Shown one piece after another: positions 1 through 64,000 of a DNA stretch of 64,000 nucleotides; within the stretch, counting starts at the first letter, position 1, and every line of letters begins with the position of its first letter. The translations under genes were made by a program, and so were the position numbers. This stretch comes from Herbiconiux sp. L3-i23 (lineage in GTDB: Bacteria; Actinomycetota; Actinomycetes; Actinomycetales; Microbacteriaceae). The stretch is from NCBI RefSeq assembly GCF_023734115.1, contig NZ_AP025737.1, positions 2,976,001 through 3,040,000 on the forward strand, read 5' to 3'. The notes under the pieces were generated by a model. It searched no databases and had not been told where the DNA came from. It worked only from the letters and a program-made list of their open reading frames with translations.

Positions 1-18
1 GTGGAGAGGTGACACCCC

Positions 19-1320
19 GTGATGCCCGGCCGCTCGGTGCCCGGGAACCGCTTCGACCTGCTCGACGGTGTCGCTCCCGAGCGCGCCCCGTCGGTCTCGG
101 TGGTCGTCGTGCATTACCGGCAGCAGCGGGAGCTCGATCGCACCCTCGCCGCGCTCGTGCGCCAGACCCACCCGGCCGACCGACTCGAGATCGTGGTCGT
201 CGACGACGGATCGCCCGAACCTCCGAAAGTGCCCGACGGGGTACGACTCGTGCGGCAGGAGGACGACGGGTTCCGGCTCGCGGCCGCGCGCAATCTCGGG
301 GTCCGCGAGTCGACCGGCGACGTACTCTGCTTCCTCGACGCGGACACCGTGCCCGAGCCCTCCTACGTCGAGCGGATCACCCGCCTGCCGGCGCTCCTCC
401 CCGAGGCGGTGACCGTGGGGCGGCGACGTCACGCCGCGCTCGACGGCCATCCCACCGAGGCTCCGATCGAGCAGATAGGGCCACTCTCGGAGCTGCCCGA
501 ACCGGGGTGGCTGATCGACGAGTACCGGCGTTCGAGGAATCTGCTCGATGCCGATCATCGGTCGTACCGCTTCATGATCGGCGCGGTGATCGCCTGCAGC
601 CGCTGGCTGTTCGAGCGCACCGGCGGGTTCGACGAGTCGTTCCGCGCCTACGGCGGCGAGGACTGGGAGTGGGCGCACCGCGCCTGGCTCGAGGCGGCGA
701 TCTTCGCTCACGAGCCGGAGGCCGTCGCCTGGCACGACGGCGCCGAGTGGTCGAGCCGCGACGTCGCGAGCGACAGGGCCCGCAAGAACGACGAGACACT
801 GCGGCTCGCAGGGCGGATCCCGGTGACGGGCTCCCGCGGGTGGGCTGTGCGCAGCGGCGTGGCCGACGTGCTGGTGCGTCTGCTTTCGGCTCCGTCCGAC
901 GCTGCCGCCTACGTCTGCGTCGACTCGGTGCTGGCTGCGCTCCCCTCGGCCCAGGTCGTCGTTCCCGACGACGTGCTGCGGGTGTTCGCCGACGACGACC
1001 GCGTGCTCGGCGCCGATGACCCGAAGCTCACCCCGCGACCGCGCGTGGTGATCGACCTGCCAACCCCAATGCGAGTGCGGCGCGGGTCGACGGAGCTCGT
1101 CGCAGCGACCGATGAGGTCGGCTGCGGAGATCTCGGGAGGGTGGAGTTGTCGACCGAGGCGGGAGTCGCGGCCGTTGTCCGATCGCGGCGCGGCGATCTC
1201 CGGAGCGACAGGTGGGGCGACGGACTGTTCCGCACGGAACGTCGCGGTGCCCCCTGGCTCCGCGAGGTCCCGGAGGATCCAGGGCTCGCCGCGTACCTCG
1301 GCGGCTGGGACGGCGACTGA
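19..1320 (+). CDS. Family 2 glycosyltransferase
   Basis: Probable cytosolic GT-A glycosyltransferase that moves a sugar from a nucleotide-sugar donor. The 433-residue product has the GT2 nucleotide-binding start (VSVVVVHYRQQ, about 26-36), VVVDDGS (59-65), the metal-binding DAD of CFLDADT (107-109), and a GGED acid motif (212-215), as in galactosyltransferase-like GT2 proteins. The C-terminal 150 residues after the catalytic domain are not recognised. GTG at 19 is followed directly by ATG at 22; the GGAGAGG at 3-9 fits either. No membrane segment is evident. Acceptor and product cannot be told from the sequence, and its upstream neighbours lie outside the window. Confidence 0.85.
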   Translation: MMPGRSVPGNRFDLLDGVAPERAPSVSVVVVHYRQQRELDRTLAALVRQTHPADRLEIVVVDDGSPEPPKVPDGVRLVRQEDDGFRLAAARNLGVRESTGDVLCFLDADTVPEPSYVERITRLPALLPEAVTVGRRRHAALDGHPTEAPIEQIGPLSELPEPGWLIDEYRRSRNLLDADHRSYRFMIGAVIACSRWLFERTGGFDESFRAYGGEDWEWAHRAWLEAAIFAHEPEAVAWHDGAEWSSRDVASDRARKNDETLRLAGRIPVTGSRGWAVRSGVADVLVRLLSAPSDAAAYVCVDSVLAALPSAQVVVPDDVLRVFADDDRVLGADDPKLTPRPRVVIDLPTPMRVRRGSTELVAATDEVGCGDLGRVELSTEAGVAAVVRSRRGDLRSDRWGDGLFRTERRGAPWLREVPEDPGLAAYLGGWDGD

Positions 1321-1375
1321 CCGCCGGCGTCCGGGTTGCGCTCCTACGATGTGCGTCGAGGCGAGGAGGCTGCGG

Positions 1376-1735
1376 ATGAGCGAGCGGTTGTCGATCGGAT
1401 CGATCGTGTGGGGCGTCAAGGACGTGCCCCGCGCGATGCGGTTCTGGATGTCCGCGCTCGACTACGTCCCCCGCGACGAGCCGGACGACGACTGGGTCGT
1501 CCTGATCCCGCGCGAGGGCGTCGGCGCGCAGATGGCTCTCATGCAGGTGAAGGCGGACGCCGGCGAGCGGCGGCGCCACCACCTCGACCTGTACACGTTC
1601 CATCAGGCCGTCGAGGTCGAGCGTCTACTCGGGCTCGGGGCCGCCGAGGTTCCCGACTGGGTCTACGAGCCCGACGCCGATTACGTCGTGCTCGCAGACC
1701 CGGACGGCAACTACTTCTGCGTCGCTCAGCGCTGA
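1376..1735 (+). CDS. VOC (glyoxalase/bleomycin-resistance fold) protein
   Basis: A 119-residue single-module VOC-fold protein. It opens with a typical beta strand (IGSIVWGVKDVPRAMRFW) and closes with VVLADPDGNYFCV, the usual end of a VOC half carrying a metal-ligand position. Such proteins are dioxygenases, lyases or drug-binding proteins; substrate unknown. ATG at 1376 is preceded by GAGGAGG, so I prefer it to longer upstream readings. It follows the glycosyltransferase by 55 bases on the same strand and may be co-transcribed. Confidence 0.8.
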   Translation: MSERLSIGSIVWGVKDVPRAMRFWMSALDYVPRDEPDDDWVVLIPREGVGAQMALMQVKADAGERRRHHLDLYTFHQAVEVERLLGLGAAEVPDWVYEPDADYVVLADPDGNYFCVAQR

Positions 1736-1754
1736 CGCGCCGTTCGCCTCGAGG

Positions 1755-2069
1755 TCAGGCGAATTTGACGGCCGTGCCGTAGGCGACGACCTCCTGGAAG
1801 TTCTGGGCGACCTCGCTGGCGTCGAAGCGCATCGCGATGACCGCGTCGGCACCCATCGCGGTGGCGGCTTCGACGAGGCGCTGCTTCGCCTCGTCACGGC
1901 TCTCGGTGAGCTGCTTGGTGAGGCCGGCGAGTTCGCCGCCGACGATCGCCTTGAGGCCGGCGCCGAACTGGGCGCCGATGTTGCGGGAGCGGACGGTGAG
2001 ACCGGTCACCTCGCCGAGGACTTCGGAGATCTGGCGGCCGGGGACATCGTTCATGGTGGAGATGAGCAT
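1755..2069 (-). CDS. YbjQ/UPF0145 family heavy-metal-binding-like protein
   Basis: A 104-residue protein that looks like the complete small YbjQ (DUF74) family. It starts MLISTMNDVPGRQISEVLGE and has the conserved stretch GLTVRSRNIGAQFGAGLKAIVGGE and the closing segment MGADAVIAMRFDAS. The family forms small oligomers and is often labelled heavy-metal-binding from structure alone; its cellular role is unknown. It converges with the VOC gene (19-base gap). No signal peptide or membrane segment. Confidence 0.88.
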   Translation of the reverse strand: MLISTMNDVPGRQISEVLGEVTGLTVRSRNIGAQFGAGLKAIVGGELAGLTKQLTESRDEAKQRLVEAATAMGADAVIAMRFDASEVAQNFQEVVAYGTAVKFA

Positions 2070-2129
2070 GCGACGAGTATCGAGCGGGCGTGCCGCGCGT
2101 CGACAGTTCCCAACCCGGGTGCCACTCGG

Positions 2130-2741
2130 TCAGGTGACGTGGCGCACCGCGAAGTCGATCGCGTCCGCGGCGATCTCCGGTGTGAGGGTGTGGCGGACCC
2201 CCGGGTACTCGTGCAGCTCGACTGCGGTGTGGCGCTCGAGCCACCGCTGCGCCGAAACGATCATTCGACGGGGGATCACCTCGTCGTCGGTGCCGATGCC
2301 GTAGCGGACGGGGATCCGACGAGACGCGAGACCGCTGTGATCGCGCAGTTCCCAGACGAACCCGCCGGCCATGGAGACCGCGGCGAATCGGTCGGGCCGC
2401 GGTCGCGCGAGATGGATCGCCATCGCCGCACCCTGAGACCAGCCGACCAGGGCGACACGCTGTCGCGCCACCCCGTCGAGCCAAGCGTGCACGCCGCGAC
2501 CGGACGCGCTGAACGCACCGATGCCCTCTTCACCGAAATGCGCCCACGCCCATCGGTCGCCGAGCGCCCGAGGTGCGCGTATCGCAGCCGCCGAGACACC
2601 GTCGGGAACCATCGGCAGGTACGGGGTCCAGTCGTGCTCGTTCCCGCCGAATCCGTGCAGGAACACGAGGAGCGGTGAGTCGACGGACCGCGATCCGCTC
2701 CACACGACGGCGTCGGCATCGATGTCACGAATCGGGCGCAT
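2130..2741 (-). CDS. Alpha/beta hydrolase (phospholipase/carboxylesterase-like)
   Basis: A 203-residue serine hydrolase of the short carboxylesterase type. It shows the oxyanion-hole segment FLHGFGGNEHDW, the nucleophile elbow GWSQG, a likely acid Asp in GTDDEVIP, and the catalytic His in YPGVRHTL. Such enzymes cleave esters of small acids or lysophospholipids; substrate unknown. I use ATG at 2741 (MRPIRDIDAD) because the longer frame upstream is low-complexity shadow sequence. It starts 7 bases after the stop of the membrane-protein gene at 2749-3267, so the two probably form an operon. Confidence 0.82.
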   Translation of the reverse strand: MRPIRDIDADAVVWSGSRSVDSPLLVFLHGFGGNEHDWTPYLPMVPDGVSAAAIRAPRALGDRWAWAHFGEEGIGAFSASGRGVHAWLDGVARQRVALVGWSQGAAMAIHLARPRPDRFAAVSMAGGFVWELRDHSGLASRRIPVRYGIGTDDEVIPRRMIVSAQRWLERHTAVELHEYPGVRHTLTPEIAADAIDFAVRHVT

Positions 2742-2748
2742 GGGGACC

Positions 2749-3267
2749 TCAGCCGTGCGCGAGCAGCTCGAGTGCCACCACCAGGACGCCGAGCGCCACC
2801 TCGACGCCGAGGACGAGCAGCTTCTGCCAGCCGGGGATGCGCACCCGCCGGACCGCGAGGAATCCCCCGACACCGAGGGTCGTGATCAGCGCGATGCTCG
2901 AGGCGCGGAGGGCGCCGTCGACGGTCCAGATGTCGAACCCCGCCAGCGCCATGAAGATGAGCGGCAGCACCGCGGCGCCGAGTGCGCCGAAGGCGACCTG
3001 CAGCATGTGCCGCACCTCCCCCGCGGACGGAAGCGACCCGTGGGCGACGAGGTGCGACACGAAATCCGCGACCAGGATGGCGAGCAGGGCACCCACGACC
3101 GAGATCACCAGGGTGAGAGCCGCCGACCCGGCTGTCAACTCGTCGGCGTGCGAACGCAGCGCCAGGACCACGGCGAGCGCCGTGAACGTGATGTAGACCC
3201 GCTCCTTCAGCCGTTCCGCTCGTAGTTCCGCGTCGGATCCGGTCTGTTCCGCCGCCGTGTCGCCCAC
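2749..3267 (-). CDS. Four-helix integral membrane protein of unknown function
   Basis: A 172-residue protein with an acidic/basic N-terminal tail of about 25 residues and four predicted membrane segments (roughly VYITFTALAVVLALRS, LTLVISVVGALLAILVA, VAFGALGAAVLPLIFMAL, LLVLGVEVALGVLVVAL). No domain recognised. The start is GTG at 3267, set by a promoter hexamer TAGGGT at 3274-3279 (reverse strand) exactly 6 bases upstream, implying a leaderless mRNA. It probably leads a two-gene operon with the hydrolase at 2130-2741. Confidence 0.75.
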   Translation of the reverse strand: MGDTAAEQTGSDAELRAERLKERVYITFTALAVVLALRSHADELTAGSAALTLVISVVGALLAILVADFVSHLVAHGSLPSAGEVRHMLQVAFGALGAAVLPLIFMALAGFDIWTVDGALRASSIALITTLGVGGFLAVRRVRIPGWQKLLVLGVEVALGVLVVALELLAHG

Positions 3268-3342
3268 CTCAGCACCCTACGGCGCGACGGGACGCGAGAA
3301 ACGCGTCGCCGCCGGCGATGCGCTCGTGGAAGTATCCGGAGT

Positions 3343-4191
3343 ATGACGGCGCTGCCTGCAGACGCGCACGTGCACAGCGAGTGGTCGTGGGACACGGGCG
3401 GGCACGCCCACGCGCCAGGGCGCATGGCGCTCGCCTGCGAGCGGGCGCTCGCCATCGGAGTTCCCAGCATCGTGTTCACCGAGCACGTCGAGTACGAGCA
3501 GCGATGGCGCAGTGATGTCGAAGATCTCATGCCGCATCAGCGCCACCTGCTCGACGCCGACGGCTACGTGCGGCCGCCCGCTTTCGACGTCAACCGCTAT
3601 CTGGCCGCTGTCGAGGAGTGCCGAGCGCGGTTCCCCCAACTGCGGATCCTCACCGGCGTCGAGCTCAGTGAACCGCATCGGCACATCGCCGAGTCCCACC
3701 GACTGTCCGCCGTCGTAGACCGCGTGAACGGCTCGGTGCATACGCTCCCGACCGGCGGGCACGACGACCGGAGCGAACCGAACACGATGTTGCGCGACAC
3801 CGATCCCGACGAAGTCGTCATTCGCTACCTAATGGAAGTCGTCGCGCTCGCCGAGTCCGCCGCCGCGTTCGCGACACTCACTCACATCGACTATGCCGCC
3901 CGCGCGTGGCCGGCAGATCGCGGCCGCTTCGACGCGAGACGCTTCGAAGGCCACTTCCGAGCCGCAATGCTGGCCCTCGCTCGCAGCGGCAGAGCCCTCG
4001 AACTGAACACCCGACGCTTGGAGCCGTGGGTTCCGCTCTGGTGGGCCGAGGAAGGCGGACGTGCCATCACGTTCGGGCGCGACGCCCACGAGCCATCGGA
4101 GGTCGGTGCGCATTTCTCAGCTGCGACCGCGATGGCTGCCGCCGCCGGGTTCGCTCCGGGACCCGAGCCGCATGACTTCTGGACCCGCTGA
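3343..4191 (+). CDS. PHP-domain phosphoesterase (histidinol-phosphatase-like)
   Basis: A 282-residue PHP-fold metal-dependent phosphoesterase. Metal-binding motifs are visible in order: DAHVHSEWSWD (His9, His11), FTEHVEY, GVELSEPHRH, NGSVHTLP, THIDYAAR and the C-terminal FGRDAHEP. This layout fits HisK-type histidinol-phosphate phosphatases, but no other histidine genes are nearby, so the substrate is open. Parts of the gene look slightly less GC-rich than neighbours. A terminator-like hairpin follows at 4207-4226 before a convergent gene. Confidence 0.83.
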   Translation: MTALPADAHVHSEWSWDTGGHAHAPGRMALACERALAIGVPSIVFTEHVEYEQRWRSDVEDLMPHQRHLLDADGYVRPPAFDVNRYLAAVEECRARFPQLRILTGVELSEPHRHIAESHRLSAVVDRVNGSVHTLPTGGHDDRSEPNTMLRDTDPDEVVIRYLMEVVALAESAAAFATLTHIDYAARAWPADRGRFDARRFEGHFRAAMLALARSGRALELNTRRLEPWVPLWWAEEGGRAITFGRDAHEPSEVGAHFSAATAMAAAAGFAPGPEPHDFWTR

Positions 4192-4206
4192 CCACACTAC
4201 GACGGG

Positions 4207-4226
4207 GAGCCCCGACGCGGGGGCTC
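4207..4226. terminator. Hairpin between convergent genes
   Basis: Arms GAGCCCC (4207-4213) and GGGGCTC (4220-4226) form a perfect 7-bp stem with a 6-base loop, midway between the convergent stops at 4191 and 4246. There is no U-tract, as is common in high-GC actinobacteria. Likely a bidirectional terminator. Confidence 0.5.
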
Positions 4227-4245
4227 AGCCCATGGGTGGGGAGAT

Positions 4246-5457
4246 TCAGTCGTCGGCGAAGAAGCGGGACAGGATCGAGACTCCGTCGTCGGCTGCTGCG
4301 GTCTCCGCGGAGCCCGCGGGATCGCCCACCGGGGCGGGCGGCGTGAAGCTGGCTCGGGACGCCATCGGCTCCGAGTAGCGGTTCTCGCCGATCGCCGCGA
4401 ACACCTGCCGCGCCACGGTACGACCCGCCCGGTTCGCCCCGATGGTGCTCGCCGTGGGGCCGTATCCGGCGAAGAAGATGCGCGGATCGCGTTCCGCCGC
4501 TCCCGTCGACACGGTGATACCGCCCTCCTTCTCGTGCAGGTGGAGAGGGCTCAGGTGTCGGACGTCGGGCCGGAACCCCGTCGCCCAGATGATGGCGTCG
4601 ATCTTCTCCGTCGACCCGTCGGGCCACACCACCCCGTCCTCGGTGAGCCGGGTGAACATCGGCCGGGCGTCGAGAATCCCTCGCTCGATGCCGGCGGCGA
4701 TCCGTCGCGTCTTCGGCACACCCGTGCCGCTCACGATGCTCGGCAACGCGAGGCCGCGCCTCGCGGCCTCATCCTGTTGGGCCACCGCGTTAACGGCGTC
4801 CTCCAAGTCGAGGGCTCCGTGATCGAGGTAGTCGATCGGCCGCCGCGAGGTCCAGTAGGTCTTGGCCGCAACGCCTTCCAGCTCGAGGAGGAAGCCGATG
4901 GCGGAGGTGCCGCCGCCGACCACGAGGACCCGCTTGTTGCGGAACTGCTCCGCCGACACGTAGGTCGACGTGTGCACCTGCGTTCCCGTGAACTGCCAGG
5001 CACCCGGGTAGTAGGGCACGAACGGCGCACCCCAGGTGCCCGTCGCGTTCACGACGGCCGACGCGGTGAGCTCGCCCTCGGAGGTGCGGAGCACGAGGTC
5101 CGCCCCGCGGTCGTAGACGGCGGCGACGGAGACCGGGCGACGCACGCGCAGGTCGTAATGCTGCTCGTACTGCCGATAGTAGTCGGCGACGACGTCCTTC
5201 GCCGGCAGCGAGCGGTCGGCCGTGTCGAAGCTGATGCCTAGATTACGCATGCCTGGAAGGTCATGAACGCGATGCGCGGATCCGAGCCGCAGCGATTCCC
5301 AGCGGTGCTGCCAGGCTCCGCCGGCGTCCGGTCCGCGGTCGAGGACGACGAGGTCGAGCCCTGGTTTGAGGCCGAGCTTCTGCAGGTAATAGGCGACCGA
5401 GAGACCCGATTGGCCGGCCCCGATCACGACGACCGAGGCGCCTGAATACTGAGACAT
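4246..5457 (-). CDS. Flavin-containing monooxygenase-like FAD/NAD(P) oxidoreductase
   Basis: A 403-residue two-Rossmann flavoprotein. The FAD-binding GAGQSG sits near residues 13-18, and a second dinucleotide site, VVGGGTSAIGF, lies near mid-protein. INATGTWG-like and IIWATGFRPD segments are typical of the FMO/CzcO group. Such enzymes oxygenate N, S or carbonyl carbons, or act as siderophore or metal-resistance-linked hydroxylases; the substrate here is not evident. ATG at 5457 is preceded by GGAGGT. It stands alone, divergent from DUF3073. Confidence 0.84.
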   Translation of the reverse strand: MSQYSGASVVVIGAGQSGLSVAYYLQKLGLKPGLDLVVLDRGPDAGGAWQHRWESLRLGSAHRVHDLPGMRNLGISFDTADRSLPAKDVVADYYRQYEQHYDLRVRRPVSVAAVYDRGADLVLRTSEGELTASAVVNATGTWGAPFVPYYPGAWQFTGTQVHTSTYVSAEQFRNKRVLVVGGGTSAIGFLLELEGVAAKTYWTSRRPIDYLDHGALDLEDAVNAVAQQDEAARRGLALPSIVSGTGVPKTRRIAAGIERGILDARPMFTRLTEDGVVWPDGSTEKIDAIIWATGFRPDVRHLSPLHLHEKEGGITVSTGAAERDPRIFFAGYGPTASTIGANRAGRTVARQVFAAIGENRYSEPMASRASFTPPAPVGDPAGSAETAAADDGVSILSRFFADD

Positions 5458-5524
5458 CGTCCACCTCCACCGTTCGAGTGATGCTCACGAGCATCCACCC
5501 CATCGTGCCGCATCCCGCCCGTGC

Positions 5525-5530
5525 TAAAGT
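5525..5530 (+). promoter_or_regulatory. Putative -10 hexamer for the DUF3073 gene
   Basis: TAAAGT at 5525-5530 is the best -10 match in the 154-base divergent region. It implies a leader of roughly 70-75 bases before the ATG at 5612. No convincing -35 is visible. The rest of 5458-5611 shows no gene or clear hairpin. Confidence 0.35.
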
Positions 5531-5611
5531 AGGCGCGAGTTTTTCGCATTCCCTGTTGAAGTCTGCCGAGGCATCTGAAGCCCGGCGAAGAGTGGTGAGG
5601 GGGTCACGCAC

Positions 5612-5806
5612 ATGGGGCGCGGCCGTCAGAAAGCAAAGCACACGAAGGTGGCGCGCGAGCTGAAGTATTTCAGCCCCGCGACCAATTACGACGCGCTCGA
5701 GCGCGAGCTCGGGTCGCCGGCTCCGGCACACGACAGCGAATACGACAAGTGGGCCGAATACGCCGACGACGACGCTGACGACCGCGACGAGTCCCGCAGC
5801 GCCTGA
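5612..5806 (+). CDS. DUF3073 domain protein
   Basis: A 64-residue, very hydrophilic protein beginning MGRGRQKAKHTKVARELKY and ending in an acidic tail (YADDDADDRDE). This is the complete DUF3073 family, conserved across actinobacteria and of unknown function. The basic start and acidic end suggest nucleic-acid or ribosome contact, which is only inference. A GTGAGGGGG run lies upstream as the ribosome-binding site. It is followed at 24 bases by a membrane-protein gene. Confidence 0.92.
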   Translation: MGRGRQKAKHTKVARELKYFSPATNYDALERELGSPAPAHDSEYDKWAEYADDDADDRDESRSA

Positions 5807-5830
5807 GCCGCGACTCATGACGAGCCGCCG

Positions 5831-6319
5831 GTGATCGCCGACTGGTCCGACTTCTTCGTCGCGACGGTCGGAGCCGCCGCGGCGCTCGCCGGCCTCATCA
5901 TCGTGGCGATGTCGGTCAACATCACGACGATCGTGAAGTCACCGGCGATGCCGTCGCGCGCCGCGCTCACCATTGGAGCACTCATCGCGCTCGTCGTCGT
6001 CGGGGTCGCCGGCCTCATCCCGGCCGTGACGGCCCCGGCCCTTGGCGCGGTGACGTCGATCGGCGGAGTCGGGCTGCTTGCCCTCTCGATCCACTCAGCA
6101 CGGCTACTGATGAGCTACCGCGCCGACGCTCCGACCGGGGCCAACCTTGCGAAGTCCGTCGTCGGGCTGCTGCAGGTCCTCCCCTTCCTCATCGGCGGTC
6201 CGCTCCTGATCGTCGGCTACGGCGCCGCCGGGCTGGTGAGCGTCGCGGTCGGCTTCCTGCTCGTGTTCGTCGTCTCCGCGTTCAACGCCTGGGTACTGCT
6301 CGTCGAGGTGCTGCGCTGA
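5831..6319 (+). CDS. Four-helix membrane protein of unknown function
   Basis: A 162-residue hydrophobic protein starting with GTG at 5831. Predicted membrane segments lie near residues 10-27, 45-70, 74-90 and 106-155, the last region spanning probably two helices; a short loop around SYRADAPTGANLAK separates the halves. No family recognised. It lies 24 bases after DUF3073 and just before a Zur-box-like site, so it ends that transcription unit. Confidence 0.72.
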   Translation: MIADWSDFFVATVGAAAALAGLIIVAMSVNITTIVKSPAMPSRAALTIGALIALVVVGVAGLIPAVTAPALGAVTSIGGVGLLALSIHSARLLMSYRADAPTGANLAKSVVGLLQVLPFLIGGPLLIVGYGAAGLVSVAVGFLLVFVVSAFNAWVLLVEVLR

Positions 6320-6341
6320 TCGGTATCCGTCACCGCCCGGT

Positions 6342-6356
6342 TTAGAATCGTTCTCA
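6342..6356 (+). promoter_or_regulatory. Putative Zur/Fur-family operator over the permease promoter
   Basis: The reverse complement TGAGAACGATTCTAA is a 15-mer imperfect palindrome (5 of 7 positions match between halves) resembling actinobacterial Zur/Fur boxes. It contains the presumed -10 TAGAAT (6343-6348) and ends 2 bases before the permease ATG at 6359. A repressor here would cover the core promoter. The downstream permease and TIGR03943 pair belong to families often found near zinc genes, so Zur is the favoured regulator. Confidence 0.55.
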
Positions 6357-6358
6357 AT

Positions 6359-6982
6359 ATGGCGGCGCCGAACCGGAGCATCGTGCGATCACCACGATCG
6401 CCCCTTCCCGGCGACCCCGGGCCTCGGCGCAGCCGGTGGAAGACCGGACTCGGCATCGGCGTGCTCGCCTTCGCGCTCGCGATGGCCCTCCGCGCCACGG
6501 CCCCCGAATCGACCGGCGAACTGCTCGGAGTCGCGGCCCGAGACGCGGTGACACTGGCGATCAGCGTCATCATCGAGTCGCTGCCGTTCGTCTTCCTCGG
6601 TATCGTCCTGTCGATCGTCGTGCAGGTCTGGCTGCCGCCCCAGCTCCTTCTGCGGAGGCTCCCGCGCAACCCGGTGCTGCGCCGCGCGACGCTGTCCCTG
6701 CTCGGTGTCCTGCTCCCCGTCTGCGAATGCGGCAACCTGCCGCTCGCGCGTGGATTGATGTCGCGCGGGCTCTCGGTCTCGGACTCGATGACCTTCCTGC
6801 TGGCGGCGCCCATCCTGAACCCGGTCACGATCATCACCACCTACCAGGCGTTCGGATGGTCGGACGGCATCCTCGCGAGCCGCATCCTCGGCGGCTTCGT
6901 CGTCGCGAACCTGATCGGCTGGCTCTACAGCCGCAATCCACGACCCGAGAGCATGCTGACGAGACAGTTCCAGGACGTCTGA
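6359..6982 (+). CDS. UPF0718/DUF318 permease, N-terminal half (stops at in-frame TGA)
   Basis: A 207-residue product matching the first half of the YcgR/UPF0718-type permease family. It has a basic N-tail and membrane segments including LGIGVLAFALAMAL, VTLAISVIIESLPFVFLGIVL and LLGVLLP. The signature VCECGNLPLARGL is followed by FLLAAPILNPVTII. It ends at TGA (6980-6982), and the next gene resumes in the same frame 3 bases later with the second half. The family is normally one chain of about 300-350 residues, so this is either a nonsense mutation or a split two-chain permease. ATG at 6359 follows TAGAAT by 10 bases, suggesting leaderless translation under the Zur-like operator. Confidence 0.75.
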   Translation: MAAPNRSIVRSPRSPLPGDPGPRRSRWKTGLGIGVLAFALAMALRATAPESTGELLGVAARDAVTLAISVIIESLPFVFLGIVLSIVVQVWLPPQLLLRRLPRNPVLRRATLSLLGVLLPVCECGNLPLARGLMSRGLSVSDSMTFLLAAPILNPVTIITTYQAFGWSDGILASRILGGFVVANLIGWLYSRNPRPESMLTRQFQDV

Positions 6983-6985
6983 GCG

Positions 6986-7414
6986 GTGGAGCGTGCGACG
7001 CCGAAGAGCGGCGACCGGGTGCGGCGCTCGGTGCGACTCTTCGCCGACGAGACCTCCGCGATGCTCCCCGCCCTGTTCGTCGGATCGGCCATCGCCGGCA
7101 TCATCCAGGTCGCGGTGTCGCGCGATCTCCTCGTGACCCTCGGCGGCAACCCGGTCTGGTCGGTCTTCGCCCTCATGCTGCTCGCGTTCGTCGTGGCGCT
7201 CTGCTCGAACGTCGACGCCTTCTTCATCCTCGCCCTCGGGTCGGCCTTCACGCCCGGCGCCGTCATCGCCTTCCTCCTGTTCGGACCCATGATCGACATC
7301 AAGATGCTCGCCATGATGCGCACCACCTTCACGACGCGCACCCTCGTGCAACTGACCGCGCTGGTGGCGCTGCTCGTCGCCGCGATCGGGCTGGGGGTGA
7401 ATCTCCTTGCTTGA
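6986..7414 (+). CDS. UPF0718/DUF318 permease, C-terminal half
   Basis: A 142-residue product reading in the same frame as the preceding half, starting at GTG 6986 one codon after the TGA. It carries the second family signature, ALCSNVDAFFILALG, and three to four membrane segments (MLPALFVGSAIAGIIQV, VFALMLLAFVVAL, AVIAFLLFGPMIDIKMLAM, LTALVALLVAAIGLGV). The break lies in a hydrophilic loop between the two membrane bundles. A weak AGGA lies about 10 bases before the GTG, so reinitiation could make this half separately. It overlaps the TIGR03943 gene by 8 bases. Confidence 0.7.
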   Translation: MERATPKSGDRVRRSVRLFADETSAMLPALFVGSAIAGIIQVAVSRDLLVTLGGNPVWSVFALMLLAFVVALCSNVDAFFILALGSAFTPGAVIAFLLFGPMIDIKMLAMMRTTFTTRTLVQLTALVALLVAAIGLGVNLLA

Positions 7415-8180
7415 GCGCATCGTGTTCCGCTGGCGCGGAGTGCTGCTGAGCCTCGTCGGCATCGCCGCCACCCTCTGGCTGGGCTGGTCGGGCCAGCTGG
7501 GGCTGTACATCCACCCCCGCTACTTCGTCTTCACGATGGTCGCCGCGACGGTGGCCGGAGTCCTCGTCGTCGCCGCATTCGCGTTCGTCCCGCTCGCACG
7601 CGACGAGACGCACGACGAGGAGACCGACGAGCATCTGCATGAGCAGCGTCGGTGGCCGCTGCTCGCCGCCGTCGCGAGCGGCGCCCTGATCATCGCCGCG
7701 ACGGTGAGCCTGCTCGTGCTGCCTCCGACCAGCCTCAGCACCGGTGGTGTGAGCGCGGCCGACCTCAGCACCGGAACCGCGGTGGGAGCGTCGCTGGAGA
7801 ATCCGGAGACCCTCGTCGGTGGCGACTACGCGTCGTTCACGGTGAAGGACTGGTCGGCGCTGCTGCGGCAGGGCGTCGACGAGCAGTTCCTCGCCGGCAA
7901 GGAGGCCGACGTCATCGGCTTCGTGACCCCCGACGAGAGCAACCCCGAGAACCTCTTCTACCTCGCCCGTTTCGCCGTCACCTGCTGCGCCGTCGACGCC
8001 CAACCCGTCGGCATCGCCGTGCACTCTCCGGGCTGGAGCGAGGACTTCGCCGCCGGAGACTGGGTGCAGGTGGCCGGCGGCTTCGTGACCAACCCGAGCA
8101 CGTCGAGCGCGACGCCGATCGTGCTCGACGCCGCGGAGATCGCGGTCATCGACGAGCCGAGCGAGCCGTATGTCTATTGA
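7407..8180 (+). CDS. TIGR03943 family permease-associated protein (YcgQ-like)
   Basis: A 257-residue protein with two N-terminal membrane helices (VLLSLVGIAATLWLGW and FVFTMVAATVAGVLVVAAFAF), a charged His/Asp/Glu-rich loop (RDETHDEETDEHLHEQ), a third helix, and a soluble C-terminal domain with the conserved ARFAVTCCAVDAQPVGI and WVQVAGGF segments. This is the usual partner of the UPF0718 permease and probably works with it at the membrane, perhaps in metal handling (inference). It starts with TTG at 7407 behind GGGGGTGA and overlaps both neighbours, so it is translationally coupled. Confidence 0.82.
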   Translation: MLERIVFRWRGVLLSLVGIAATLWLGWSGQLGLYIHPRYFVFTMVAATVAGVLVVAAFAFVPLARDETHDEETDEHLHEQRRWPLLAAVASGALIIAATVSLLVLPPTSLSTGGVSAADLSTGTAVGASLENPETLVGGDYASFTVKDWSALLRQGVDEQFLAGKEADVIGFVTPDESNPENLFYLARFAVTCCAVDAQPVGIAVHSPGWSEDFAAGDWVQVAGGFVTNPSTSSATPIVLDAAEIAVIDEPSEPYVY

Positions 8181-9642
8181 GCGGTCGTCTGCCGATCACC
8201 CGTCGATCGTCGTCGTCTCCGTCGAGCACCGGGATGTTGATGCGGCGCCGCCGAGGCGCTTCGGACGGTGGATCGCCGCCGCCACCGCGATCCTCGTCGT
8301 GCTCGTCGGTGCGCTCGCGGTGGTGAACTCGGTGCAGGGGCCGCGCATCAGAACCGCCGAGCTGAACCCCGCCGCGCTCGTCGACCGGTCGGGCGGGCGC
8401 ATCGTGCTGACGCTCAGCCAGCGGCTCTCCTCCGAGTCGCTCGACCGCCTCTCGATCGAGCCGGCCGTGCCGATGACCGCGACGGCGGCGGGCAACACCG
8501 TCGACGTCGCGCTCGACGACACCCTCGCCTACGGCACCGCATACACGATCGGGCTGCCGGACGCCGTCGGCGTCTACACCGCGAACCGGTCCGATCTGAG
8601 CTACACGTTCACCACGCCCGACGCCGATCTCTACACGCTGCTTCGCGATTCCCGCCTCGGCGACGACGGCCTGAAGCGCGACGACACGATCCGGCGCGAG
8701 TCGCTCGATGCGAGCGTCGAGGCGACCGTCGTGCTAAGCGCGCCGCGGATCGAGGAGTACACGACGCTGCCGCAGCATCTGGCCGCGGTCGTGCTCGCCG
8801 ACGACGGCAGCGCGTCGGTGGTCGCCGCCGACGCCGACGGAGGCGGTGCGCACTCGGTGCTTCTCCCGGGCGTCGGGACCGTCCGCCAGCTCTACGGATC
8901 AGGACGCAGCGAGCTGATCGGGTTCTCCTACACGGGCAGCACCCCCGACTCCTCCATCGAGAACGTCCTCCTGCTCTACGACCCCCGCGACGGTTCGGGG
9001 GTCGCTCGACCGGTCACCGGGCTCGACGGCGGGGCGCTGCAGGTCATGGACTGGGCGTTCGTCCCCGGCTCCACCTCGCTCGTCGCCCAGAGCTACGACG
9101 GCTCGCTGTACCTGGTCGATGCCCTCTCCGCCACCACGCTGAGCGCGCTCGGCCAGCACGGCGAGCTGCGGGGATTCCTGCCCGGTTCGAGCCGCCTCGT
9201 CGTCGCGGATCCCGACGGCGACGCGGTGCTCGACCTCGCCGGGGGCGAGACCGCGCCGCTCGAACCGGCACGTCCGGCAGAAGGTGCGGGAACCTATCCC
9301 GGCCCGCGCATCTACCTCGACGACGAGCGCGCGACCGCGCAGCTGTTCACCTCGCCCGTCGGCGACACCGCCGAGAGCCGGTTCTCATCTCGGATCGCGG
9401 TCACGGATACCGCCGGGACGCGCGTCGTCTACGAGCCCGCCCTGCCCGACACCCGCATCCGCGACTTCTGCGCCTCACCGAACGGTCAGTACCTCGCCGT
9501 CGAGACGGCACCGGCGGAGGCGACGCTCGACGATTATCCGTCGGTCGCGGCCTACTCGGGGATGACGACGGCGATAGTGGAGGTCGCGACGGGGGACACC
9601 GTCCGAACCGTCTACGGCTTCCTCCCCGGCTGGTGCCGCTGA
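8170..9642 (+). CDS. Membrane-anchored extracellular protein with Ig-like and propeller-like regions, unknown function
   Basis: A 490-residue protein with one N-terminal membrane anchor (WIAAATAILVVLVGALAVV, about 34-52) and a large exported domain. Residues 70-150 look like a bacterial Ig-like (SbsA/Big-type) fold, ending LSYTFTTPDADLYTL. The remainder has repeating strand patterns such as NVLLLYDPRDGSG, DGSLYLVDALSA and LVVADPDGDAVLDL, suggestive of a beta-propeller. Only two Cys are obvious, near the C-terminus. Its start overlaps the TIGR03943 gene by 11 bases, so it belongs to the same putative metal-regulated operon. Function not recognised. Confidence 0.78.
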   Translation: MSIERSSADHPSIVVVSVEHRDVDAAPPRRFGRWIAAATAILVVLVGALAVVNSVQGPRIRTAELNPAALVDRSGGRIVLTLSQRLSSESLDRLSIEPAVPMTATAAGNTVDVALDDTLAYGTAYTIGLPDAVGVYTANRSDLSYTFTTPDADLYTLLRDSRLGDDGLKRDDTIRRESLDASVEATVVLSAPRIEEYTTLPQHLAAVVLADDGSASVVAADADGGGAHSVLLPGVGTVRQLYGSGRSELIGFSYTGSTPDSSIENVLLLYDPRDGSGVARPVTGLDGGALQVMDWAFVPGSTSLVAQSYDGSLYLVDALSATTLSALGQHGELRGFLPGSSRLVVADPDGDAVLDLAGGETAPLEPARPAEGAGTYPGPRIYLDDERATAQLFTSPVGDTAESRFSSRIAVTDTAGTRVVYEPALPDTRIRDFCASPNGQYLAVETAPAEATLDDYPSVAAYSGMTTAIVEVATGDTVRTVYGFLPGWCR

Positions 9643-9686
9643 GCGTCGGGGTCGCATCCGCTCACCCGTCGTGCGAACATCGACGC

Positions 9687-10121
9687 GTGACGACAGGCCA
9701 CCGGCGAGAGACCGACGGTTGCGTGTTCTGCGACATCGTTCGGCATGATCGCAGCAATCAGATCTTCGACTCGGATGATGACACGGTCGCTTTCCTCGAC
9801 ATCGCGCCCGCTGCGCGAGGGCATTCGCTGGTCGTCCCTCGACGCCATGCGCAAGACATCTTCGACATGTCCGCAGTCGAGTACTCCGTCGCGGCACGCG
9901 CAGTGCACCGCGTTGCGAACAAGCTCGAGCGATTGCTGCACCCCGAAGGGCTGACCGTCTTCCAAAGCAATCGATCGGCGGGCTGGCAGGACGTCATGCA
10001 CCTGCACTTCCACGTGGTTCCCCGCTTCGCCGACGATTCACTAATGCGACCATGGACGGTGTCGGCCGGGTCGGCCCATGACCTGGCAACGCTCACCGAA
10101 TCGCTGCGCGAGCCCGGGTGA
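9687..10121 (+). CDS. HIT family protein
   Basis: A 144-residue histidine-triad nucleotide hydrolase or transferase. It has the N-terminal CVFCDIV, the core AFLDIAPAARGHSLVVPRRHA, and the catalytic triad HLHFHVVPRF. GTG at 9687 gives a protein of usual family length; the frame continues far upstream but overlaps the previous gene. Base composition is visibly less GC-rich than its neighbours, a hint of transfer or relaxed codon use. Its stop abuts the stop of the convergent SDR gene (10121/10122), leaving no room for a terminator. Confidence 0.87.
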   Translation: MTTGHRRETDGCVFCDIVRHDRSNQIFDSDDDTVAFLDIAPAARGHSLVVPRRHAQDIFDMSAVEYSVAARAVHRVANKLERLLHPEGLTVFQSNRSAGWQDVMHLHFHVVPRFADDSLMRPWTVSAGSAHDLATLTESLREPG

Positions 10122-11021
10122 TCACGGGGTCGGCATGCCGCCGTTCACGTTGAGGGTCTCGCCGATGACGAAGCTCGACTCGGGTGAGGCGAGGAAGACG
10201 TACGCGGGGGCGATCTCCGCCGGCTGACCGGCACGGCCGATCGGCGCCTCGCTCGAACCGAACTCCGGCAGGGTCTCGGGGTCGACGCCGCGGGTGACCT
10301 GCAGCACCGTCCAGGTCGGGCCGGGCGCGACGACGTTGACCCGGATACCCTTCGGCGCCAGCTGTTGGGCGAGCCCCTTCGAGAAGTTGTTGATCGCCCC
10401 CTTCGTGCTGGCGTAATCGAGTCGGTCCGGGGCCGGGGAGTAGGCCTCGGCCGATGCGGTGTTGATGATCGTCGATCCCGGGCCGAGGTGCGGCAGCGCG
10501 GCTTTGATGATCCAGAACGGCGCGAACACGTTCGTCCTGTAGGTCGCCTCGAACTGCTCGTCGGTGATGTCGCCGATCTCGGTCTGCCAGACCTGCTTGC
10601 CTGCCACGTTGACGACGGTGTCCAGGCCGCCGAGACCCTCGACCGCGCCGGCGACGAGGGCGCGGCAGTACTCGGCGTCGGTGAGGTCGCCGGGCAGCGG
10701 CACGGCCGTGCGGCCCTCCGCCTCGATCAGCTCGATGACGTGGCGGGCGTCCGACTCCTCCTCGGGGAGGTAGGACAGGGCGATGTCGGCGCCCTCCCGC
10801 GCGAACGCGATGGCGACGGCGGCACCGATCCCCGAGTCGGCGCCCGTGATCAGGGCACGGCGCCCGGTGAGCTTGCCGATTCCTCGATACGACTGCTCGC
10901 CGAGGTCGGGCACCGGCTCCATGCGCGATTGGACGCCCGGCTCCGGCTGCTGCTGCACCGGCGGTTCGATCTTCGGGTAACGGGTGACGGGATCACCGAA
11001 GGTGTACTGGTCGTCGGCCAT
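10122..11021 (-). CDS. SDR family oxidoreductase (YghA/general-stress type)
   Basis: A 299-residue classical short-chain dehydrogenase with an N-terminal extension of about 55 residues (YPKIEPPVQQQPEPG region), typical of the YghA/YhdF group. It shows the cofactor motif ITGADSGIG, NVAGK, the catalytic Ser in NTASAEAYSP, the YASTK catalytic motif, and the ending FVIGETLNVNGG. It uses NAD(P)(H); substrate unknown. ATG at 11021 begins MADDQYTFGDP; a longer frame exists upstream but is shadow sequence. Divergent from the NmrA-like gene. Confidence 0.9.
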   Translation of the reverse strand: MADDQYTFGDPVTRYPKIEPPVQQQPEPGVQSRMEPVPDLGEQSYRGIGKLTGRRALITGADSGIGAAVAIAFAREGADIALSYLPEEESDARHVIELIEAEGRTAVPLPGDLTDAEYCRALVAGAVEGLGGLDTVVNVAGKQVWQTEIGDITDEQFEATYRTNVFAPFWIIKAALPHLGPGSTIINTASAEAYSPAPDRLDYASTKGAINNFSKGLAQQLAPKGIRVNVVAPGPTWTVLQVTRGVDPETLPEFGSSEAPIGRAGQPAEIAPAYVFLASPESSFVIGETLNVNGGMPTP

Positions 11022-11147
11022 GGTCGTCCTTCTTCCTCCGGCTCTCGGTGAGCGTTCGACGCCACTCAACCCCGACGACCTGGGAGGCGGATGGCCGGAT
11101 GTCGGCGGCGAGGCGTACCGTCGGCACCGGATGAAGGGAGCGAAGCG

Positions 11148-12017
11148 ATGAGGCTCGCCGTCACGACCCCTACCGGCAACGTCGGATCCCGCGTGATCCG
11201 GCTCCTGGTGCAGGCTGGAGCACGTCCACTCGCGCTCATGCGCGACCCCTCGCGTCTCGATGCCGACCTCGCGCCGTTCGTCGACGCCGTCGCCGTCGAT
11301 CAGGCCGACGCTGACGCGGTCGTCGCGGCGACGCGCGGGGTCGAGGCCCTGTACTGGGTCGACCCGACCACCGATCACGACGATCCGCTCGACGGGTACG
11401 CCGCGATGACTCGCAGCGTCGAGCGGGCGGTGCTCGAGAACGGCATCGCCCGTGTGGTGTTCCAGTCGAGCGTCGGTGCCGAGAAGCGGCACGGTGCCGG
11501 CGAGATCGACGGTCTGGCGCTCACCGAGGTCGCGCTCGAGCGCACCACCGCCTCCGTCACGCATCTGCGCTGCGGCTACTTCTTCACGAATCTGCTGATG
11601 TCGATCGACTCGCTTCGCGAGGGCGTCATCATGACGACGTTGCCGCCCGACCGGCCGCAGGCGTGGGTCGCTCCCCGCGACATCGAGGATATCGCTGCCG
11701 CGCGGCTGCTCGACCAGAACTGGGCGGGCACCACCACGCAGGGCGTGCTCGGTCCCGCCGACCTCACGTACACCGAGGTCGCCGAGATCCTCACCGAGAC
11801 GACCGGCCGCGCGATCGAAGCCGTGCAGATCAGCGACGACGAATTCCGGGCGGGCCTGCTCTCCGTCGGGATGACGCCGGCGCAGGCCGACGGGTTCGTC
11901 GGCATGTCCGCGGGACTGCGCGACGACTTCACTCCCGAGAACGCGCGGGATGCCCTCAGCACGACGCCGACGACGCTCGCCGAATGGGCGTGGGCGACCC
12001 TGCGCCCCGCGCTCTGA
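11148..12017 (+). CDS. NmrA/SDR-a5-like NAD(P)-binding protein
   Basis: A 289-residue atypical SDR. The N-terminal VTTPTGNVGSRVIRLL is a TGxxGxxG-type dinucleotide site. The rest follows the NmrA/quinone-oxidoreductase-2 pattern: VFQSSVGAEKRHG in place of YxxxK, APRDIEDIAAARLL, and a C-terminal ligand region. Such proteins act as NAD(P)H-dependent reductases or redox sensors. ATG at 11148 has AAGGGAG 8 bases upstream. It converges with the broken aminopeptidase gene at a 9-base gap. Confidence 0.85.
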   Translation: MRLAVTTPTGNVGSRVIRLLVQAGARPLALMRDPSRLDADLAPFVDAVAVDQADADAVVAATRGVEALYWVDPTTDHDDPLDGYAAMTRSVERAVLENGIARVVFQSSVGAEKRHGAGEIDGLALTEVALERTTASVTHLRCGYFFTNLLMSIDSLREGVIMTTLPPDRPQAWVAPRDIEDIAAARLLDQNWAGTTTQGVLGPADLTYTEVAEILTETTGRAIEAVQISDDEFRAGLLSVGMTPAQADGFVGMSAGLRDDFTPENARDALSTTPTTLAEWAWATLRPAL

Positions 12018-12026
12018 CGAGATCCG

Positions 12027-12972
12027 TCAGGCGCTGAAACGCTGGAGCGCGGCGATCACCGGGGCGTCGAGTCCGACGCCATGGCCCGCCTCGTCGATGT
12101 GGAGCTCCGAGCCTGGCCACCGGCGGTGGAGATCCCAGGCGATGCGCACCGGGCTGCTGACGTCGTGCCTGCCGTGCACGAGAACCGCGGGGATGTCCGC
12201 GATGGCGTCCACCCCGGCGAGCAGCTCACCATCTCGGCGCCAGGCAGCGTGCGACCAGTAATGGGTCACGAGCCGCGCGAAAACGGCACGGAAGGACGGG
12301 TCGTCGAAGCGAACGTCATGCCGATAGCCGGGGGCGAGCGAGACGTGAGTGTCCTCCCATTCGCACCAGCGGAGCGCTGCCGGCTCCCTGACCGACGGAT
12401 CGGAGTGGGCCAGGAGGCGCGCATAGGCGCCGGCGATGTCTCCCGCTTCGCGGACCTGCGGCACGAGTTCGATGAACCGCTCCCACTCGTCGGGGAAGAG
12501 CCGGCTCATCTCACGTGTGATCCATTGCACCTCGTCGCGCGTGGTGGTCGTCACGCTGAAGAGCACGATCTCCGACACTCGTCCCGGATGCGCCTGCGCG
12601 TATGCGAGCGCAAGGGTCGCCCCCCCCCCCCCCCCCCCACGAGGCCCCCAGCACCAACCAGCTGTCCACACCGATCAGGGCGCGCAGCGCCTCGATGTCG
12701 GCGATCAGGTGGTCGGTGGTGTTGCGGGTGAGATCGGTTTCGGGGTCACCGGCCGACGGGAGGCTCCGACCGCAGCCCCGCTGGTCGAAGACGGTGACGT
12801 CGTACCGCTCGAGGTCGAACAAGCGAGTCCACCCCGTACCGGCACCCGATCCCGGGCCGCCGTGCAAGACCACCGCTGCCTTGCCGGACGGGTTGCCGTG
12901 GCGCTCCCAGTGGATGAGCTGACCGTCGTCGGTCGAGAGGACACCCGAGCTTCGCGGACCCTGCCCTGACAT
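12027..12972 (-). pseudogene. pip: Proline iminopeptidase-like alpha/beta hydrolase, frameshifted at a poly-G tract
   Basis: The two reading frames together give a full proline iminopeptidase. The N-terminal part (from ATG 12972) has LHGGPGSG, VFDQRGCGRSLPSA and the nucleophile elbow GASWG. The C-terminal part has LALAYAQAHPGRV, the acid Asp in VHGRHDVSSP and the His in DEAGHGVG. Between them, right after the catalytic elbow, lies a run of 19 C (12620-12638, G on the coding strand) that puts the two halves out of frame by one base; 18 G would restore the frame with extra glycines. The start overlaps the purM stop as TGATG, so it is coupled to purM. It may be a pseudogene, phase-variable, or an assembly artefact. 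Confidence 0.75.
12620..12638. repeat. Homopolymer tract of 19 C (G on the coding strand)
   Basis: An uninterrupted run of 19 C inside the pip coding region, by far the longest homopolymer in the window. A normal gene would need about 9 G here (Trp-Gly-Gly-Ala). It is long enough for slipped-strand mispairing, but long poly-G is also a known artefact of some sequencing chemistries. Confidence 0.95.
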
Positions 12973-14072
12973 CAGCCCGCGTAGGCGCCGATCAGTCTGA
13001 CCGCGCCGCCGTCGACGCCCTTCGCGCCCTGCTCGAAGCCGGCGAAGTCGCGGGCGGCGGTCGAGACCGTCCCGACCTGCCATGTCTCGATGCCGTGGGC
13101 CGCGAGACTGCCCGCGGCGGCTCCGGCGAGATCGGAGTCGACGATCGCGAACATGCCGATTCCGAGGTTCCACGTCGCCTCGTGGTCGCCGACGCGGCTG
13201 CCGCCGAGGTCGCTCAGCACCTGGAAGACGGTGGGCGGAGTCCAGGTCGACCGGTCGACCTCGACCCACGCGCCGCGCGGGAGCACCCGCGCGAGGTTCG
13301 CGGCGATCCCACCGCCCGTCACGTGACTGAACGCGTGAACTCCCGGCCCTGCGACCGAGTCGGCGAGCAGGTCGAGCAGGGCGGCCGTGTAGAGGCGAGT
13401 CGGCTCGAGCAGGGCGAGGCCGACCGGTCCGCCCAGTTCATCGACCGTGTCGCCGTACTTCAGACCCGCGTCGGCGAGGATCTTGCGCACCAGCGAGAAC
13501 CCGTTGCTATGCAGCCCCGACGAGGCGAGGGCGAGGACGGTGTCGCCGTCGCGCACCCGATCGGGCCCAAGGAGGGCGTCGGCTTCGACGACACCGACCG
13601 CGGCGCCGGCGAGGTCGTACTCGTCCACCCCGAGCAGGCCGGGGTGCTCGGCCGTCTCGCCGCCGACCAGTGCCGTTCCGGTCGCTTCGCACGCGCGTGC
13701 GACGCCGGCGACGATCTCGGCGATCCGCTCGGGGACGAGCTTGCCGCACGCGATGTAGTCGGTGAGGAACAGCGGCTTCGCGCCGACCACGACGATGTCG
13801 TCGACGATCATGCCCACCAGGTCTTGCCCGACCGTGTCGTGCTTGTCGAGGGCCTGCGCGATCGCGACCTTGGTGCCCACCCCGTCGGTGCCGGACGCGA
13901 GCAGCGGCTTGCGGTAGCCGAGCAGAGCGGACGCGTCGAACAGGCCGGCGAAACCGCCGACTCCGCCGAGCACCTCGGGACCGTGCGTGCGGGCGACGGC
14001 CGCCTTCATCAGTTCGACGGCGCGATCACCGGCAGCGGTGTCGACTCCGGCTTCGGCGTAGCTGTTCGCCAT
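12972..14072 (-). CDS. purM: Phosphoribosylformylglycinamidine cyclo-ligase (AIR synthetase)
   Basis: A 366-residue cytosolic enzyme for purine step 5, which closes FGAM to AIR using ATP. It starts MANSYAEAGVD, with GGFAGLFD, the ATP/metal-binding SGTDGVGTK, VDDIVVVGAKPLFLTDY and VGGETAEHPG, and the C-terminal GGGIAANLARVLP and WNLGIGM motifs. Length is normal for the family. ATG at 14072 is chosen from the conserved N-terminus. It is transcribed divergently from purF across a 90-base gap, and its stop overlaps the start of the downstream pip gene by one base. Confidence 0.97.
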   Translation of the reverse strand: MANSYAEAGVDTAAGDRAVELMKAAVARTHGPEVLGGVGGFAGLFDASALLGYRKPLLASGTDGVGTKVAIAQALDKHDTVGQDLVGMIVDDIVVVGAKPLFLTDYIACGKLVPERIAEIVAGVARACEATGTALVGGETAEHPGLLGVDEYDLAGAAVGVVEADALLGPDRVRDGDTVLALASSGLHSNGFSLVRKILADAGLKYGDTVDELGGPVGLALLEPTRLYTAALLDLLADSVAGPGVHAFSHVTGGGIAANLARVLPRGAWVEVDRSTWTPPTVFQVLSDLGGSRVGDHEATWNLGIGMFAIVDSDLAGAAAGSLAAHGIETWQVGTVSTAARDFAGFEQGAKGVDGGAVRLIGAYAG

Positions 14073-14162
14073 CGGGGAAGCTCTCCATTCGCCTCGACCC
14101 TCACGGGTCATGGCAGACTTGCGCGGTAAGCCACCACTCTACGGTCTGGAGCACCCGCCTCA

Positions 14163-15620
14163 ATGTGCGGCATCGTCGGCATCGTCTCGTCCGAGCCGGT
14201 CAACCAACTCGTCTACGACTCCCTCCTCCTCCTGCAGCACCGCGGCCAGGATTCGACAGGAATCGCCACTGTCGACGGCAGCACCCTGCACATGGTCAAA
14301 GCGAAGGGCCAGGTGCGCGAGGCGTATCGCACCCGCGACATGCGTGCGCTGCCCGGAACCTTGGGTCTCGGTCATGTCCGTTACGCGACCAAGGGCTCCG
14401 CCGCCAACGAGGAGGAGACACAGCCGTTCTACGTGAACGCGCCGTACGGCATCGTCCTCGTGCACAACGGCAACCTCACGAACACGCGGGAGCTCACCGA
14501 CGAGCTGTATCGCGTCGATCGTCGTCACCTGAACACGACGAGCGACACCGAGCTGCTGATCAACATCCTCGCCAACGAGCTGCAGGCGCAGATCGGCCCC
14601 GGTGACCTCGACCCCGACCAGCTGTTCACCGCCGTCTCGCGAGTGCACGAGCGCGTCGAGGGCTCGTACGCGACCATCGCGCTGATCGCGGGTCACGGGC
14701 TGCTCGCGTTCCGCGACCCCTACGGCATCCGCCCGCTGGTGCTCGGTCGGCGCCCGTTGGGCTTCGTCGGGTTCGAGTGGATCGTCGCCTCCGAGACCGT
14801 CGCGCTCGAGAGCCAGGGGTTCGAGTTCGTCCGCGACGTCGAGCCCGGCGAGGCGATTTTCATCACGATGGCCGGCGAGCTGTTCTCGCGCCAGTGCGCG
14901 TCGAACCCGACCCTCATCCCGTGCTCGTTCGAGTACGTGTACCTCGCCCGTCCCGACTCCGTCATCAACGGCATCTCGGTCTACGAAGCGCGCCTGCGTC
15001 TCGGCGACCGACTCGCGGACACCGTCGCCGCGTACACGCCGATGGGCGACATCGACGTTGTCATGCCCATCCCCGACTCGTCGCGTCCCGCCGCGATGCA
15101 GGTGGCGCAGAAGCTCGGCATCGAGTACCGCGAGGGCTTCTACAAGAACCGGTACGTGGGCCGCACGTTCATCATGCCGGGGCAGGCGCAGCGCAAGAAG
15201 AGCGTGCGTCAGAAGCTCAACGCGATGAGCTCCGAGTTCAAGGGCAAGAACATTCTCATCGTCGACGACTCGATCGTGCGCGGCACCACGTCGAAAGAGA
15301 TCGTCGACATGGCTCGCCAGGCCGGCGCCAACAAGGTGACCTTCAGCTCGGCCGCTCCCCCGGTGCGCTTCCCGCACGTGTACGGCATCAACATGCCGAG
15401 CCGCAAGGAACTCGTCGCGTTCGACCGCAAGATTCCCGAGATCGCCCGCGAGATCGGCTCCGACTACCTGATCTATCAGGAGATCGAGGACATGCAGTCC
15501 GCGATCCTGCAGGGCTCGAACGTCGCCGACCTCGAGAGGAGCTGCTTCGACGGCCGCTACATCACCGGCACCGTCACCGAGGAGTACCTCCGCTGGGTCG
15601 AGCAGACCCAGCTCTCCTAA
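14163..15620 (+). CDS. purF: Amidophosphoribosyltransferase
   Basis: A 485-residue first committed enzyme of purine synthesis; it makes phosphoribosylamine from PRPP and glutamine. The N-terminal MCGIVGI exposes the glutaminase Cys after Met removal. HVRYATKGS and VHNGNLTN complete the NTN-hydrolase domain. The C-terminal phosphoribosyltransferase domain has the PRPP loop ILIVDDSIVRGTTSKEIV. Feedback inhibition by AMP/GMP is known for the family. A plausible -10 (TACGGT, 14140-14145) lies in the short divergent region shared with purM. The palindromic repeat copy A begins on the last base of its stop codon. Confidence 0.97.
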   Translation: MCGIVGIVSSEPVNQLVYDSLLLLQHRGQDSTGIATVDGSTLHMVKAKGQVREAYRTRDMRALPGTLGLGHVRYATKGSAANEEETQPFYVNAPYGIVLVHNGNLTNTRELTDELYRVDRRHLNTTSDTELLINILANELQAQIGPGDLDPDQLFTAVSRVHERVEGSYATIALIAGHGLLAFRDPYGIRPLVLGRRPLGFVGFEWIVASETVALESQGFEFVRDVEPGEAIFITMAGELFSRQCASNPTLIPCSFEYVYLARPDSVINGISVYEARLRLGDRLADTVAAYTPMGDIDVVMPIPDSSRPAAMQVAQKLGIEYREGFYKNRYVGRTFIMPGQAQRKKSVRQKLNAMSSEFKGKNILIVDDSIVRGTTSKEIVDMARQAGANKVTFSSAAPPVRFPHVYGINMPSRKELVAFDRKIPEIAREIGSDYLIYQEIEDMQSAILQGSNVADLERSCFDGRYITGTVTEEYLRWVEQTQLS

Positions 15621-15681
15621 GATCCGATATTCCGGGCACAGACGCACGTTCCGGCGGGCCACTCTGCCCGGAACGTGCGTT
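15620..15681 (+). repeat. Dispersed palindromic repeat, copy A
   Basis: A flank AGATCCGATATT (15620-15631) is followed by a 13-bp perfect stem: ACGCACGTTCCGG (15642-15654) and CCGGAACGTGCGT (15668-15680), with a 13-base loop. It matches copies B, C and D in both the stem and the AT-richer flank. It lies directly after purF, where it could also act as a terminator. No gene is seen in 15621-15743. Confidence 0.88.
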
Positions 15682-15743
15682 CTCGAGCGGCGGCACCGAG
15701 CCACCCTGCGCGAGATCCGACCCGTACAGGGCAGGATGCGAGA

Positions 15744-16523
15744 GTGACCCGACCTGAGTCGTCGTCTAGCGGAAGCGTGCTTCTGCGATCCGCGGGCGTC
15801 GCGATCGGAATCGTCGTGCCGGGATTGGCCGCCCGGTTCCTGCTCCCGGATCCTGCTGGCGACCTCGCTGGCGGGGTGCTCTACGCGGTCCTCGTGACTC
15901 TGATCGTCGACTTCGCGCTGCGTCCAGTGCGTCCGCTCGTCGTCGCCGTGATCGCCTTCGGATGCTGCGCGCTGATCGAGTTCACTCAACTCGCCGGCGT
16001 CGCCTCCGACCTTGCCTCCGTCTTCCCTCCAGCCGCTCTCGTCCTAGGCACCGGCTACTCCGCGGTCGACCTGGCCGCGTACGCGATCGGCGCCCTGACC
16101 GGAGCAGCAGTGCTTCCGCCGCTCCTCGGCCGAAACGGACGTAAAGGGGCGATTACCGTGTCAGGCCCGCCGCTCACGTTCCGGATCCGCCTCGGCGTCG
16201 CAATTTTCTTCGGCGCCGCGACCGCCGGGCTCGGCGGCATCCTCTTTCTTCGCGCGGCGGCTGCCAAGGATGGCTACGGCGCGGGGTGCCGTATGTCTGG
16301 CCCTGCGCCGCGGACACTCAGTCCCGAAGCGGAGGTCACCGGCGGTTTCTCGTGGTGGCCGGTCGGGCGCTCCTGCTTGTGGACCGACACCGGGCAAGGG
16401 ACCGTGCTCTCACTCCCCGAGTCCTTCGTGCCGACCGTGGTGATCTACGGACTGATCATCCTCGCTGTGTCGGGTGCTGCCGCCGCAGTCTTCGCGGCCC
16501 ATCGGCACCGCCGCGCGCGATGA
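15744..16523 (+). CDS. Membrane protein with an N-terminal DUF2809-like region
   Basis: A 259-residue protein from GTG at 15744 (VTRPESSSSG). The first half has four close membrane segments and the motif CALIEFTQLAG, which resembles DUF2809 family proteins. The second half has one more membrane helix (LGVAIFFGAATAGLGGILFL), an exported loop of about 60 residues with two Cys (GAGCRMSG and GRSCLW), and a final helix followed by HRHRRAR. Function unknown. A longer in-frame start lies within the repeat region, so I prefer the GTG. It converges with the LPXTG-protein gene. Confidence 0.65.
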   Translation: MTRPESSSSGSVLLRSAGVAIGIVVPGLAARFLLPDPAGDLAGGVLYAVLVTLIVDFALRPVRPLVVAVIAFGCCALIEFTQLAGVASDLASVFPPAALVLGTGYSAVDLAAYAIGALTGAAVLPPLLGRNGRKGAITVSGPPLTFRIRLGVAIFFGAATAGLGGILFLRAAAAKDGYGAGCRMSGPAPRTLSPEAEVTGGFSWWPVGRSCLWTDTGQGTVLSLPESFVPTVVIYGLIILAVSGAAAAVFAAHRHRRAR

Positions 16524-16560
16524 CTAGTGCCGTCTCCTCAGCGGGAATCGAGCTCACGAA

Positions 16561-16622
16561 AACGCACGTTCCGGGCTTGTGCGCCCGCCGGAACGTGCGT
16601 TCTAGCCCGCAATATCGGATCT
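16561..16622 (-). repeat. Dispersed palindromic repeat, copy B (overlaps a gene end)
   Basis: Stem arms AACGCACGTTCCGG (16561-16574) and CCGGAACGTGCGTT (16588-16601) are a perfect 14-bp match. They are followed by the flank AGCCCGCAATATCGGATCT (16603-16621 or 16622), the inverse of copy A's flank, so this copy points the other way. The flank encodes the last residues (RSDIAG) and stop of the wall-anchored protein. Confidence 0.9.
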
Positions 16623-18047
16623 GCGGCGGAGGTTCACGGCGGTGACCGCGGCGGCGCCGGCGAGCATCAGGAGGGCCGCGAGCGAGCCGAACCCGATGAT
16701 GTCGAAGCCCGTGTCGGGGAGGCGGGGTGCGCCGGTCGGGGCGGCCGGATCGGCGGCGCGGTAGGCGCCGATCCCGTGGCGGTTCGCCGATGCGATCTCG
16801 ACCGTATAGCGCTGCGCAGGGTCGAGGCCGGTGATGTCGGTGCTCGTGGCGCCACCCGCGAGGTTGAAGCGCTGCACCACCGCGCCGGAGGAATCGCGGA
16901 CCCGTACGAGACGGTCGGTGACGGAGGTCGACTCGAGGTCGGACCACAGCGCGGTGAGCGCGCCCGCGATCGTGGAGGCGACGCTCACCGTCGCAGGAGC
17001 GGCCGGAACGGTGCCGTTCGTCGTCACCCGGATCTGTCCGGTCGCGTAGTCGTAGCCGACCGTGCGGTCGAGGAAGAACCGGTTGCCGGTGTTGAGGTGA
17101 CCGTCGGTGATCGTGTTGTAGTACGAGAACGAGCCGGGACCCGAGTCGACCGCGAGCCAGCTGGCGAACGGGGCGGCCCCGCTCGCGGTCGCGAACGCCA
17201 CCGACGTGCCCGAGTGCAGGTGCCCGATCCGAGTCTGCGTGGTCGCCGTCGTCGGGGACGTGACGTGCGCGTACGGAGCGAAGGCGACTCCCGCGACGAT
17301 GCCGCCAGGCGCGCCGGTGTCGATCGTCGTCGCCTGGCAGACGGAGGACTCCTCGACCTGCCAGCACAGGTCGATCGGCTTCTCGTACACCGTGTAGCCC
17401 GCGGTGTTCGGATACACGTTCGCGGTCGTCGCAGCCTGCAGCACCGCAGTCGACGACCCTGCGGCGGCGGGTGCGCCGAGTGTCAGCGTTCCGCTCGTCT
17501 GCGTGAAGGCGAGAGTGTGCCCCGCCGAGAGCGTGGTGTCGTCGAACTGGAGCAGCGGGCTGTACCACTCGACGGTCGTCGAGGTCGACGAGTCGGTCCA
17601 CCGGTCGAGGCCCTGACCGATGCCGAGGATGCCGTCCACCCCGGCGAGCGCGCATCCGGTGCAGCCGCTGCCGTCGAGGAAGTTGACGGCCGTCGCCGTG
17701 TTGCCGCCGATCGAGAAGTCCGCGGTCGACACGGTGCCGGTGACACTGGATCCGACGTAGTTCACCGTCGCGGTGGCGGGCGTCGCCGTCGCACCGGCAA
17801 CCGGTGCGTACATGACGAGCGCCTCCGATCCGGTGTCGAGGATCACGGTGTACGGGTCGGGATCGCTGCCGAGCTGGATCTGCACCGTCGGCTGGAACTC
17901 GCCACCGCTGCCCGCGGTGAGGAACGTGACCGGGATGGGTGCGGGCGCCGCGGTGGCAGGCGCCGTGGTCGCGACCGCGGAACCGGCGACGATCACCGCC
18001 CCCAGCACTGCAGCGGACACACGCGCGACACGGCGCTTCGACATCAT
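16602..18047 (-). CDS. Secreted pepsin-like protein with Fn3 domain and LPXTG wall anchor
   Basis: A 481-residue exported protein. A signal peptide (basic MMSKRR, hydrophobic core, ATAAPAP) leads to a beta-rich domain with VILDTGSEALVMY (Asp71) and TTIDTGAPGG (Asp243). Two DTG motifs about 170 residues apart are what clan AA pepsin-like aspartic proteases show. Residues about 350-435 look like a fibronectin type III domain. LPDTG (443-447), a membrane helix and RRR form a sortase sorting signal. A GGGGG ribosome-binding site 7 bases before ATG 18047 decides the start. Protease activity is inferred only. The last codons and stop lie within repeat copy B. Confidence 0.8.
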   Translation of the reverse strand: MMSKRRVARVSAAVLGAVIVAGSAVATTAPATAAPAPIPVTFLTAGSGGEFQPTVQIQLGSDPDPYTVILDTGSEALVMYAPVAGATATPATATVNYVGSSVTGTVSTADFSIGGNTATAVNFLDGSGCTGCALAGVDGILGIGQGLDRWTDSSTSTTVEWYSPLLQFDDTTLSAGHTLAFTQTSGTLTLGAPAAAGSSTAVLQAATTANVYPNTAGYTVYEKPIDLCWQVEESSVCQATTIDTGAPGGIVAGVAFAPYAHVTSPTTATTQTRIGHLHSGTSVAFATASGAAPFASWLAVDSGPGSFSYYNTITDGHLNTGNRFFLDRTVGYDYATGQIRVTTNGTVPAAPATVSVASTIAGALTALWSDLESTSVTDRLVRVRDSSGAVVQRFNLAGGATSTDITGLDPAQRYTVEIASANRHGIGAYRAADPAAPTGAPRLPDTGFDIIGFGSLAALLMLAGAAAVTAVNLRRRSDIAG

Positions 18048-18114
18048 GGCGATTCCCCCGGCCCGCGCCCCCGCGGACATCTGCGCCCGGAACCGTTCTC
18101 GGGCGCTCGTCACG

Positions 18115-18624
18115 CTAGCAGCGCCCCAACGGGGGCATCGCGCAGCGACACGGCCCGCCGACGCCCCGCCCGGCCGACGGCGGTCGGTGGCACCGATCTC
18201 GTGAAAGAGGGCTCAGTCCCGCCCGGAGGCCTGCCCGGTAGGCGCCCGCGATCCCGGTCGACCACAGCGCCCAGAGAACGAGCAACGGCTGGAAGGGGAG
18301 CCGCAGCAGCCGCTTGCGGTCGGTGTCGAGGCCGAACGCACTGATCTTGCGCCGCCACTGTGAGATATTGCCGGGGAAGATGGCGGCGAAGAAGACGGCG
18401 GCGGCGATGCCGGCCAGCTCCCCGCGGCGCCGAGCCGCGATCAGGGCGCTGCCGAGGCCGATCTCGACGACTCCCGAGGCGAGCACCACCGTGTCGTCGC
18501 TGGCGGGCACCCACGGCGGCACCTGGGCGGTGAACGCTTTCCTCGCGAAGGTGAGGTGGCTGATCCCTGCGAAGACCAAGGTCGCGCCCAGGACGATCCG
18601 GCCGACGGTGCGGGCAGTGCTCAT
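18115..18624 (-). CDS. DoxX-like membrane protein
   Basis: A 169-residue protein with the DoxX/DoxD-type opening VGRIVLGATLVFAGISHLTF and four membrane segments, including VVLASGVVEIGLGSALI and GIAAAVFFAAIFPGNI, then LPFQPLLVLWALWSTGI. Such proteins are small quinone- or redox-linked membrane proteins of uncertain role. The last 30 residues are a basic, low-complexity tail beyond the usual family end, so the true end could reflect a lost stop. GAGAGG precedes ATG 18624. Confidence 0.72.
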   Translation of the reverse strand: MSTARTVGRIVLGATLVFAGISHLTFARKAFTAQVPPWVPASDDTVVLASGVVEIGLGSALIAARRRGELAGIAAAVFFAAIFPGNISQWRRKISAFGLDTDRKRLLRLPFQPLLVLWALWSTGIAGAYRAGLRAGLSPLSRDRCHRPPSAGRGVGGPCRCAMPPLGRC

Positions 18625-18655
18625 GGATCGCCTCTCATTACGAGGGTCGTGACCC

Positions 18656-18970
18656 TCACTCGTCGGGGTCGGTTCCGATCACCGTCTCACGGTCGACCTC
18701 GATTTCACGTGCGCGTCGGCGGGATCGACGGTCGACGACGAGTGCGACGACGGCGCCGAGAGCTCCGAAGACGACGCCGATGAAGAGGAACAAGAAGCCG
18801 AAGATCTGCGGCGCCGTGAACTCGCCCTCGATGGGGAAGGCGAAAGTGAGGATCAGCGCGACGACGGCGCCGACGATCACGCCGGCGAGGACGAAGTTCC
18901 AGATGCGCGGCGAGCGCCGCACCCGCACGGTTTCGTGGCGCTCGGGCGGCGGCGCCTGTTCGTCGGTCAT
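18656..18970 (-). CDS. Small two-helix membrane protein
   Basis: A 104-residue protein with a polar N-tail rich in Glu/Pro/Arg, two membrane helices (FVLAGVIVGAVVALILTFAF and IFGFLFLFIGVVFGALGAVVALVV) and a basic-acidic C-tail. Family not recognised; similar small proteins are common beside purD in actinobacteria. ATG at 18970 overlaps the stop of the sterol-carrier-like gene by 4 bases, so the two are translationally coupled. Confidence 0.75.
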   Translation of the reverse strand: MTDEQAPPPERHETVRVRRSPRIWNFVLAGVIVGAVVALILTFAFPIEGEFTAPQIFGFLFLFIGVVFGALGAVVALVVDRRSRRRAREIEVDRETVIGTDPDE

Positions 18971-19350
18971 GATGGGTCTCCTCCACGGGGCAAGCCGGGC
19001 AGCGGCAGCACGGCGGACAGGTCGGCTCGCGTGCCCGACGCCGTCACGATGGCGTCGTCGACCGCGTCGGCGAAGCGAATGCGTCCCGTCGCGAGCCCGA
19101 GCCAGGTGGCGGCGTCCATCTCAACGACGTTGGGCGGCGTGCCGCGCGTGTGGCGGGGGCCGGGGATGCATTGGACGGCTCCGAACGGCGGCACCCTCAC
19201 CTCGACGGTGTTGCCTTCGGCGCGCTCGGCCAGGAGCTGCAGCGTGTACCGCACCGCCGTGGCGAGCACGGGACGCGCCGGCGGTGTGGCGCCGACGGCG
19301 GCGGCGACGGCCGAGAGGCCCTCGTCGTCTGCGATGCGTACTCGTGCCAC
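18967..19350 (-). CDS. Sterol-carrier (SCP2-like) family protein
   Basis: A 127-residue protein of the actinobacterial sterol carrier family, with VRYTLQLLAERAEGNTVEVRVPPFGAVQC and the closing VEMDAATWLGLATGRIRFADAV, a typical SCP2-like segment. Ligand unknown. The start is GTG at 19350; a TACCGT hexamer at 19357-19362 (reverse strand) lies 6 bases upstream, implying a leaderless mRNA. It is divergent from purD across only 39 bases, with back-to-back promoters, and this pairing with purD is common in related genomes. Confidence 0.8.
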   Translation of the reverse strand: MARVRIADDEGLSAVAAAVGATPPARPVLATAVRYTLQLLAERAEGNTVEVRVPPFGAVQCIPGPRHTRGTPPNVVEMDAATWLGLATGRIRFADAVDDAIVTASGTRADLSAVLPLPGLPRGGDPS

Positions 19351-19377
19351 CCCTCAACGGTACCCTCCGCCCGCCGA

Positions 19378-19383
19378 TAGCCT
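19378..19383 (+). promoter_or_regulatory. purD -10 hexamer (leaderless start)
   Basis: TAGCCT at 19378-19383 lies exactly 6 bases before the purD GTG, so transcription should begin at the start codon itself. The divergent SCP2-like gene has its own TACCGT within the same 39-base gap. Confidence 0.55.
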
Positions 19384-19389
19384 GGTCGG

Positions 19390-20667
19390 GTGCGAATACT
19401 CGTCCTCGGCACCGGCGCCCGCGAACACGCGATCGCCGACGCGCTCCTGACCACTCCCGGCGGCCACGACGTGGTGGTGTCCCCCGGCAACGACGGCATC
19501 GCCGAGACGACGTCCCTCGTGCGCCTGTCGGACATCACCGACGGGGACGCGGTCTCGGAGTTCGCGTTGGCGAACGACATCGACCTCATCGTCGTCGGAC
19601 CCGAGGCGCCGCTGATCGAGGGAGTCGCCGACGCCCCCCGTGAACGCGGCATCCCGGTCTTCGGCCCCGGTCGCGCGGCCGCGCAGATCGAGGGCAGCAA
19701 GGCGTTCGCGAAGCGGATCATGGAACTCGCCGGAGTCCCGACGGGGCGGGCGGAGCGGGCCGGCACCCTCGCAGAGGCGGAGGCCGCGCTCGACGATCAC
19801 GGGGCCCCCTACGTGGTGAAGGCCGACGGACTCGCCGCGGGCAAGGGCGTGCTGGTCACGGAGGACCGCGACGCGGCGCTCGGTCACGTGCGGCACTGGC
19901 TGCCGTCGGGACCGGTACTGATCGAGGAGTTCCTCACCGGCGACGAGGTGTCGCTGTTCTTCCTGAGCGACGGCCACGACGTGCTGCCCCTGTCGCCGGC
20001 GCAGGACTATAAGCGCCTGCGCGACGGCGACCTCGGCCCCAACACCGGAGGGATGGGCGCCTACTCCCCCCTCCCCTGGCTCGCCGACCGCTTCGGCAGC
20101 GAACGCGCTTTCGTGCAGCGGGTGCTCGACGAGGTCGCGCAGCCGGTAGTCCGTCAGCTGGAAGACGAGGGCACGCCCTTCATCGGCCTGCTTTACTGCG
20201 GCCTCATCCTCGACGGCGACCGCATCAGCGTCATCGAGTTCAACGCCCGCTTCGGCGACCCCGAGACCCAGGTCGTGCTGCCCCGCCTTCGCTCCCCGCT
20301 CGGCGAGCTGCTGCACGCGGCCGCGTCCGGGGAGCTCGGCGGCCGCGACTGGCCCGAGTTCGACGACAGCGTCGCCGTAGGGGTGGTGCTCGCGAGCGAG
20401 GGCTATCCGGAAGCGCCGGTCGTCGGCCGACCGATCACCGGCTTCCGCGAGGCCCTCGAGGTGCCCGGCACCCGGATCGACCACGCGGCCACCGCGTGGA
20501 GCGACGATCATGAGGCCATGGTCAGCGCGGGCGGACGGGTGCTCACCGTCGTCGCGGTCGGCGACGACTTCCGAGCGGCCCGGGACCGCGCCTACCAGTC
20601 GATCTCGCATCTGCGGCTCGAGGGCGCCCAGTACCGACACGACATCGCCGAGAAGGTGACCCGATGA
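19390..20667 (+). CDS. purD: Phosphoribosylamine-glycine ligase (GAR synthetase)
   Basis: A 425-residue ATP-grasp enzyme for purine step 2, joining glycine to phosphoribosylamine. The N-terminal RILVLGTGAREHAIADAL, FGPGRAAAQIEGSKAFAK, YVVKADGLAAGKGV (ATP-binding) and the PNTGGMGAYSPLPW and EFNARFGDPETQV signatures are all present. Length is typical. GTG at 19390 fits the leaderless promoter. It overlaps purC by 4 bases (ATGA), forming a coupled two-gene operon. Confidence 0.97.
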   Translation: MRILVLGTGAREHAIADALLTTPGGHDVVVSPGNDGIAETTSLVRLSDITDGDAVSEFALANDIDLIVVGPEAPLIEGVADAPRERGIPVFGPGRAAAQIEGSKAFAKRIMELAGVPTGRAERAGTLAEAEAALDDHGAPYVVKADGLAAGKGVLVTEDRDAALGHVRHWLPSGPVLIEEFLTGDEVSLFFLSDGHDVLPLSPAQDYKRLRDGDLGPNTGGMGAYSPLPWLADRFGSERAFVQRVLDEVAQPVVRQLEDEGTPFIGLLYCGLILDGDRISVIEFNARFGDPETQVVLPRLRSPLGELLHAAASGELGGRDWPEFDDSVAVGVVLASEGYPEAPVVGRPITGFREALEVPGTRIDHAATAWSDDHEAMVSAGGRVLTVVAVGDDFRAARDRAYQSISHLRLEGAQYRHDIAEKVTR

Positions 20668-21518
20668 GCGCAGAGATCCCCGGATGGGAGCACATCTACT
20701 CGGGCAAGGTCCGCGACCTGTACCGCCCCGACGGGCATCTCGACGGTGACGGCGCCCCGCTGCTCGTCGTCGCGAGCGACCGCGTCAGCGCCTTCGATCA
20801 TGTGCTCGAACCCGGCATCCCCGGCAAGGGCGACCTTCTCACCACCCTCAGCCTCTGGTGGTTCGCGCATCTCGGGGTCCCCAACCACCTCCTCGACGAG
20901 CAGCAGGTGCCCAGCGAGGTCGCCGGGCGCGCGATGCTGGTGCGCGACCTCGAGATGTTCCCCATCGAGTGCGTCGTCCGCGGGTATCTGTCCGGCAGCG
21001 GCTGGGCCGAGTACCAGCAGACCCAGAGCGTGTGCGGCGTCGCACTGCCCGCCGGGCTCCGCAACGGCGACCGTCTTCCCGAGCCGATCTACACGCCCGC
21101 CTACAAGGCCCCGCTCGGCGAGCACGACGAGAACATCACCTTCGAGCGCACGGCCGAACTGGTCGGAACCGAGGTCGCGTCCGAGCTGCGGCGACTCTCG
21201 CTCGAGATCTTCCGCGCCGCGTCGACGACCGCGGCCGCGCGGGGCGTGATCCTCGCCGACACGAAGTTCGAGTTCGGTCGCGACGCGGACGGAGTCATCC
21301 GCCTCGCCGACGAGGTGCTGACGAGCGACTCGAGCCGGTTCTGGGACGAGGAGGCCTGGCTCGCCGGCGTCCGCGATCAGAGCTTCGACAAGCAGATCGT
21401 GCGCGATTGGCTGAAGGCGCACTGGGACGGCACCGGGCAGCCGCCCGCGCTTCCCGCCGAGATCGTGGAGCGCACCTCCGCGCGGTACGCCGAACTGATC
21501 GACCGCATCACCGCCTGA
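20664..21518 (+). CDS. purC: SAICAR synthetase
   Basis: A 284-residue enzyme for purine step 7 (the usual step 8 by other counts), coupling aspartate to CAIR with ATP. It shows the signature SGKVRDLY near the start, DRVSAFDHVL, ECVVRGYLSGSGWAEY, and LADTKFEFGRD before a C-terminal DEVLTSDSSRFW. Length is typical of the longer actinobacterial form. It is translationally coupled to purD. The next gene, on the opposite strand, ends 18 bases downstream. Confidence 0.97.
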   Translation: MSAEIPGWEHIYSGKVRDLYRPDGHLDGDGAPLLVVASDRVSAFDHVLEPGIPGKGDLLTTLSLWWFAHLGVPNHLLDEQQVPSEVAGRAMLVRDLEMFPIECVVRGYLSGSGWAEYQQTQSVCGVALPAGLRNGDRLPEPIYTPAYKAPLGEHDENITFERTAELVGTEVASELRRLSLEIFRAASTTAAARGVILADTKFEFGRDADGVIRLADEVLTSDSSRFWDEEAWLAGVRDQSFDKQIVRDWLKAHWDGTGQPPALPAEIVERTSARYAELIDRITA

Positions 21519-21536
21519 CCGTCCTGGTTCCGGCAC

Positions 21537-22964
21537 TCAATCACTCGCTCGCCAGGTCGCCCGCGGATCATTGGCCGACTTGCCGTCCCACTTCACCAGT
21601 CCTTCATCTCGTAGCGCGTTCAGCTGCTTGATGAGGGTGGGTCGGCTAAGGCCAGTGAGCTGACGGAGTTCACCAGTGCCGAGAGCTGATGCTTCCCGGC
21701 GCAACACTGCTAGCGTCTCGAGGGAGTTGCGGGGCAGCCGCTCGATAACGTCTGCCGAGATCCTTGATACCGCCGACAAGGTGAGATGTACTCCCCCGCT
21801 GGTCTGCACGTAGGCCGGATCGGTTAGTCCCCGGGAACGCATCTCATCGAACATTCGTCGGATCCCCTCCCCCATCTCCTGAGTGATGCGAAGATCAGTG
21901 CACACCCGAGCGATGCGCGGATTTCGTGCGTAGCGACTGATATCCAGGGGATTCCTCGGATCGGCGAGTCCCGGAAATCGACCGGGACTCGACACTTCGA
22001 TCCTGTTCGGGAATATCTCGACTCGAACGTGGTCGCCGACAAGGCTGTAAGAGCGGTGCACAACGGCGTTCACAAGTCCTTCCAACCAAGCATCTCGGGG
22101 CACAATCGGAATGTCATCGAAGCGACCGTCGTCACTCAGCGCGCGACGTTTGGGCTGCCAGTCGTCGATCACACGCCGGGCCTCTTCAATCACGTACGGG
22201 ATTGGTCCCTCGACCCTCACGTCATATCCCGCATCGACGTTCATATCCGCGCCTGACCCTCTTCGCTCGTCTCGATAACGAAGGATGCGGACATACGCCT
22301 GTGGGAACCGCTCACTCGGATTCGGCGAGAACAGCAGATATCCGGCCACAGTGACGACACCGTCGGCCGTAAGCAGCCCCCTGTTACGCAACATCTGGGT
22401 GTGAGTTCCCGAGAAACCCGCGCTGCCCCGGTAGTGGCCGAGCAGATCGGCGTCTAGGTCTTTCACCCCGACGCTCGCGACGGATGTACCGTCGAATTGG
22501 GAAGCTCCACGATCGAAGTGCAGCTCCTGTCGCTGAGCGAAACCGAGTTTTCGAGATTCGTCGCCGACACGCAGATAGCAGTCGCCGTTCCTCAACTCGT
22601 GCACCATTTCGCCCGGCTCGACCCGGAAGGCTAGGAGCACGTCGGTCTCCCCCTGCTGGTTGATGCACGCGACCTGGCTCGCGTGTACCCGAACGGGAGG
22701 CGAGGTGAAGTCGATCGACGCCTGCCGCAGCGCGTTGGTCTTCTGTGGATCTGACTTGGTCCCTTCGACAACTCCGTCGTGGACACCTACAAGCACAGTG
22801 CCTCCCTCCGCGTTCGCTAGAGCCACCAGTGCCACAGCCAAGTCGCGGGGTTGGATTCGCGCTGATTTCCGCTCAAACCATTGATCCTCGATGAGGGCTA
22901 TCACAGCGGGCCCCGTCTCGCGGATTGATGCCCCTAGGGCTCGATCCACCTCGTTGGAAGACAT
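21537..22964 (-). CDS. AlbA_2 (Schlafen-like) domain transcriptional regulator
   Basis: A 475-residue protein built as an N-terminal AlbA_2 DNA-binding domain (QWFERKSARIQPRDLAVALVALANAEGGTVLVGVHDG), a middle region with YLRVGDESRKL, a GHKL-type ATPase-like segment (GLVNAVVHRSYSLVGDHVRVEIFPNRIEVSSPGRF), and a C-terminal winged helix (LGTGELRQLTGLSRPTLIKQLNALRDEGLV). Such proteins are regulators or defence-island components. The gene is clearly less GC-rich than its neighbours and uses more A/T-ending codons, suggesting transfer. A near-perfect palindrome over its own promoter suggests autoregulation. ATG 22964 is leaderless (TAGAGT 6 bases upstream). Confidence 0.87.
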   Translation of the reverse strand: MSSNEVDRALGASIRETGPAVIALIEDQWFERKSARIQPRDLAVALVALANAEGGTVLVGVHDGVVEGTKSDPQKTNALRQASIDFTSPPVRVHASQVACINQQGETDVLLAFRVEPGEMVHELRNGDCYLRVGDESRKLGFAQRQELHFDRGASQFDGTSVASVGVKDLDADLLGHYRGSAGFSGTHTQMLRNRGLLTADGVVTVAGYLLFSPNPSERFPQAYVRILRYRDERRGSGADMNVDAGYDVRVEGPIPYVIEEARRVIDDWQPKRRALSDDGRFDDIPIVPRDAWLEGLVNAVVHRSYSLVGDHVRVEIFPNRIEVSSPGRFPGLADPRNPLDISRYARNPRIARVCTDLRITQEMGEGIRRMFDEMRSRGLTDPAYVQTSGGVHLTLSAVSRISADVIERLPRNSLETLAVLRREASALGTGELRQLTGLSRPTLIKQLNALRDEGLVKWDGKSANDPRATWRASD

Positions 22965-22969
22965 GCAGG

Positions 22970-22990
22970 TACTCTAAAACCTTTACAGTA
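22970..22990. promoter_or_regulatory. Palindromic operator over the AlbA_2 gene promoter
   Basis: Arms TACTCTAAA (22970-22978) and TTTACAGTA (22982-22990) match at 8 of 9 positions around a 3-base spacer. The reverse strand contains the -10 TAGAGT that lies 6 bases from the ATG, so binding would block transcription. AT-rich in a GC-rich setting. Best guess: bound by the gene's own product. Confidence 0.6.
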
Positions 22991-23068
22991 CGAGCGAGCT
23001 GCCAGCATCGGCGTGGCGCAAAGCGCATCACCCGCCGACCGCTTTCGCGGTGTGCGCCTCGGGCGCGA

Positions 23069-23914
23069 TCAGCCCTTCACCGCCTGCAGTGTGTAGGTCA
23101 GCGGGATGCTCGGCCGTTCGGGGATGAGCGCGAACTCGTCGAACTCCTCCCTCTCGACCATCTGCCCGGGCAAGGCGAGCCAGGGCACCGTGTCGTGCTC
23201 GATGAGCATGGTGAGTCGCATGCCGTGCCGCAGCAGGGCGGTGACGATCTCGCCGATGCCGTGATTCCACTCGTACGTCTTCGTCGCGGTGAGCGGACGA
23301 TCGGTCTCGACGTAGCTCTCGTCGCCGTCGAAGATCAGCGGCTCCTCCCGTTCGAAGTAGGGGTACCCGAACGCGAGGACATCGGAGCGCGAGTCGTCGA
23401 GTGCCCACAGCACCGGATGTCCTTCGCGGATGAAGAGCCTGCCGCCCGGCTTCAGCAGCGCCGCGACCGTCTGCGCCCACCGGTCGATGTCCGGCAACCA
23501 GCAGAGCGCACCGACCCCGGTGTAGACGAGGTCGAAGGACCCGGGCTCGAGCAGGTCGGTCGCCGCATAGACGTCGGACTGCACGAACTCGACCGGGTCA
23601 CCCGTGCGAGACACCAGAGCCCGCGCCGCCTGCACCGCCTCGCCCGAGAAGTCGAGGCCGACGACATCGGCGCCGAGTCGCGCGAGGGAGAGGGTGTCGG
23701 TGCCGATGTGGCACTGCAGATGCACCGTTCGCGCCCCGCGGATGTCGCCCAACCGTCCACGGTCGAACCGCACCACATCGGAGAGCAGCGACGGATCGTC
23801 GGCGAAGCGCCCGACACGGTAGCCGGAGTCATCCGACGCGGAATGCAGCACCGCCCGGTCGTCCCAGTTTGCGCGGTTCGTCTGCTGATACGTGTCGTCC
23901 CACTGGCTGTCCAC
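23069..23914 (-). CDS. Class I SAM-dependent methyltransferase
   Basis: A 281-residue Rossmann-fold methyltransferase. The cofactor site reads TVHLQCHIGTDTLSLARLGADVVGLDFS, with an unusual QCHIGTDT in place of the classic GxGxG, as seen in a group of UbiE-like enzymes. FVQSDVYAA and FDLVYTGVGALCWLPDI follow. Substrate unknown. GTG at 23914 is preceded by GGAGGG at a 6-base spacing, so I choose it over the longer frame. It is divergent from the TspO-like gene. Confidence 0.83.
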   Translation of the reverse strand: MDSQWDDTYQQTNRANWDDRAVLHSASDDSGYRVGRFADDPSLLSDVVRFDRGRLGDIRGARTVHLQCHIGTDTLSLARLGADVVGLDFSGEAVQAARALVSRTGDPVEFVQSDVYAATDLLEPGSFDLVYTGVGALCWLPDIDRWAQTVAALLKPGGRLFIREGHPVLWALDDSRSDVLAFGYPYFEREEPLIFDGDESYVETDRPLTATKTYEWNHGIGEIVTALLRHGMRLTMLIEHDTVPWLALPGQMVEREEFDEFALIPERPSIPLTYTLQAVKG

Positions 23915-24050
23915 GGCGATCCCTCCGCCCGGGCGCCTCCGCGTACCGAGCCGACCAGAATACCGGGGCGGCTCCGATCCGGCGAGGGTCAATTCATTCA
24001 GCTTCTTAGCGAATTCGCCCCGTATGGTGAGCGCGACCGGAAGGACTGCA

Positions 24051-24869
24051 ATGCTCCGACAGATCGCCGTGGCCGTCAGCGCGGCCGTCGCCCTCATCGC
24101 CTCGTTCATCGGCTCGGGAGCCGCGGGCGGGACGCCGATCGCCGAAGCGGCCGGAGGCGCCTTGGCCGCCGACGCCACCGTGATCGCACCCGGCGGCCCC
24201 GCCTTCGGCATCTGGAGCGTCATCTACGCGGGCCTCGTCGCCTACGCGGTGTGGCAGCTTCTGCCCGGCCACCGAGACGACCTCCGGCAGCGACGGCTCG
24301 CACCGTGGGCGATCGCGTCACTGCTGCTCAACGGGGCGTGGATCCTCTGCGTGCAGTTCGATCTGCTCTGGCTGACCGTTCCCGTGATCGCGGCTCTCCT
24401 CGTCGTGCTCGCCCGCATCTTCCTGCTGCTCGTCTCCTCGCATCCGAGCAGCAGAATCGAGGCCGTGCTGGTCGACGGCACCTTCGGGCTCTATCTCGGC
24501 TGGGTGAGCGTCGCGACCATCGCGAACGTCGCCGCCGCGCTCACCGCAGCGGGCTTCGACGGCTTCGGGTTCCCCGCGGACGCGTGGGGAACCGCGGTCG
24601 CGCTCGTCGCCGGCACGGTCGGCGTTCTCCTGGCGGTCCGCGGCCGAGGTCGATTGGCTCCCGCACTGTCGCTGTCCTGGGGACTCGTCTGGGTCGCCGT
24701 CGCGCGACTGACCGACGCGCCGGAGGCGCCGCTCACCGCGATCGCCGCTCTCGTCGCCGTCGCGGCGACGCTCCTCAGCACCGTCGCGATCCGCGCGCGT
24801 GCCGGCTGGATCGCGCCGCCGACGCCCGTCGCCCGCCCTTCCGAGAGGTCGAGCACGCGCGTACAATAA
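24051..24869 (+). CDS. TspO/MBR-like tryptophan-rich membrane protein
   Basis: A 272-residue integral membrane protein with about seven hydrophobic segments. The first part, GPAFGIWSVIYAGLVAYAVWQLLP, then LLLNGAWILCVQFDLLWLTVPVI and IEAVLVDGTFGLYLGWVSVATIANVAAAL, matches the long actinobacterial proteins related to TspO. TspO proteins bind tetrapyrroles; what this one binds is unknown. ATG at 24051 has GGAAGGA 6 bases upstream. It ends 5 bases before the next gene, which has its own leaderless promoter. Confidence 0.78.
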   Translation: MLRQIAVAVSAAVALIASFIGSGAAGGTPIAEAAGGALAADATVIAPGGPAFGIWSVIYAGLVAYAVWQLLPGHRDDLRQRRLAPWAIASLLLNGAWILCVQFDLLWLTVPVIAALLVVLARIFLLLVSSHPSSRIEAVLVDGTFGLYLGWVSVATIANVAAALTAAGFDGFGFPADAWGTAVALVAGTVGVLLAVRGRGRLAPALSLSWGLVWVAVARLTDAPEAPLTAIAALVAVAATLLSTVAIRARAGWIAPPTPVARPSERSSTRVQ

Positions 24870-24874
24870 GTGAC

Positions 24875-25753
24875 GTGTCAACCAAATCCGGAGCGGACTC
24901 GCTCGCCTCTGCCACCGATGTCGGCGCCGTCACCCTCAAGGTCGCCGATCTCGACGCCATGATCGGGTACTACCGCGACGGCGTCGGTCTCGAGCTGCTC
25001 GAGCAGCAGGGCGACGGCGCCGTGCTCGGTCGCGGCGAGCGCCGCGCACTGGTCCTGCAGCAGGACCGCACGCTCCGTCACGCATCCCCCAGTCAGGCCG
25101 GGCTCTATCACACCGCCTTCCTCTTCCCGGAGGCGAGCGAGCTGGCTGCGTCGGTGTACTCGGTGGCCCGCAAGTACGGCACCTCGTTCACTGGCAGCTC
25201 CGATCACCTCGTCTCGAAGGCGCTGTACTTCAACGACGTGGAGGGCAACGGCGTCGAGCTCTACTGGGACCGGCCGCGCGACGAGTGGCAGTGGGACGGC
25301 GACACCGTGCGCATGGGCACCGTGTACCTCGACCCCAACCGCTTCCTCCAGGAGAACCTGACCGAGGCCGGCTCGGTGCAAGGCGTCCAGGGCGACGCCG
25401 GAGTCGGCCACGTGCACCTGAAGGTCGGCGATATCGCGACCGCGAAGGCCTTCTACGTGGACACCCTCGGCTTCGATGTCACCGCCGAGTTCGGCGCGCA
25501 GGCCTTATTCGTCTCCGCCGGCGGCTACCACCACCACCTCGGCATGAACACGTGGGAGAGCGCGGGTGCCGGCCAGCGCACTCCCGCCCTCGGACTCGGC
25601 GAGATCAGCATCGAGGTTCCGTCGGCCGACGACCTCGGAGCGTTGCGCGAACGGCTCGGCTCCCGCGGTGTCGCGATCCGCGAGGTGGGCGACGCCGTCC
25701 GGTTCGACGACCCGTGGGCGAACCAGATCACGGTGCGGTCAGCGGCGAGCTAG
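24875..25753 (+). CDS. Two-module VOC dioxygenase-like protein (catechol 2,3-dioxygenase type)
   Basis: A 292-residue protein with two VOC modules: VGAVTLKVADLDAMIGYYRDGVGLELL to VELYWDRPRDEW, and VGHVHLKVGDIATAKAFYVDTLGFDV to the end. Metal-ligand candidates include the His of LYHTAFLFP, VHLKV and the YHHHLGMNTW stretch, as in the CatE-like extradiol dioxygenases. Substrate unknown. GTG at 24875 lies 7 bases after TACAAT (24862-24867), a leaderless start. The hexamer lies in the last codons of the upstream gene. Confidence 0.85.
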   Translation: MSTKSGADSLASATDVGAVTLKVADLDAMIGYYRDGVGLELLEQQGDGAVLGRGERRALVLQQDRTLRHASPSQAGLYHTAFLFPEASELAASVYSVARKYGTSFTGSSDHLVSKALYFNDVEGNGVELYWDRPRDEWQWDGDTVRMGTVYLDPNRFLQENLTEAGSVQGVQGDAGVGHVHLKVGDIATAKAFYVDTLGFDVTAEFGAQALFVSAGGYHHHLGMNTWESAGAGQRTPALGLGEISIEVPSADDLGALRERLGSRGVAIREVGDAVRFDDPWANQITVRSAAS

Positions 25754-25789
25754 CCGGAAGGCGCAGACCCTCGACGATCCTCACTGCGG

Positions 25790-26585
25790 TCAGAGCGTCT
25801 TGACGAGCCCTCCGTCGATGAGGAAGTCCGCGCCGTTGACATTGCCGGCACGGCCACTCGCTAGTAGCAGGACGAGGTCGGCGACCTCACCGGGCTCGGT
25901 GAAGCGTCCGGTGCTGAACCCGCCCTGACTCTCGACGACTCGCGCCTTCGCGGTCTCGAAGTCGACGCCCAGGTTTCTGGCGGCGGTCGCGGCGACACCG
26001 GAGTCACCGAGCCAGAGGTCGGTGGCGACCGGCCCGGGGCTGATGCTGTTGAAGCGGATGCCGCTCGGGCCGAACTCCTTCGACAGCGCCTTGGTCAGGT
26101 TCCACAGCGCCGCCTTCGCCGCGCTGTAGTCGATGACGCCGGGGTCTGGAAGAAACGCGTTCACCGACCCGATGGTGACCACCGTGCCGCCGCCGCGGGC
26201 GCGTATCGCCGGGATCGCGGCGCGGGTGGATCTCAGTGCCGAGAGGAAGCTGAGGTTGAGGGTCGAGAGCCACTCTTCGTCGGAGATCGCGAGGAACCCT
26301 CGTTGCGCACCGTCACCGCCCCGACGTTGTTGACCAGCACGTCGAGCCCACCTAATGAGTCGACGGCAGCGTCGACCAGCCGCGCCGGACCGGCCGGGTC
26401 GGAGAAATCGACGGGGACGAAAACGACCCGGCCTCCTTCGACCAGCTCCGTGATCGCGGCCGTCTCGGACCGAGCTCCGGCGACGACGACCGCGCCCTCG
26501 TCGACCAGCGCCCGGACGACGGCGAGCCGATGCCCTTGCTCGCGCCCGTGACGATGGCGATCTTGTCGGTCAGACCCAGATCCAT
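25790..26585 (-). pseudogene. SDR family oxidoreductase broken by two single-base deletions
   Basis: Read in three frames this gives one complete short-chain dehydrogenase: MDLGLTDKIAIVTGASKGIG, then a shift near 26526 (one base missing after GGC of the Ile-Gly codons), a middle part with LDVLVNNVGAVTVRNEG, a second shift near 26295 (one base missing), then VTIGSVNAFLPDPG, YSAAKAAL and the end FLIDGGLVKTL. Every catalytic motif survives in the restored reading. Both lesions are one-base losses, so either the gene is dead or the sequence has two indel errors. It lies between the VOC gene and the Fpg/Nei gene. Confidence 0.8.
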
Positions 26586-26746
26586 CAGTCGACCGCGTTC
26601 GTGAGTTCTGCTCGAATACCGATCATGGCGGTGACGATAGAGCACCCTGCCGCCCGCGGAAAGGGCCGACCGTCCCCGACCGCCGACATCGCTCACGGCG
26701 CAATATCGGCGTCGACACTGTCAGCGGAGCGGGGCACACTGGGGGC

Positions 26747-27607
26747 GTGCCAGAACTCCCCGAAGTGCAGGCGCTCGTCACCGACCTCGACGGCCGCCTC
26801 CGTGGACGCGTCATCGACCGCGTCGACATCGTGTCGTTCGCCGTGCTGAAGACCTTCGATCCGCCGGTGTCGGCTCTCGCAGGCGGCGTCGTCACCGGGG
26901 TCACCCGCCACGGCAAGTTCCTCGATATCGAGGTCGGCGAGCTGCACCTGATCACGCATCTGGCGCGTGCCGGCTGGCTGCGGTGGCGCTCCGCCGCACC
27001 CGCCCCGATGACGCGGCCGGGCAAGGGGCCGCTCGCCGCGCGCCTCGTGCTCGATGACGGATCCGGATTCGACATCACCGAAGCGGGGACGAAGAAATCG
27101 CTGGCGATGTACGTCACCCGCGACCCGGCGTCGGTGCCCGGCATCGAGCGACTCGGCCCCGATCCGCTCCAGCCGGAGTTCACCGAGGAGGTCTTCGCCG
27201 GCATCCTCGCCGCCGCGGGGCGCGCGCAGATCAAAGGCGTACTGCGCAACCAGTCGAACATCGCCGGAATCGGCAACGCCTACTCCGACGAGATCCTGCA
27301 CGTCGCGCGGATGTCCCCGTTCAAGCCGGCGTCGATGGGCGCCGACGAGGTGCACCAGCTCTACCTCGCCCTGCAGGACACCCTGCGGCAGGCTGTCGCT
27401 CGCGCCGACGGGGTCGCCGCCTCCGAACTGAAGAAGGAGAAGAAGGAGGGCCTGCGGGTACACGGCCGCACCGGGCAGGCGTGCCCGGTCTGCGGTGACA
27501 CCATCCGTCAGGTCATCTACTCCGACTCGACCTTCCAGTACTGCCCCACCTGTCAGACCGGCGGCAAGCCGCTCGCCGACCGGGTGCTGTCGCGCCTGCT
27601 CAAGTAG
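26747..27607 (+). CDS. Fpg/Nei family DNA glycosylase
   Basis: A 286-residue bifunctional base-excision repair glycosylase/AP lyase. PELPEVQ follows the GTG start, placing the catalytic Pro and Glu at residues 2 and 3. Lys of VTRHGKFLDIEV is the usual beta-clamp residue. The helix-two-turn-helix reads LRNQSNIAGIGNAYSDEIL, and a C-terminal zinc finger has CPVCGD and YCPTCQTGG. Whether it is Fpg (8-oxoguanine) or Nei-like (oxidised pyrimidines) is not settled. The N-terminal Pro requires the GTG 26747 start. Confidence 0.92.
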   Translation: MPELPEVQALVTDLDGRLRGRVIDRVDIVSFAVLKTFDPPVSALAGGVVTGVTRHGKFLDIEVGELHLITHLARAGWLRWRSAAPAPMTRPGKGPLAARLVLDDGSGFDITEAGTKKSLAMYVTRDPASVPGIERLGPDPLQPEFTEEVFAGILAAAGRAQIKGVLRNQSNIAGIGNAYSDEILHVARMSPFKPASMGADEVHQLYLALQDTLRQAVARADGVAASELKKEKKEGLRVHGRTGQACPVCGDTIRQVIYSDSTFQYCPTCQTGGKPLADRVLSRLLK

Positions 27608-27610
27608 CGC

Positions 27611-27826
27611 TCACCCGGCCCTGCCGAGTCGTGGGCGTCCGATCGCGAACCACAACACCGCGCCGACCACCGGCACGATGAGGACGACGAGCACCCAGAT
27701 GGCGCGCTCCGCACCCGAGATGCCGTCCGCGCGCGCGATGCTGACGAATGCCAGAACCCAGACGGCCGCGAGGGCGAGGACCGCCAGGATGATGAGCAGG
27801 TGCCATCCGGCGAGATTCGAGAACAT
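27611..27826 (-). CDS. PLDc_N-type small membrane protein
   Basis: A 71-residue protein with two membrane helices (WHLLIILAVLALAAVWVLAFVSI and AIWVLVVLIVPVVGAVLWFAIGRP), the pattern of the phospholipase D N-terminal (PLDc_N) membrane anchor standing alone. Function unknown. ATG at 27826 gives the usual length; the longer frame is unsupported. It ends 3 bases from the convergent glycosylase gene. Confidence 0.8.
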   Translation of the reverse strand: MFSNLAGWHLLIILAVLALAAVWVLAFVSIARADGISGAERAIWVLVVLIVPVVGAVLWFAIGRPRLGRAG

Positions 27827-27906
27827 GCACGACAGTCTCGCCGGGGCCGCGTACTGTCGACAACCTCGCGGCGACACGGTCGGACGCGCTCGCTAGGGTC
27901 GAGGTC

Positions 27907-28896
27907 ATGGCTGCACCTCGCGTTCTGTTCATCGGCGGCAAAGGGATCATCAGCACCGCCGCCGGCCGCCTCGCCGTCGAGAGGGGCATGGACCTCACAC
28001 TCCTCAACCGCGGAAAGGACACCACCCGCGCCGTCGCCGACGGGGTGAAGCAGATCATCGGCGACGCCACCGACCCCGATTCCATGCGCGCGGCCATCGG
28101 CTCCGACGAATACGACGTCGTCGTCAACTTCCACTCCTTCACCCCGCAACAGGCGGCCGCTGACGTCGAGCTGTTCTCGGGCCGCGTCGGCCACTACGTC
28201 TACATCTCCTCGGCGTCGGCGTACCAGAAGCCCGTCGAGCACCTTCCGATCACCGAGTCGACGCCGCTGCGCAACCCGTACTGGCAGTACTCTCGCGACA
28301 AGATCGCGAGCGAAGAGGTACTCACCGCCGCCTACCGTGAGTCCGCGTTCCCGGTCACCGTCGTGCGCCCCTCGCACACGTACGACCGCACTTCGATCCC
28401 GATCGTCGGGCACTGGACCGCGGTCGATCGCATCCGACGAGGCAAGCCCGTGATCGTGCCGGGCGATGGCACCAGCCTCTGGACCCTCACCCACACCGAC
28501 GACTTCGCTCGCGCGTTCGTCGGGCTGCTCGGTGAGACTCGAGCGGTCGGCGAGGCGGTGCACATCACCTCCGACGAAGCGCTGACCTGGAACCAGATCA
28601 CCACCCTCGTCGCGCGCGCAGCCGGGCGCGAGCCCGAGCTCGTCCACATCGCCAGCGAGTCGATCGGCGCCGAGCTGCCCGACATCGGCCCCGGCCTGGT
28701 CGGCGACAAGTCGAACTCCGTGATCTTCGACAACAGCAAGATCAAGTCGCTGGTGCCCGGCTGGGTCGCGACCATCCCCTATCGCGTCGGGGTGCACGAG
28801 GCGATCGACTGGCACGACGCCGACGAGTCCCGCCGCGAGGTCGACCCCGAGCTCGACGCCGCGTTCGACCGCCTCGTCGAGCGCCACACCCGCTGA
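27907..28896 (+). CDS. NAD-dependent epimerase/dehydratase (extended SDR)
   Basis: A 329-residue extended SDR: RVLFIGGKGIISTAAGRLAV (nucleotide site, with GGKGII in place of the classic GxxGxxG), VVNFHSFTPQQAA, VYISSASAYQKP, and YWQYSRDKIASE as the YxxxK-type catalytic stretch. The C-terminal half has the sugar-nucleotide-type VRPSHTYD and WTLTHTDDFARAFVGLL. It resembles plant and bacterial CSP41/reductase-like proteins. Substrate unknown. TAGGGT at 27894-27899 lies 7 bases before the ATG, a leaderless start. It precedes purS by 64 bases. Confidence 0.87.
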   Translation: MAAPRVLFIGGKGIISTAAGRLAVERGMDLTLLNRGKDTTRAVADGVKQIIGDATDPDSMRAAIGSDEYDVVVNFHSFTPQQAAADVELFSGRVGHYVYISSASAYQKPVEHLPITESTPLRNPYWQYSRDKIASEEVLTAAYRESAFPVTVVRPSHTYDRTSIPIVGHWTAVDRIRRGKPVIVPGDGTSLWTLTHTDDFARAFVGLLGETRAVGEAVHITSDEALTWNQITTLVARAAGREPELVHIASESIGAELPDIGPGLVGDKSNSVIFDNSKIKSLVPGWVATIPYRVGVHEAIDWHDADESRREVDPELDAAFDRLVERHTR

Positions 28897-28900
28897 GCCG

Positions 28901-28928
28901 ACCGCACCGTCTCGTAGACTGGTGCGGT
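28901..28928 (+). promoter_or_regulatory. purS promoter inside an inverted repeat
   Basis: Arms ACCGCACC (28901-28908) and GGTGCGGT (28921-28928) are perfect inverted repeats around a 12-base centre that contains the -10 TAGACT (28915-28920). The decamer CTCGTAGACT also occurs at the purL promoter. It could be an operator for a purine regulator or a weak terminator of the upstream gene. Confidence 0.5.
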
Positions 28929-28960
28929 TCGCAACGAGAGCCCGCTCTGAGAGGTGGCCA

Positions 28961-29215
28961 GTGCCCACGATCGTCGTCGAAGTCATGCCCAAGGCCGAGC
29001 TCCTCGACCCGCAGGGCAAGGCGGTGACCGGAGCGCTGCACCGCCTCGGCAAGGCCGAGTTCACCGGTGTCCGCATCGGCAAGCGCTTCGAGCTGACGGT
29101 CGACGGGCCGGTCGATGACGCGGTGCTCGCCGAGGTGCGCGGGATCGCCGAGAGCCTGCTCTCCAACTCCGTCATCGAAGACGTCGTCGCGGTCCGCGAG
29201 CTGGAGCGCGTCTGA
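28961..29215 (+). CDS. purS: FGAM synthase subunit PurS
   Basis: An 84-residue small subunit that bridges PurL and PurQ in step 4 of purine synthesis. It starts [21 protein letters not shown], with [21 protein letters not shown] and the C-terminal [16 protein letters not shown], a full-length family match. GTG at 28961 is set by GAGAGGTGG a few bases upstream. Its stop overlaps the purQ start as TGATG. Confidence 0.95.
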
Positions 29216-29910
29216 TGCGCATCGGCGTGATCACCTTCCCCGGGTCGCTCGACGACCGGGATGCGCAGCGCGCGATCCGCATCGCCGGAGGCACTCCAGT
29301 TCCGCTCTGGCACGGCGACCACGACCTGCAGGGGGTCGACGCGATCGTGCTGCCCGGCGGGTTCAGCTACGGCGACTACCTGCGCTGCGGCGCGATCGCC
29401 GCGGTGTCGCCCATCATGACCGAGGTCATCGCCGGCGCGAACGCGGGTCTGCCGGTGCTCGGCATCTGCAACGGCTTCCAGATGCTCACCGAGACCCACC
29501 TGCTGCCCGGCGGCTTGATCCGCAACGAGGCCGGGCACTTCGTCTGCCGCGACCAGACCCTGCGGGTCGAGAATGCATCGACGACCTGGACCAACGGGTT
29601 CACCGAGGGCGACGAGATCGTGATCCCGCTGAAGAACGGCGAGGGCGGCTACATCGCCGACGCCGAGACCGTCGCCCGTCTCGAAGGCGAAGGCCGCGTG
29701 GTCTTCCGCTACCTCGGCGCGAACCCGAACGGGTCGGTCAACGACATCGCGGGAGTGAGCAACGAGCGCGGCAACGTCGTGGGCCTGATGCCGCATCCCG
29801 AGCACGCCGTCGAACCGGGATTCGGTCCCGACACCAGCGCGGCGATGCGGTCGGGCGTCGACGGCCTCACGCTCTTCCGCTCCGCCCTCGAGAGCGTCCT
29901 GGCCGTCTGA
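29215..29910 (+). CDS. purQ: FGAM synthase glutaminase subunit PurQ
   Basis: A 231-residue class I glutamine amidotransferase that supplies ammonia to PurL. It has [34 protein letters not shown], the nucleophile Cys in [10 protein letters not shown], and the His/Glu pair in [13 protein letters not shown] at 29215 overlaps the purS stop, and its own stop overlaps the next start as TGATG, giving three coupled genes. Confidence 0.96.
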
Positions 29911-30200
29911 TGTCGTTCCAGGCGTACCTCGACAACATCGAGACGAAGACCGGCCTGACACCGCGACAGTTCGTCGAGCTGGCGCACGAGCGCGGACTCG
30001 ATGCCCCCGGCACCAAGGCCGGCGCGATCGTCGAATGGCTGGCCGCCGACTACGAGCTCGGTCGCGGCCACGCGATGGCGCTCGTGCACGTCATTCAGAA
30101 GGGGCCGAAGATCTCGGCCAAGCACGTCGGTCGTCCGGGTACCCACGCCGACGAGACGGACGAGCTGTGGCTCGACGGGCAGGCCACCCGCCCCTGGTGA
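29910..30200 (+). CDS. DUF4287 domain protein
   Basis: A 96-residue soluble protein: SFQAYLDNIETKTGLTPRQFVELAHERGL followed by WLAADYELGRGHAMALVHVI is the DUF4287 pattern. Function unknown. Its ATG overlaps the purQ stop (TGATG at 29908-29912), so it is translated with the purine genes, although no purine role is known. Repeat copy C follows 20 bases after its stop. Confidence 0.87.
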   Translation: MSFQAYLDNIETKTGLTPRQFVELAHERGLDAPGTKAGAIVEWLAADYELGRGHAMALVHVIQKGPKISAKHVGRPGTHADETDELWLDGQATRPW

Positions 30201-30220
30201 GCCACGTGCGCTGACTCCCG

Positions 30221-30284
30221 AGATCCGATATTGCGGGCAGGAACGTACGTTCCGGACCGTCCTCGCGCCCGGAACGTGCGTTCT
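30221..30284 (+). repeat. Dispersed palindromic repeat, copy C
   Basis: Flank AGATCCGATATTGCGGGC (30221-30238) precedes arms GAACGTACGTTCCGG (30241-30255) and CCGGAACGTGCGTTC (30269-30283), with one mismatch. Same orientation as copy A. It fills the gap between the convergent stops at 30200 and 30323, where it may serve as a bidirectional terminator. Confidence 0.88.
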
Positions 30285-30322
30285 CAGCGGCGTGGACGCC
30301 GGCGTACGCGGGCTGACGCCCG

Positions 30323-30772
30323 TCAGGCGGTGCCGGCGGAAGTCGTCGGTGCACCATCCGCCGACTCCGTCGCTGCGGCGACCACGTTGCGCACCAGGGT
30401 TTCGAGCACGGCGATGTCGACGTCCTCGAGCCGCTTGAGGTACACGCACCCCTTGCCCGTCGTATAGGTGCCGAGCTGTTCGAACAGCGGGTCGGGTTCG
30501 TCGTCGTAGGCCGAGTACAGGCCGTAGAGCGTGAGCTGCGTCTTGCGCGGGGAGAACCCGACGAGGAACGTGTCCCCCTCGCGCCCGCTGGCGTATTTGT
30601 AGTGAACGGCGCCGAAGCCGACCATGCTGGGACCCCACATCACCGCGGGCAGGCCCGTCACGTGCTCGAAGAGGTCCTTGAGTCGGAATCCTTCAGCCCT
30701 GCGGCGTTCGTCCGGAACCGCGCGGAGGAACTCGTCGACGTCGACCGGGGTCGGGGCGGTGGCCGCACTCAT
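30323..30772 (-). CDS. DUF1801 (YdhG-like) domain protein
   Basis: A 149-residue soluble protein. VDEFLRAVPDERRRAEGFRL, the WGPSMVGFGAVHYKY stretch and VGFSPRKTQLTLYGL, then GKGCVYLKRLEDVDIAVLETLV, are the full DUF1801 pattern. Members resemble an iron-chaperone-like fold (YdhG) but the role is unknown. TACCCT at 30780-30785 (reverse strand) lies 7 bases before the ATG, a leaderless start. The acidic tail DGAPTTSAGTA is extra. Confidence 0.85.
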   Translation of the reverse strand: MSAATAPTPVDVDEFLRAVPDERRRAEGFRLKDLFEHVTGLPAVMWGPSMVGFGAVHYKYASGREGDTFLVGFSPRKTQLTLYGLYSAYDDEPDPLFEQLGTYTTGKGCVYLKRLEDVDIAVLETLVRNVVAAATESADGAPTTSAGTA

Positions 30773-30845
30773 GGGCGAAAGGGTAGACCCCCGCGCCGAA
30801 CGTCGCCAGATTCGGCGCGATCGTCGCGAGGGTCATTCACCGTGC

Positions 30846-31436
30846 TCATTCGGCGAGAGTGCCGTACATCTCCTTGCGGAGAGCGTCCAGCTTGCCCGCG
30901 AACGCGGTGCGCTGCTCGGGAGTCGCCTCCGTGTAGAACTGCTTGGTCGCCTTGGCGAGCTTCATGAACGCCGTCCAGAACTCGTCGACGTCGCCGTCGC
31001 GGCCGGGAAGGCCACCCAGTGCGGCCTCGACCGCCTCGGCGTTGTCGGCGAGGAAGGCGCGGCCTTCGTCGGTGAGGGAGTAGACATCGCCGCGGCCGGA
31101 ACCGGCGCCGGTGACGAGGCCCTCGTCGACCAGCTGCTGCAGCGTGGGGTAGACCGAGCCCGGGCTCGGGCGCCAGCGTCCCTCCGTCTTCTCGGAGATG
31201 GCCCGGATGAGTCCGTAGCCGTTGGACTCCTGCTCGCCGAGGAGCGAGAGAATCACGAGGCGGACATCACCGCGACGGGCGCGCGACCGGCCTCGAGGGC
31301 CGCCGAACGGACCGAAGTCAGGGCCGAAACCTCCGAAGCCAGGGCCGAAGCCCCCGGGGAAACCGTGGCCGTGCGGGCCCCGGTGAGCGAAACGTGCGCC
31401 ACGTCGGGCGTCTTTCTGAGTGTTGGGGTCGAACAT
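30846..31436 (-). CDS. PadR family transcriptional regulator with a Gly/Phe-rich N-terminal extension
   Basis: A 196-residue regulator. The PadR winged helix reads VRLVILSLLGEQESNGYGLIRAISEKTEGRW then SVYPTLQQLVDEGLVT, followed by a coiled dimerisation tail. The first 60 residues are unusual: a disordered, Gly/Phe/His-rich stretch (GHGFPGGFGPGFGGFG region) and an Arg-rich patch. ATG 31436 sits behind GGAAGGA. A palindrome in its promoter fits autoregulation, as is usual for PadR. No efflux gene is adjacent; the next gene, divergent, is an SRPBCC protein. Confidence 0.86.
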   Translation of the reverse strand: MFDPNTQKDARRGARFAHRGPHGHGFPGGFGPGFGGFGPDFGPFGGPRGRSRARRGDVRLVILSLLGEQESNGYGLIRAISEKTEGRWRPSPGSVYPTLQQLVDEGLVTGAGSGRGDVYSLTDEGRAFLADNAEAVEAALGGLPGRDGDVDEFWTAFMKLAKATKQFYTEATPEQRTAFAGKLDALRKEMYGTLAE

Positions 31437-31462
31437 CGCGTTCTTCCTTCCTGATCTGTTGT

Positions 31463-31480
31463 GATACATAACGATATATC
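31463..31480. promoter_or_regulatory. PadR-type operator between divergent genes
   Basis: Arms GATACAT (31463-31469) and ATATATC (31474-31480) match at 6 of 7 positions as inverted repeats around a 4-base centre. AT-rich in a GC-rich gap, about 27 bases before the padR ATG. It fits the GATA-type half sites of PadR regulators. Confidence 0.5.
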
Positions 31481-31574
31481 GGAACAGTCGGAAGTGCAAG
31501 AGGTCTTCTCCTCCAGCCGCCGCAGTGGTTGAGTACCCGTGAGAACCGCACGGCGACGATCGACGGAGGCGACC

Positions 31575-32087
31575 ATGGAGATCTCGGCCGGAACGACCCT
31601 CAGCGCGACGCCCGCGGGCGTCGACCTCGTGCTCGTGCGCGGTGTGGCCCGTCCCATCCAGGACGTGTGGCGCGGCGTCACCGAGCCCGACCGGACCGCC
31701 GCCTGGTTCGGCACATGGCGCGGCGACGCCCGGCCCGGCGAGGCCATCGAGGTGCAGATGGCCTTCGAGGAGGGGGCACCCTGGACCCGAGTCATTATCG
31801 AGCGATGCGATGCGCCGCACCTGCTCGCGGTGGAGACGGAGCCCGAGGTCGGGGGCTGGAAGCTCGAACTGCAGCTGACGGAGATCGATGCCGGCACCGA
31901 GGTGCGCTTCATCCACCATCTCGCGTCGTCCGACGGCATCGGCGAGATCGGGCCGGGATGGGAGTACTACCTGGATCTGCTCGCCGCCTCGTTCACGGGA
32001 GTTCCGCGGCGGACGTTCGACGACTACTACCCGGCATTGCAGGGCGACTACGAGGCCCTCGCGCGGAGCACCCCCGACGCCTCGTAG
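31575..32087 (+). CDS. SRPBCC (AHSA1-like) family protein
   Basis: A 170-residue START/AHSA1-type protein: [99 protein letters not shown]. This fold binds hydrophobic ligands; function unknown. ATG 31575 has GGAGG 5 bases upstream. Its stop codon TAG is also the first half of the purL -10 hexamer (32085-32090). Confidence 0.85.
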
Positions 32088-32090
32088 ACT
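32085..32090 (+). promoter_or_regulatory. purL -10 hexamer overlapping the upstream stop
   Basis: TAGACT (32085-32090) begins with the SRPBCC stop TAG. The surrounding CTCGTAGACT is identical to the purS promoter, and both are followed by GGTTCG. No inverted repeat surrounds this copy. Confidence 0.5.
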
Positions 32091-32133
32091 CGACTGGTTC
32101 GGCGTTCGCGAGCCCCGAGGAGCACCTGCCACC

Positions 32134-34440
32134 GTGACCGGATCCGCCCCCACCACCGTCGTCGACTCGGTCGAGAATGCGCAGAGGACTCCTGAGAAGG
32201 AGCAGCCGTACGCCGCCCTCGGCCTGAAGGACGACGAATTCGCGAAGATCCGCGAGATCCTCGGCCGCCGTCCCACGAGCGGCGAGCTCGCGATGTACTC
32301 GGTGATGTGGAGCGAGCACTGCTCGTACAAGAGCAGCAAGGTGTGGCTGCGGCAGTTCGGGCAGAAGGTCAGCCCCGCCATGAAGAAGGACCTCATGGTC
32401 GGCATGGGCGAGAACGCCGGCGTCGTCGATGTCGGCGGCGGCTGGGCCGTCACCTTCAAGATCGAGAGCCACAACCACCCGAGCTACATCGAGCCGTTCC
32501 AGGGCGCGGCCACCGGCGTCGGCGGCATCGTGCGCGACATCATCTCCATGGGCGCGCGCCCGGTCGCCGTCATGGATGCGCTGCGTTTCGGCGCGATCGA
32601 CGACCCCGACACCGCCCGCGTCGTGCATGGCGTGACGAGTGGTATCAGCTTCTACGGCAACTGCCTCGGCCTGCCGAACATCGGCGGCGAGACCTACTTC
32701 GACCCGGTGTACCAGGCGAACCCGCTGGTCAACGCGCTCGCGGTCGGCGTCCTCCGCCACGAGGACCTGCACCTCGCGAACGCGCGCGGTGTCGGCAACA
32801 AGGTCGTGCTCTTCGGGGCTCGCACCGGCGGCGACGGCATCGGCGGCGCGTCCATCCTCGCCTCCGACACCTTCGCCGAGGGCGGCCCCACCAAGCGTCC
32901 CGCCGTGCAGGTCGGCGACCCCTTCGCCGAGAAGGTGCTCATCGAGTGCTGCCTCGAGCTGTTCGCGGGCGACCTCGTCGAGGGCATCCAGGACCTCGGC
33001 GCCGCCGGCATCAGCTGCGCGACGAGCGAGCTGGCCTCGAACGGCGACGGCGGCATGTCCGTCGACCTCGACTCCGTGCTTCTTCGCGACCCCACGCTCA
33101 CGGCTGAGGAGATCCTCATGTCCGAGAGCCAGGAGCGCATGATGGCCATCGTCAAGCCCGAGAAGCTCGCCGGATTCATGGCGGTCGTCGAGAAGTGGGA
33201 TGTCGAGACCAGCGTGCTCGGGGAGGTCACCGACACCGGTCGTCTCGAGATCCGCTGGCGCGGCGAGAAGATCGTCGACGTCGACCCGCGCACCGTCGCC
33301 GTCGACGGGCCGGTCTACGAGCGACCCATCAGCTACCCGACCTGGCTCGACGCACTGCAGGCCGACAGCGCCGCAGGGCTCACCCGCCCCACTGACGGCG
33401 ACGAGCTGCGCGAGCAGATCATCCGTCTCACCGCGAGCCCGAACCTGGCCGACAAGAGCTGGATCACCGACCAGTACGACCGATACGTGCTCGGCAACAC
33501 GGCGCTCAGCTTCCCCGACGACGGCGGCATGGTGCGCGTCGACGAGGAGAGCGGGCTCGGCTTCGCCGTCGCGACCGACGCGAACGGCCGCTACTGCCAG
33601 CTCGACCCGCGTCGGGGAGCGCAGCTCGCGCTCGCTGAGGCGTACCGCAACGTCGCCGTCACCGGCGCGACCCCGGTCGCCGTCTCCGACTGCCTCAACT
33701 TCGGCTCACCCGAGAACCCCGAGGTGATGTGGCAGTTCTCGCAGTCGGTCGAGGGTCTCGCCGACGGCTGCCTCGAGCTCGAGATCCCCGTCACGGGCGG
33801 CAACGTGTCGTTCTACAACCAGACCGGTACGCAGCCCATCCACCCGACGCCCGTCGTCGGTGTGCTCGGCGTCATCGACGACGTGGCCCGTCGCGTTCCG
33901 TCGGGATGGCAGGACGAGGGCCACAACATCTACCTGCTCGGCACGACCGCGCTCGAGCTCGACGGCTCGGCGTGGGCGGGCACCGTGCACGGCCACCTCG
34001 GCGGACGTCCGCCGGCCGTCGACCTGCCGCGGGAGAAGCGCCTCGCCGGGCTGCTCGCCGCGGGTGCGAAGGAGGGCCTGCTCGGCTCGGCGCACGACCT
34101 CGCCGACGGCGGCCTCGCGCAGGCCATCGTCGAGTCGTCGCTGCGTTTCGGTGTCGGTGCGCGGATCTGGCTGACCGAGCTGTGCGAGCGCGACGGCATC
34201 GACGCGGCGACCGCGCTGTTCAGCGAGTCGACGGGACGCGTGCTCGTCTCGGTGCCGCGTGAGGACGATGTCCGCTTCGTCGGGCTCTGCGAGGCCCGTG
34301 GTTACCCGGTGCTGCGCATCGGCGTGACCGACGGGGGTGCGGGCGACGACCCGGCCATCGAGATCCAGGGCCTCTGCGGCATCGGCCTAGACGAACTGCG
34401 TACCGCCTCCGAGGCCACCCTCCCCACCCACTTCGCCTAG
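32134..34440 (+). CDS. purL: FGAM synthase large subunit PurL
   Basis: A 768-residue ATP-dependent amidation enzyme, small-type PurL that works with PurS and PurQ. It has [15 protein letters not shown], the ATP/metal site [42 protein letters not shown], and the second half with [11 protein letters not shown] and [16 protein letters not shown]. Length fits the actinobacterial small form. GTG at 32134 is chosen; the frame runs further up but without support. It is separated from purSQ by the DUF1801, padR and SRPBCC genes. Confidence 0.97.
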
Positions 34441-34588
34441 GTAGGGCGTTCCGGGCTAGGCCGAATCCCGGGCTCATCAGACCCGCTCGGTCCTTCTCCG
34501 GTCGTCGGGCTTCTCGCGATGGATGCTACGCGCACGTTCCGGCGCGAATACCGCGTCAGAACGTGCGCGCTCGCCCGGAACGCCCTAC
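34441..34588. repeat. Nested inverted repeats related to the dispersed palindrome
   Basis: Outer arms GTAGGGCGTTCCGGGC (34441-34456) and GCCCGGAACGCCCTAC (34573-34588) are perfect 16-bp inverted repeats. Inside lies a 10-bp inverted pair GCGCACGTTC (34530-34539) and GAACGTGCGC (34559-34568). Both contain the GTTCC core of copies A-D. The left arm starts at the base after the purL stop. Confidence 0.85.
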
Positions 34589-34607
34589 ATGCCTGGGGCA
34601 GGGACGT

Positions 34608-34671
34608 GAGAACGCACGTTCCGGGCTTATGTGCCCGCCGGAACGTGCGTTCGTGCCCGCAATATCGGATT
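34608..34671 (-). repeat. Dispersed palindromic repeat, copy D
   Basis: Arms GAACGCACGTTCCGG (34609-34624 region) and CCGGAACGTGCGTTC (34638-34652 region) form a perfect stem around a short GC-rich loop, followed by the flank TGCCCGCAATATCGGAT. Orientation matches copy B. It lies with the nested repeat in the 244-base gap between convergent purL and the MFS gene. Confidence 0.88.
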
Positions 34672-34684
34672 CAGCGGGTCGGAT

Positions 34685-36226
34685 CTAGTGGGTGGCGGCG
34701 GCCGATGAGGTGTCCTGGGTCCAGGACTCCGAGGCGTTCTGCTTGGGCTTCGCGAAGAAGGCCACGATCAGTGCGCCTACCAAAGCGATCGCCGCCGGCA
34801 GCAGCAGGGTCTGGCCCATCGCGGTCGCGAAGCCGGCCTGCAGCGCCTCGGGCAGGGCGCCCGACCCGAACTCGGCGTTCGCAGAGCCGCCCGACGCTCC
34901 CGCGGGAAGCTCGGCCGCGAGGCGCGACTCGATGAGCACCGCGATCGAGGCGCTGCCGAGCACTGCCCCGATCTGACGGGTCGTGTTGAACACGCCCGAC
35001 CCCGCACCCGCGGAGCGCGGCGGGAGGTTGCGCGTCGCCGTGTTCGAGATCGGCGCCCAGATGCCGGCGTTCGCGAGGCCGAGGACGGCGCTCGGGAACA
35101 GCAGCGCCCAGATCGGGGTGTCCGGAGTGAGGATCAGCGAGTACCAGCCGAGCGCGACCGCGAGCAGCACCAGACCGGTCACCGCGAGGTTGCGCGGGTT
35201 GATGCGGTCGATGAGGCGGCCGACGACCGGTGCGAGGCCCGCCGAGATGACGGCCATCGGCACGAGCATCAGCGACGACTCGGTCGGGGTGAGGCCCCGG
35301 ACGGTCTGGAAGTAGAACACCAGCGGCAGCGACATGCTCGTGATCGCGAAGCCGACCGCGGTGATACCGGCGTTCGCGAGCGAGAAGTTGCGGTCGCGGA
35401 ACAGACCCAGCGGCAGCAGCGGCTCACCCTTGCCGACGCGCTGCCAGACCACGAACGCGGCGAGCACGACGACGCCCGCGATGATCAGCGACCAGACGGA
35501 GATCGGGCCGGCGATGGTGCCCCAGTCGTAGGTCTCGCCCTCCTGGATGCCGAAGACGAGCAGGAACATGCCGACCGCGCTTAGCACGACGCCGAGGATG
35601 TCGAACTTGTGCGAGTGGGTCGCGAGCTTCGGCACATTGCGGGCCACCAGCACGAAGGCGACGATGCCGACGGGCACGTTGATGAAGAAGATCCACTCCC
35701 AGCCGAAGCCGTCGACCAGCAGGCCGCCGAGGATCGGGCCGACGAGCGTCGCCACACCGGCGGTCGCTCCCCAGACGCCCATGGCCGCGCCGCGGTTGTT
35801 CGGCGGGAAGATGCGGGTGATGACGGCCATCGTCTGCGGCGTCATCAGCGCCGCGCCGAGTCCCTGCACCACGCGCGCGGTGATCAGCATGCCGATGTCC
35901 CCGGCGAAGCCGCACCACGCGGACGCCGCGGTGAAGACGACGAGCCCGGCGAGGTAGAGGTTCTTCGGCCCGAATCGGTCGCCGAGGCGGCCCGTGATGA
36001 GCAGGGGCACCGCGTAGGGGAGGAGGTAGGCGCTCGTCACCCAGATGACCGCGTTGATGTCGGTGTCGAGGCCGCGGAGGATGGCCGGGTTCGCCACCGA
36101 CACGATCGTGGTGTCGATCAGGATCATGAAGAATCCGAGCACCAGCGACCAGAGCGCCGGCCAGGGACGGACACCGGGGGCGATGTCGGGGGTGGGGGAC
36201 GCGGTCGTCCCGGTCTTGTCACTCAT
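34685..36226 (-). CDS. MFS transporter, DHA2 (14-TM) family
   Basis: A 513-residue drug/H+ antiporter of the EmrB/QacA type. It opens with a short cytosolic tail, then about 14 membrane helices. WVTSAYLLPYAVPLLITGRLGDRFG is motif A, and the motif C-like GPILGGLLVDGFGWEWIFFINVPVG is clear. Substrate unknown; DHA2 members export dyes, antibiotics or amphiphiles. It lies 66 bases downstream of a padR gene on the same strand, so it is probably the regulated exporter. Confidence 0.92.
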   Translation of the reverse strand: MSDKTGTTASPTPDIAPGVRPWPALWSLVLGFFMILIDTTIVSVANPAILRGLDTDINAVIWVTSAYLLPYAVPLLITGRLGDRFGPKNLYLAGLVVFTAASAWCGFAGDIGMLITARVVQGLGAALMTPQTMAVITRIFPPNNRGAAMGVWGATAGVATLVGPILGGLLVDGFGWEWIFFINVPVGIVAFVLVARNVPKLATHSHKFDILGVVLSAVGMFLLVFGIQEGETYDWGTIAGPISVWSLIIAGVVVLAAFVVWQRVGKGEPLLPLGLFRDRNFSLANAGITAVGFAITSMSLPLVFYFQTVRGLTPTESSLMLVPMAVISAGLAPVVGRLIDRINPRNLAVTGLVLLAVALGWYSLILTPDTPIWALLFPSAVLGLANAGIWAPISNTATRNLPPRSAGAGSGVFNTTRQIGAVLGSASIAVLIESRLAAELPAGASGGSANAEFGSGALPEALQAGFATAMGQTLLLPAAIALVGALIVAFFAKPKQNASESWTQDTSSAAATH

Positions 36227-36292
36227 CGAACGTGTCTTTCGTAGAAGGGGTGTGAAGGAGGAAGGCGTGTGTGAGCGCTGGCGGCGCAGGCG

Positions 36293-36844
36293 TCACCAGG
36301 CGATATCGCCGGATTCGATGCGGGCGAGCGTGGCATCGATCCAGTCGACCTGTGCGCGCAGCATGGACCGGCGGTAGGTGAGGTCGATCCAGATCTTCTC
36401 GTCGAGCGATTTCTGCCGCACGGCGGCGATCCCGTGGTCGATCGTGGCGAGCTCCTCGTCGATCCGCCGGATGCGGGAACGCAGCAGCAGCACCACGTCG
36501 GTGGCGGGAAGCAGATTCGCCTCGCTCAGGGCGAGGGCGAACTCGGGGAACTCGACGGCGGGAGTGGCGAGCATCGACGCGATCGCCGCGTCGAGTTCCT
36601 CCCTGCCGCGCTCGGTGATGCGATACGTGGTGCGTTCGGGCCGGTTGCCCTCACGGTCGACCCCCACCTCGTCGGCGAGCCCGTCGGTGTTGAGCCGTTC
36701 GATGGTTCGGTAGAGGGTTCCCGCCGAGACTCGAACGACCCTGTCCTCGCGCCGCTTCAGCATGAGCTGGAACATCTCGTAGGGGTGCATCGGCCGCTCG
36801 CTGAGAAAGGCGAGCGCCGCGACGGCGAGGGTGGGGAGGGACAT
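36293..36844 (-). CDS. PadR family regulator of the MFS exporter
   Basis: A 183-residue PadR-s1 type repressor: LAVAALAFLSERPMHPYEMFQLMLKRREDRVVRVSAGTLYRTIERLNTDGL is the winged helix, and the C-terminal half is the alpha-helical Vir-like dimerisation domain. It leads an operon with the DHA2 exporter, a common pairing where the drug relieves repression. A perfect TATTCC palindrome lies upstream. ATG 36844. Confidence 0.9.
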   Translation of the reverse strand: MSLPTLAVAALAFLSERPMHPYEMFQLMLKRREDRVVRVSAGTLYRTIERLNTDGLADEVGVDREGNRPERTTYRITERGREELDAAIASMLATPAVEFPEFALALSEANLLPATDVVLLLRSRIRRIDEELATIDHGIAAVRQKSLDEKIWIDLTYRRSMLRAQVDWIDATLARIESGDIAW

Positions 36845-36862
36845 TGCGTCTTCCGGTCGAAC

Positions 36863-36878
36863 TATTCCGCATGGAATA
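36863..36878. promoter_or_regulatory. Operator of the padR-MFS operon
   Basis: TATTCC (36863-36868) and GGAATA (36873-36878) are perfect 6-bp inverted repeats with a 4-base spacer, 18 bases before the padR ATG. The reverse-strand TATATT at 36875-36880 is a likely -10, so the site overlaps the promoter core. Confidence 0.6.
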
Positions 36879-36926
36879 TACCCGTGGAAGCCGACGATGT
36901 CGACACCCCGCGCCTAGGCTCGGAGC

Positions 36927-37313
36927 GTGCGACTCGACACCATCCACCACATCGCGATCATCGCGAGCGACTACGAGCGCTCGAAGGACTTCTACACACG
37001 GGTACTCGGGCTCGAGCTCATCGAGGAGTTCTACCGCGCCGAGCGCGACTCATGGATGGGCAAGCTCGCCGTCGGCGGACGCTACCTGGTCGAGCTCTTC
37101 TCATTCCCGTCCCCGCCGCCGCGGGCGACGTGGCCCGAGACCACAGGGCTGCGCCATTTGGCGTTCGAGGTCGACGATGTGGAATCGACGCTCGCCGAAC
37201 TCGACGAGGCCGGAGTGCGCCACGAAGAGCTGCGGACCGACCCGCACACGGGCAAGAAGATGGCGTTCTTCTTCGACCCCGACGATCAACCGCTCGAGCT
37301 CTACGAGCGCTAG
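36927..37313 (+). CDS. VOC family protein (GloA2-like)
   Basis: A 128-residue single-domain VOC protein: DTIHHIAIIASDYERSKDFYTRVLGLELIEEFYRAERDSWMGKLAV, LRHLAFEVDDVESTLAELDEAG and FFDPDDQPLELYE are typical of the YaeR/GloA2 glyoxalase-like group, with two His and two Glu as likely metal ligands. Substrate unknown. TAGGCT at 36915-36920 lies 6 bases before the GTG, a leaderless start. Its TAG stop shares a CTAG with the convergent chorismate mutase gene. Confidence 0.87.
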   Translation: MRLDTIHHIAIIASDYERSKDFYTRVLGLELIEEFYRAERDSWMGKLAVGGRYLVELFSFPSPPPRATWPETTGLRHLAFEVDDVESTLAELDEAGVRHEELRTDPHTGKKMAFFFDPDDQPLELYER

Positions 37314-37639
37314 CGCTCCTCGCCCGCGGCGATGCGCTCGTGGTGGTGGATGACCTCGGCCACCACGAAGTTGAACCACTTCTCGGCGAACACCGGGTCG
37401 AGGTTCGCCGTCGACGCGAGCGCCTTGAGTCGCGCGATCTGCTGACGCTCCCGGTCGGGATCCGCCGGGGGCAGCCCCCGCGCGGCCTTCAGCTCGCCGA
37501 CCTTCTGGGTGGCCTTGAACCGCTCGGCCAGGAGGTGGATCAGCGCGGCGTCGATGTTGTCGATGCTCTGCCGCAGCGACAGCAGCTCATCGATGGCGAA
37601 CTGATCCTCGGGCGACAACGGCTGATCCGACAGGCTCAT
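37310..37639 (-). CDS. Chorismate mutase (AroQ type)
   Basis: A 109-residue all-alpha chorismate mutase that converts chorismate to prephenate for Phe/Tyr synthesis. DELLSLRQSIDNIDAALIHLLAERFKATQKVGELKAARGLPPADPDRERQQIARLKALA carries the usual Arg, Lys and Glu active-site pattern. Cytosolic; no signal peptide. TAACCT (37646-37651, reverse strand) lies 6 bases before the ATG, a leaderless start. Confidence 0.92.
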   Translation of the reverse strand: MSLSDQPLSPEDQFAIDELLSLRQSIDNIDAALIHLLAERFKATQKVGELKAARGLPPADPDRERQQIARLKALASTANLDPVFAEKWFNFVVAEVIHHHERIAAGEER

Positions 37640-37725
37640 GCTCCGAGGTTACTGGCAGGTGCGATGCGGAAAACTCGGAACTCCGCGCGCCTGAATGTCG
37701 GCCGTAGGAGAAGTGAAGGACTGCT

Positions 37726-39051
37726 ATGACAACCGATGCGACCGAGTCGGAGACCGACACCAAGCTCAAGAAGGGCATCACCGGGCTGCTGCTGTTCGTC
37801 TTCATCCTCGGAGACGTGCTCGGCGCGGGGATCTATGCACTGATGGGCGTGCTCTCCGCCGAGGTCGGCGGCGCCCTGTGGGCACCCCTGCTCGCCGCGC
37901 TCCTCCTGGCCCTCCTGACCGCCGGCTCCTATGCCGAGCTCGCGACGAAGTACCCGCGAGCCGGAGGAGCCGCGGTCTTCGCCGAGCGGGCGTTCAAACT
38001 GCTGTGGCTGTCGTTCCTCGTCGGCTTCTCGATGCTCGCCGCCGGCGTCACCAGCGCGGCGGGACTCGCCCTCGCGTTCTCGGGCGACTACCTCTCGACC
38101 TTCATCGACGTGCCACCGGTGCTCGCCGCGATCGTCTTCCTCGCCGCCGTCGGCGCACTGAACGCGCGCGGCATCTCCGAGTCGATGCGCACGAACCTCG
38201 TCATGACGGTCATCGAGCTGAGCGGCCTCGTCATCGTGGTGATCGCGGGGGCGGTCGCGCTCGGCGGCGGCACCGGCGACGTCAGCCGTGTCGGCGAATT
38301 CCCGTCCGGGGTGAGCCCGGCCCTCGCCGTGCTGGGCGGCGCGATCATCGCCTACTACTCGTTCGTCGGGTTCGAGACGTCGGCCAACGTGATCGAAGAG
38401 GTCCGCAATCCGTCGAAGGTCTACCCTCGGGCACTGTTCGGCTCGTTGCTCGTCGCGGGCGCCGTGTACATCCTCGTGGGTCTCGCCAGTTCCATCGTGC
38501 TGCCGACGGAAGAACTGCAGGACTCGAGTGGCCCGCTGCTCGAGGTGGTCGCCGCGAGCGGTATCGCGGTCCCCGACTGGCTGTTCAGCGCGATCGCACT
38601 CGTGGCGGTGGCGAACGGCGCCCTCCTCACGATGATCATGGCCAGCCGTCTCGCGTTCGGCATGGGCGAGCAGGGGCTCCTGCCCGAGGTCTTCGGCCGT
38701 GTCCTTCCGAAGCGGCGCACCCCGTGGGTCGCGATCCTCGTGACCACCCTCGTCGCAATGGGACTCACCGCCGTCGGCGACCTCTCCACCCTCGCCGAGA
38801 CCGTCGTGCTTCTGCTGCTCTTCGTGTTCCTGAGCACCAACATCGCGGTGCTCGTGCTGCGCCGCGACACGGTGGAGCACAAGCACTTCAAAGTCTGGAG
38901 CTTCGTCCCGGTCCTGGGCGCACTGTCCTGCGTCGGCCTGCTGACGCAGCAGGCGCCCCACGTCTGGCTGTTCGGCGGCATCCTCCTCGCCGTGGGCTTC
39001 GTCCTCTACCTCGTCGCACGATTCGCCCGGCGGAAGAGCACCGCGGAATGA
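37726..39051 (+). CDS. APC family amino acid permease
   Basis: A 441-residue 12-helix transporter. GVLLFVFILGDVLGAGIYALMGVLSAEVGG-type helix 1 (VFILGDVLGAGIYALMG visible) and YAELATKYPRAGGAAVFAERAFK are the APC signature, followed by FVGFETSANVIEEVRNPSKVYPRALF. It imports or exchanges an amino acid or polyamine; substrate unknown. ATG 37726 lies behind GTGAAGGA. A strong terminator follows at 39055-39083. Confidence 0.92.
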   Translation: MTTDATESETDTKLKKGITGLLLFVFILGDVLGAGIYALMGVLSAEVGGALWAPLLAALLLALLTAGSYAELATKYPRAGGAAVFAERAFKLLWLSFLVGFSMLAAGVTSAAGLALAFSGDYLSTFIDVPPVLAAIVFLAAVGALNARGISESMRTNLVMTVIELSGLVIVVIAGAVALGGGTGDVSRVGEFPSGVSPALAVLGGAIIAYYSFVGFETSANVIEEVRNPSKVYPRALFGSLLVAGAVYILVGLASSIVLPTEELQDSSGPLLEVVAASGIAVPDWLFSAIALVAVANGALLTMIMASRLAFGMGEQGLLPEVFGRVLPKRRTPWVAILVTTLVAMGLTAVGDLSTLAETVVLLLLFVFLSTNIAVLVLRRDTVEHKHFKVWSFVPVLGALSCVGLLTQQAPHVWLFGGILLAVGFVLYLVARFARRKSTAE

Positions 39052-39054
39052 CGA

Positions 39055-39083
39055 GTGGCCCGGACTCCGCGAGTCCGGGCCAC
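39055..39083. terminator. Bidirectional terminator hairpin
   Basis: GTGGCCCGGACTC (39055-39067) and GAGTCCGGGCCAC (39071-39083) form a perfect 13-bp stem with a CGC loop, between convergent genes ending at 39051 and 39094. Confidence 0.85.
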
Positions 39084-39093
39084 CGTCTCGTCG

Positions 39094-39522
39094 TCAGGAG
39101 ACGACGGTGAGTGTCACGTCGATGTTGCCCCGCGTCGCGTTCGAGTAGGGGCAGATCTGATGCGCGGCCTCGGCGAGCTGCTGCGCCTGCTCCTCCGACA
39201 CGTTCGGCACGTAGACGTCGAGTTCGACGGCGAGGCCGAAGCCGCCCTCGCCGTTGCTGCCGATGCTGCCGATGCTGACGCTCGCCGACACCGAGGCATC
39301 GGTGGTGTCGAGCTTCTCCTGGCGGCCCGCCGCGTGCAGAGCGCCGAGGAAGCACGCGGAGTAGCCGGCGGCGAAGAGCTGCTCGGGGTTGGTCCCGTCG
39401 CCGGATCCGCCCATCTCCTTGGGCGGTCGGGTGTCGAAGTCGAGTCGGTCGTCTTCGCTGCGGATATGACCGTCGCGGCCTCCGCCGGTGGCGTGGGCGA
39501 TCGCGGTGTAGATGGCTTCCAT
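39094..39522 (-). CDS. ohr: Organic hydroperoxide resistance protein (Ohr/OsmC)
   Basis: A 142-residue thiol peroxidase that detoxifies organic hydroperoxides. The peroxidatic Cys lies in FAAGYSACFLGAL and the resolving Cys in HQICPYSNATRGN; FDTRPPKEMGGSGDGTNPEQL is the family signature. ATG at 39522 is preferred over the ATG 9 bases upstream because TAGGGT (39530-39535, reverse strand) sits 7 bases before it. No ohrR regulator is adjacent. Confidence 0.93.
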   Translation of the reverse strand: MEAIYTAIAHATGGGRDGHIRSEDDRLDFDTRPPKEMGGSGDGTNPEQLFAAGYSACFLGALHAAGRQEKLDTTDASVSASVSIGSIGSNGEGGFGLAVELDVYVPNVSEEQAQQLAEAAHQICPYSNATRGNIDVTLTVVS

Positions 39523-39588
39523 TCGCGTCACCCTAATACCGTCCGGCAGTCGCCTTTCTGAGAGCCCGCACGGGATGGGACGCCACCG

Positions 39589-40197
39589 TCAGGCGCGCAG
39601 CGCGTCGATCCGGGACACCAGATTCGCGCGCACCTCGGGCCATTCGTCGACGATGATCGAGAAGACCGCGGAGTCGCGCCACGTGCCGTCGGCGCGGATC
39701 TTGTCGCGGCGCGCGACGCCCTCGAAAGTGGCCCCGAGCTTCGCGATCGCGGCGCGCGAGTGCGTGTTCACCATGTCCGCCTGCAGCTTGACCCGTCCGA
39801 AGCCGTGCGCGAACGCGTGGTCGAGCATCAGCAGCTTCGCCTCGGGATTGACGGCGGTGCCCCACACGGAGGGCGCCCACGCCGTCCAACCGAGGTGCAC
39901 GGCCTCGCCCACGAGATCGAGGTCGCTGAGCGTCGACGTGCCGACGACCTCGCCCGATTCGACCGCTCGCGCGACGAATGTGGTGCCCGGGCCACCCCAG
40001 ACGTAGTATTCGTGTGCGAAGTCGACGAAGCCCTCGAGGGTGTCGCGGTAGCCTGCCGGCCCTCCGCCGTAGCCGCTCGCGAACACTTCGGGACGCCCGA
40101 TGGCGGCGTAGAGCTGTAAAAGATCCGTTTCGGCGATCGGCGACAACTCGATGACCCGCCCCCGCAGGACGGCGGGTTCGGGGATGCGGGCCGTCAT
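39589..40197 (-). CDS. GNAT family N-acetyltransferase
   Basis: A 202-residue acetyltransferase of the RimJ/RimL-like type. LRGRVIELSPIAETDLLQLYAAIG starts the fold, VGTSTLSDLDLVGEAVHLGWTAWAPSVWGTAVNPEAKLLMLDHAF is the acetyl-CoA region, and VNTHSRAAIAKLGATFEGVARRDKI is the usual end motif. Acceptor unknown. ATG 40197 begins 1 base after the purA stop, so it is probably co-translated with purA. Confidence 0.87.
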   Translation of the reverse strand: MTARIPEPAVLRGRVIELSPIAETDLLQLYAAIGRPEVFASGYGGGPAGYRDTLEGFVDFAHEYYVWGGPGTTFVARAVESGEVVGTSTLSDLDLVGEAVHLGWTAWAPSVWGTAVNPEAKLLMLDHAFAHGFGRVKLQADMVNTHSRAAIAKLGATFEGVARRDKIRADGTWRDSAVFSIIVDEWPEVRANLVSRIDALRA

Positions 40198-40198
40198 G

Positions 40199-41485
40199 TC
40201 AGTCGAGCAGGTCGTGCCGGACGACGATCTCGTCACGTCCGGGTCCGACGCCGATGGCCGACATCCGCGATCCGCTCATCTCCTCGAGGGCGAGGACGTA
40301 CTCCTGCGCCGCCCTCGGCAGGTCTGAGAACTCGCGTGCGCCGGTGATGTCCTCGTCCCACCCGGGAAGCTCTTCGTAGATGGGAACCGCGTGGTGGAAG
40401 TCGGTCTGCGAGACGGGGACCTCGTCGACACGGGTGCCGTCGACGTCATAGGCGACGCAGACGGGGATCTTCTCGAGCCCGGTGAGCACGTCGAGCTTCG
40501 TCAGGACGAAGTCGGTGACCCCGTTGATACGGGCCGAGTAGCGGGCGATCGGCGCGTCGTACCAGCCGGTGCGACGGGGGCGGCCGGTGGTGGTGCCGAA
40601 CTCGAAGCCGCGGGCGCGCAGCCACTCGCCCGACGCGTCGAACAGCTCGGTCGGGAAGGGTCCGGCGCCGACGCGGGTCGTGTAGGCCTTGACCACGGCG
40701 ATGACGCGGTCGATGCGGTTGGGGGCGACTCCCGAGCCGGTGGCGGCGCCGCCGCTCGTCGCGTTCGACGAGGTGACGAACGGGTAGGTGCCGTGGTCGA
40801 CGTCGAGCATCGTCGCCTGGCCGCCCTCGAAGAGGACGGTCTTGCCGTCCTCGAGTGCGCGGTTCAGCTCGAGCGACGTGTCGGCCACCATGGGGCGCAG
40901 GCGATCGGCGTAGCTCAGCAGGTCGTCGACGATCTCGTCGGCCGAGATCGCGCGACGGTTGTAGACCTTCACGAGCAGGTGGTTCTTCTGATCGAGGGCG
41001 CCCTCGACCTTCTGGCGGAGGATGCCCTCGTCGAAGATGTCCTGGATGCGGATGCCGACCCGGTTGATCTTGTCGGCATAAGTGGGGCCGATGCCGCGCC
41101 CGGTGGTACCGATCTGCCGATTGCCGAGGAACCTCTCCGTCACCTTGTCGATCGTGCGGTGGTAATGGGTGATGACGTGCGCGTTGGCGCTCACCAGCAG
41201 ACGCGAGACGTCGACACCGCGGGCACTCAGCGCGTCGAGCTCGGAGAACAGGACCTCGATGTCGACGACGACGCCGTTCGCGATCACCGGGGTGACTCCG
41301 GGGCTGAGGATGCCCGAGGGCAGCAGGTGCAGCGCGTACTTCTTGTCGCCGACCACGACCGTGTGGCCCGCGTTGTTGCCGCCGTTGAACTTCACGACGT
41401 AGTCGACGCGGCTGCCGAGGAGGTCGGTCGCCTTGCCTTTGCCTTCATCGCCCCACTGGGCGCCGATCAGCACGATGGCCGGCAT
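40199..41485 (-). CDS. purA: Adenylosuccinate synthetase
   Basis: A 428-residue GTP-dependent enzyme for the first step from IMP to AMP. The N-terminal [17 protein letters not shown] is the signature P-loop, and [32 protein letters not shown] and [12 protein letters not shown] follow. Length is normal. ATG at 41485 is set by the conserved [14 protein letters not shown] start. A promoter region shared with the divergent TetR gene includes the TetR operator at 41551-41576. Confidence 0.97.
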
Positions 41486-41550
41486 GGGCCTCCCCTTCCG
41501 GTCTGGTCCGTGTACACCTGATCTTACCGAGCGCCCACCGACCATCCGTA

Positions 41551-41576
41551 TAACTTGCACACCGCTGTGCAAGTTA
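41551..41576. promoter_or_regulatory. TetR-type operator
   Basis: Arms TAACTTGCACA (41551-41561) and TGTGCAAGTTA (41566-41576) are a perfect 11-bp inverted repeat with spacer CCGC. It ends 4 bases before the tetR -10 TATCGT (41581-41586), so binding would block that promoter; the reverse strand leads to purA. Almost certainly the site of the adjacent regulator. Confidence 0.8.
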
Positions 41577-41592
41577 GGTGTATCGTTGGCCG

Positions 41593-42225
41593 GTGCCCGC
41601 CTCCTCTCCGCCTCGTCCGCTGCGACGCGACGCCGCCGCGAACCGCGACGCGCTTCTCCTCGCGGCGCGCCGCGTGCTCGCCGCCGATCCCGAGGCGCCG
41701 CTCGAGGCGATCGTCGCCGACGCCTCCCTCACGCGTCGAGCCTTCTACGGCCACTTCCCCTCGCGAGACGCGCTGCTCGTCGAGCTCGCCCGCCGCGGGG
41801 CCTCCCGCGTGGCCGACGCGGTGCGCGACGTCGAACGCGATGACACCCGCCTCACCATCGCGCTGCTCGCCGCCCGCCTCTGGCGCGAAGTCGCCGATGT
41901 GCGTGTACTGACCCAGCGCACCCTGCACGGCCCGCTCGCGGCGGAGATCGCCGAGCCCCTCGCCCCGGTGCGTGCGCTCCTCGTCCGCACCGTCGAGCGC
42001 GGCATCGCGAACGGCGAGCTCCGCCGCGACATCCCCGCCGAGACGCTCGCCCGCCTGCTCGAATCGGCCGCCCTCGCGGTGCTGGACGAGGCGGCGACCA
42101 CCGGCATGGCGAGCGACGACGCCCGGACGCTCGCGATGCGATCGACTCTGTCGACCGCCGGCCTTTCGTGGGCCGAGGCCGCGTCGTTGCTCGAAACGAC
42201 CCCCGAGCTACAGGAGGATGCGTAA
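41593..42225 (+). CDS. TetR family transcriptional regulator
   Basis: A 210-residue repressor. [50 protein letters not shown] is the TetR helix-turn-helix; the rest is the variable ligand domain. TATCGT lies 6 bases before the GTG 41593, a leaderless start, with the palindromic operator just upstream. It is the first gene of a three-gene operon ending in a YhgE/Pip membrane protein, whose expression it presumably represses. Confidence 0.92.
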
Positions 42226-42228
42226 CCG

Positions 42229-42816
42229 ATGCGTATCACCGCCGACGAGATCGCGATCGGCAGCGGGATCGCCGCCGCCCTCCCTCCGACCAGCTTCAGC
42301 TTCGCCGACGGCGAGCCGATGAGCGTCGCCGTCGACACCGCCGACCGCCCGACCGTGCTCGCCCTCGCGACGACGGGACGGATGCGGCTCGACCGGGGCA
42401 GGATGCTGGTCGACGGGCGCGTGCAGGCCTCCGAGCTGCGCCGCGCGAGTGCGATCGTCGACGCCCCGTCCGTCGCGGAACCGTCCGACGCCGTCAGCAC
42501 CCGGCATGTGGTGCACGAGGAACTCGTGATCTCGGGGCAGCCGAACTCACGCGGCGACGTCGACGCCCTCCTCGACCGCGCGGGCGCTCTCGACTACGCC
42601 GACGCCCCCCTCGGCGCCCTCCCCGGGGCGCTGCGCATCCGGCTGCTCGCCGAGTCCGCCGCGTCACGTCCGGGGGTGCGTGCCCTGGTGCTCACCTCGC
42701 CGGAACGACACGGCGGCGATCCTCGGGACCTCGCCGGGCTCGTCGCCGAGCTCTCCGACCGCGGCTTCGCCGTGCTCACCCTCACCTCGGCCGTCGCCGC
42801 CCGAGCCCTCTCCTGA
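42229..42816 (+). CDS. Degenerate ABC-ATPase-like protein lacking a Walker A motif
   Basis: A 195-residue protein in the middle of the TetR operon, 3 bases after tetR. Its layout mimics an ABC ATPase: SFSFADGEPMSVAVDTADRP takes the place before a P-loop, but GxxGxGKS is absent; MRLDRGRMLVDGR resembles the post-P-loop strand; RALVLTSPERHGGDPRDLAGLVAELSDRGFAVLTLT resembles Walker B and the switch region. It may be an inactive partner of the YhgE/Pip protein. Function not recognised; the ABC relation is inference. Confidence 0.7.
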   Translation: MRITADEIAIGSGIAAALPPTSFSFADGEPMSVAVDTADRPTVLALATTGRMRLDRGRMLVDGRVQASELRRASAIVDAPSVAEPSDAVSTRHVVHEELVISGQPNSRGDVDALLDRAGALDYADAPLGALPGALRIRLLAESAASRPGVRALVLTSPERHGGDPRDLAGLVAELSDRGFAVLTLTSAVAARALS

Positions 42817-42841
42817 ACCAGCACGACTTAGGAATCGACGG

Positions 42842-44737
42842 ATGACGATCCTCAATCTGATCGGCGCCGAGCTGCGCCGTCTTCTCGCGACCCCGCTCGC
42901 TCGCCTCGCGTTCGTGGCGCTGATGATCGTGCCGCTCATCTACGGCGGCCTCTATCTCTGGGCGAACCGCGACCCCTACTCGGCGCTCGACCGGGTGCCT
43001 GCCGCGCTCGTCGTCGAAGACACCGGCACCACCGTCGACGGGGAGGCCGTCGACTACGGCGCCGACATCGCCTCGACCGTGGTCGACGGCGGCGACTTCG
43101 ACTGGACGCAGACCTCGGCCGAGGACGCCGCGGCGGGAGTGCGAAGCGGCGACTACGACTTCAGCATCACGCTGCCCGCCGACTTCTCGCGCGACCTCGC
43201 CTCCGCTTCGACCGACGATCCCACGCAGGCGCGGGTGGTGCTCACCACGAGTGATACCAACAGCTACCTCACCAGCACCATCGCGGGTCAGGCGGCGCAG
43301 ACCATCCGCACCCAGATCGCCGAGCAGGTCGGCGAGGAGGCCGCGGACCGCTTCCTGGTCGGCTTCGCGACGATCCGCGAGGACCTCGGCACGGCGCTCA
43401 ACGGCGCGACTCGGCTGGCCGACGGTCTGAACCAGAGCGCGGCGGGCGCGTCGACGCTCGCCGACGGCACCGTCGCCCTTTCCGACGGGGCGGCGCAGCT
43501 CGCAGGCGGGCTCGACGCGCTCGACGACGCGACGGCCGGACTGCCGGCGAGCGCGAACCAGCTGTCCTCCGGCGCCGCGCAGGTCGCCGCGGGCAATGCG
43601 GAGCTGGCGACGCGCGGATCCGCCGTGGCGGCCGCGTCGGCGCAGGCCGCGGCACGGGTGCCGCAGGCGCGCGCCGACCTCGTCGCGCTTCTCGATGCGA
43701 CGGATCTGACCGCCGACCAGAAGGCCGAGATCCTCGCGGCGGTCGATCCGATCGGAACGGATGTGGAGACCGCGAACGCGGCGATCCAGACGGTGAACGG
43801 CCAGCTCGGAGCGCTCGCGGCGGGAAGCACAGCCGTCGCCCAGGGCGCCCGGCAATTGGCGGCGCAGGCGCCCGCACTGGCCGACGGGATCGGCTCCGCC
43901 GCGTCCGGCGCCGACGATCTGGCTTCGGGTGCGGCGAGCGCCCGCGATGGCGCGGCACAGCTCTCGACCGGGACCGCTCAGTTGGCAACGGGTGCCGCCG
44001 AGCTGCGCGACGGGCTCTCCTCCGGACTCTCGGCGATCCCGGACGCCGACGACGCCACCCGCACCGCGCAGGCGTCGACGATCGGCGACCCGGTCGACCT
44101 CGCCACCGACGATCTCGCGAAGGCGACCGATTACGGCGCCGGGCTCGCCCCCTTCTTCCTCAGCCTTGCCGCATGGATCGGGCTCTACGCCCTGTTCCTC
44201 ATCATCAAGCCGCTCTCGAGGCGCGCGATCACCGCCCTGACCGCGCCGTGGAAGGTCACGCTCGCCGGCTGGTTGACTCCCGGGCTGCTGGGTGTGGTGC
44301 AGTCCGCGATGCTCGTCACCCTTGCGGGAGCGGTGCTCGGTTTCGGCATCGTCGAGCCGCTCGGGATGTTCGGCTTCGCCGCACTGGTATCACTCACGTT
44401 CGCCGCGATCCTGCTCGCCCTCAACGCCCTGCTCGGGTCGGTGGGCCAGTTCATCGGACTCGTCCTGATGGTCGTGCAGCTGGTCACCGCGGGCGGTACC
44501 TTCCCCTGGCAGACGCTGCTCGAACCGCTCGCGTGGCTGCACCGGCTGCTGCCCATGAGCTACTCGGTCGACGGCTTCCGGCACTTGATGTACGGGGGCT
44601 CGACGGGCGCGGTCGTCGGCGACATCGCCGTGCTCCTCGGCTGGCTGCTCGTCAGCCTGCTCGCCACCTACCTCACGGCGTCCCGCATGACGCGGTTCCG
44701 CACGCTGCGGGACCTGCGCCCGTCGCTGATCGGCTGA
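42842..44737 (+). CDS. YhgE/Pip family membrane protein (ABC-2-like)
   Basis: A 631-residue protein. One N-terminal helix (LAFVALMIVPLIYGGLYLW) leads to a large external domain rich in Ala/Gly heptad-like repeats (LADGTVALSDGAAQLAGGLDAL and similar, about 200-420), then five C-terminal membrane helices of ABC-2 type (from FFLSLAAWIGLYALFLI on). Members include phage-infection proteins and ESX-linked or export proteins. TetR control suggests efflux or envelope stress. A 12-bp hairpin terminator follows. Confidence 0.88.
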   Translation: MTILNLIGAELRRLLATPLARLAFVALMIVPLIYGGLYLWANRDPYSALDRVPAALVVEDTGTTVDGEAVDYGADIASTVVDGGDFDWTQTSAEDAAAGVRSGDYDFSITLPADFSRDLASASTDDPTQARVVLTTSDTNSYLTSTIAGQAAQTIRTQIAEQVGEEAADRFLVGFATIREDLGTALNGATRLADGLNQSAAGASTLADGTVALSDGAAQLAGGLDALDDATAGLPASANQLSSGAAQVAAGNAELATRGSAVAAASAQAAARVPQARADLVALLDATDLTADQKAEILAAVDPIGTDVETANAAIQTVNGQLGALAAGSTAVAQGARQLAAQAPALADGIGSAASGADDLASGAASARDGAAQLSTGTAQLATGAAELRDGLSSGLSAIPDADDATRTAQASTIGDPVDLATDDLAKATDYGAGLAPFFLSLAAWIGLYALFLIIKPLSRRAITALTAPWKVTLAGWLTPGLLGVVQSAMLVTLAGAVLGFGIVEPLGMFGFAALVSLTFAAILLALNALLGSVGQFIGLVLMVVQLVTAGGTFPWQTLLEPLAWLHRLLPMSYSVDGFRHLMYGGSTGAVVGDIAVLLGWLLVSLLATYLTASRMTRFRTLRDLRPSLIG

Positions 44738-44740
44738 CCT

Positions 44741-44769
44741 CCCCTTCTTGCCGGTTCGGCAAGAAGGGG
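44741..44769 (+). terminator. Terminator of the TetR-YhgE operon
   Basis: CCCCTTCTTGCC (44741-44752) and GGCAAGAAGGGG (44758-44769) form a perfect 12-bp stem with a 5-base loop, 3 bases after the stop codon. No U-run follows. Confidence 0.85.
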
Positions 44770-44814
44770 CTGCCGGGCGCCGCGCGATTCGTACTCTGAC
44801 GTCGGAGGTACGAG

Positions 44815-45477
44815 ATGGACGAGCGGCACGAGCACGGGGCGAGCGGGGCGAGCGGCGAGGCGACGGAGATGTTCGAGCCCGAGGCGTGGGAGCAGCGCTA
44901 CTCCGGCGACGAGGCGGTGTGGAGCGGCCGTCCGAACCCTCAGCTGGTCGCCGAAGCGGAGAAGCTGGACACGGGCACCGCGCTCGACGTCGGCTGCGGC
45001 GAGGGCGGCGACGTCATCTGGCTCGCCGCCCGCGGCTGGCGGGTGACCGGAGCGGACTTCTCGGCCAACGGCTTGGCCCGAGCCGCCCGCAATGCCGAGG
45101 CCGCCGGTGTCGCCGACCGCACCGACTGGTGGCAGGTCGACGCTCGCGAGTTCGACGCGGCGGGGCGCTCGTTCGACCTCGTCACGACCCATTTCCTTCA
45201 TCCGCCGTCGGGCGGGATGGTCGAGGTCACCCGCCGTCTCGCGACCGCCGTCGCGCCCGGCGGACACCTGCTCGTCGTCGGTCACGCCCCGTCAGCGAGC
45301 TTCACGGGGCTGAGCGCACGGCACCGCGACGCGATGTTCGTCGCCGAGGATCTACTGCCCGCGCTGCCCGAGGACTTCGAGCCGCTCGTCGTCGAGCAGC
45401 GGCTGCGGACCGCCGTGCGCGACGGCGTCAGCATGGACGTCCACGACTCGACCCTGCTCGCCCGGCGTCGCCCCTGA
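44815..45477 (+). CDS. Class I SAM-dependent methyltransferase
   Basis: A 220-residue methyltransferase with the clear cofactor motif ALDVGCGEGGDVIWLAARG, VTGADFSANGLARAARN and a C-terminal LLVVGHAP strand. The opening WEQRYSGDEAVWSGRPNPQL is that of the thiopurine/tellurite-resistance-like group. Substrate unknown. ATG 44815 has GGAGG 8 bases upstream. It converges with the SpoU methylase gene. Confidence 0.87.
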   Translation: MDERHEHGASGASGEATEMFEPEAWEQRYSGDEAVWSGRPNPQLVAEAEKLDTGTALDVGCGEGGDVIWLAARGWRVTGADFSANGLARAARNAEAAGVADRTDWWQVDAREFDAAGRSFDLVTTHFLHPPSGGMVEVTRRLATAVAPGGHLLVVGHAPSASFTGLSARHRDAMFVAEDLLPALPEDFEPLVVEQRLRTAVRDGVSMDVHDSTLLARRRP

Positions 45478-45489
45478 CTCCGCGACCGG

Positions 45490-46137
45490 TCAGGGCGTGG
45501 CGTGCTGCACGATCCAGGTGTGCATCACGATCGCGGCCGCGGCGGAGGCGTTGATCGACCGCGTCGACCCGAACTGGCGGATCTCGACGGCCAGGTCCGC
45601 GGCCGCCAGCGCCTCGGCGCTGAGCCCTGGCCCCTCCTGGCCGAACAGCAGGACGCACCGCTCGGGCAGTGTCATCGTCTCGATGGGCACCGACCCGGGC
45701 AGGTTGTCGACGGCGACGATCGGCAGATCCCTCTCCCGAGCCCAGGCCACGAGATCGTCGATGGTCTCGTGGTGCAGCACGTGCTGGTAGCGGTCGGTGA
45801 CCATGGCTCCGCGCTTGTTCCACCGCCGCCGACCCACGATGTGCACCGTCTCGGCGAGGAACGCGTTGGCGCTGCGCACGATCGAGCCGATGTTGAGGTC
45901 GTGCTGCCAATTCTCGATGGCGACGTGGAACGGGTGCCGGCGGCGATCGAGGTCGGCGACGATCGCCTCCATCGTCCAGTAGCGGTACCGGTCGATCACG
46001 TTGCGGGTGTCGCCGTGGGCGAGGAGCTCGCGATCGAAGCGGGGGTCGTCGGGCAGCTCGCCGGGCCAGGGGCCGACTCCGTGCGTGCTCAGCTCGGGGG
46101 TTGCGGGCGTGCCGTCGTCGATGCGCTCGCCCTCCAC
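45490..46137 (-). CDS. TrmH/SpoU family RNA 2'-O-methyltransferase
   Basis: A 215-residue SPOUT-fold enzyme that methylates ribose 2'-OH of tRNA or rRNA. The three SpoU motifs are present: NIGSIVRSANAF, VLLFGQEGPGLS, and the knot end FGSTRSINASAAAAIVMHTW. Target nucleotide unknown. GTG at 46137 is chosen because TAACCT (46145-46150, reverse strand) lies 7 bases upstream, a leaderless start. Confidence 0.9.
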   Translation of the reverse strand: MEGERIDDGTPATPELSTHGVGPWPGELPDDPRFDRELLAHGDTRNVIDRYRYWTMEAIVADLDRRRHPFHVAIENWQHDLNIGSIVRSANAFLAETVHIVGRRRWNKRGAMVTDRYQHVLHHETIDDLVAWARERDLPIVAVDNLPGSVPIETMTLPERCVLLFGQEGPGLSAEALAAADLAVEIRQFGSTRSINASAAAAIVMHTWIVQHATP

Positions 46138-46200
46138 GAGCGTCAGGTTAGCGGAAGCGGACGCACGGCTGAGTCGGGTGCACCGCGTAGCGTTGACGGT

Positions 46201-46878
46201 ATGGCGAGGGAACGTGGTCTTCAGGCTCCGAAGCTGCACCCGCTCCCCGGGTTCGAGCTCGAGGAGGTCGACGGCGACCGGCTCGCCGCCGAGGAGAGCG
46301 TCGACCGAGCCCGGCTGCGATTCGGCGCACGCGGTGAGGCCCGACTCGATTTCGCCGCACTGACCGAGTGCGACCTGCCCGAACCGCGTCTCGAGTCGCT
46401 GTCCACCCGGGGCGCGCGGTTGAACGAGGTGCGCCTGAGCGACGTCGACATCGTCACCTGGCACAGCCGCGATGCGTCCTGGCGGGACGTCGAGCTCGGA
46501 CCCGGTCGCGTCGGATCGCTCGATCTGTCCGACGGCGAGGTGCGCGCCGCGACCGTCTCCGGGTTGCGGATCGGCTACATCGACCTCCGCGCGGCGACGC
46601 TCTCGGACGTGCTCTTCGAGGGGTGCAGCATCGGCTCGCTCGACCTGCCTTCGGCATCGCTCACTCGAGTGCGTTTCGTGGACTGCACCGTCGATGAGCT
46701 CGACCTGCGGATGGCGCAGTGCTCGTCCGTCGATATCCGCGGCCTGACGATCGGCGCCCGATTCGAGATCTCCGGCCGGGCCGGCCGACCACCGCTCGAG
46801 GGTCTCTACGCGACGCCCGAGCAGGCGGCCGAACTGGCGCCAGTACTCGCTCGCACGGTAGGCCTCACCCTTCTCTGA
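46201..46878 (+). CDS. Pentapeptide-repeat-like protein
   Basis: A 225-residue soluble protein with strand-turn repeats such as ARLNEVRLSDVDIV, GSLDLSDGEVRAATVSGL and IDLRAATLSDVLFEGCSIGSLDLPSASLTRVRFVDC. About every fifth residue is L, I or V, which suggests a right-handed quadrilateral beta-helix of pentapeptide type with imperfect units. Such proteins can mimic DNA. Function unknown. TAGCGT (46188-46193) lies 7 bases before the ATG. It faces away from the SpoU gene. Confidence 0.72.
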   Translation: MARERGLQAPKLHPLPGFELEEVDGDRLAAEESVDRARLRFGARGEARLDFAALTECDLPEPRLESLSTRGARLNEVRLSDVDIVTWHSRDASWRDVELGPGRVGSLDLSDGEVRAATVSGLRIGYIDLRAATLSDVLFEGCSIGSLDLPSASLTRVRFVDCTVDELDLRMAQCSSVDIRGLTIGARFEISGRAGRPPLEGLYATPEQAAELAPVLARTVGLTLL

Positions 46879-46972
46879 CGACTGCTCGGGCTACCCATAC
46901 CGTTCTCGGCATGTGAGCCGCGGGCACGCCTCGGTCGTACGCTGGCGGGACACGACGGCCCGGGAGGTACCG

Positions 46973-47935
46973 ATGCGCGCAGTCTCCGTCTCCGAGTACG
47001 GCGGCCCCGACGCCCTTCATCTCGTCGACCGCGGCGAACCGACGCCGGGTCGCGACGAGGTCCTCGTGCGCACCGACGCGACCGGCGTCAACTTCATCGA
47101 GACCTACCAGCGCAGCGGCATCTATCGAGTCCCGCTGCCCTTCACCCCCGGCGCTGAAGCGAGCGGAACCGTCATCGCCGCCGGCGACGACGTGACGACC
47201 TTCTCCGTCGGAGATCGCATCACCACGGCGGAGGCGCGGGCGACCTACGCCGACGCATTCGTCGTCGAGGCGTCCAAAGCCGTCCGCGTTCCCGACGGCG
47301 TCGATGCCGAGACCGCGGCGGCCCTCCCCCTGCAGGGCCTCACCGCGCATTACCTCTCCCGCTCCGTCTTCCGCGCGGGCCCGGAGCATACGGTGCTGCT
47401 GCACGCGGGCGCAGGCGGCGTCGGCCTGCTGCTCACCCAGCTGCTGACCGCGGTCGGCGCACGGGTCATCACGACCGTGGGCGACGACGCCAAGGCAGAA
47501 CTGTCGCGCCAGGCGGGCGCCGACGTCGTCCTCGGATACGACGGCGTCGCCGATCGGGTGCGGTCGCTGACCGACGGGCGCGGCGTCGATGTCGTCTACG
47601 ACGGCGTCGGTCGTGCGACGTTCGACGACTCCCTCGCCTCGCTCGCGGTGCGGGGAACGATGGTGCTCTTCGGCGCATCGTCGGGCCCGGTGCCTCCGTT
47701 CGACCCTCAGCGCCTCAATGCCGGCGGGTCGCTGCTGCTCACCCGCCCGACGATGGGTCACTTCCTCCGCACCCCCGAGGAACGCGCGAGCCGGTATCGC
47801 GACCTGTTCGACGCGGTCGCCGGCGGTCGACTGCGCGTGCGAGTCGGCGAGCGCTTCCCGCTCGCGGAGGCATCCCACGCGCACCGCGCCCTCGAGTCGC
47901 GGGCGACGACCGGCAAGGTCCTCCTCCTGCCCTGA
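46973..47935 (+). CDS. Quinone oxidoreductase (MDR superfamily)
   Basis: A 320-residue zinc-free medium-chain reductase that reduces quinones with NADPH. VNFIETYQRSGIYRVPLPFTPGAEASGTVIAAGDDV is the QOR signature, HAGAGGVGLLLTQLLTAVGARVI the NADPH fold, and GRGVDVVYDGVG the end of that fold. No zinc-ligand Cys cluster. ATG at 46973 follows GGGAGGT. Confidence 0.92.
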   Translation: MRAVSVSEYGGPDALHLVDRGEPTPGRDEVLVRTDATGVNFIETYQRSGIYRVPLPFTPGAEASGTVIAAGDDVTTFSVGDRITTAEARATYADAFVVEASKAVRVPDGVDAETAAALPLQGLTAHYLSRSVFRAGPEHTVLLHAGAGGVGLLLTQLLTAVGARVITTVGDDAKAELSRQAGADVVLGYDGVADRVRSLTDGRGVDVVYDGVGRATFDDSLASLAVRGTMVLFGASSGPVPPFDPQRLNAGGSLLLTRPTMGHFLRTPEERASRYRDLFDAVAGGRLRVRVGERFPLAEASHAHRALESRATTGKVLLLP

Positions 47936-48033
47936 CCGACGCGGCCCAGCGCATAGGAGCCACCCCCGTGCCCATGCCCGCTAGCGTTGACCGGAAGCGG
48001 GACCGTTCCCGCCATTCGATGAAGGCGGGAACC

Positions 48034-48828
48034 GTGGCACGCGAGGACATCGACTGCTGGCTCACCGACATGGACGGCGTGCTGGTTCACGAGAACCGCG
48101 CCATCCCCGGTGCGGCCGAACTGCTCGAGCAGTGGTCGAACCAGGGCGCCCCCTTCCTGGTGCTCACCAACAACTCGATCTTCACCCCGCGCGACCTCAG
48201 CGCCCGGCTACGCGCCTCGGGTCTGATCGTGCCCGAAGAGGCGATCTGGACCTCCGCACTTGCGACCGCCGACTTCTGCGCGTCGCAGATCCCGGGCGGC
48301 AGCGCCTTCGTGATCGGCGAGGCCGGTCTCACGACGGCCATGCACGAGGCCGGCTTCATCATGACCGAGACCGACCCCGACTACGTGGTCGTCGGCGAGA
48401 CCCGCAACTACTCGTTCGAGGCGATCACCAAGGCGATCCGCCTCATCGGCAACGGCGCGCGCTTCATCGTCACCAACCCCGATGCGACCGGACCGAGCCA
48501 GGAGGGTCCGCTGCCGGCCACCGGCGCGATCGCCGCACTCATCGCCAAGGCGACCGGCCGCGACCCGTACGTCGTCGGCAAGCCGAACCCGATGATGTTC
48601 CGGTCGGCGATGAACCGCATCGGAGCCCACTCCGAGAACACGGCGATGATCGGCGACCGCATGGACACCGACATCATCGCCGGCATCGAAGCGGGCCTCC
48701 ACACCATCCTCGTGATGACCGGCATCAGCGACCAGGCCGAGATCGAGCGGTACCCGTTCCGTCCCGACGAGGTCCTCGGTTCCGTCGCCGAACTCGTCCT
48801 CGCCACCCCTCAGGAGACCGAGCTCTGA
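48034..48828 (+). CDS. HAD-IIA family phosphatase (NagD-like)
   Basis: A 264-residue haloacid-dehalogenase phosphatase. DMDGVL near residues 12-17 holds the nucleophile Asp and acid/base Asp. FLVLTNNSIFTPR is motif II, VGKPNPMMF holds the motif III Lys, and MIGDRMDTDIIAG is motif IV. Members dephosphorylate NMP or sugar phosphates. GTG 48034 follows an AAGGCGGGAA site that can pair with TTCCCGCC at 48006-48013; ATG 48019 is an alternative. It is followed at 38 bases by csoR. Confidence 0.87.
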   Translation: MAREDIDCWLTDMDGVLVHENRAIPGAAELLEQWSNQGAPFLVLTNNSIFTPRDLSARLRASGLIVPEEAIWTSALATADFCASQIPGGSAFVIGEAGLTTAMHEAGFIMTETDPDYVVVGETRNYSFEAITKAIRLIGNGARFIVTNPDATGPSQEGPLPATGAIAALIAKATGRDPYVVGKPNPMMFRSAMNRIGAHSENTAMIGDRMDTDIIAGIEAGLHTILVMTGISDQAEIERYPFRPDEVLGSVAELVLATPQETEL

Positions 48829-48839
48829 CCTCCCAGCGG

Positions 48840-48854
48840 TACCCTGAGGGGGTA
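48840..48854. promoter_or_regulatory. CsoR-type operator
   Basis: TACCC (48840-48844) and GGGTA (48850-48854) frame a GC-rich core, with a G-run in the right half, the usual CsoR/RcnR box shape. It lies 12 bases before the csoR ATG and overlaps its GGAGG region upstream. Confidence 0.6.
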
Positions 48855-48866
48855 TCGGAGGACACC

Positions 48867-49169
48867 ATGAGCGAGCACGACCACGCCGGCCACGGCTATA
48901 TCCAGAACAAGGACGACTACCTCAAGCGCCTCCGGCGCATCGAGGGTCAGGCGCGCGGTCTGCAGGGCATGGTCGATGACGAGAAGTACTGCATCGACAT
49001 CCTCACCCAGGTCTCGGCCATGACGAAGGCGCTCGAGTCGGTCGCCCTCGGCCTCCTGGAAGACCATCTCGCGCACTGCGTGAAGGAGGCGGTCGCCGCC
49101 GGGGGCGACGAAGCCGACGCGAAGATCGCCGAAGCGTCCGCCGCGATCGCCCGCCTCGTGCGCAGCTAG
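48867..49169 (+). CDS. csoR: CsoR-type copper-sensing repressor
   Basis: A 100-residue all-helical DUF156 regulator. Its Cys42, His67 and Cys71 keep the spacing (25 and 4) of the Cu(I) ligands of Mycobacterium CsoR, with a His-rich N-tail (EHDHAGHGY). LKRLRRIEGQARGLQGMV is the DNA-binding helix. The operator upstream implies autoregulation. No copper ATPase or chaperone gene is in the window, so the target is elsewhere. Its TAG stop shares a CTAG with the convergent gene. Confidence 0.88.
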   Translation: MSEHDHAGHGYIQNKDDYLKRLRRIEGQARGLQGMVDDEKYCIDILTQVSAMTKALESVALGLLEDHLAHCVKEAVAAGGDEADAKIAEASAAIARLVRS

Positions 49170-49840
49170 CGCGGAACCGCGATGCTGCCCGTGATCGCAC
49201 CGCCGCCGGCGAGCGAGGCGAAGCAGAAGTAGTCGCGGTCGCCGGCCACCCACCGCTGCTCGTTCGCCGGGTACGACGCCTGCAGTTGCACGTCGGGGTA
49301 GGCGCCCGCGAGCCCGTAGTCGATGACGCTCGGCGCCGAGCAGAGCAGATTGAGCTGCGCCACGAGGGCCGGTTCGCCCGGGTACGGCGCCGCCGGATCC
49401 GCCCCGTAGCTCCCGCGAGCGACCAGCTGCGCCGGATGCGGGACGGCGCAGTCGACCACGGTGAACGTCCGTTCCCACGGAGAGACGTAGGGGTCGATGC
49501 ACTCGCCGCCGCCGAGCGCATCCCAATCGTGCTCCCCGGGAGCGACCGGTCCGACGATGGCCACGGGCGTGGGGGTCGGAGTCGGAGTGGGGGTCGGTGT
49601 CGCCGTCGGCGTGGGAGAGGGCGCCGGCGCGGGCGTCGAGCCGAGGATCGAGCCGAGGAAGAATGCGAGGGCGATGCCGAGCACGGCGATGGCCGCCACC
49701 GACACGATGATCACCGTCCGCCGGCGTCGATCCCCCTCGTCGGATGTCGCAGCGGGCGGTTCGGTCTCGTTCGCTCCCGGTTCGGGCGCGAGCGAGCTCT
49801 CGGCCGAGGCCGGCCGGTCCGCCTCCCCCGGGTGGGTCAC
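49166..49840 (-). CDS. Membrane-anchored protein with Thr-Pro linker and septum-formation-like domain
   Basis: A 224-residue protein: acidic cytosolic tail, one helix (TVIIVSVAAIAVLGIALAFFLGSIL), a Thr-Pro repeat linker (TPTPTPTPTP-type), then an external domain with GGGECIDPY, VVDCAVPHPAQLVARGSY and FCFASLAGG. The VDC...PH..Q pattern fits the Septum_form family; four Cys may make two disulfides. Role unknown. GTG 49840 lies 1 base after the pyrE stop, so it is coupled to pyrE. Confidence 0.75.
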   Translation of the reverse strand: MTHPGEADRPASAESSLAPEPGANETEPPAATSDEGDRRRRTVIIVSVAAIAVLGIALAFFLGSILGSTPAPAPSPTPTATPTPTPTPTPTPVAIVGPVAPGEHDWDALGGGECIDPYVSPWERTFTVVDCAVPHPAQLVARGSYGADPAAPYPGEPALVAQLNLLCSAPSVIDYGLAGAYPDVQLQASYPANEQRWVAGDRDYFCFASLAGGGAITGSIAVPR

Positions 49841-49841
49841 G

Positions 49842-50399
49842 TCACGCGAGTCCGAGATCGGAGAGATCGATCGCCGCGTAGTACGGGTATCCGGCCGCTT
49901 CGATGATCTCCTTCGCGCCCGTCGCGCGGTCGACGACGACGGCGACCCCGGCGATCTCGGCACCGGCAGCGATCAGTGCGTCGATCGCCTTCAGCGGCGA
50001 CCCGCCGGTGGTGGAGGTGTCTTCGACCACGATGACACGCTTGCCGGCGACGTCGGGCCCTTCGACCTGCTTGCCGCGGCCGTGGTCCTTCGGCTCTTTG
50101 CGCACGACGAACGCGTCGTAGGCGAGCCCGCGAGCGGCGCCCTGGTGCAGGATCGACGAGGCGATCGGATCGGCACCCATGGTGAGCCCTCCGACGGCGT
50201 CGACCTCGGGGATGTCGACGATCAGGTCGAGCATGACCTGCCCGATGAGCGGGGCGACGCGGTGGTCGAGGCTCACGCGGCGCAGGTCGACGTAGTAGGT
50301 CGCCTTCTTGCCGCTGGTGAGCGTGAAATCGCCGTGGAAGACGGCGTCGGACTTGATGAAGTCGATGAGTTCTGCGCGCGCGTCGGTCACGAACGACAA
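49842..50399 (-). CDS. pyrE: Orotate phosphoribosyltransferase
   Basis: A 185-residue enzyme that joins orotate to PRPP to give OMP in pyrimidine synthesis. VFHGDFTLTSGKKATYYVDLRRVSLD is its N-terminal signature, and VIVVEDTSTTGGSPLKAI is the PRPP loop. No other pyr genes are nearby. It follows the small membrane-protein gene and a strong terminator, so it has its own promoter. Confidence 0.95.
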   Translation of the reverse strand: MSFVTDARAELIDFIKSDAVFHGDFTLTSGKKATYYVDLRRVSLDHRVAPLIGQVMLDLIVDIPEVDAVGGLTMGADPIASSILHQGAARGLAYDAFVVRKEPKDHGRGKQVEGPDVAGKRVIVVEDTSTTGGSPLKAIDALIAAGAEIAGVAVVVDRATGAKEIIEAAGYPYYAAIDLSDLGLA

Positions 50400-50425
50400 G
50401 CCTAGTTCGCCGCCCTGAAATGGAA

Positions 50426-50461
50426 CTCCCCCGTCACGGCGGGGAGCGCGTGACGGGGGAG
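50426..50461 (-). terminator. Terminator between the small membrane gene and pyrE
   Basis: CTCCCCCGTCACG (50426-50438) and CGTGACGGGGGAG (50449-50461) form a perfect 13-bp stem with a 10-base loop, after the stop of the gene at 50493-50777 and 27 bases before pyrE. Confidence 0.85.
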
Positions 50462-50492
50462 GGTCGGATCCGAGGAGTGTCGTCTCGGAGGA

Positions 50493-50777
50493 TCAGGCGG
50501 CGTCGGTACCCGCGAGGTCGGCCTCGGCCTGCTTCTCCTTGGCCATGCGGCGCAGCAGCGTCGCGACCCAGGGCAGGTAGACGAGGGCGAGCAGGGACAC
50601 GATGCCGTAGAACAGGTCCGGCCCGCCACGCCAGGTCGCGATGAGCACGATGCCGCGGGCGAGGTCGAGGACGGCCGCCGCGTAGAGGACCCAGCTGATG
50701 GTCAGCAGGGTCTTCGCGCTGCGGCTGTTGATCATCCGGTACGCCGGAGTCTTCTTGTAGATGTCGGTGAGCGCCAT
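50493..50777 (-). CDS. Small membrane protein of unknown function
   Basis: A 94-residue protein: a short basic N-terminus (DIYKKTPAYRMINSRSAKTL), two helices (LLTISWVLYAAAVLDLA and LFYGIVSLLALVYLPWVATLL), and a charged tail (RRMAKEKQAEADLA). No family recognised. ATG 50777 gives a sensible start; the long frame upstream is shadow of the divergent exonuclease gene. Confidence 0.75.
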   Translation of the reverse strand: MALTDIYKKTPAYRMINSRSAKTLLTISWVLYAAAVLDLARGIVLIATWRGGPDLFYGIVSLLALVYLPWVATLLRRMAKEKQAEADLAGTDAA

Positions 50778-50870
50778 GGGACAAGCCAATCGCGCACGAC
50801 CTGACGGCGGCAGCCCCACTGCGTGTGCCACTCGGTCGGGGGTGTCGGCGCGAGTGGATATCGTGGAGCC

Positions 50871-51707
50871 ATGCGGGTGGCCACGTGGAACGTGAATTCG
50901 ATCCGAGCACGAGTCGACCGCGTGGTCGACTGGCTGGTGCGCGAGGACATCGACGTTCTGGGCATGCAGGAGATCAAGTGCAAGCCCGAACAGTTCCCGG
51001 TGCAGCAGTTCCACGACGCCGGATACGAGCTCGAGATCCACGGCGCCAACCAGTGGAACGGCGTCGCGTTCGCGAGCCGACTGCCGATGACGGACGTCGA
51101 GCAGGGGTTCCAGCACATCCCCGGATTCGGCAAGCCGCATGAGGACGGCTCGCTCCCCGTCGAGGCGCGTGCGCTCGGGGTGACCGTCGAAGGCCTTCGC
51201 CTCTGGAGCCTGTACGTCCCGAACGGTCGCGCGATCGGCGACCCGCACTACGACTACAAGCTCGACTGGCTCGGTCGCCTCGCCGCCGAGACGACGGCGT
51301 GGCTCGCCGCCCACTCCGATGTCCCGCTGGCGCTGATGGGCGACTGGAACATCGCCCCGACCGACGAGGACGTGTGGGACATGTCCGTCTTCGAGGGCTC
51401 GACGCATGTGACCGCACCCGAGCGCGCGGCGTTCGCAGCGTTCGGCGAGCTCGGCCTCACCGACGTCGTCCGCGACAGGGTGCCCGTGGGGTACACGTAC
51501 TGGGACTACAAGCAGCTCCGCTTCCCCCGCAACGAGGGCATGCGCATCGACTTCATCCTCGGATCGAAGCCGTTCGCCGACCTCGTCACCGACGCGAGCA
51601 TCCACCGCAACGAGCGCAAGGGAACCGCCCCGAGCGACCACGTGCCGGTCGTGGTCGACCTCGATGTGCCGACGAGCCTCGACGACGACCGCCCGATGAT
51701 CTTCTGA
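50871..51707 (+). CDS. xth: Exodeoxyribonuclease III
   Basis: A 278-residue AP endonuclease/3'-exonuclease for base-excision repair. ATWNVNSIRARVDRVVDWL, the Mg-ligand Glu in MQEIKC, ALMGDWNIAPTDEDVW, GMRIDFILGS and the catalytic His in SDHVPVVVDL are all present. TATCGT (50859-50864) lies 6 bases before the ATG, a leaderless start. It is divergent from the small membrane protein. Confidence 0.93.
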   Translation: MRVATWNVNSIRARVDRVVDWLVREDIDVLGMQEIKCKPEQFPVQQFHDAGYELEIHGANQWNGVAFASRLPMTDVEQGFQHIPGFGKPHEDGSLPVEARALGVTVEGLRLWSLYVPNGRAIGDPHYDYKLDWLGRLAAETTAWLAAHSDVPLALMGDWNIAPTDEDVWDMSVFEGSTHVTAPERAAFAAFGELGLTDVVRDRVPVGYTYWDYKQLRFPRNEGMRIDFILGSKPFADLVTDASIHRNERKGTAPSDHVPVVVDLDVPTSLDDDRPMIF

Positions 51708-51807
51708 CGCGTCCGGGGAGATGCCACCCCGGGGAGCCTCGTGATTCACAGAGCTCTCACATTTCGACCCATGATTCCTCCGGTTCGGTCGCGTACGGTC
51801 CTGCCGT

Positions 51808-52542
51808 ATGGCCGTCACTCGACCACAGTCCTTCTCGCCCGTCATGCCTGCTCACCGCCTCGAAACCCCGCACCTGCGCGAAATCATCAGCAACACGCGC
51901 TCGATGCTCGGCTTGCGTCGTCCGCGGTTCCTGCGTGGCCCGCGCCTGCCGAAGCCGGCGGTCGCGCCGATCGTGGCGACCGAGCGGCTGCGGCTGCGTC
52001 CGCACGAGATGAAGGATGCGGGCGACTGGCTGCAGATCCAATCGAACCCCGACGTCGTGCGGTACCTCGACTGGCCGGTCAGGAACGCCGTCGAGTCGCG
52101 TCGCCACCTGAAGCACCGCACCCGTCACACCGTGCTGCTGCAGGCCGACGACTTCCTCGCGCTCGCGGTGGAGCGCGAGGGCCAGGTCATCGGCGACGTC
52201 TCGCTGCACCTGCGCGATGTGCACTCGAAGATCGTCGAGATGGGCTGGGTGCTCAACCCCGCGCACGGACGCCACGGCTACGCGACGGAGGCGGCCGCCG
52301 CGCTGGCGATCTTCGCGTTCGAGCACCTCGGGGCCTGCGAGATCACGGCGGTCATCCACGAGAAGAACGAGCGCTCGATCGCGCTCGCGAAACGGCTCGG
52401 CTTCGTCGGCGACCCGCAGCGGATGCTGCTGACCCGCGAGCGCTTCGACAGCAGGCCCGCTCTGGCGTACCTCACCGACGAGACCGAGCGCGTGACGACC
52501 GGTCAGATCCCGATAGTCTGGCCGCAACCCATCGCCGAGTAG
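51808..52542 (+). CDS. GNAT family N-acetyltransferase
   Basis: A 244-residue acetyltransferase of the RimJ/RimL type, with an N-terminal extension of about 50 residues. LRLRPHEMKDAGDWLQIQSNPDVVRYLDWP, VIGDVSLHLRDV, MGWVLNPAHGRHGYATEAAAALAIFAF (acetyl-CoA loop) and EKNERSIALAKRLGFVGDPQ are the fold's motifs. Target unknown. TACGGT lies 8 bases before the ATG. A large palindrome follows the stop. Confidence 0.88.
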   Translation: MAVTRPQSFSPVMPAHRLETPHLREIISNTRSMLGLRRPRFLRGPRLPKPAVAPIVATERLRLRPHEMKDAGDWLQIQSNPDVVRYLDWPVRNAVESRRHLKHRTRHTVLLQADDFLALAVEREGQVIGDVSLHLRDVHSKIVEMGWVLNPAHGRHGYATEAAAALAIFAFEHLGACEITAVIHEKNERSIALAKRLGFVGDPQRMLLTRERFDSRPALAYLTDETERVTTGQIPIVWPQPIAE

Positions 52543-52552
52543 CACCCCGTCT

Positions 52553-52631
52553 CGCCAGCGCTGTCGAGGCGCCCAGATCTGCGGGTCTGAGCGCTGAAAC
52601 ACCCGCAGAAGTGGGCACCTCGCGCTGGGCG
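52553..52631. repeat. Long intergenic inverted repeat, unrelated in sequence to copies A-D
   Basis: Inner arms at 52566-52586 and 52601-52621 match at 18 of 21 positions (GAGG.GCCCA..TCTGCGGGT) around a 14-base loop. Outer arms CGCCAGCGC (52553-52561) and GCGCTGGGCG (52622-52631) extend it. It fills the gap between the convergent stops at 52542 and 52632, so it may end both transcripts. Confidence 0.8.
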
Positions 52632-53009
52632 TCAGGCCGCGGCCACCGCGGTGACCTCGATCTCGATGCGCGCCGTCGCCGGCACCATCGCGTCGACCTG
52701 CAGCAGAGTGCTCGCAGGCCGGGCCACACCGAAGGCGCGCGCGTGGACAGGGGCGATCAGGTCGTAGTCGCCGAGGTCGACGAGGTACACGACGCAGCGC
52801 ACCACATCGTCGAGCGACGAACCGAGTTCGGCGAGCGCCGCCGCGATGTGCTCGAGCGCGTCCACCATCTGCGTCGCGGTATCACCCTCGAGGGCATCGC
52901 CCCGCGCCGTCGTACCGGAGACGTAGATGTGGTCGCCGGCGCGCACGGCACGGGAGTAGCCGTACTCCTCCTCGAACCGATAACCCGAGGACAATCGCCG
53001 TCGCTGCAT
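52632..53009 (-). CDS. RidA family (YjgF/Hmm) protein
   Basis: A 125-residue enamine/imine deaminase-type protein. YSRAVRAGDHIYVSGTTAR, ATQMVDALEHIAAALAELGSSLDDVVRCVVYL and the terminal ARIEIEVTAVAA include the family's conserved Arg-Glu pocket region, with RIEIE typical of the catalytic group. ATG 53009 is used; TAGCCT is about 20 bases further upstream. Confidence 0.88.
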   Translation of the reverse strand: MQRRRLSSGYRFEEEYGYSRAVRAGDHIYVSGTTARGDALEGDTATQMVDALEHIAAALAELGSSLDDVVRCVVYLVDLGDYDLIAPVHARAFGVARPASTLLQVDAMVPATARIEIEVTAVAAA

Positions 53010-53101
53010 GTCTCCCTCTCGTGGACGTCCTGCGTAGGCTACCGGCACTGCCGCCGCCGCTCCTGACGCCCTCTGTCGGGGGCGGCTGGTAGACCAGAGG
53101 G

Positions 53102-54181
53102 ATGAGCGCACAGGTCGACCGACGGCGAGCGCTGGTCGACATCCACCGGATCTACGCCGAGCCGGCGGCGGCCGAGTCGCCACGGGGACAAGAGATCCTG
53201 GCCCGGTGGCCCGACGCCGAGGTCGTGCCGGTCGAGTCGCACTGGCAGATCCCCGAAGTGCACGGGGATGAGCGGAACGTCTCGCGGTGGGTGCGTATCA
53301 AGTCCGAGGCGCTGGTGCTGGGGGTGAAGAAATCGGTCGTCACCCGGCCGAACGGCCGATCGGCCGACTTCATCGCTCCATCGACCGCGAACGGCTGCGC
53401 GATGGCGTGCGCCTACTGCTACGTGCCGCGCCGCAAGGGGTACAGCAACCCCGTGACCGTGTTCACCAACATCGAGCAGGTCACCCGGCACCTCGCGCGG
53501 CACGTGCACAAGCAGGGCCCGAAGACCGAGCCGAACCAGTGCGACCCCGAAGCGTGGGTTTACGACATCGGCGAGAACAGCGACTGCTCCGTCGACGCGA
53601 TGCTGAGCGACAACGTGCGAGACCTCTGCGAGCTGTTCCGCATGACTCCGACCGCCAAGGCCTCGTTCGCCACGAAATACGTCAACCGAGACCTCCTCGA
53701 TTGGGATCCGCTCGGCCGCACCCGCATCCGCTTCTCCCTGATGCCGCACGACATCGCGAAGGTGACCGACATCCGCACCTCGCCGGTGGCCGAGCGCATC
53801 GCGGCGATCAACGACTTCGTCGAGGCGGGCTACGAAGTGCACGTCAACTTCGCCCCCGTGATCATCGCGCCCGGGTGGATGGAGGCCTGGGCGGAGCTCC
53901 TGCACGAGCTCGACGACACGTTGACCGAGCCCTCGAAGGCGCAGCTCGCCGCCGAGGTGATCTTCCTCACCCACAACGAGCGTCTGCACGAGGTGAACCT
54001 GGGCTGGCACCCGAAGGCCGAGGACCTGCTGTGGCGTCCCGACCTGCAGGAGCAGAAGCTGTCGCAGAACGGCATGGTCAACGTCCGCTACCGGGCCGAG
54101 ATGAAGAGGCGACACATCGACGACTTAACCGCGCTGGTGGCGAGCATCGCCCCCTACTGCCGCATCCGCTACGCATTCTGA
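53102..54181 (+). CDS. Spore photoproduct lyase-like radical SAM protein
   Basis: A 359-residue radical SAM protein with the cluster motif C99-x3-C103-x2-C106 (GCAMACAYC) and SPL-family segments such as YVPRRKGYSNPVTVFTNIEQV, VYDIGENSDCSVDAML and HDIAKVTDIRTSPVAERIAAI. SPL enzymes reverse the spore photoproduct in DNA, but the host shows no spore genes; a related DNA-repair or tRNA role is possible. TAGACC lies 6 bases before the ATG (53090-53095), a leaderless start. Confidence 0.9.
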   Translation: MSAQVDRRRALVDIHRIYAEPAAAESPRGQEILARWPDAEVVPVESHWQIPEVHGDERNVSRWVRIKSEALVLGVKKSVVTRPNGRSADFIAPSTANGCAMACAYCYVPRRKGYSNPVTVFTNIEQVTRHLARHVHKQGPKTEPNQCDPEAWVYDIGENSDCSVDAMLSDNVRDLCELFRMTPTAKASFATKYVNRDLLDWDPLGRTRIRFSLMPHDIAKVTDIRTSPVAERIAAINDFVEAGYEVHVNFAPVIIAPGWMEAWAELLHELDDTLTEPSKAQLAAEVIFLTHNERLHEVNLGWHPKAEDLLWRPDLQEQKLSQNGMVNVRYRAEMKRRHIDDLTALVASIAPYCRIRYAF

Positions 54182-54207
54182 GCGGTGCGGTGCTGTGCTG
54201 TACGGCG

Positions 54208-55023
54208 TCAGGTCAAGTCGTCGAAGTCGCCGCGCGCCCAGGCGGCGTGACGCTCGGCCGAGGTCGAGATGACCTGCTTGGCGCTGTCCGCGATGACGTT
54301 GTCGAAGTTGCCGTAGAGCCGGTCGAAGTCGAGCCGGTTCAGAGAGTCGGCGATGCGGAGCGCGACCGGTCCCGAGAGCGGGATGCGGTTCGGGTAGCTG
54401 CGCATGAAGCTCACCGATGTACGGTCCGGATTCGGGAAAATGGTGTCGCCGACGAGTAGTGCACCTCGACCCTCCGCGCCGTCGCGCCACTGCAGCACCG
54501 CGCTGCCGGGGAAATGCCCGCCGATTTGATGCAGCGTGAGGCCGGGCGCGATCTCGACTTCTCCGCTCCAGATCTCGATGACGGGGTCGTCCCGCCGCAC
54601 CCAGTGCGCGTCGGCCTCGGCGATGAGTACGGGAGCGTCACCGAGCCGCCGACTCCACTCGACCTGCACCCCGTACATGTGCGGGTGGCTGGCCGCGATC
54701 GCGAGGACGGGCCCGTGCGAGGCGATGCGCTCGACGGCGCTGTCGTCGAGGTAGCCGATCGGATCCCAGAGCACCGAGCCCTCGGCAGTGGTCACCAGTT
54801 TCGACCACTGTCCGATGCCGACGTTCGGCGAGGAGGTGATGCCGATCAGTCCCGGCTCGAGGTCGACGACGCGGGTCTGCTCGCCGCGGGCGGCGAGCTC
54901 CTCGAGGGTCGTCCACTTCTGACCGGACTCGGGCACCCATTGGCGCTCGTCGGCGCAGATGTCGCACACGGCGGTCCGCTCGGCGTGCTCGACGCCGCAG
55001 GTCGCGCAGATCCAGAACCTCAT
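54208..55023 (-). CDS. Metallo-beta-lactamase-fold protein with N-terminal zinc ribbon
   Basis: A 271-residue protein. Residues 1-25 hold a rubredoxin-like ribbon (C6, C9, C20, C23: WICATCG and VCDICAD). The rest is an MBL fold, but the canonical HxHxDH is replaced by ASHPHMYG; HQIGGHFPGSAVLQW and LLVGDTIFPNPDRTSVSFMRSYP keep later ligands. Whether it is catalytic is doubtful. ATG 55023 is fixed by the Cys ribbon. Confidence 0.82.
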   Translation of the reverse strand: MRFWICATCGVEHAERTAVCDICADERQWVPESGQKWTTLEELAARGEQTRVVDLEPGLIGITSSPNVGIGQWSKLVTTAEGSVLWDPIGYLDDSAVERIASHGPVLAIAASHPHMYGVQVEWSRRLGDAPVLIAEADAHWVRRDDPVIEIWSGEVEIAPGLTLHQIGGHFPGSAVLQWRDGAEGRGALLVGDTIFPNPDRTSVSFMRSYPNRIPLSGPVALRIADSLNRLDFDRLYGNFDNVIADSAKQVISTSAERHAAWARGDFDDLT

Positions 55024-55114
55024 CGATACGCTCCTCGCATCCTCGCCACACTCATCGTCGAGCCAGGGAACGACGCACCGCAAGCCTTCAGCGTCGACCA
55101 TTAGCTTCCGAGCC

Positions 55115-55705
55115 ATGCGAAAACTGATCGTCTCCGTGCTCACCTCGCTGGACGGCTACTACGAGGGGCCCGACAAGCGGCTCGACGGTATGCCGTTCGA
55201 GGACGCGTTCAACGACCACAATCTCCGCCTGCTCCGCGAGGCCGACACCCTCGTGTACGGCAGTACCTGGTTCCGCGACAACTGGGAGCACTGGTCGGAC
55301 GTCGCCGCCGATCCGAGCCAGGGCGAGCGTGACCGGGACATCGCCGCCCAGGTGCTGTCGAAGGAGATACTCATCATCAGCGACTCGATGACGATCGATC
55401 CGGACGCCCCATGGGCATCGGCTGCCGCGGTCGTCGCCCGAGCCGACGCTGTGGCGGAAATCACTCGCCGCAAGCAGGGCGGCGGCGGCACCCTGCTCAT
55501 GTTCGGCAGCTCCACCACGTGGAACCCGCTGCTCGAGGCGGGAGTCGTCGACGAACTCATCGTCTTGGTCGGGGCGGCCCTGCTCGGTGACGGGTCGAAG
55601 GTCTACGACGGCGCTCGCGCACCTCTGCACCTGCTCGGGGCGGACGTCCTCGACGGTTCGCAGCTCGTCGCACTCCGCTACGGCGTCGGCGACCGCCAGG
55701 AGTGA
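55115..55705 (+). CDS. Dihydrofolate reductase family (RibD C-terminal-like) protein
   Basis: A 196-residue NADPH-type reductase fold: RKLIVSVLTSLDGYYEGPD, DTLVYGSTWFRDNW, LMFGSSTTWNPLLEAGVVDELIVLVGAALLGDGSKVYDG. This is the RibD_C/YwjB group, distinct from true DHFR. Substrate unknown. TAGCTT (55102-55107) lies 7 bases before the ATG, a leaderless start. A strong bidirectional terminator follows. Confidence 0.88.
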   Translation: MRKLIVSVLTSLDGYYEGPDKRLDGMPFEDAFNDHNLRLLREADTLVYGSTWFRDNWEHWSDVAADPSQGERDRDIAAQVLSKEILIISDSMTIDPDAPWASAAAVVARADAVAEITRRKQGGGGTLLMFGSSTTWNPLLEAGVVDELIVLVGAALLGDGSKVYDGARAPLHLLGADVLDGSQLVALRYGVGDRQE

Positions 55706-55718
55706 CGCGGAACGACGA

Positions 55719-55750
55719 AGCCCCCGCCGACCCGGTGGTCGGCAGGGGCT
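55719..55750. terminator. Bidirectional terminator
   Basis: Arms at 55719-55732 and 55737-55750 (AGCCCC.GCCGACC and GGTCGGC.GGGGCT) pair with one mismatch around a 4-base loop, between convergent stops at 55705 and 55776. Confidence 0.85.
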
Positions 55751-55775
55751 CCTTCAAGTGAACGCTCGAACGCGC

Positions 55776-58928
<3,153 letters not shown>

Positions 58929-58932
<4 letters not shown>

Positions 58933-59318
58933 AGGGTCTCCATTCCTTCCCTGACGACGCGCACGTCGTCGGGGGTTCCGAAAAGTTCGAAGCGGTAGAG
59001 GTGGGGCACCGCGCACTTCGCGGCGATGATGTCGCCCGCGAGTCCGTATGTCTCACCGAAGTTGGTGTTGCCGGCGCCGATGACGCCGCGGATGAGAGCG
59101 CGATTGCTCTCGTTGTTGAGGAAGCGGATGACCTGCTTGGGCACCGCCCCGTTGCCGTTGCCGCCTCCGTAGGTCGGCACGATCAGCACGTAGGGCCGAT
59201 CGACCAGCAACGGCTCATCCCGCGCGTAGAGCGGGATGCGCCGTGCCGGCAGGTCGAGCTTCTCGGCGAATCGGTGCGTGTTGCCCGATGCGCTCGAGAA
59301 ATACACGACCTCGTTCAT
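58929..59318 (-). CDS. nrdI: Flavodoxin-like NrdI
   Basis: A 129-residue FMN protein that activates the manganese cofactor of Nrd[17 protein letters not shown] is the phosphate loop, [21 protein letters not shown] and [18 protein letters not shown] hold the FMN loops. ATG 59318 gives full length. It is separated from nrdH by 44 bases. Confidence 0.96.
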
Positions 59319-59362
59319 GACTGTGGCCTCGTGATGGACGCTCGCGACGCGGGACCCGAGGG

Positions 59363-59596
59363 TCACGCGATCTTCGCGGCGAGCTCCTCGATGCGGTCGG
59401 GGCGGAAGCCGGACCAGTGGTCGTCGTCGGTCACGACGACGGGAGCCTGCATGTAGCCGAGCTCCTTGACTGCCTGAAGCGCCTTCTCGTCGATCGACAC
59501 ATCGAAGATCTCGTACTCGAGACCCTTCTTGTCGAGCGCGCGGTAGGTCGCGGTGCACTGAACGCAAGACGGCTTGCTGTAGACGGTGATGGCCAC
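59363..59596 (-). CDS. nrdH: Glutaredoxin-like NrdH
   Basis: A 77-residue thioredoxin-fold reductant for NrdE. The redox motif CVQC follows the start ([20 protein letters not shown]), and [22 protein letters not shown] is the usual later part. GTG at 59596 gives family length. It is the first gene of nrdHIEF; upstream lies a 338-base gene-free region with NrdR-like boxes. Confidence 0.96.
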
Positions 59597-59727
59597 TCTG
59601 GGCGCCTCTCTCCCCTTTGGTGTCCGAGCTGCCGAACCTTCGACAGGTGTCTTCAGGTACAACATCTCGGACTCCACCCGTATGCCCGATCAGCCGACCG
59701 GACAGCGGCTCCCCAGCCGCAGATCGA

Positions 59728-59743
59728 TACTACATATGCGCAC
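59728..59743. promoter_or_regulatory. NrdR-like box 2
   Basis: TACTACATATGCGCAC, a loose match to the NrdR consensus (ACACWATATWTWGTGT type). Its centre is 31 bases from that of the box at 59759-59774, the spacing at which NrdR binds pairs on one DNA face. Confidence 0.45.
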
Positions 59744-59758
59744 CGACATTGGATGGGA

Positions 59759-59774
59759 CCACAAGATGATGTGG
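59759..59774. promoter_or_regulatory. NrdR-like box 1
   Basis: CCACAAGATGATGTGG, with perfect CCACA/TGTGG ends. NrdR represses nrd genes when dATP is high. The nrdR gene is not in the window. Confidence 0.55.
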
Positions 59775-59913
59775 TCGGCGTGTCGCACCTCGGCGCCCCC
59801 TCTGTGGAAGGAACCTGCCCTTCGGTCAGGGCTTTCTTCCTGCTGGGGACAGGTTTGTCCACAGGGGTCAGTATCTGTGGAGGGCGTTTCGGCGGCGTGT
59901 CGCCCCCACATGG

Positions 59914-59929
59914 ACACAATGTCTTGTGG
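59914..59929. promoter_or_regulatory. Third NrdR-like box, near the PPTase start
   Basis: ACACAATGTCTTGTGG, the best NrdR-like match of the three by sequence, but with no partner 31 bases away. It ends 5 bases before the PPTase ATG at 59935, so it could act on that gene. Confidence 0.4.
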
Positions 59930-59934
59930 TCGGG

Positions 59935-60618
59935 ATGAGTCGTGTCGTCGGAACGAGCGGAAGACGCGAGGACCTGGGCGGCGACGCCGGGGCCGACGGC
60001 CTCGTCACGTGGCGACTGGCCGGGGTGGCGGTCTGCGTCGCGCCCGACGCCGATCTCGCGGGTGGCTCTGTCGATCGGCTCGGCCTCGAAGAACGCATCC
60101 GCGACGAGTCGACCCCGTCCGACCGCAGGCCCGCTTACCGCGCCGGTCGGCTGCTGCTCCGCCACGCCGTCGCGCAGCTCGGCGAGGACCCGGGGGAACT
60201 CGCTCTCTCGGCGCGGTGCGAGACCTGCGGCGGACTGCACGGCCGTCCGCGGGTGACGCATCCCGTCGCGCTCCGCCACCTGTCCCTGTCGGTGAGCCAT
60301 TCCCAGGGGGTCACGGCGGTCGCCGCCGCGACCGGCCGCGCGATCGGCATCGACCTCGAGGCCCGAAGCGATGCCGGCGTCCCGGCGATGCCCGACGGGT
60401 TCTCGACACTCGCCGAGTGGACCCGCGCGGAAGCGGTGCTGAAGGCCGACGGCCGCGGGCTGCGGGTCGACCCGCTCGCGGTGGCCGTGATCGAGGACGC
60501 CGAGGGGGTCCACGCCACCATCGGAAGCGATCGGCGACGCTACCGGCTCGTCGAGCCCGCACTCCTCGCGACTCACCACCTCGCCGTGGCGCTCGCGATC
60601 GACCCGCCGTCGGGCTAG
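59935..60618 (+). CDS. 4'-phosphopantetheinyl transferase
   Basis: A 227-residue Sfp-like PPTase that loads phosphopantetheine onto carrier proteins. AYRAGRLLLRHAVAQL, LSVSHSQGVTAVAAATGRAIGIDLEARSD (the Mg site GIDLE) and EWTRAEAVLKADGRGL (a variant of WxxKEA) are present. ATG 59935 is used; GTG 59926 is an alternative. It lies next to an NRPS-type gene whose carrier domain it probably activates. Its stop shares a CTAG with the convergent aminopeptidase. Confidence 0.88.
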   Translation: MSRVVGTSGRREDLGGDAGADGLVTWRLAGVAVCVAPDADLAGGSVDRLGLEERIRDESTPSDRRPAYRAGRLLLRHAVAQLGEDPGELALSARCETCGGLHGRPRVTHPVALRHLSLSVSHSQGVTAVAAATGRAIGIDLEARSDAGVPAMPDGFSTLAEWTRAEAVLKADGRGLRVDPLAVAVIEDAEGVHATIGSDRRRYRLVEPALLATHHLAVALAIDPPSG

Positions 60619-61943
60619 CGCGGCAACCGGGGCAGAGCCGTGCGGAACAGCCAGAGGTCGAAGAACGCCGCGGCGCCCGACCCGTGCCCGTCGAGGCCGT
60701 GCCGCCCGGCGAGCTCGACGAAGTCGGCGGTGGAGGCGACGCCGTGCCGGTGCGACCGCGTCCACTCCTGCACCAGCGCCCAGAAGGCGTCGTCGCCGAT
60801 CGTCAGGCGGAGAGCGTGCAGCGTGAGCGCGCCTCGCTTGTAGACGCGGTCGTCGAACATGTCTGCGCTGCCGGGGTCGCCGATCAGGATGTCGGCCGGC
60901 AGTGAGCGCAGCGCCACCGCGAAGCGGCGCGCCAGCGCGTCGGCGGTCGGTCCGCCGGCGTGCTCCGACCAGACCCACTCCGCGTAGCAGGCGAAGCCCT
61001 CGTTCAGCCAGATGTCCCGCCATTGCGCGACGCCCACACTGTTGCCGAACCACTGGTGGGCGAGCTCGTGCGCGATGAGGCGCTCGGAACCGGACCGTCC
61101 GTCGACGTGGTTCGCCCCGAAGATGGCCATCGACTGCGCCTCAAGGGGGATCTCGAGCGGATCGGCGGTGACGACAGCGGTGAACTGCTCGAACGGGTAG
61201 GGCCCGAAGCGCGAGGAGAAGTGGCGGATCATCTCGGGCAGGGGGGCGAAATCGTGCTCGACGCGGCGCAGCAGAGCCGTCGGATGCACGATGCGCACCC
61301 CCACTCCGTCGACGTCGTCGCGTCGAGACACGTAGCGTCCGATCTGCACGGTCGCGAGATAGGCGCTGGTCGGCTCGGGCTGCTCGTAGAGCCGCGAGAT
61401 CCGGCCGCCCCGGTCGGAGGATTCGCGGAGGTAGCCGTTCGCGACCGCGTCGTATCCGGCGTCGGTGCGGATGCGGATCCGATATGCGGACTTCTCGGCC
61501 GGATGGTCGTTGCAGGGGAACCAGGTCGACGCGCCCGAGGGCTGGGCGGCCACGAGCACCCCGTCCTCGAGCTCCTCCCAGCCGAGCGGGCCCCACGGGG
61601 ACCGGCGCGGAGCGGGAGAACCCCAGTACTCGACGACGACGACGACCTTCTCGCCGTCGGGCAACGGGGTCGCCGGGCGCAGGACGAGCTTGTGACCGGT
61701 GTGCCTCACACCGGCCGGGCGCTCGCCGTCGATGGTGACCTTCGCGACCCGAAGTCCGGAGAAGTCGAGCGAGAGCTCGTCGACCGTCCGCCGAGGGAGG
61801 ATCGTCAGTCGCGCGACGGCCTGCAACCGGTTGCCGCGGACCCGGTAGTCGAGATCGAGGTCGTAGCCGACCACGTGGTAGCCGTCGTCGCCCATGCCGG
61901 GCAGATAGCCGTCCACCGGCGACGAGGCGGACGCGCCGGTCAC
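60615..61943 (-). CDS. Compact M1 family zinc aminopeptidase
   Basis: A 442-residue metallopeptidase with His292-Glu293 and His296 in HELAHQWFG and the third zinc ligand Glu315 in WLNEGFACYAEW, the exact HExxH-x18-E spacing. It lacks the large C-terminal domain of typical M1 enzymes. No signal peptide, so cytosolic. GTG 61943 overlaps the stop of the NRPS-type gene by 4 bases (GTGA), so it is translated with it. It may trim or degrade that enzyme's product. Confidence 0.9.
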   Translation of the reverse strand: MTGASASSPVDGYLPGMGDDGYHVVGYDLDLDYRVRGNRLQAVARLTILPRRTVDELSLDFSGLRVAKVTIDGERPAGVRHTGHKLVLRPATPLPDGEKVVVVVEYWGSPAPRRSPWGPLGWEELEDGVLVAAQPSGASTWFPCNDHPAEKSAYRIRIRTDAGYDAVANGYLRESSDRGGRISRLYEQPEPTSAYLATVQIGRYVSRRDDVDGVGVRIVHPTALLRRVEHDFAPLPEMIRHFSSRFGPYPFEQFTAVVTADPLEIPLEAQSMAIFGANHVDGRSGSERLIAHELAHQWFGNSVGVAQWRDIWLNEGFACYAEWVWSEHAGGPTADALARRFAVALRSLPADILIGDPGSADMFDDRVYKRGALTLHALRLTIGDDAFWALVQEWTRSHRHGVASTADFVELAGRHGLDGHGSGAAAFFDLWLFRTALPRLPR

Positions 61944-64000
61944 GCCGTCCGAGCCGACCGGGCCGATGCATCGCGGTACTCGCGCACCCGCACCTCCCGC
62001 CACGGACCGATCGGATTGCCGCTCCACCTGGTGCCCTGCGGCACGAGTTCGCCGCGCATGACGAGGGACGCGGGACCGACCACCGCCGAGCGTCCCACCG
62101 TCGCGGCGGGCAGCACGACGCTGTGCGGACCGAGCGTGGCGCCGGGCTCGAGTACTGCTTCGTCGATCGTCATGATCCGATCATGGAACAGATGCGTCTG
62201 AACGACGCATCCGCGCCCCACACTGGAGCCGGCTCCCAGCGTCACGAGGTCCGCCTCGGGCAGCCAGTAGGTCTCGCACCAGACCCCCGCCCCGATGCGC
62301 GCACCGAGGCTCCGCAGCCACCAGACGAGCGCCGGCGTGCCGCCCGCACTGTTCGCGAACCACGGGGCGGCGACCGTCTCGACGAAGGTGTCGGCGAGTT
62401 CGCTGCGCCAGATGAACGACGACCACAGCGGGTGCTCGCCCGCGCGGATGCGACCGACGAGCAGCCACTTCGCCGCGGTCGTCACGGCCGCGGCAGCGGC
62501 CCCGGCGCCGATCAGGACGAGGCCCGAGAGCAGCGCGGCGAGCCAGGGCGACACGGTGGCGAGCCCGACCAGGGCGGCGACCGCGAGCACGCCGATGGCC
62601 CACGACGCGAACACGGGGACGATGCGCAGCGCTTCCCATCCGCCCCGGGCCAGACGCAGCGACGGGGTCGGCCGGTAGGTGCGCGACGCCTCCCCCTCGG
62701 TGGGCGTGCGGCGCAGCCGCACCGGCGGGGACCCCATCCACGACGACCCCGGCTTGCTCTTCACCGGCGCCGACGACAGCACCGCGACCAGGCCGTCCTT
62801 CGGCACGATGTGGCCGGCGCCCGCCATGCCGGAGTTGCCGACGAAGGCCCGCTTGCCGACTTCGGCGCGAGCGACGCGCACGTAGCCGCCGCCCAGGTCG
62901 TAGCCCGCGACCATGGTGTCGTCGGCGAGGAAGGCGCCGTCCTTCACCGTGGTCATCGCGGGGATGAGCAGCACGGTCGACGCTTCGACGTCGCGGCCGA
63001 CCTGCGCGCCGAGCAGACGCAACCACGTCGGGGTGAACCACCCCGAATAGAGCGGGAAGAGCAGAGTGCGCGAGAGGTCGAGCAGCCGCTCGGTCGCCCA
63101 CACCTGCCACCCGACGCGGCCGCGGACGGGGAACACGCCCTCCGACAGACCGATGCCGAGCAGGCGGACCAGTCCGACGACGAGAGCGGCGAGCACGGCG
63201 CCGGCGACCAGTACCGCGGGTGCCACGGCGAGCAGCGCAGGGCCTAACGCAGCGGCGGCGTCGGGTGCCGGGCGCACCGCGGCGAGGATCACGGCGGCTC
63301 CCGCGATCAGCGCGAGCACCGGCACCAGCGAGATACCGACCGAAGCGCCCGCGTAGGCGGCGATCCACCGCCGGCGGCGCGCGGGACGCTCGGCGGGCCA
63401 CCACGGCTCCGCCGACCCGATGCGCGCCGCCGGCGACCCCGCCCACCGCTGTCCCGCCCGCACCCGGCCGAAGACCGCGGATCCGGGATCGATCTCCGCC
63501 CGCTTGCCGATGCGCGTGCCGGGGAGGAGGGTCGATCGGGCGCCGACCCGGGCATCGGCACCGATGCGGATCGCTCCGAGTCGGAGGGTGTCGCCGTCGA
63601 TCCACCACCCCGACAGGTCGACCTCGGGCTCGATCGAAGCGTGTGCGCCGACGCTCAGCATGCCGGTGATGGGCGGCAGCGAGTGGAGGTCGGCGTCGTC
63701 GCCGATCTTCGCCCCCAACGCCCGCGCGTAGTAGACGATCCATGGCGCTCCGGCGAGGGAGGCGGCGCCGACCGCCGCCGCGATCGATTCGGCGGCCCAG
63801 AGGCGCAGATGCACCGATCCGCCGCGCGGATGGTCGCCCGCACGCACGCCGAGAAGCAGCAGCCGGGCGGCGACGACCGCGATCGCCATCCGCCCGAACG
63901 GCGTGCCGAGCAGGACGAAGGCGGGCGCGAGCAGCCACCAGGAGGCCTGCGGCAGGAAGTCGAAGCCGAGTGGCGCGAGCAGCGTGCCCGCCGCCAGGAG
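61940..64000 (-). CDS. Pls/PosA-type non-ribosomal peptide synthetase, C-terminal part (runs off the window)
   Basis: The visible 686 residues of an open frame that continues past 64000. Membrane helices alternate with left-handed beta-helix (hexapeptide) blocks: IGADARVGARSTLLPGTRIG, then VGRDVEASTVLLIPAMTTVKDG and AVLEPGATLGPHSVVLPAATVGRS. This is the pattern of the NRPS terminal domain TIGR02353 found after the adenylation and carrier domains of epsilon-poly-lysine synthetase (Pls) and its relatives. The adenylation domain, which would tell the amino acid, lies outside. The product is unknown. Confidence 0.82.
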   Translation of the reverse strand, partial: LLAAGTLLAPLGFDFLPQASWWLLAPAFVLLGTPFGRMAIAVVAARLLLLGVRAGDHPRGGSVHLRLWAAESIAAAVGAASLAGAPWIVYYARALGAKIGDDADLHSLPPITGMLSVGAHASIEPEVDLSGWWIDGDTLRLGAIRIGADARVGARSTLLPGTRIGKRAEIDPGSAVFGRVRAGQRWAGSPAARIGSAEPWWPAERPARRRRWIAAYAGASVGISLVPVLALIAGAAVILAAVRPAPDAAAALGPALLAVAPAVLVAGAVLAALVVGLVRLLGIGLSEGVFPVRGRVGWQVWATERLLDLSRTLLFPLYSGWFTPTWLRLLGAQVGRDVEASTVLLIPAMTTVKDGAFLADDTMVAGYDLGGGYVRVARAEVGKRAFVGNSGMAGAGHIVPKDGLVAVLSSAPVKSKPGSSWMGSPPVRLRRTPTEGEASRTYRPTPSLRLARGGWEALRIVPVFASWAIGVLAVAALVGLATVSPWLAALLSGLVLIGAGAAAAAVTTAAKWLLVGRIRAGEHPLWSSFIWRSELADTFVETVAAPWFANSAGGTPALVWWLRSLGARIGAGVWCETYWLPEADLVTLGAGSSVGRGCVVQTHLFHDRIMTIDEAVLEPGATLGPHSVVLPAATVGRSAVVGPASLVMRGELVPQGTRWSGNPIGPWREVRVREYRDASARSARTA

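What the first reader, a model, noticed from the sequence alone, without database searches (positions are those of the whole stretch)
59935..64000. Pls/PosA-type peptide synthetase coupled to an M1 aminopeptidase beside a PPTase
The 64-kb end holds the membrane and hexapeptide terminal part of a Pls-like NRPS, its stop overlapping a compact M1 peptidase start, with a phosphopantetheinyl transferase convergent to both. Pls of Streptomyces makes epsilon-poly-lysine, and epsilon-poly-lysine-degrading aminopeptidases have been described in its producer. A synthetase plus trimming/self-protection peptidase plus activator would be a self-contained homopolymer or capped-peptide system not yet assigned a product in this group.
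Basis: partly seen in the sequence, partly recalled or inferred. Interest (0 to 1): 0.75.

Follow-up and report, generated by a model that had tools for sequence, protein, structure and literature searches.

The report
Poly-lysine synthetase with its degrading peptidase
The window ends inside a gene pair already known from poly-lysine-making actinobacteria: an enzyme that strings lysine into a cationic polymer and the peptidase thought to break it down; here the peptidase probably works inside the cell, and many relatives carry a likely phosphate-starvation switch in front of the pair.

Summary
Beyond base 64000 the synthetase has adenylation and carrier domains. Its ten-residue pocket code, DAESIGTVVK, equals that of the solved epsilon-poly-L-lysine synthase 7wew. 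The M1 gene starts in a GTGA overlap with the pls stop and is, by position and sequence, the counterpart of Streptomyces PldII. Among 120 Microbacteriaceae genomes this M1 occurs in 47 of 47 with pls and 0 of 73 without, so a housekeeping role is unlikely. A pls-peptidase operon, with lysine argued as substrate, is in print for coryneforms (PMC8117764), so 'product unassigned' is overstated. Not found in the papers searched: (1) PldII of the S. albulus type carries a twin-arginine leader (20 of 20), the wider class including this locus none (0 of 152), so extracellular trimming is unlikely here; (2) an Sfp-type PPTase is linked to pls in Micrococcales; (3) PHO-box-like repeats precede many wider-class pls genes (24 of 145), a candidate for the 'unknown trigger' of this silent pathway. 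The window's own copy keeps only a half-site. Known kind; moderate interest.

The parts
61940..64000 (-). 3' part of pls (residues about 625-1310 counted from the in-frame ATC: membrane helices and C1-C3 acyltransferase-like domains); the gene continues to about G000:C1:3041872 with A and T domains
   Evidence: TIGR02353 700.5 bits, AA-adenyl-dom 330.8 bits; AMP-binding and PP-binding; 7wew E 7.1e-193; code DAESIGTVVK; hydrophobic blocks at residues 646-676, 836-916, 1079-1139, plus a marginal one at 108-128 inside the A domain
60615..61943 (-). M1 metallopeptidase, counterpart of PldII, 442 aa from the GTG at 61943 (longest ORF starts at 62027)
   Evidence: PF01433 87.4 bits; HEXXH-18-E in 141 of 141 M1 copies; no leader; co-occurrence with pls
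61940..61943 (-). GTGA overlap of pls stop and M1 start (translational coupling inferred)
   Evidence: ATGA, GTGA or TTGA overlap in 72 of 141 loci; 15 more by my count of the listing start at an ATG in TGATG or TAATG; in some loci the script mis-set the junction, so both are lower bounds
59926..60618 (+). Sfp-type 4'-phosphopantetheinyl transferase, convergent; start codon uncertain
   Evidence: invariant GxDxE and WxxxExxxK residues in 24 rows; profile hits Sfp 1qr0 E 1.2e-10; of two PF01648 matches in the genome at E up to 1, the other is AcpS-like

Best explanation
This is a pls-pldII type operon of a Naasia species (Microbacteriaceae), of the wide class that is not the S. albulus type. 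Pls activates L-lysine (A domain), loads it on its carrier domain (T), and its membrane-bound tandem C domains polymerise it through the epsilon-amino group to epsilon-poly-L-lysine. The coupled M1 peptidase is made in step with Pls, stays in the cytoplasm, and most likely hydrolyses polymer or oligomers that remain or return inside. The convergent PPTase primes the Pls carrier domain. Shown by sequence: domains, lysine pocket, gene order, co-occurrence, missing leader. Inferred: polymer made, peptidase activity on it, cytoplasmic site, PPTase partner.
For: Pocket code identical to 7wew; 139 of 142 loci identical, 2 differ by I to V, 1 is a divergent paralogue. A domain 66-68% identical to 7wew. 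Carrier serine in 142 of 142. M1 with E<1e-100 in 47 of 47 pls genomes, 0 of 73 others (the two listings compared by eye). M1 found on the same strand as pls in 172 of 176 stretches, near-duplicate genomes included; within about 0.2 kb of the pls match end in 87 of the 92 loci measured. The gene after S. albulus-type pls is the same M1 family, 40-45% identical. C. variabile pls gave epsilon-poly-lysine in S. coelicolor. Repression of pldII in S. albulus lengthened the polymer (PMC9223678, passages). The own genome has one profile match to this PPTase type and three carrier domains, of which the two others lie in frames of 111 and 84 residues.
Against: I know of no product shown for any Microbacteriaceae, and C. 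variabile itself made none in culture. Absence of a leader does not prove a cytoplasmic enzyme, and M1 starts were chosen by rule. A 2010 study is cited as saying that chain length is not set by degrading enzymes (passage). The Naasia pls lacks a standard start codon at the expected place. Three S. albulus-type loci (L268, L269, L273, beside 20 with it) have no M1 in the stretch fetched, so a peptidase is not indispensable. PPTase linkage could reflect history, not partnership.
Confidence: 0.75

Rival explanations
1. The peptidase is an unrelated housekeeping aminopeptidase that happens to lie next to pls.
For: It belongs to the broad M1 family; weaker paralogues exist in some genomes, with pls (for example G053, G100) and without (G055, G070).
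Against: Co-occurrence 47 of 47 vs 0 of 73 at E<1e-100, same strand in 172 of 176 stretches, poor match to aminopeptidase N (88.7 bits vs cut-off 591.2).
Confidence: 0.03
2. Pls here polymerises another cationic amino acid (diaminobutyrate, diaminopropionate, ornithine).
For: Sister enzymes of the same architecture make such polymers; a divergent Pls-like paralogue with code DFECLSVVTK and no M1 beside it exists in G078.
Against: Code identical to the lysine enzyme 7wew; the paper reports that pockets of the other three synthetases differ substantially and that their gene context differs.
Confidence: 0.1
3. The M1 works outside, trimming or detoxifying secreted polymer as proposed for S. albulus PldII.
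For: PldII is reported at the outer face of the membrane in S. albulus.
Against: Twin-arginine leader in 20 of 20 S. albulus-type M1 copies, 0 of 152 in the class of this locus; no N-terminal hydrophobic stretch in the own protein (19-residue Kyte-Doolittle maximum 0.04 in the first 50 residues).
Confidence: 0.12
4. Remnant: the Naasia pls is decaying (no canonical start codon, degenerate upstream element).
For: No ATG, GTG or TTG in frame near the homologous N-terminus, alone among the 107 of 142 loci where the anchor motif was found; a split pls occurs in G083.
Against: The frame is open over 1,310 codons with the motifs tested intact; a Shine-Dalgarno-like GGAGGA sits 7 nt before an in-frame ATC.
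Confidence: 0.1

Closest known systems
pls-pldII operon of Streptomyces albulus (epsilon-poly-L-lysine)
   Same: Same synthetase architecture, identical lysine pocket code in the solved A domain 7wew (its source organism, S. albulus, is recalled), same M1 family gene directly downstream with overlapping stop and start; coupling reported for S. albulus.
   Different: Pls 52-55% identical to the seven S. albulus-type copies, which form a separate branch with 7wew; S. albulus-type M1 has a twin-arginine leader, this one none; no PPTase detected next to pls there.
pls plus peptidase operon of Corynebacterium variabile, and pls homologues in coryneforms including Microbacterium (PMC8117764)
   Same: Pls with a peptidase gene in an operon, lysine-type pocket; product shown for the C. 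variabile pls in S. coelicolor.
   Different: Export leader, PPTase neighbour and PHO boxes are not mentioned in the sections read (Results, Discussion, Bioinformatics); the C. variabile sequence was not in my set, so its class was not tested.
Sfp-type PPTases (Sfp, human AASDHPPT)
   Same: Near full-length profile match and invariant acidic and lysine residues.
   Different: The window protein alone is below the Pfam cut-off.
Zinc metalloprotease 6a8z (compact M1; from Deinococcus, recalled)
   Same: Similar length, near full-length match E 1.2e-48.
   Different: No link to pls was looked for; substrate not compared.

Membership tests
Pls epsilon-poly-L-lysine synthetase | A domain with lysine pocket | tested here: met
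   DAESIGTVVK equals 7wew; positions assigned from the recalled GrsA numbering
Pls epsilon-poly-L-lysine synthetase | T domain with serine | tested here: met
   PP-binding 46.2 bits, serine in 142 of 142
Pls epsilon-poly-L-lysine synthetase | Membrane and tandem C domains in place of condensation and thioesterase domains | tested here: met
   TIGR02353 over cut-off; five Pfam families at E up to 0.001, none of them condensation or thioesterase; three clear hydrophobic blocks
Pls epsilon-poly-L-lysine synthetase | Makes epsilon-poly-lysine | not testable with these tools
   needs expression and mass spectrometry
PldII | Same gene family as the gene following S. albulus-type pls, coupled to pls | tested here: met
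   40-45% identity, same position, GTGA overlap; that this gene is PldII rests on position, as no named PldII sequence was held
PldII | M1 zinc site HEXXH-18-E | tested here: met
   141 of 141
PldII | Exported to the cell exterior | tested here: not met
   no leader in the own copy nor in any of 152 wide-class copies; 20 of 20 S. albulus-type copies have one. Hence filed as a PldII counterpart, not as an exported PldII
PldII | Hydrolyses epsilon-poly-lysine | not testable with these tools
   needs enzyme assay
Sfp-type PPTase | Catalytic motif residues and near full-length homology | tested here: met
Sfp-type PPTase | Pfam PF01648 gathering score reached by the window protein alone | tested here: not met
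   17.9 vs 25 bits; of five relatives scanned, four pass (28.8 to 60.2 bits) and one, L102, does not (20.1)
Pho regulon member | PHO box (two GTTCACC units, 4-nt spacer) upstream of the own pls | tested here: not met
   5 of 14 mismatches, half-site only
Pho regulon member | PHO-box-like repeat enriched upstream of wide-class pls as a group | tested here: met
   24 of 145 upstream regions with at most 2 mismatches vs 2 of 2900 shuffles; specific to the 4-nt spacer
Pho regulon member | PhoP binding or induction by low phosphate | not testable with these tools
   needs experiment
Housekeeping aminopeptidase N | PepN equivalog score | tested here: not met
   TIGR02412 88.7 vs 591.2 bits

The most novel reading that the evidence does not exclude
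Actinobacterial pls operons fall into two physiological kinds. The S. albulus kind secretes an antimicrobial polymer and exports its peptidase. The widespread kind, to which this locus belongs, is in many lineages a phosphate-starvation (PhoP) operon whose polymer is made and taken apart by a membrane synthetase and a cytoplasmic peptidase: a closed synthesis-degradation cycle (reserve, counter-ion or stress polymer), like cyanophycin with its cyanophycinase (recalled analogy), and not mainly an antibiotic. Phosphate starvation would be the unknown trigger that keeps coryneform pls silent in culture.
Probability: 0.25. Interest if true: 0.7.

Novelty: new member of a known kind. Interest (0 to 1): 0.42.

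Why it matters
Pls-type genes are common in actinobacteria: 47 of 120 Microbacteriaceae genomes pass the TIGR02353 cut-off, and 166 of 392 genomes of a Streptomyces-type genus have a Pls-type A domain. Yet C. variabile made no polymer in culture, and the authors wrote that an unknown trigger signal is likely needed. The PHO-box enrichment names a simple trigger to test. The leader split predicts opposite cell compartments for the peptidase in the two classes, which bears on why a producer makes a degrading enzyme in step with its synthetase.

Tried and rejected
Housekeeping M1: disfavoured by co-occurrence. Other monomers: unlikely by code. PHO box in front of the own pls: looked for, only a half-site. 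PHO box in front of the PPTase: at most 3 mismatches in 2 of 75 upstream regions, so no general pattern. Gene start: no canonical start; ATC after GGAGGA or an upstream CTG are both possible. In the sister L102 an in-frame GTG 11 codons before its ATC is an alternative, so a conserved ATC start is not shown. My first upstream pattern was taken by eye from four loci and could be biased; there 35 of 142 loci were dropped for lack of the anchor motif. The heptamer count did not use the pattern (only heptamers seen in at least 12 regions were ranked), and GTTCACC came first.

Limits of the counts. The 145 'wide-class' upstream regions are all deduplicated regions without a twin-arginine M1, so up to four loci without M1 (L100, L268, L269, L273) are among them. 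Read on the other strand, the first 142 upstream regions gave 5 with at most 2 mismatches, 3 of them perfect, more than shuffles would give; divergent neighbours may own these. The wide class is defined by exclusion and not shown to be a clade: five Streptomyces-type rows and Solihabitans lie outside the 34-row group that holds Naasia. The PPTase profile was built from pls-adjacent copies, so 47/47 vs 5/73 leans towards linkage; the independent PF01648 count (two or more matches: 38 of 47 vs 8 of 73) agrees but misses divergent copies, the own one included. For the M1, only computed a Fisher value from numbers I entered; the match of the two genome lists was by eye. Fisher values ignore relatedness. 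M1 starts were taken as the first start codon at or after the pls stop, so a leader beginning further upstream would be missed.

Literature. Searches showed no paper in their listings that joins epsilon-poly-lysine synthetase with a Pho regulon, a linked PPTase or leader loss; only the open-licence library was searched, most hits were seen as listings only, and Yamanaka 2010 (on an epsilon-poly-lysine-degrading enzyme) was not held. PMC9223678 calls PldII an endo-type metallopeptidase with two zinc ions from a homology model (passages), which does not agree with the single M1 zinc site seen here.
Full report
What is there. The window is G000:C1:2976001-3040000 of a 3.18 Mb, two-contig genome. 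A genome of the same genus, G008, has its pls on a contig of the same length (199,040) as a record titled uncultured Naasia sp., so the genus is Naasia, Microbacteriaceae (inferred). No condensation or thioesterase family is among the five Pfam matches (made on the 1,238-residue form).

Substrate. The closest solved structure by sequence is 7wew, an epsilon-poly-L-lysine synthase A domain (E 7.1e-193). Aligned to it, the ten Stachelhaus positions (GrsA numbering recalled) read DAESIGTVVK in both. In 142 loci the code was identical in 139, DAESVGTVVK in 2 (L098, L246) and DFECLSVVTK in 1 (L100), an about 30% identical paralogue with no M1 match in its stretch. The carrier serine is present in 142 of 142.

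Peptidase. In the family sample of 120 genomes, 47 have a TIGR02353 match over its cut-off. The M1 protein finds a match with E<1e-100 in those 47 and in none of the other 73; two of the 73, G055 and G070, have weaker paralogues (lists compared by eye). On the same strand as pls it is found in 172 of 176 stretches; the exceptions are L100 and three S. albulus-type loci, L268, L269 and L273. Of the 92 loci, 87 have it within about 0.2 kb of the end of the pls match, and five Tsukamurella and Williamsia loci have 0.6-2.2 kb in between. All 141 M1 copies aligned have HEXXH-18-E and the tyrosine of the next motif. Stop and start overlap as ATGA, GTGA or TTGA in 72 of 141. A paper states that S. 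albulus pldII is translationally coupled to pls and lies outside the membrane, and that repressing it gave polymer of more than 40 residues (PMC9223678, passages); an older study is cited elsewhere as finding that degrading enzymes do not set chain length (PMC3937719, passage). Another paper reports a pls-peptidase operon in C. variabile and lysine-type pockets in homologues from Microbacterium and other genera (PMC8117764, Results, Discussion and Bioinformatics sections). So the pair itself is known.

Two classes. Of 172 loci with an M1, the 20 whose A domain is at least 73% identical to 7wew all have a twin-arginine leader on the M1. The other 152, own copy included, have none by the rule used: RR-x-[LIVFMA] in the first 30 residues followed by a hydrophobic 13-mer (near-duplicates included). 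A tree of 48 Pls proteins (of 142 then held) plus 7wew puts the S. albulus type on its own branch (SH-aLRT 100, length 0.74). The Naasia protein falls in a 34-row group with other Microbacteriaceae, Micrococcaceae, Nocardiaceae and further families; five Streptomyces-type rows without a leader and Solihabitans lie outside both, so the wide class is not shown to be a clade. At least one Streptomyces-type genome, G899, carries both kinds (L240 and L246). The exported peptidase therefore looks special to the S. albulus type, and the peptidase of this locus is most simply read as cytoplasmic.

PPTase. The convergent gene is a divergent Sfp-type enzyme. The genome has one other PF01648 match, AcpS-like, and one match to the PPTase profile. 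Pls carries the only carrier domain inside a long frame; the other two PP-binding matches lie in frames of 111 and 84 residues, the second next to a ketosynthase-like gene by my reading. In the 120 genomes the profile matches 47 of 47 with pls and 5 of 73 without; 43 of the 47 have it within 6 kb of pls, on either side. By tblastn with the own protein it was found in the fetched stretch in 24 of 26 named Microbacteriaceae, 7 of 13 Micrococcaceae, 1 of 1 Intrasporangiaceae, 0 of 38 Mycobacteriales, 0 of 2 others and 0 of 40 Streptomyces-type loci (genera grouped from my own knowledge; divergent copies can be missed). It is best read as the activator of Pls in Micrococcales.

Regulation. In 145 deduplicated upstream regions of wide-class pls, the most enriched heptamer against dinucleotide shuffles is GTTCACC (51 regions, 2.4 expected). 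As a direct repeat with a 4-nt spacer it is found with at most 2 mismatches in 24 of 145, against 2 of 2900 shuffles, and against 1, 5, 3, 1 and 0 of 145 for spacers 2, 3, 5, 6 and 7. Random windows of the first 142 loci gave 5 of 1420, and the same upstream regions read on the other strand 5 of 142. GTTCACC is the PHO-box motif named for S. coelicolor, and two 7-nt units with 4 nt between is the classical layout (PMC4415409, passages). In the own genome the only perfect copy of GTTMACC-N4-GTTMACC lies 118 nt before a pstS-like gene (PBP_like_2 155.9 bits; TIGR00975 198.4 bits, just under its cut-off of 205), which supports its being a PHO box in this organism. Of the four sites with one mismatch, two were looked at (a major-facilitator transporter gene and genes without a Pfam match) and neither is a known phosphate gene. 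The own pls has only GTTAACC with a displaced second unit (5 mismatches); its genus mates have 6 (L102) and 3 (L103). The S. albulus type shows no such element (0 of 19 with at most 3 mismatches). So the Pho reading applies to part of the class and is not established for this window.

Verdict. The locus is a member of a described kind, the pls-peptidase operon, with lysine as the very likely substrate. The new content is comparative: the missing export leader in the wide class, the Micrococcales PPTase partner, and PHO-box-like repeats that give a testable answer to why these genes look silent.

Noticed in passing
L005:7657-7873 (just beyond the window end; G000:C1 about 3041656-3041872): pls has no ATG, GTG or TTG in frame near its homologous N-terminus; GGAGGA lies 7 nt before an in-frame ATC, and an in-frame CTG lies further up. 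The ORF lister starts at an internal GTG, which loses 72 residues of the A domain.
   Followed up: partly
L100 (G078; contig length equal to that of the Planctomonas psychrotolerans record, L159): Second, about 30% identical Pls-like synthetase with pocket code DFECLSVVTK and no M1 match beside it: probably a different homopolymer.
   Followed up: partly
L101 (G083:C1:2188642-2190701): pls matched in two pieces in different frames in this genome; looks disrupted.
   Followed up: no
L268, L269, L273: S. albulus-type pls loci with no M1 match in the stretch and no HEXXH frame in the 1.8 kb after the pls match.
   Followed up: partly
L005:8463-9386 (beyond the window): Mem_trans (PF03547) permease two genes upstream of pls, also near pls in both genus mates L102 and L103 but not detected in the other 47 Microbacteriaceae stretches; a transport role for lysine or polymer is only a guess.
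   Followed up: no
L252 (G000:C1:438249-441434): Stand-alone carrier protein next to a ketosynthase III-like gene and a Wzc-like gene read from the DNA: a possible small acyl-modification locus (names are my reading).
   Followed up: no
window 55776-59677: Class Ib ribonucleotide reductase genes (NrdI by family match; the neighbours read by eye), ordinary.
   Followed up: no
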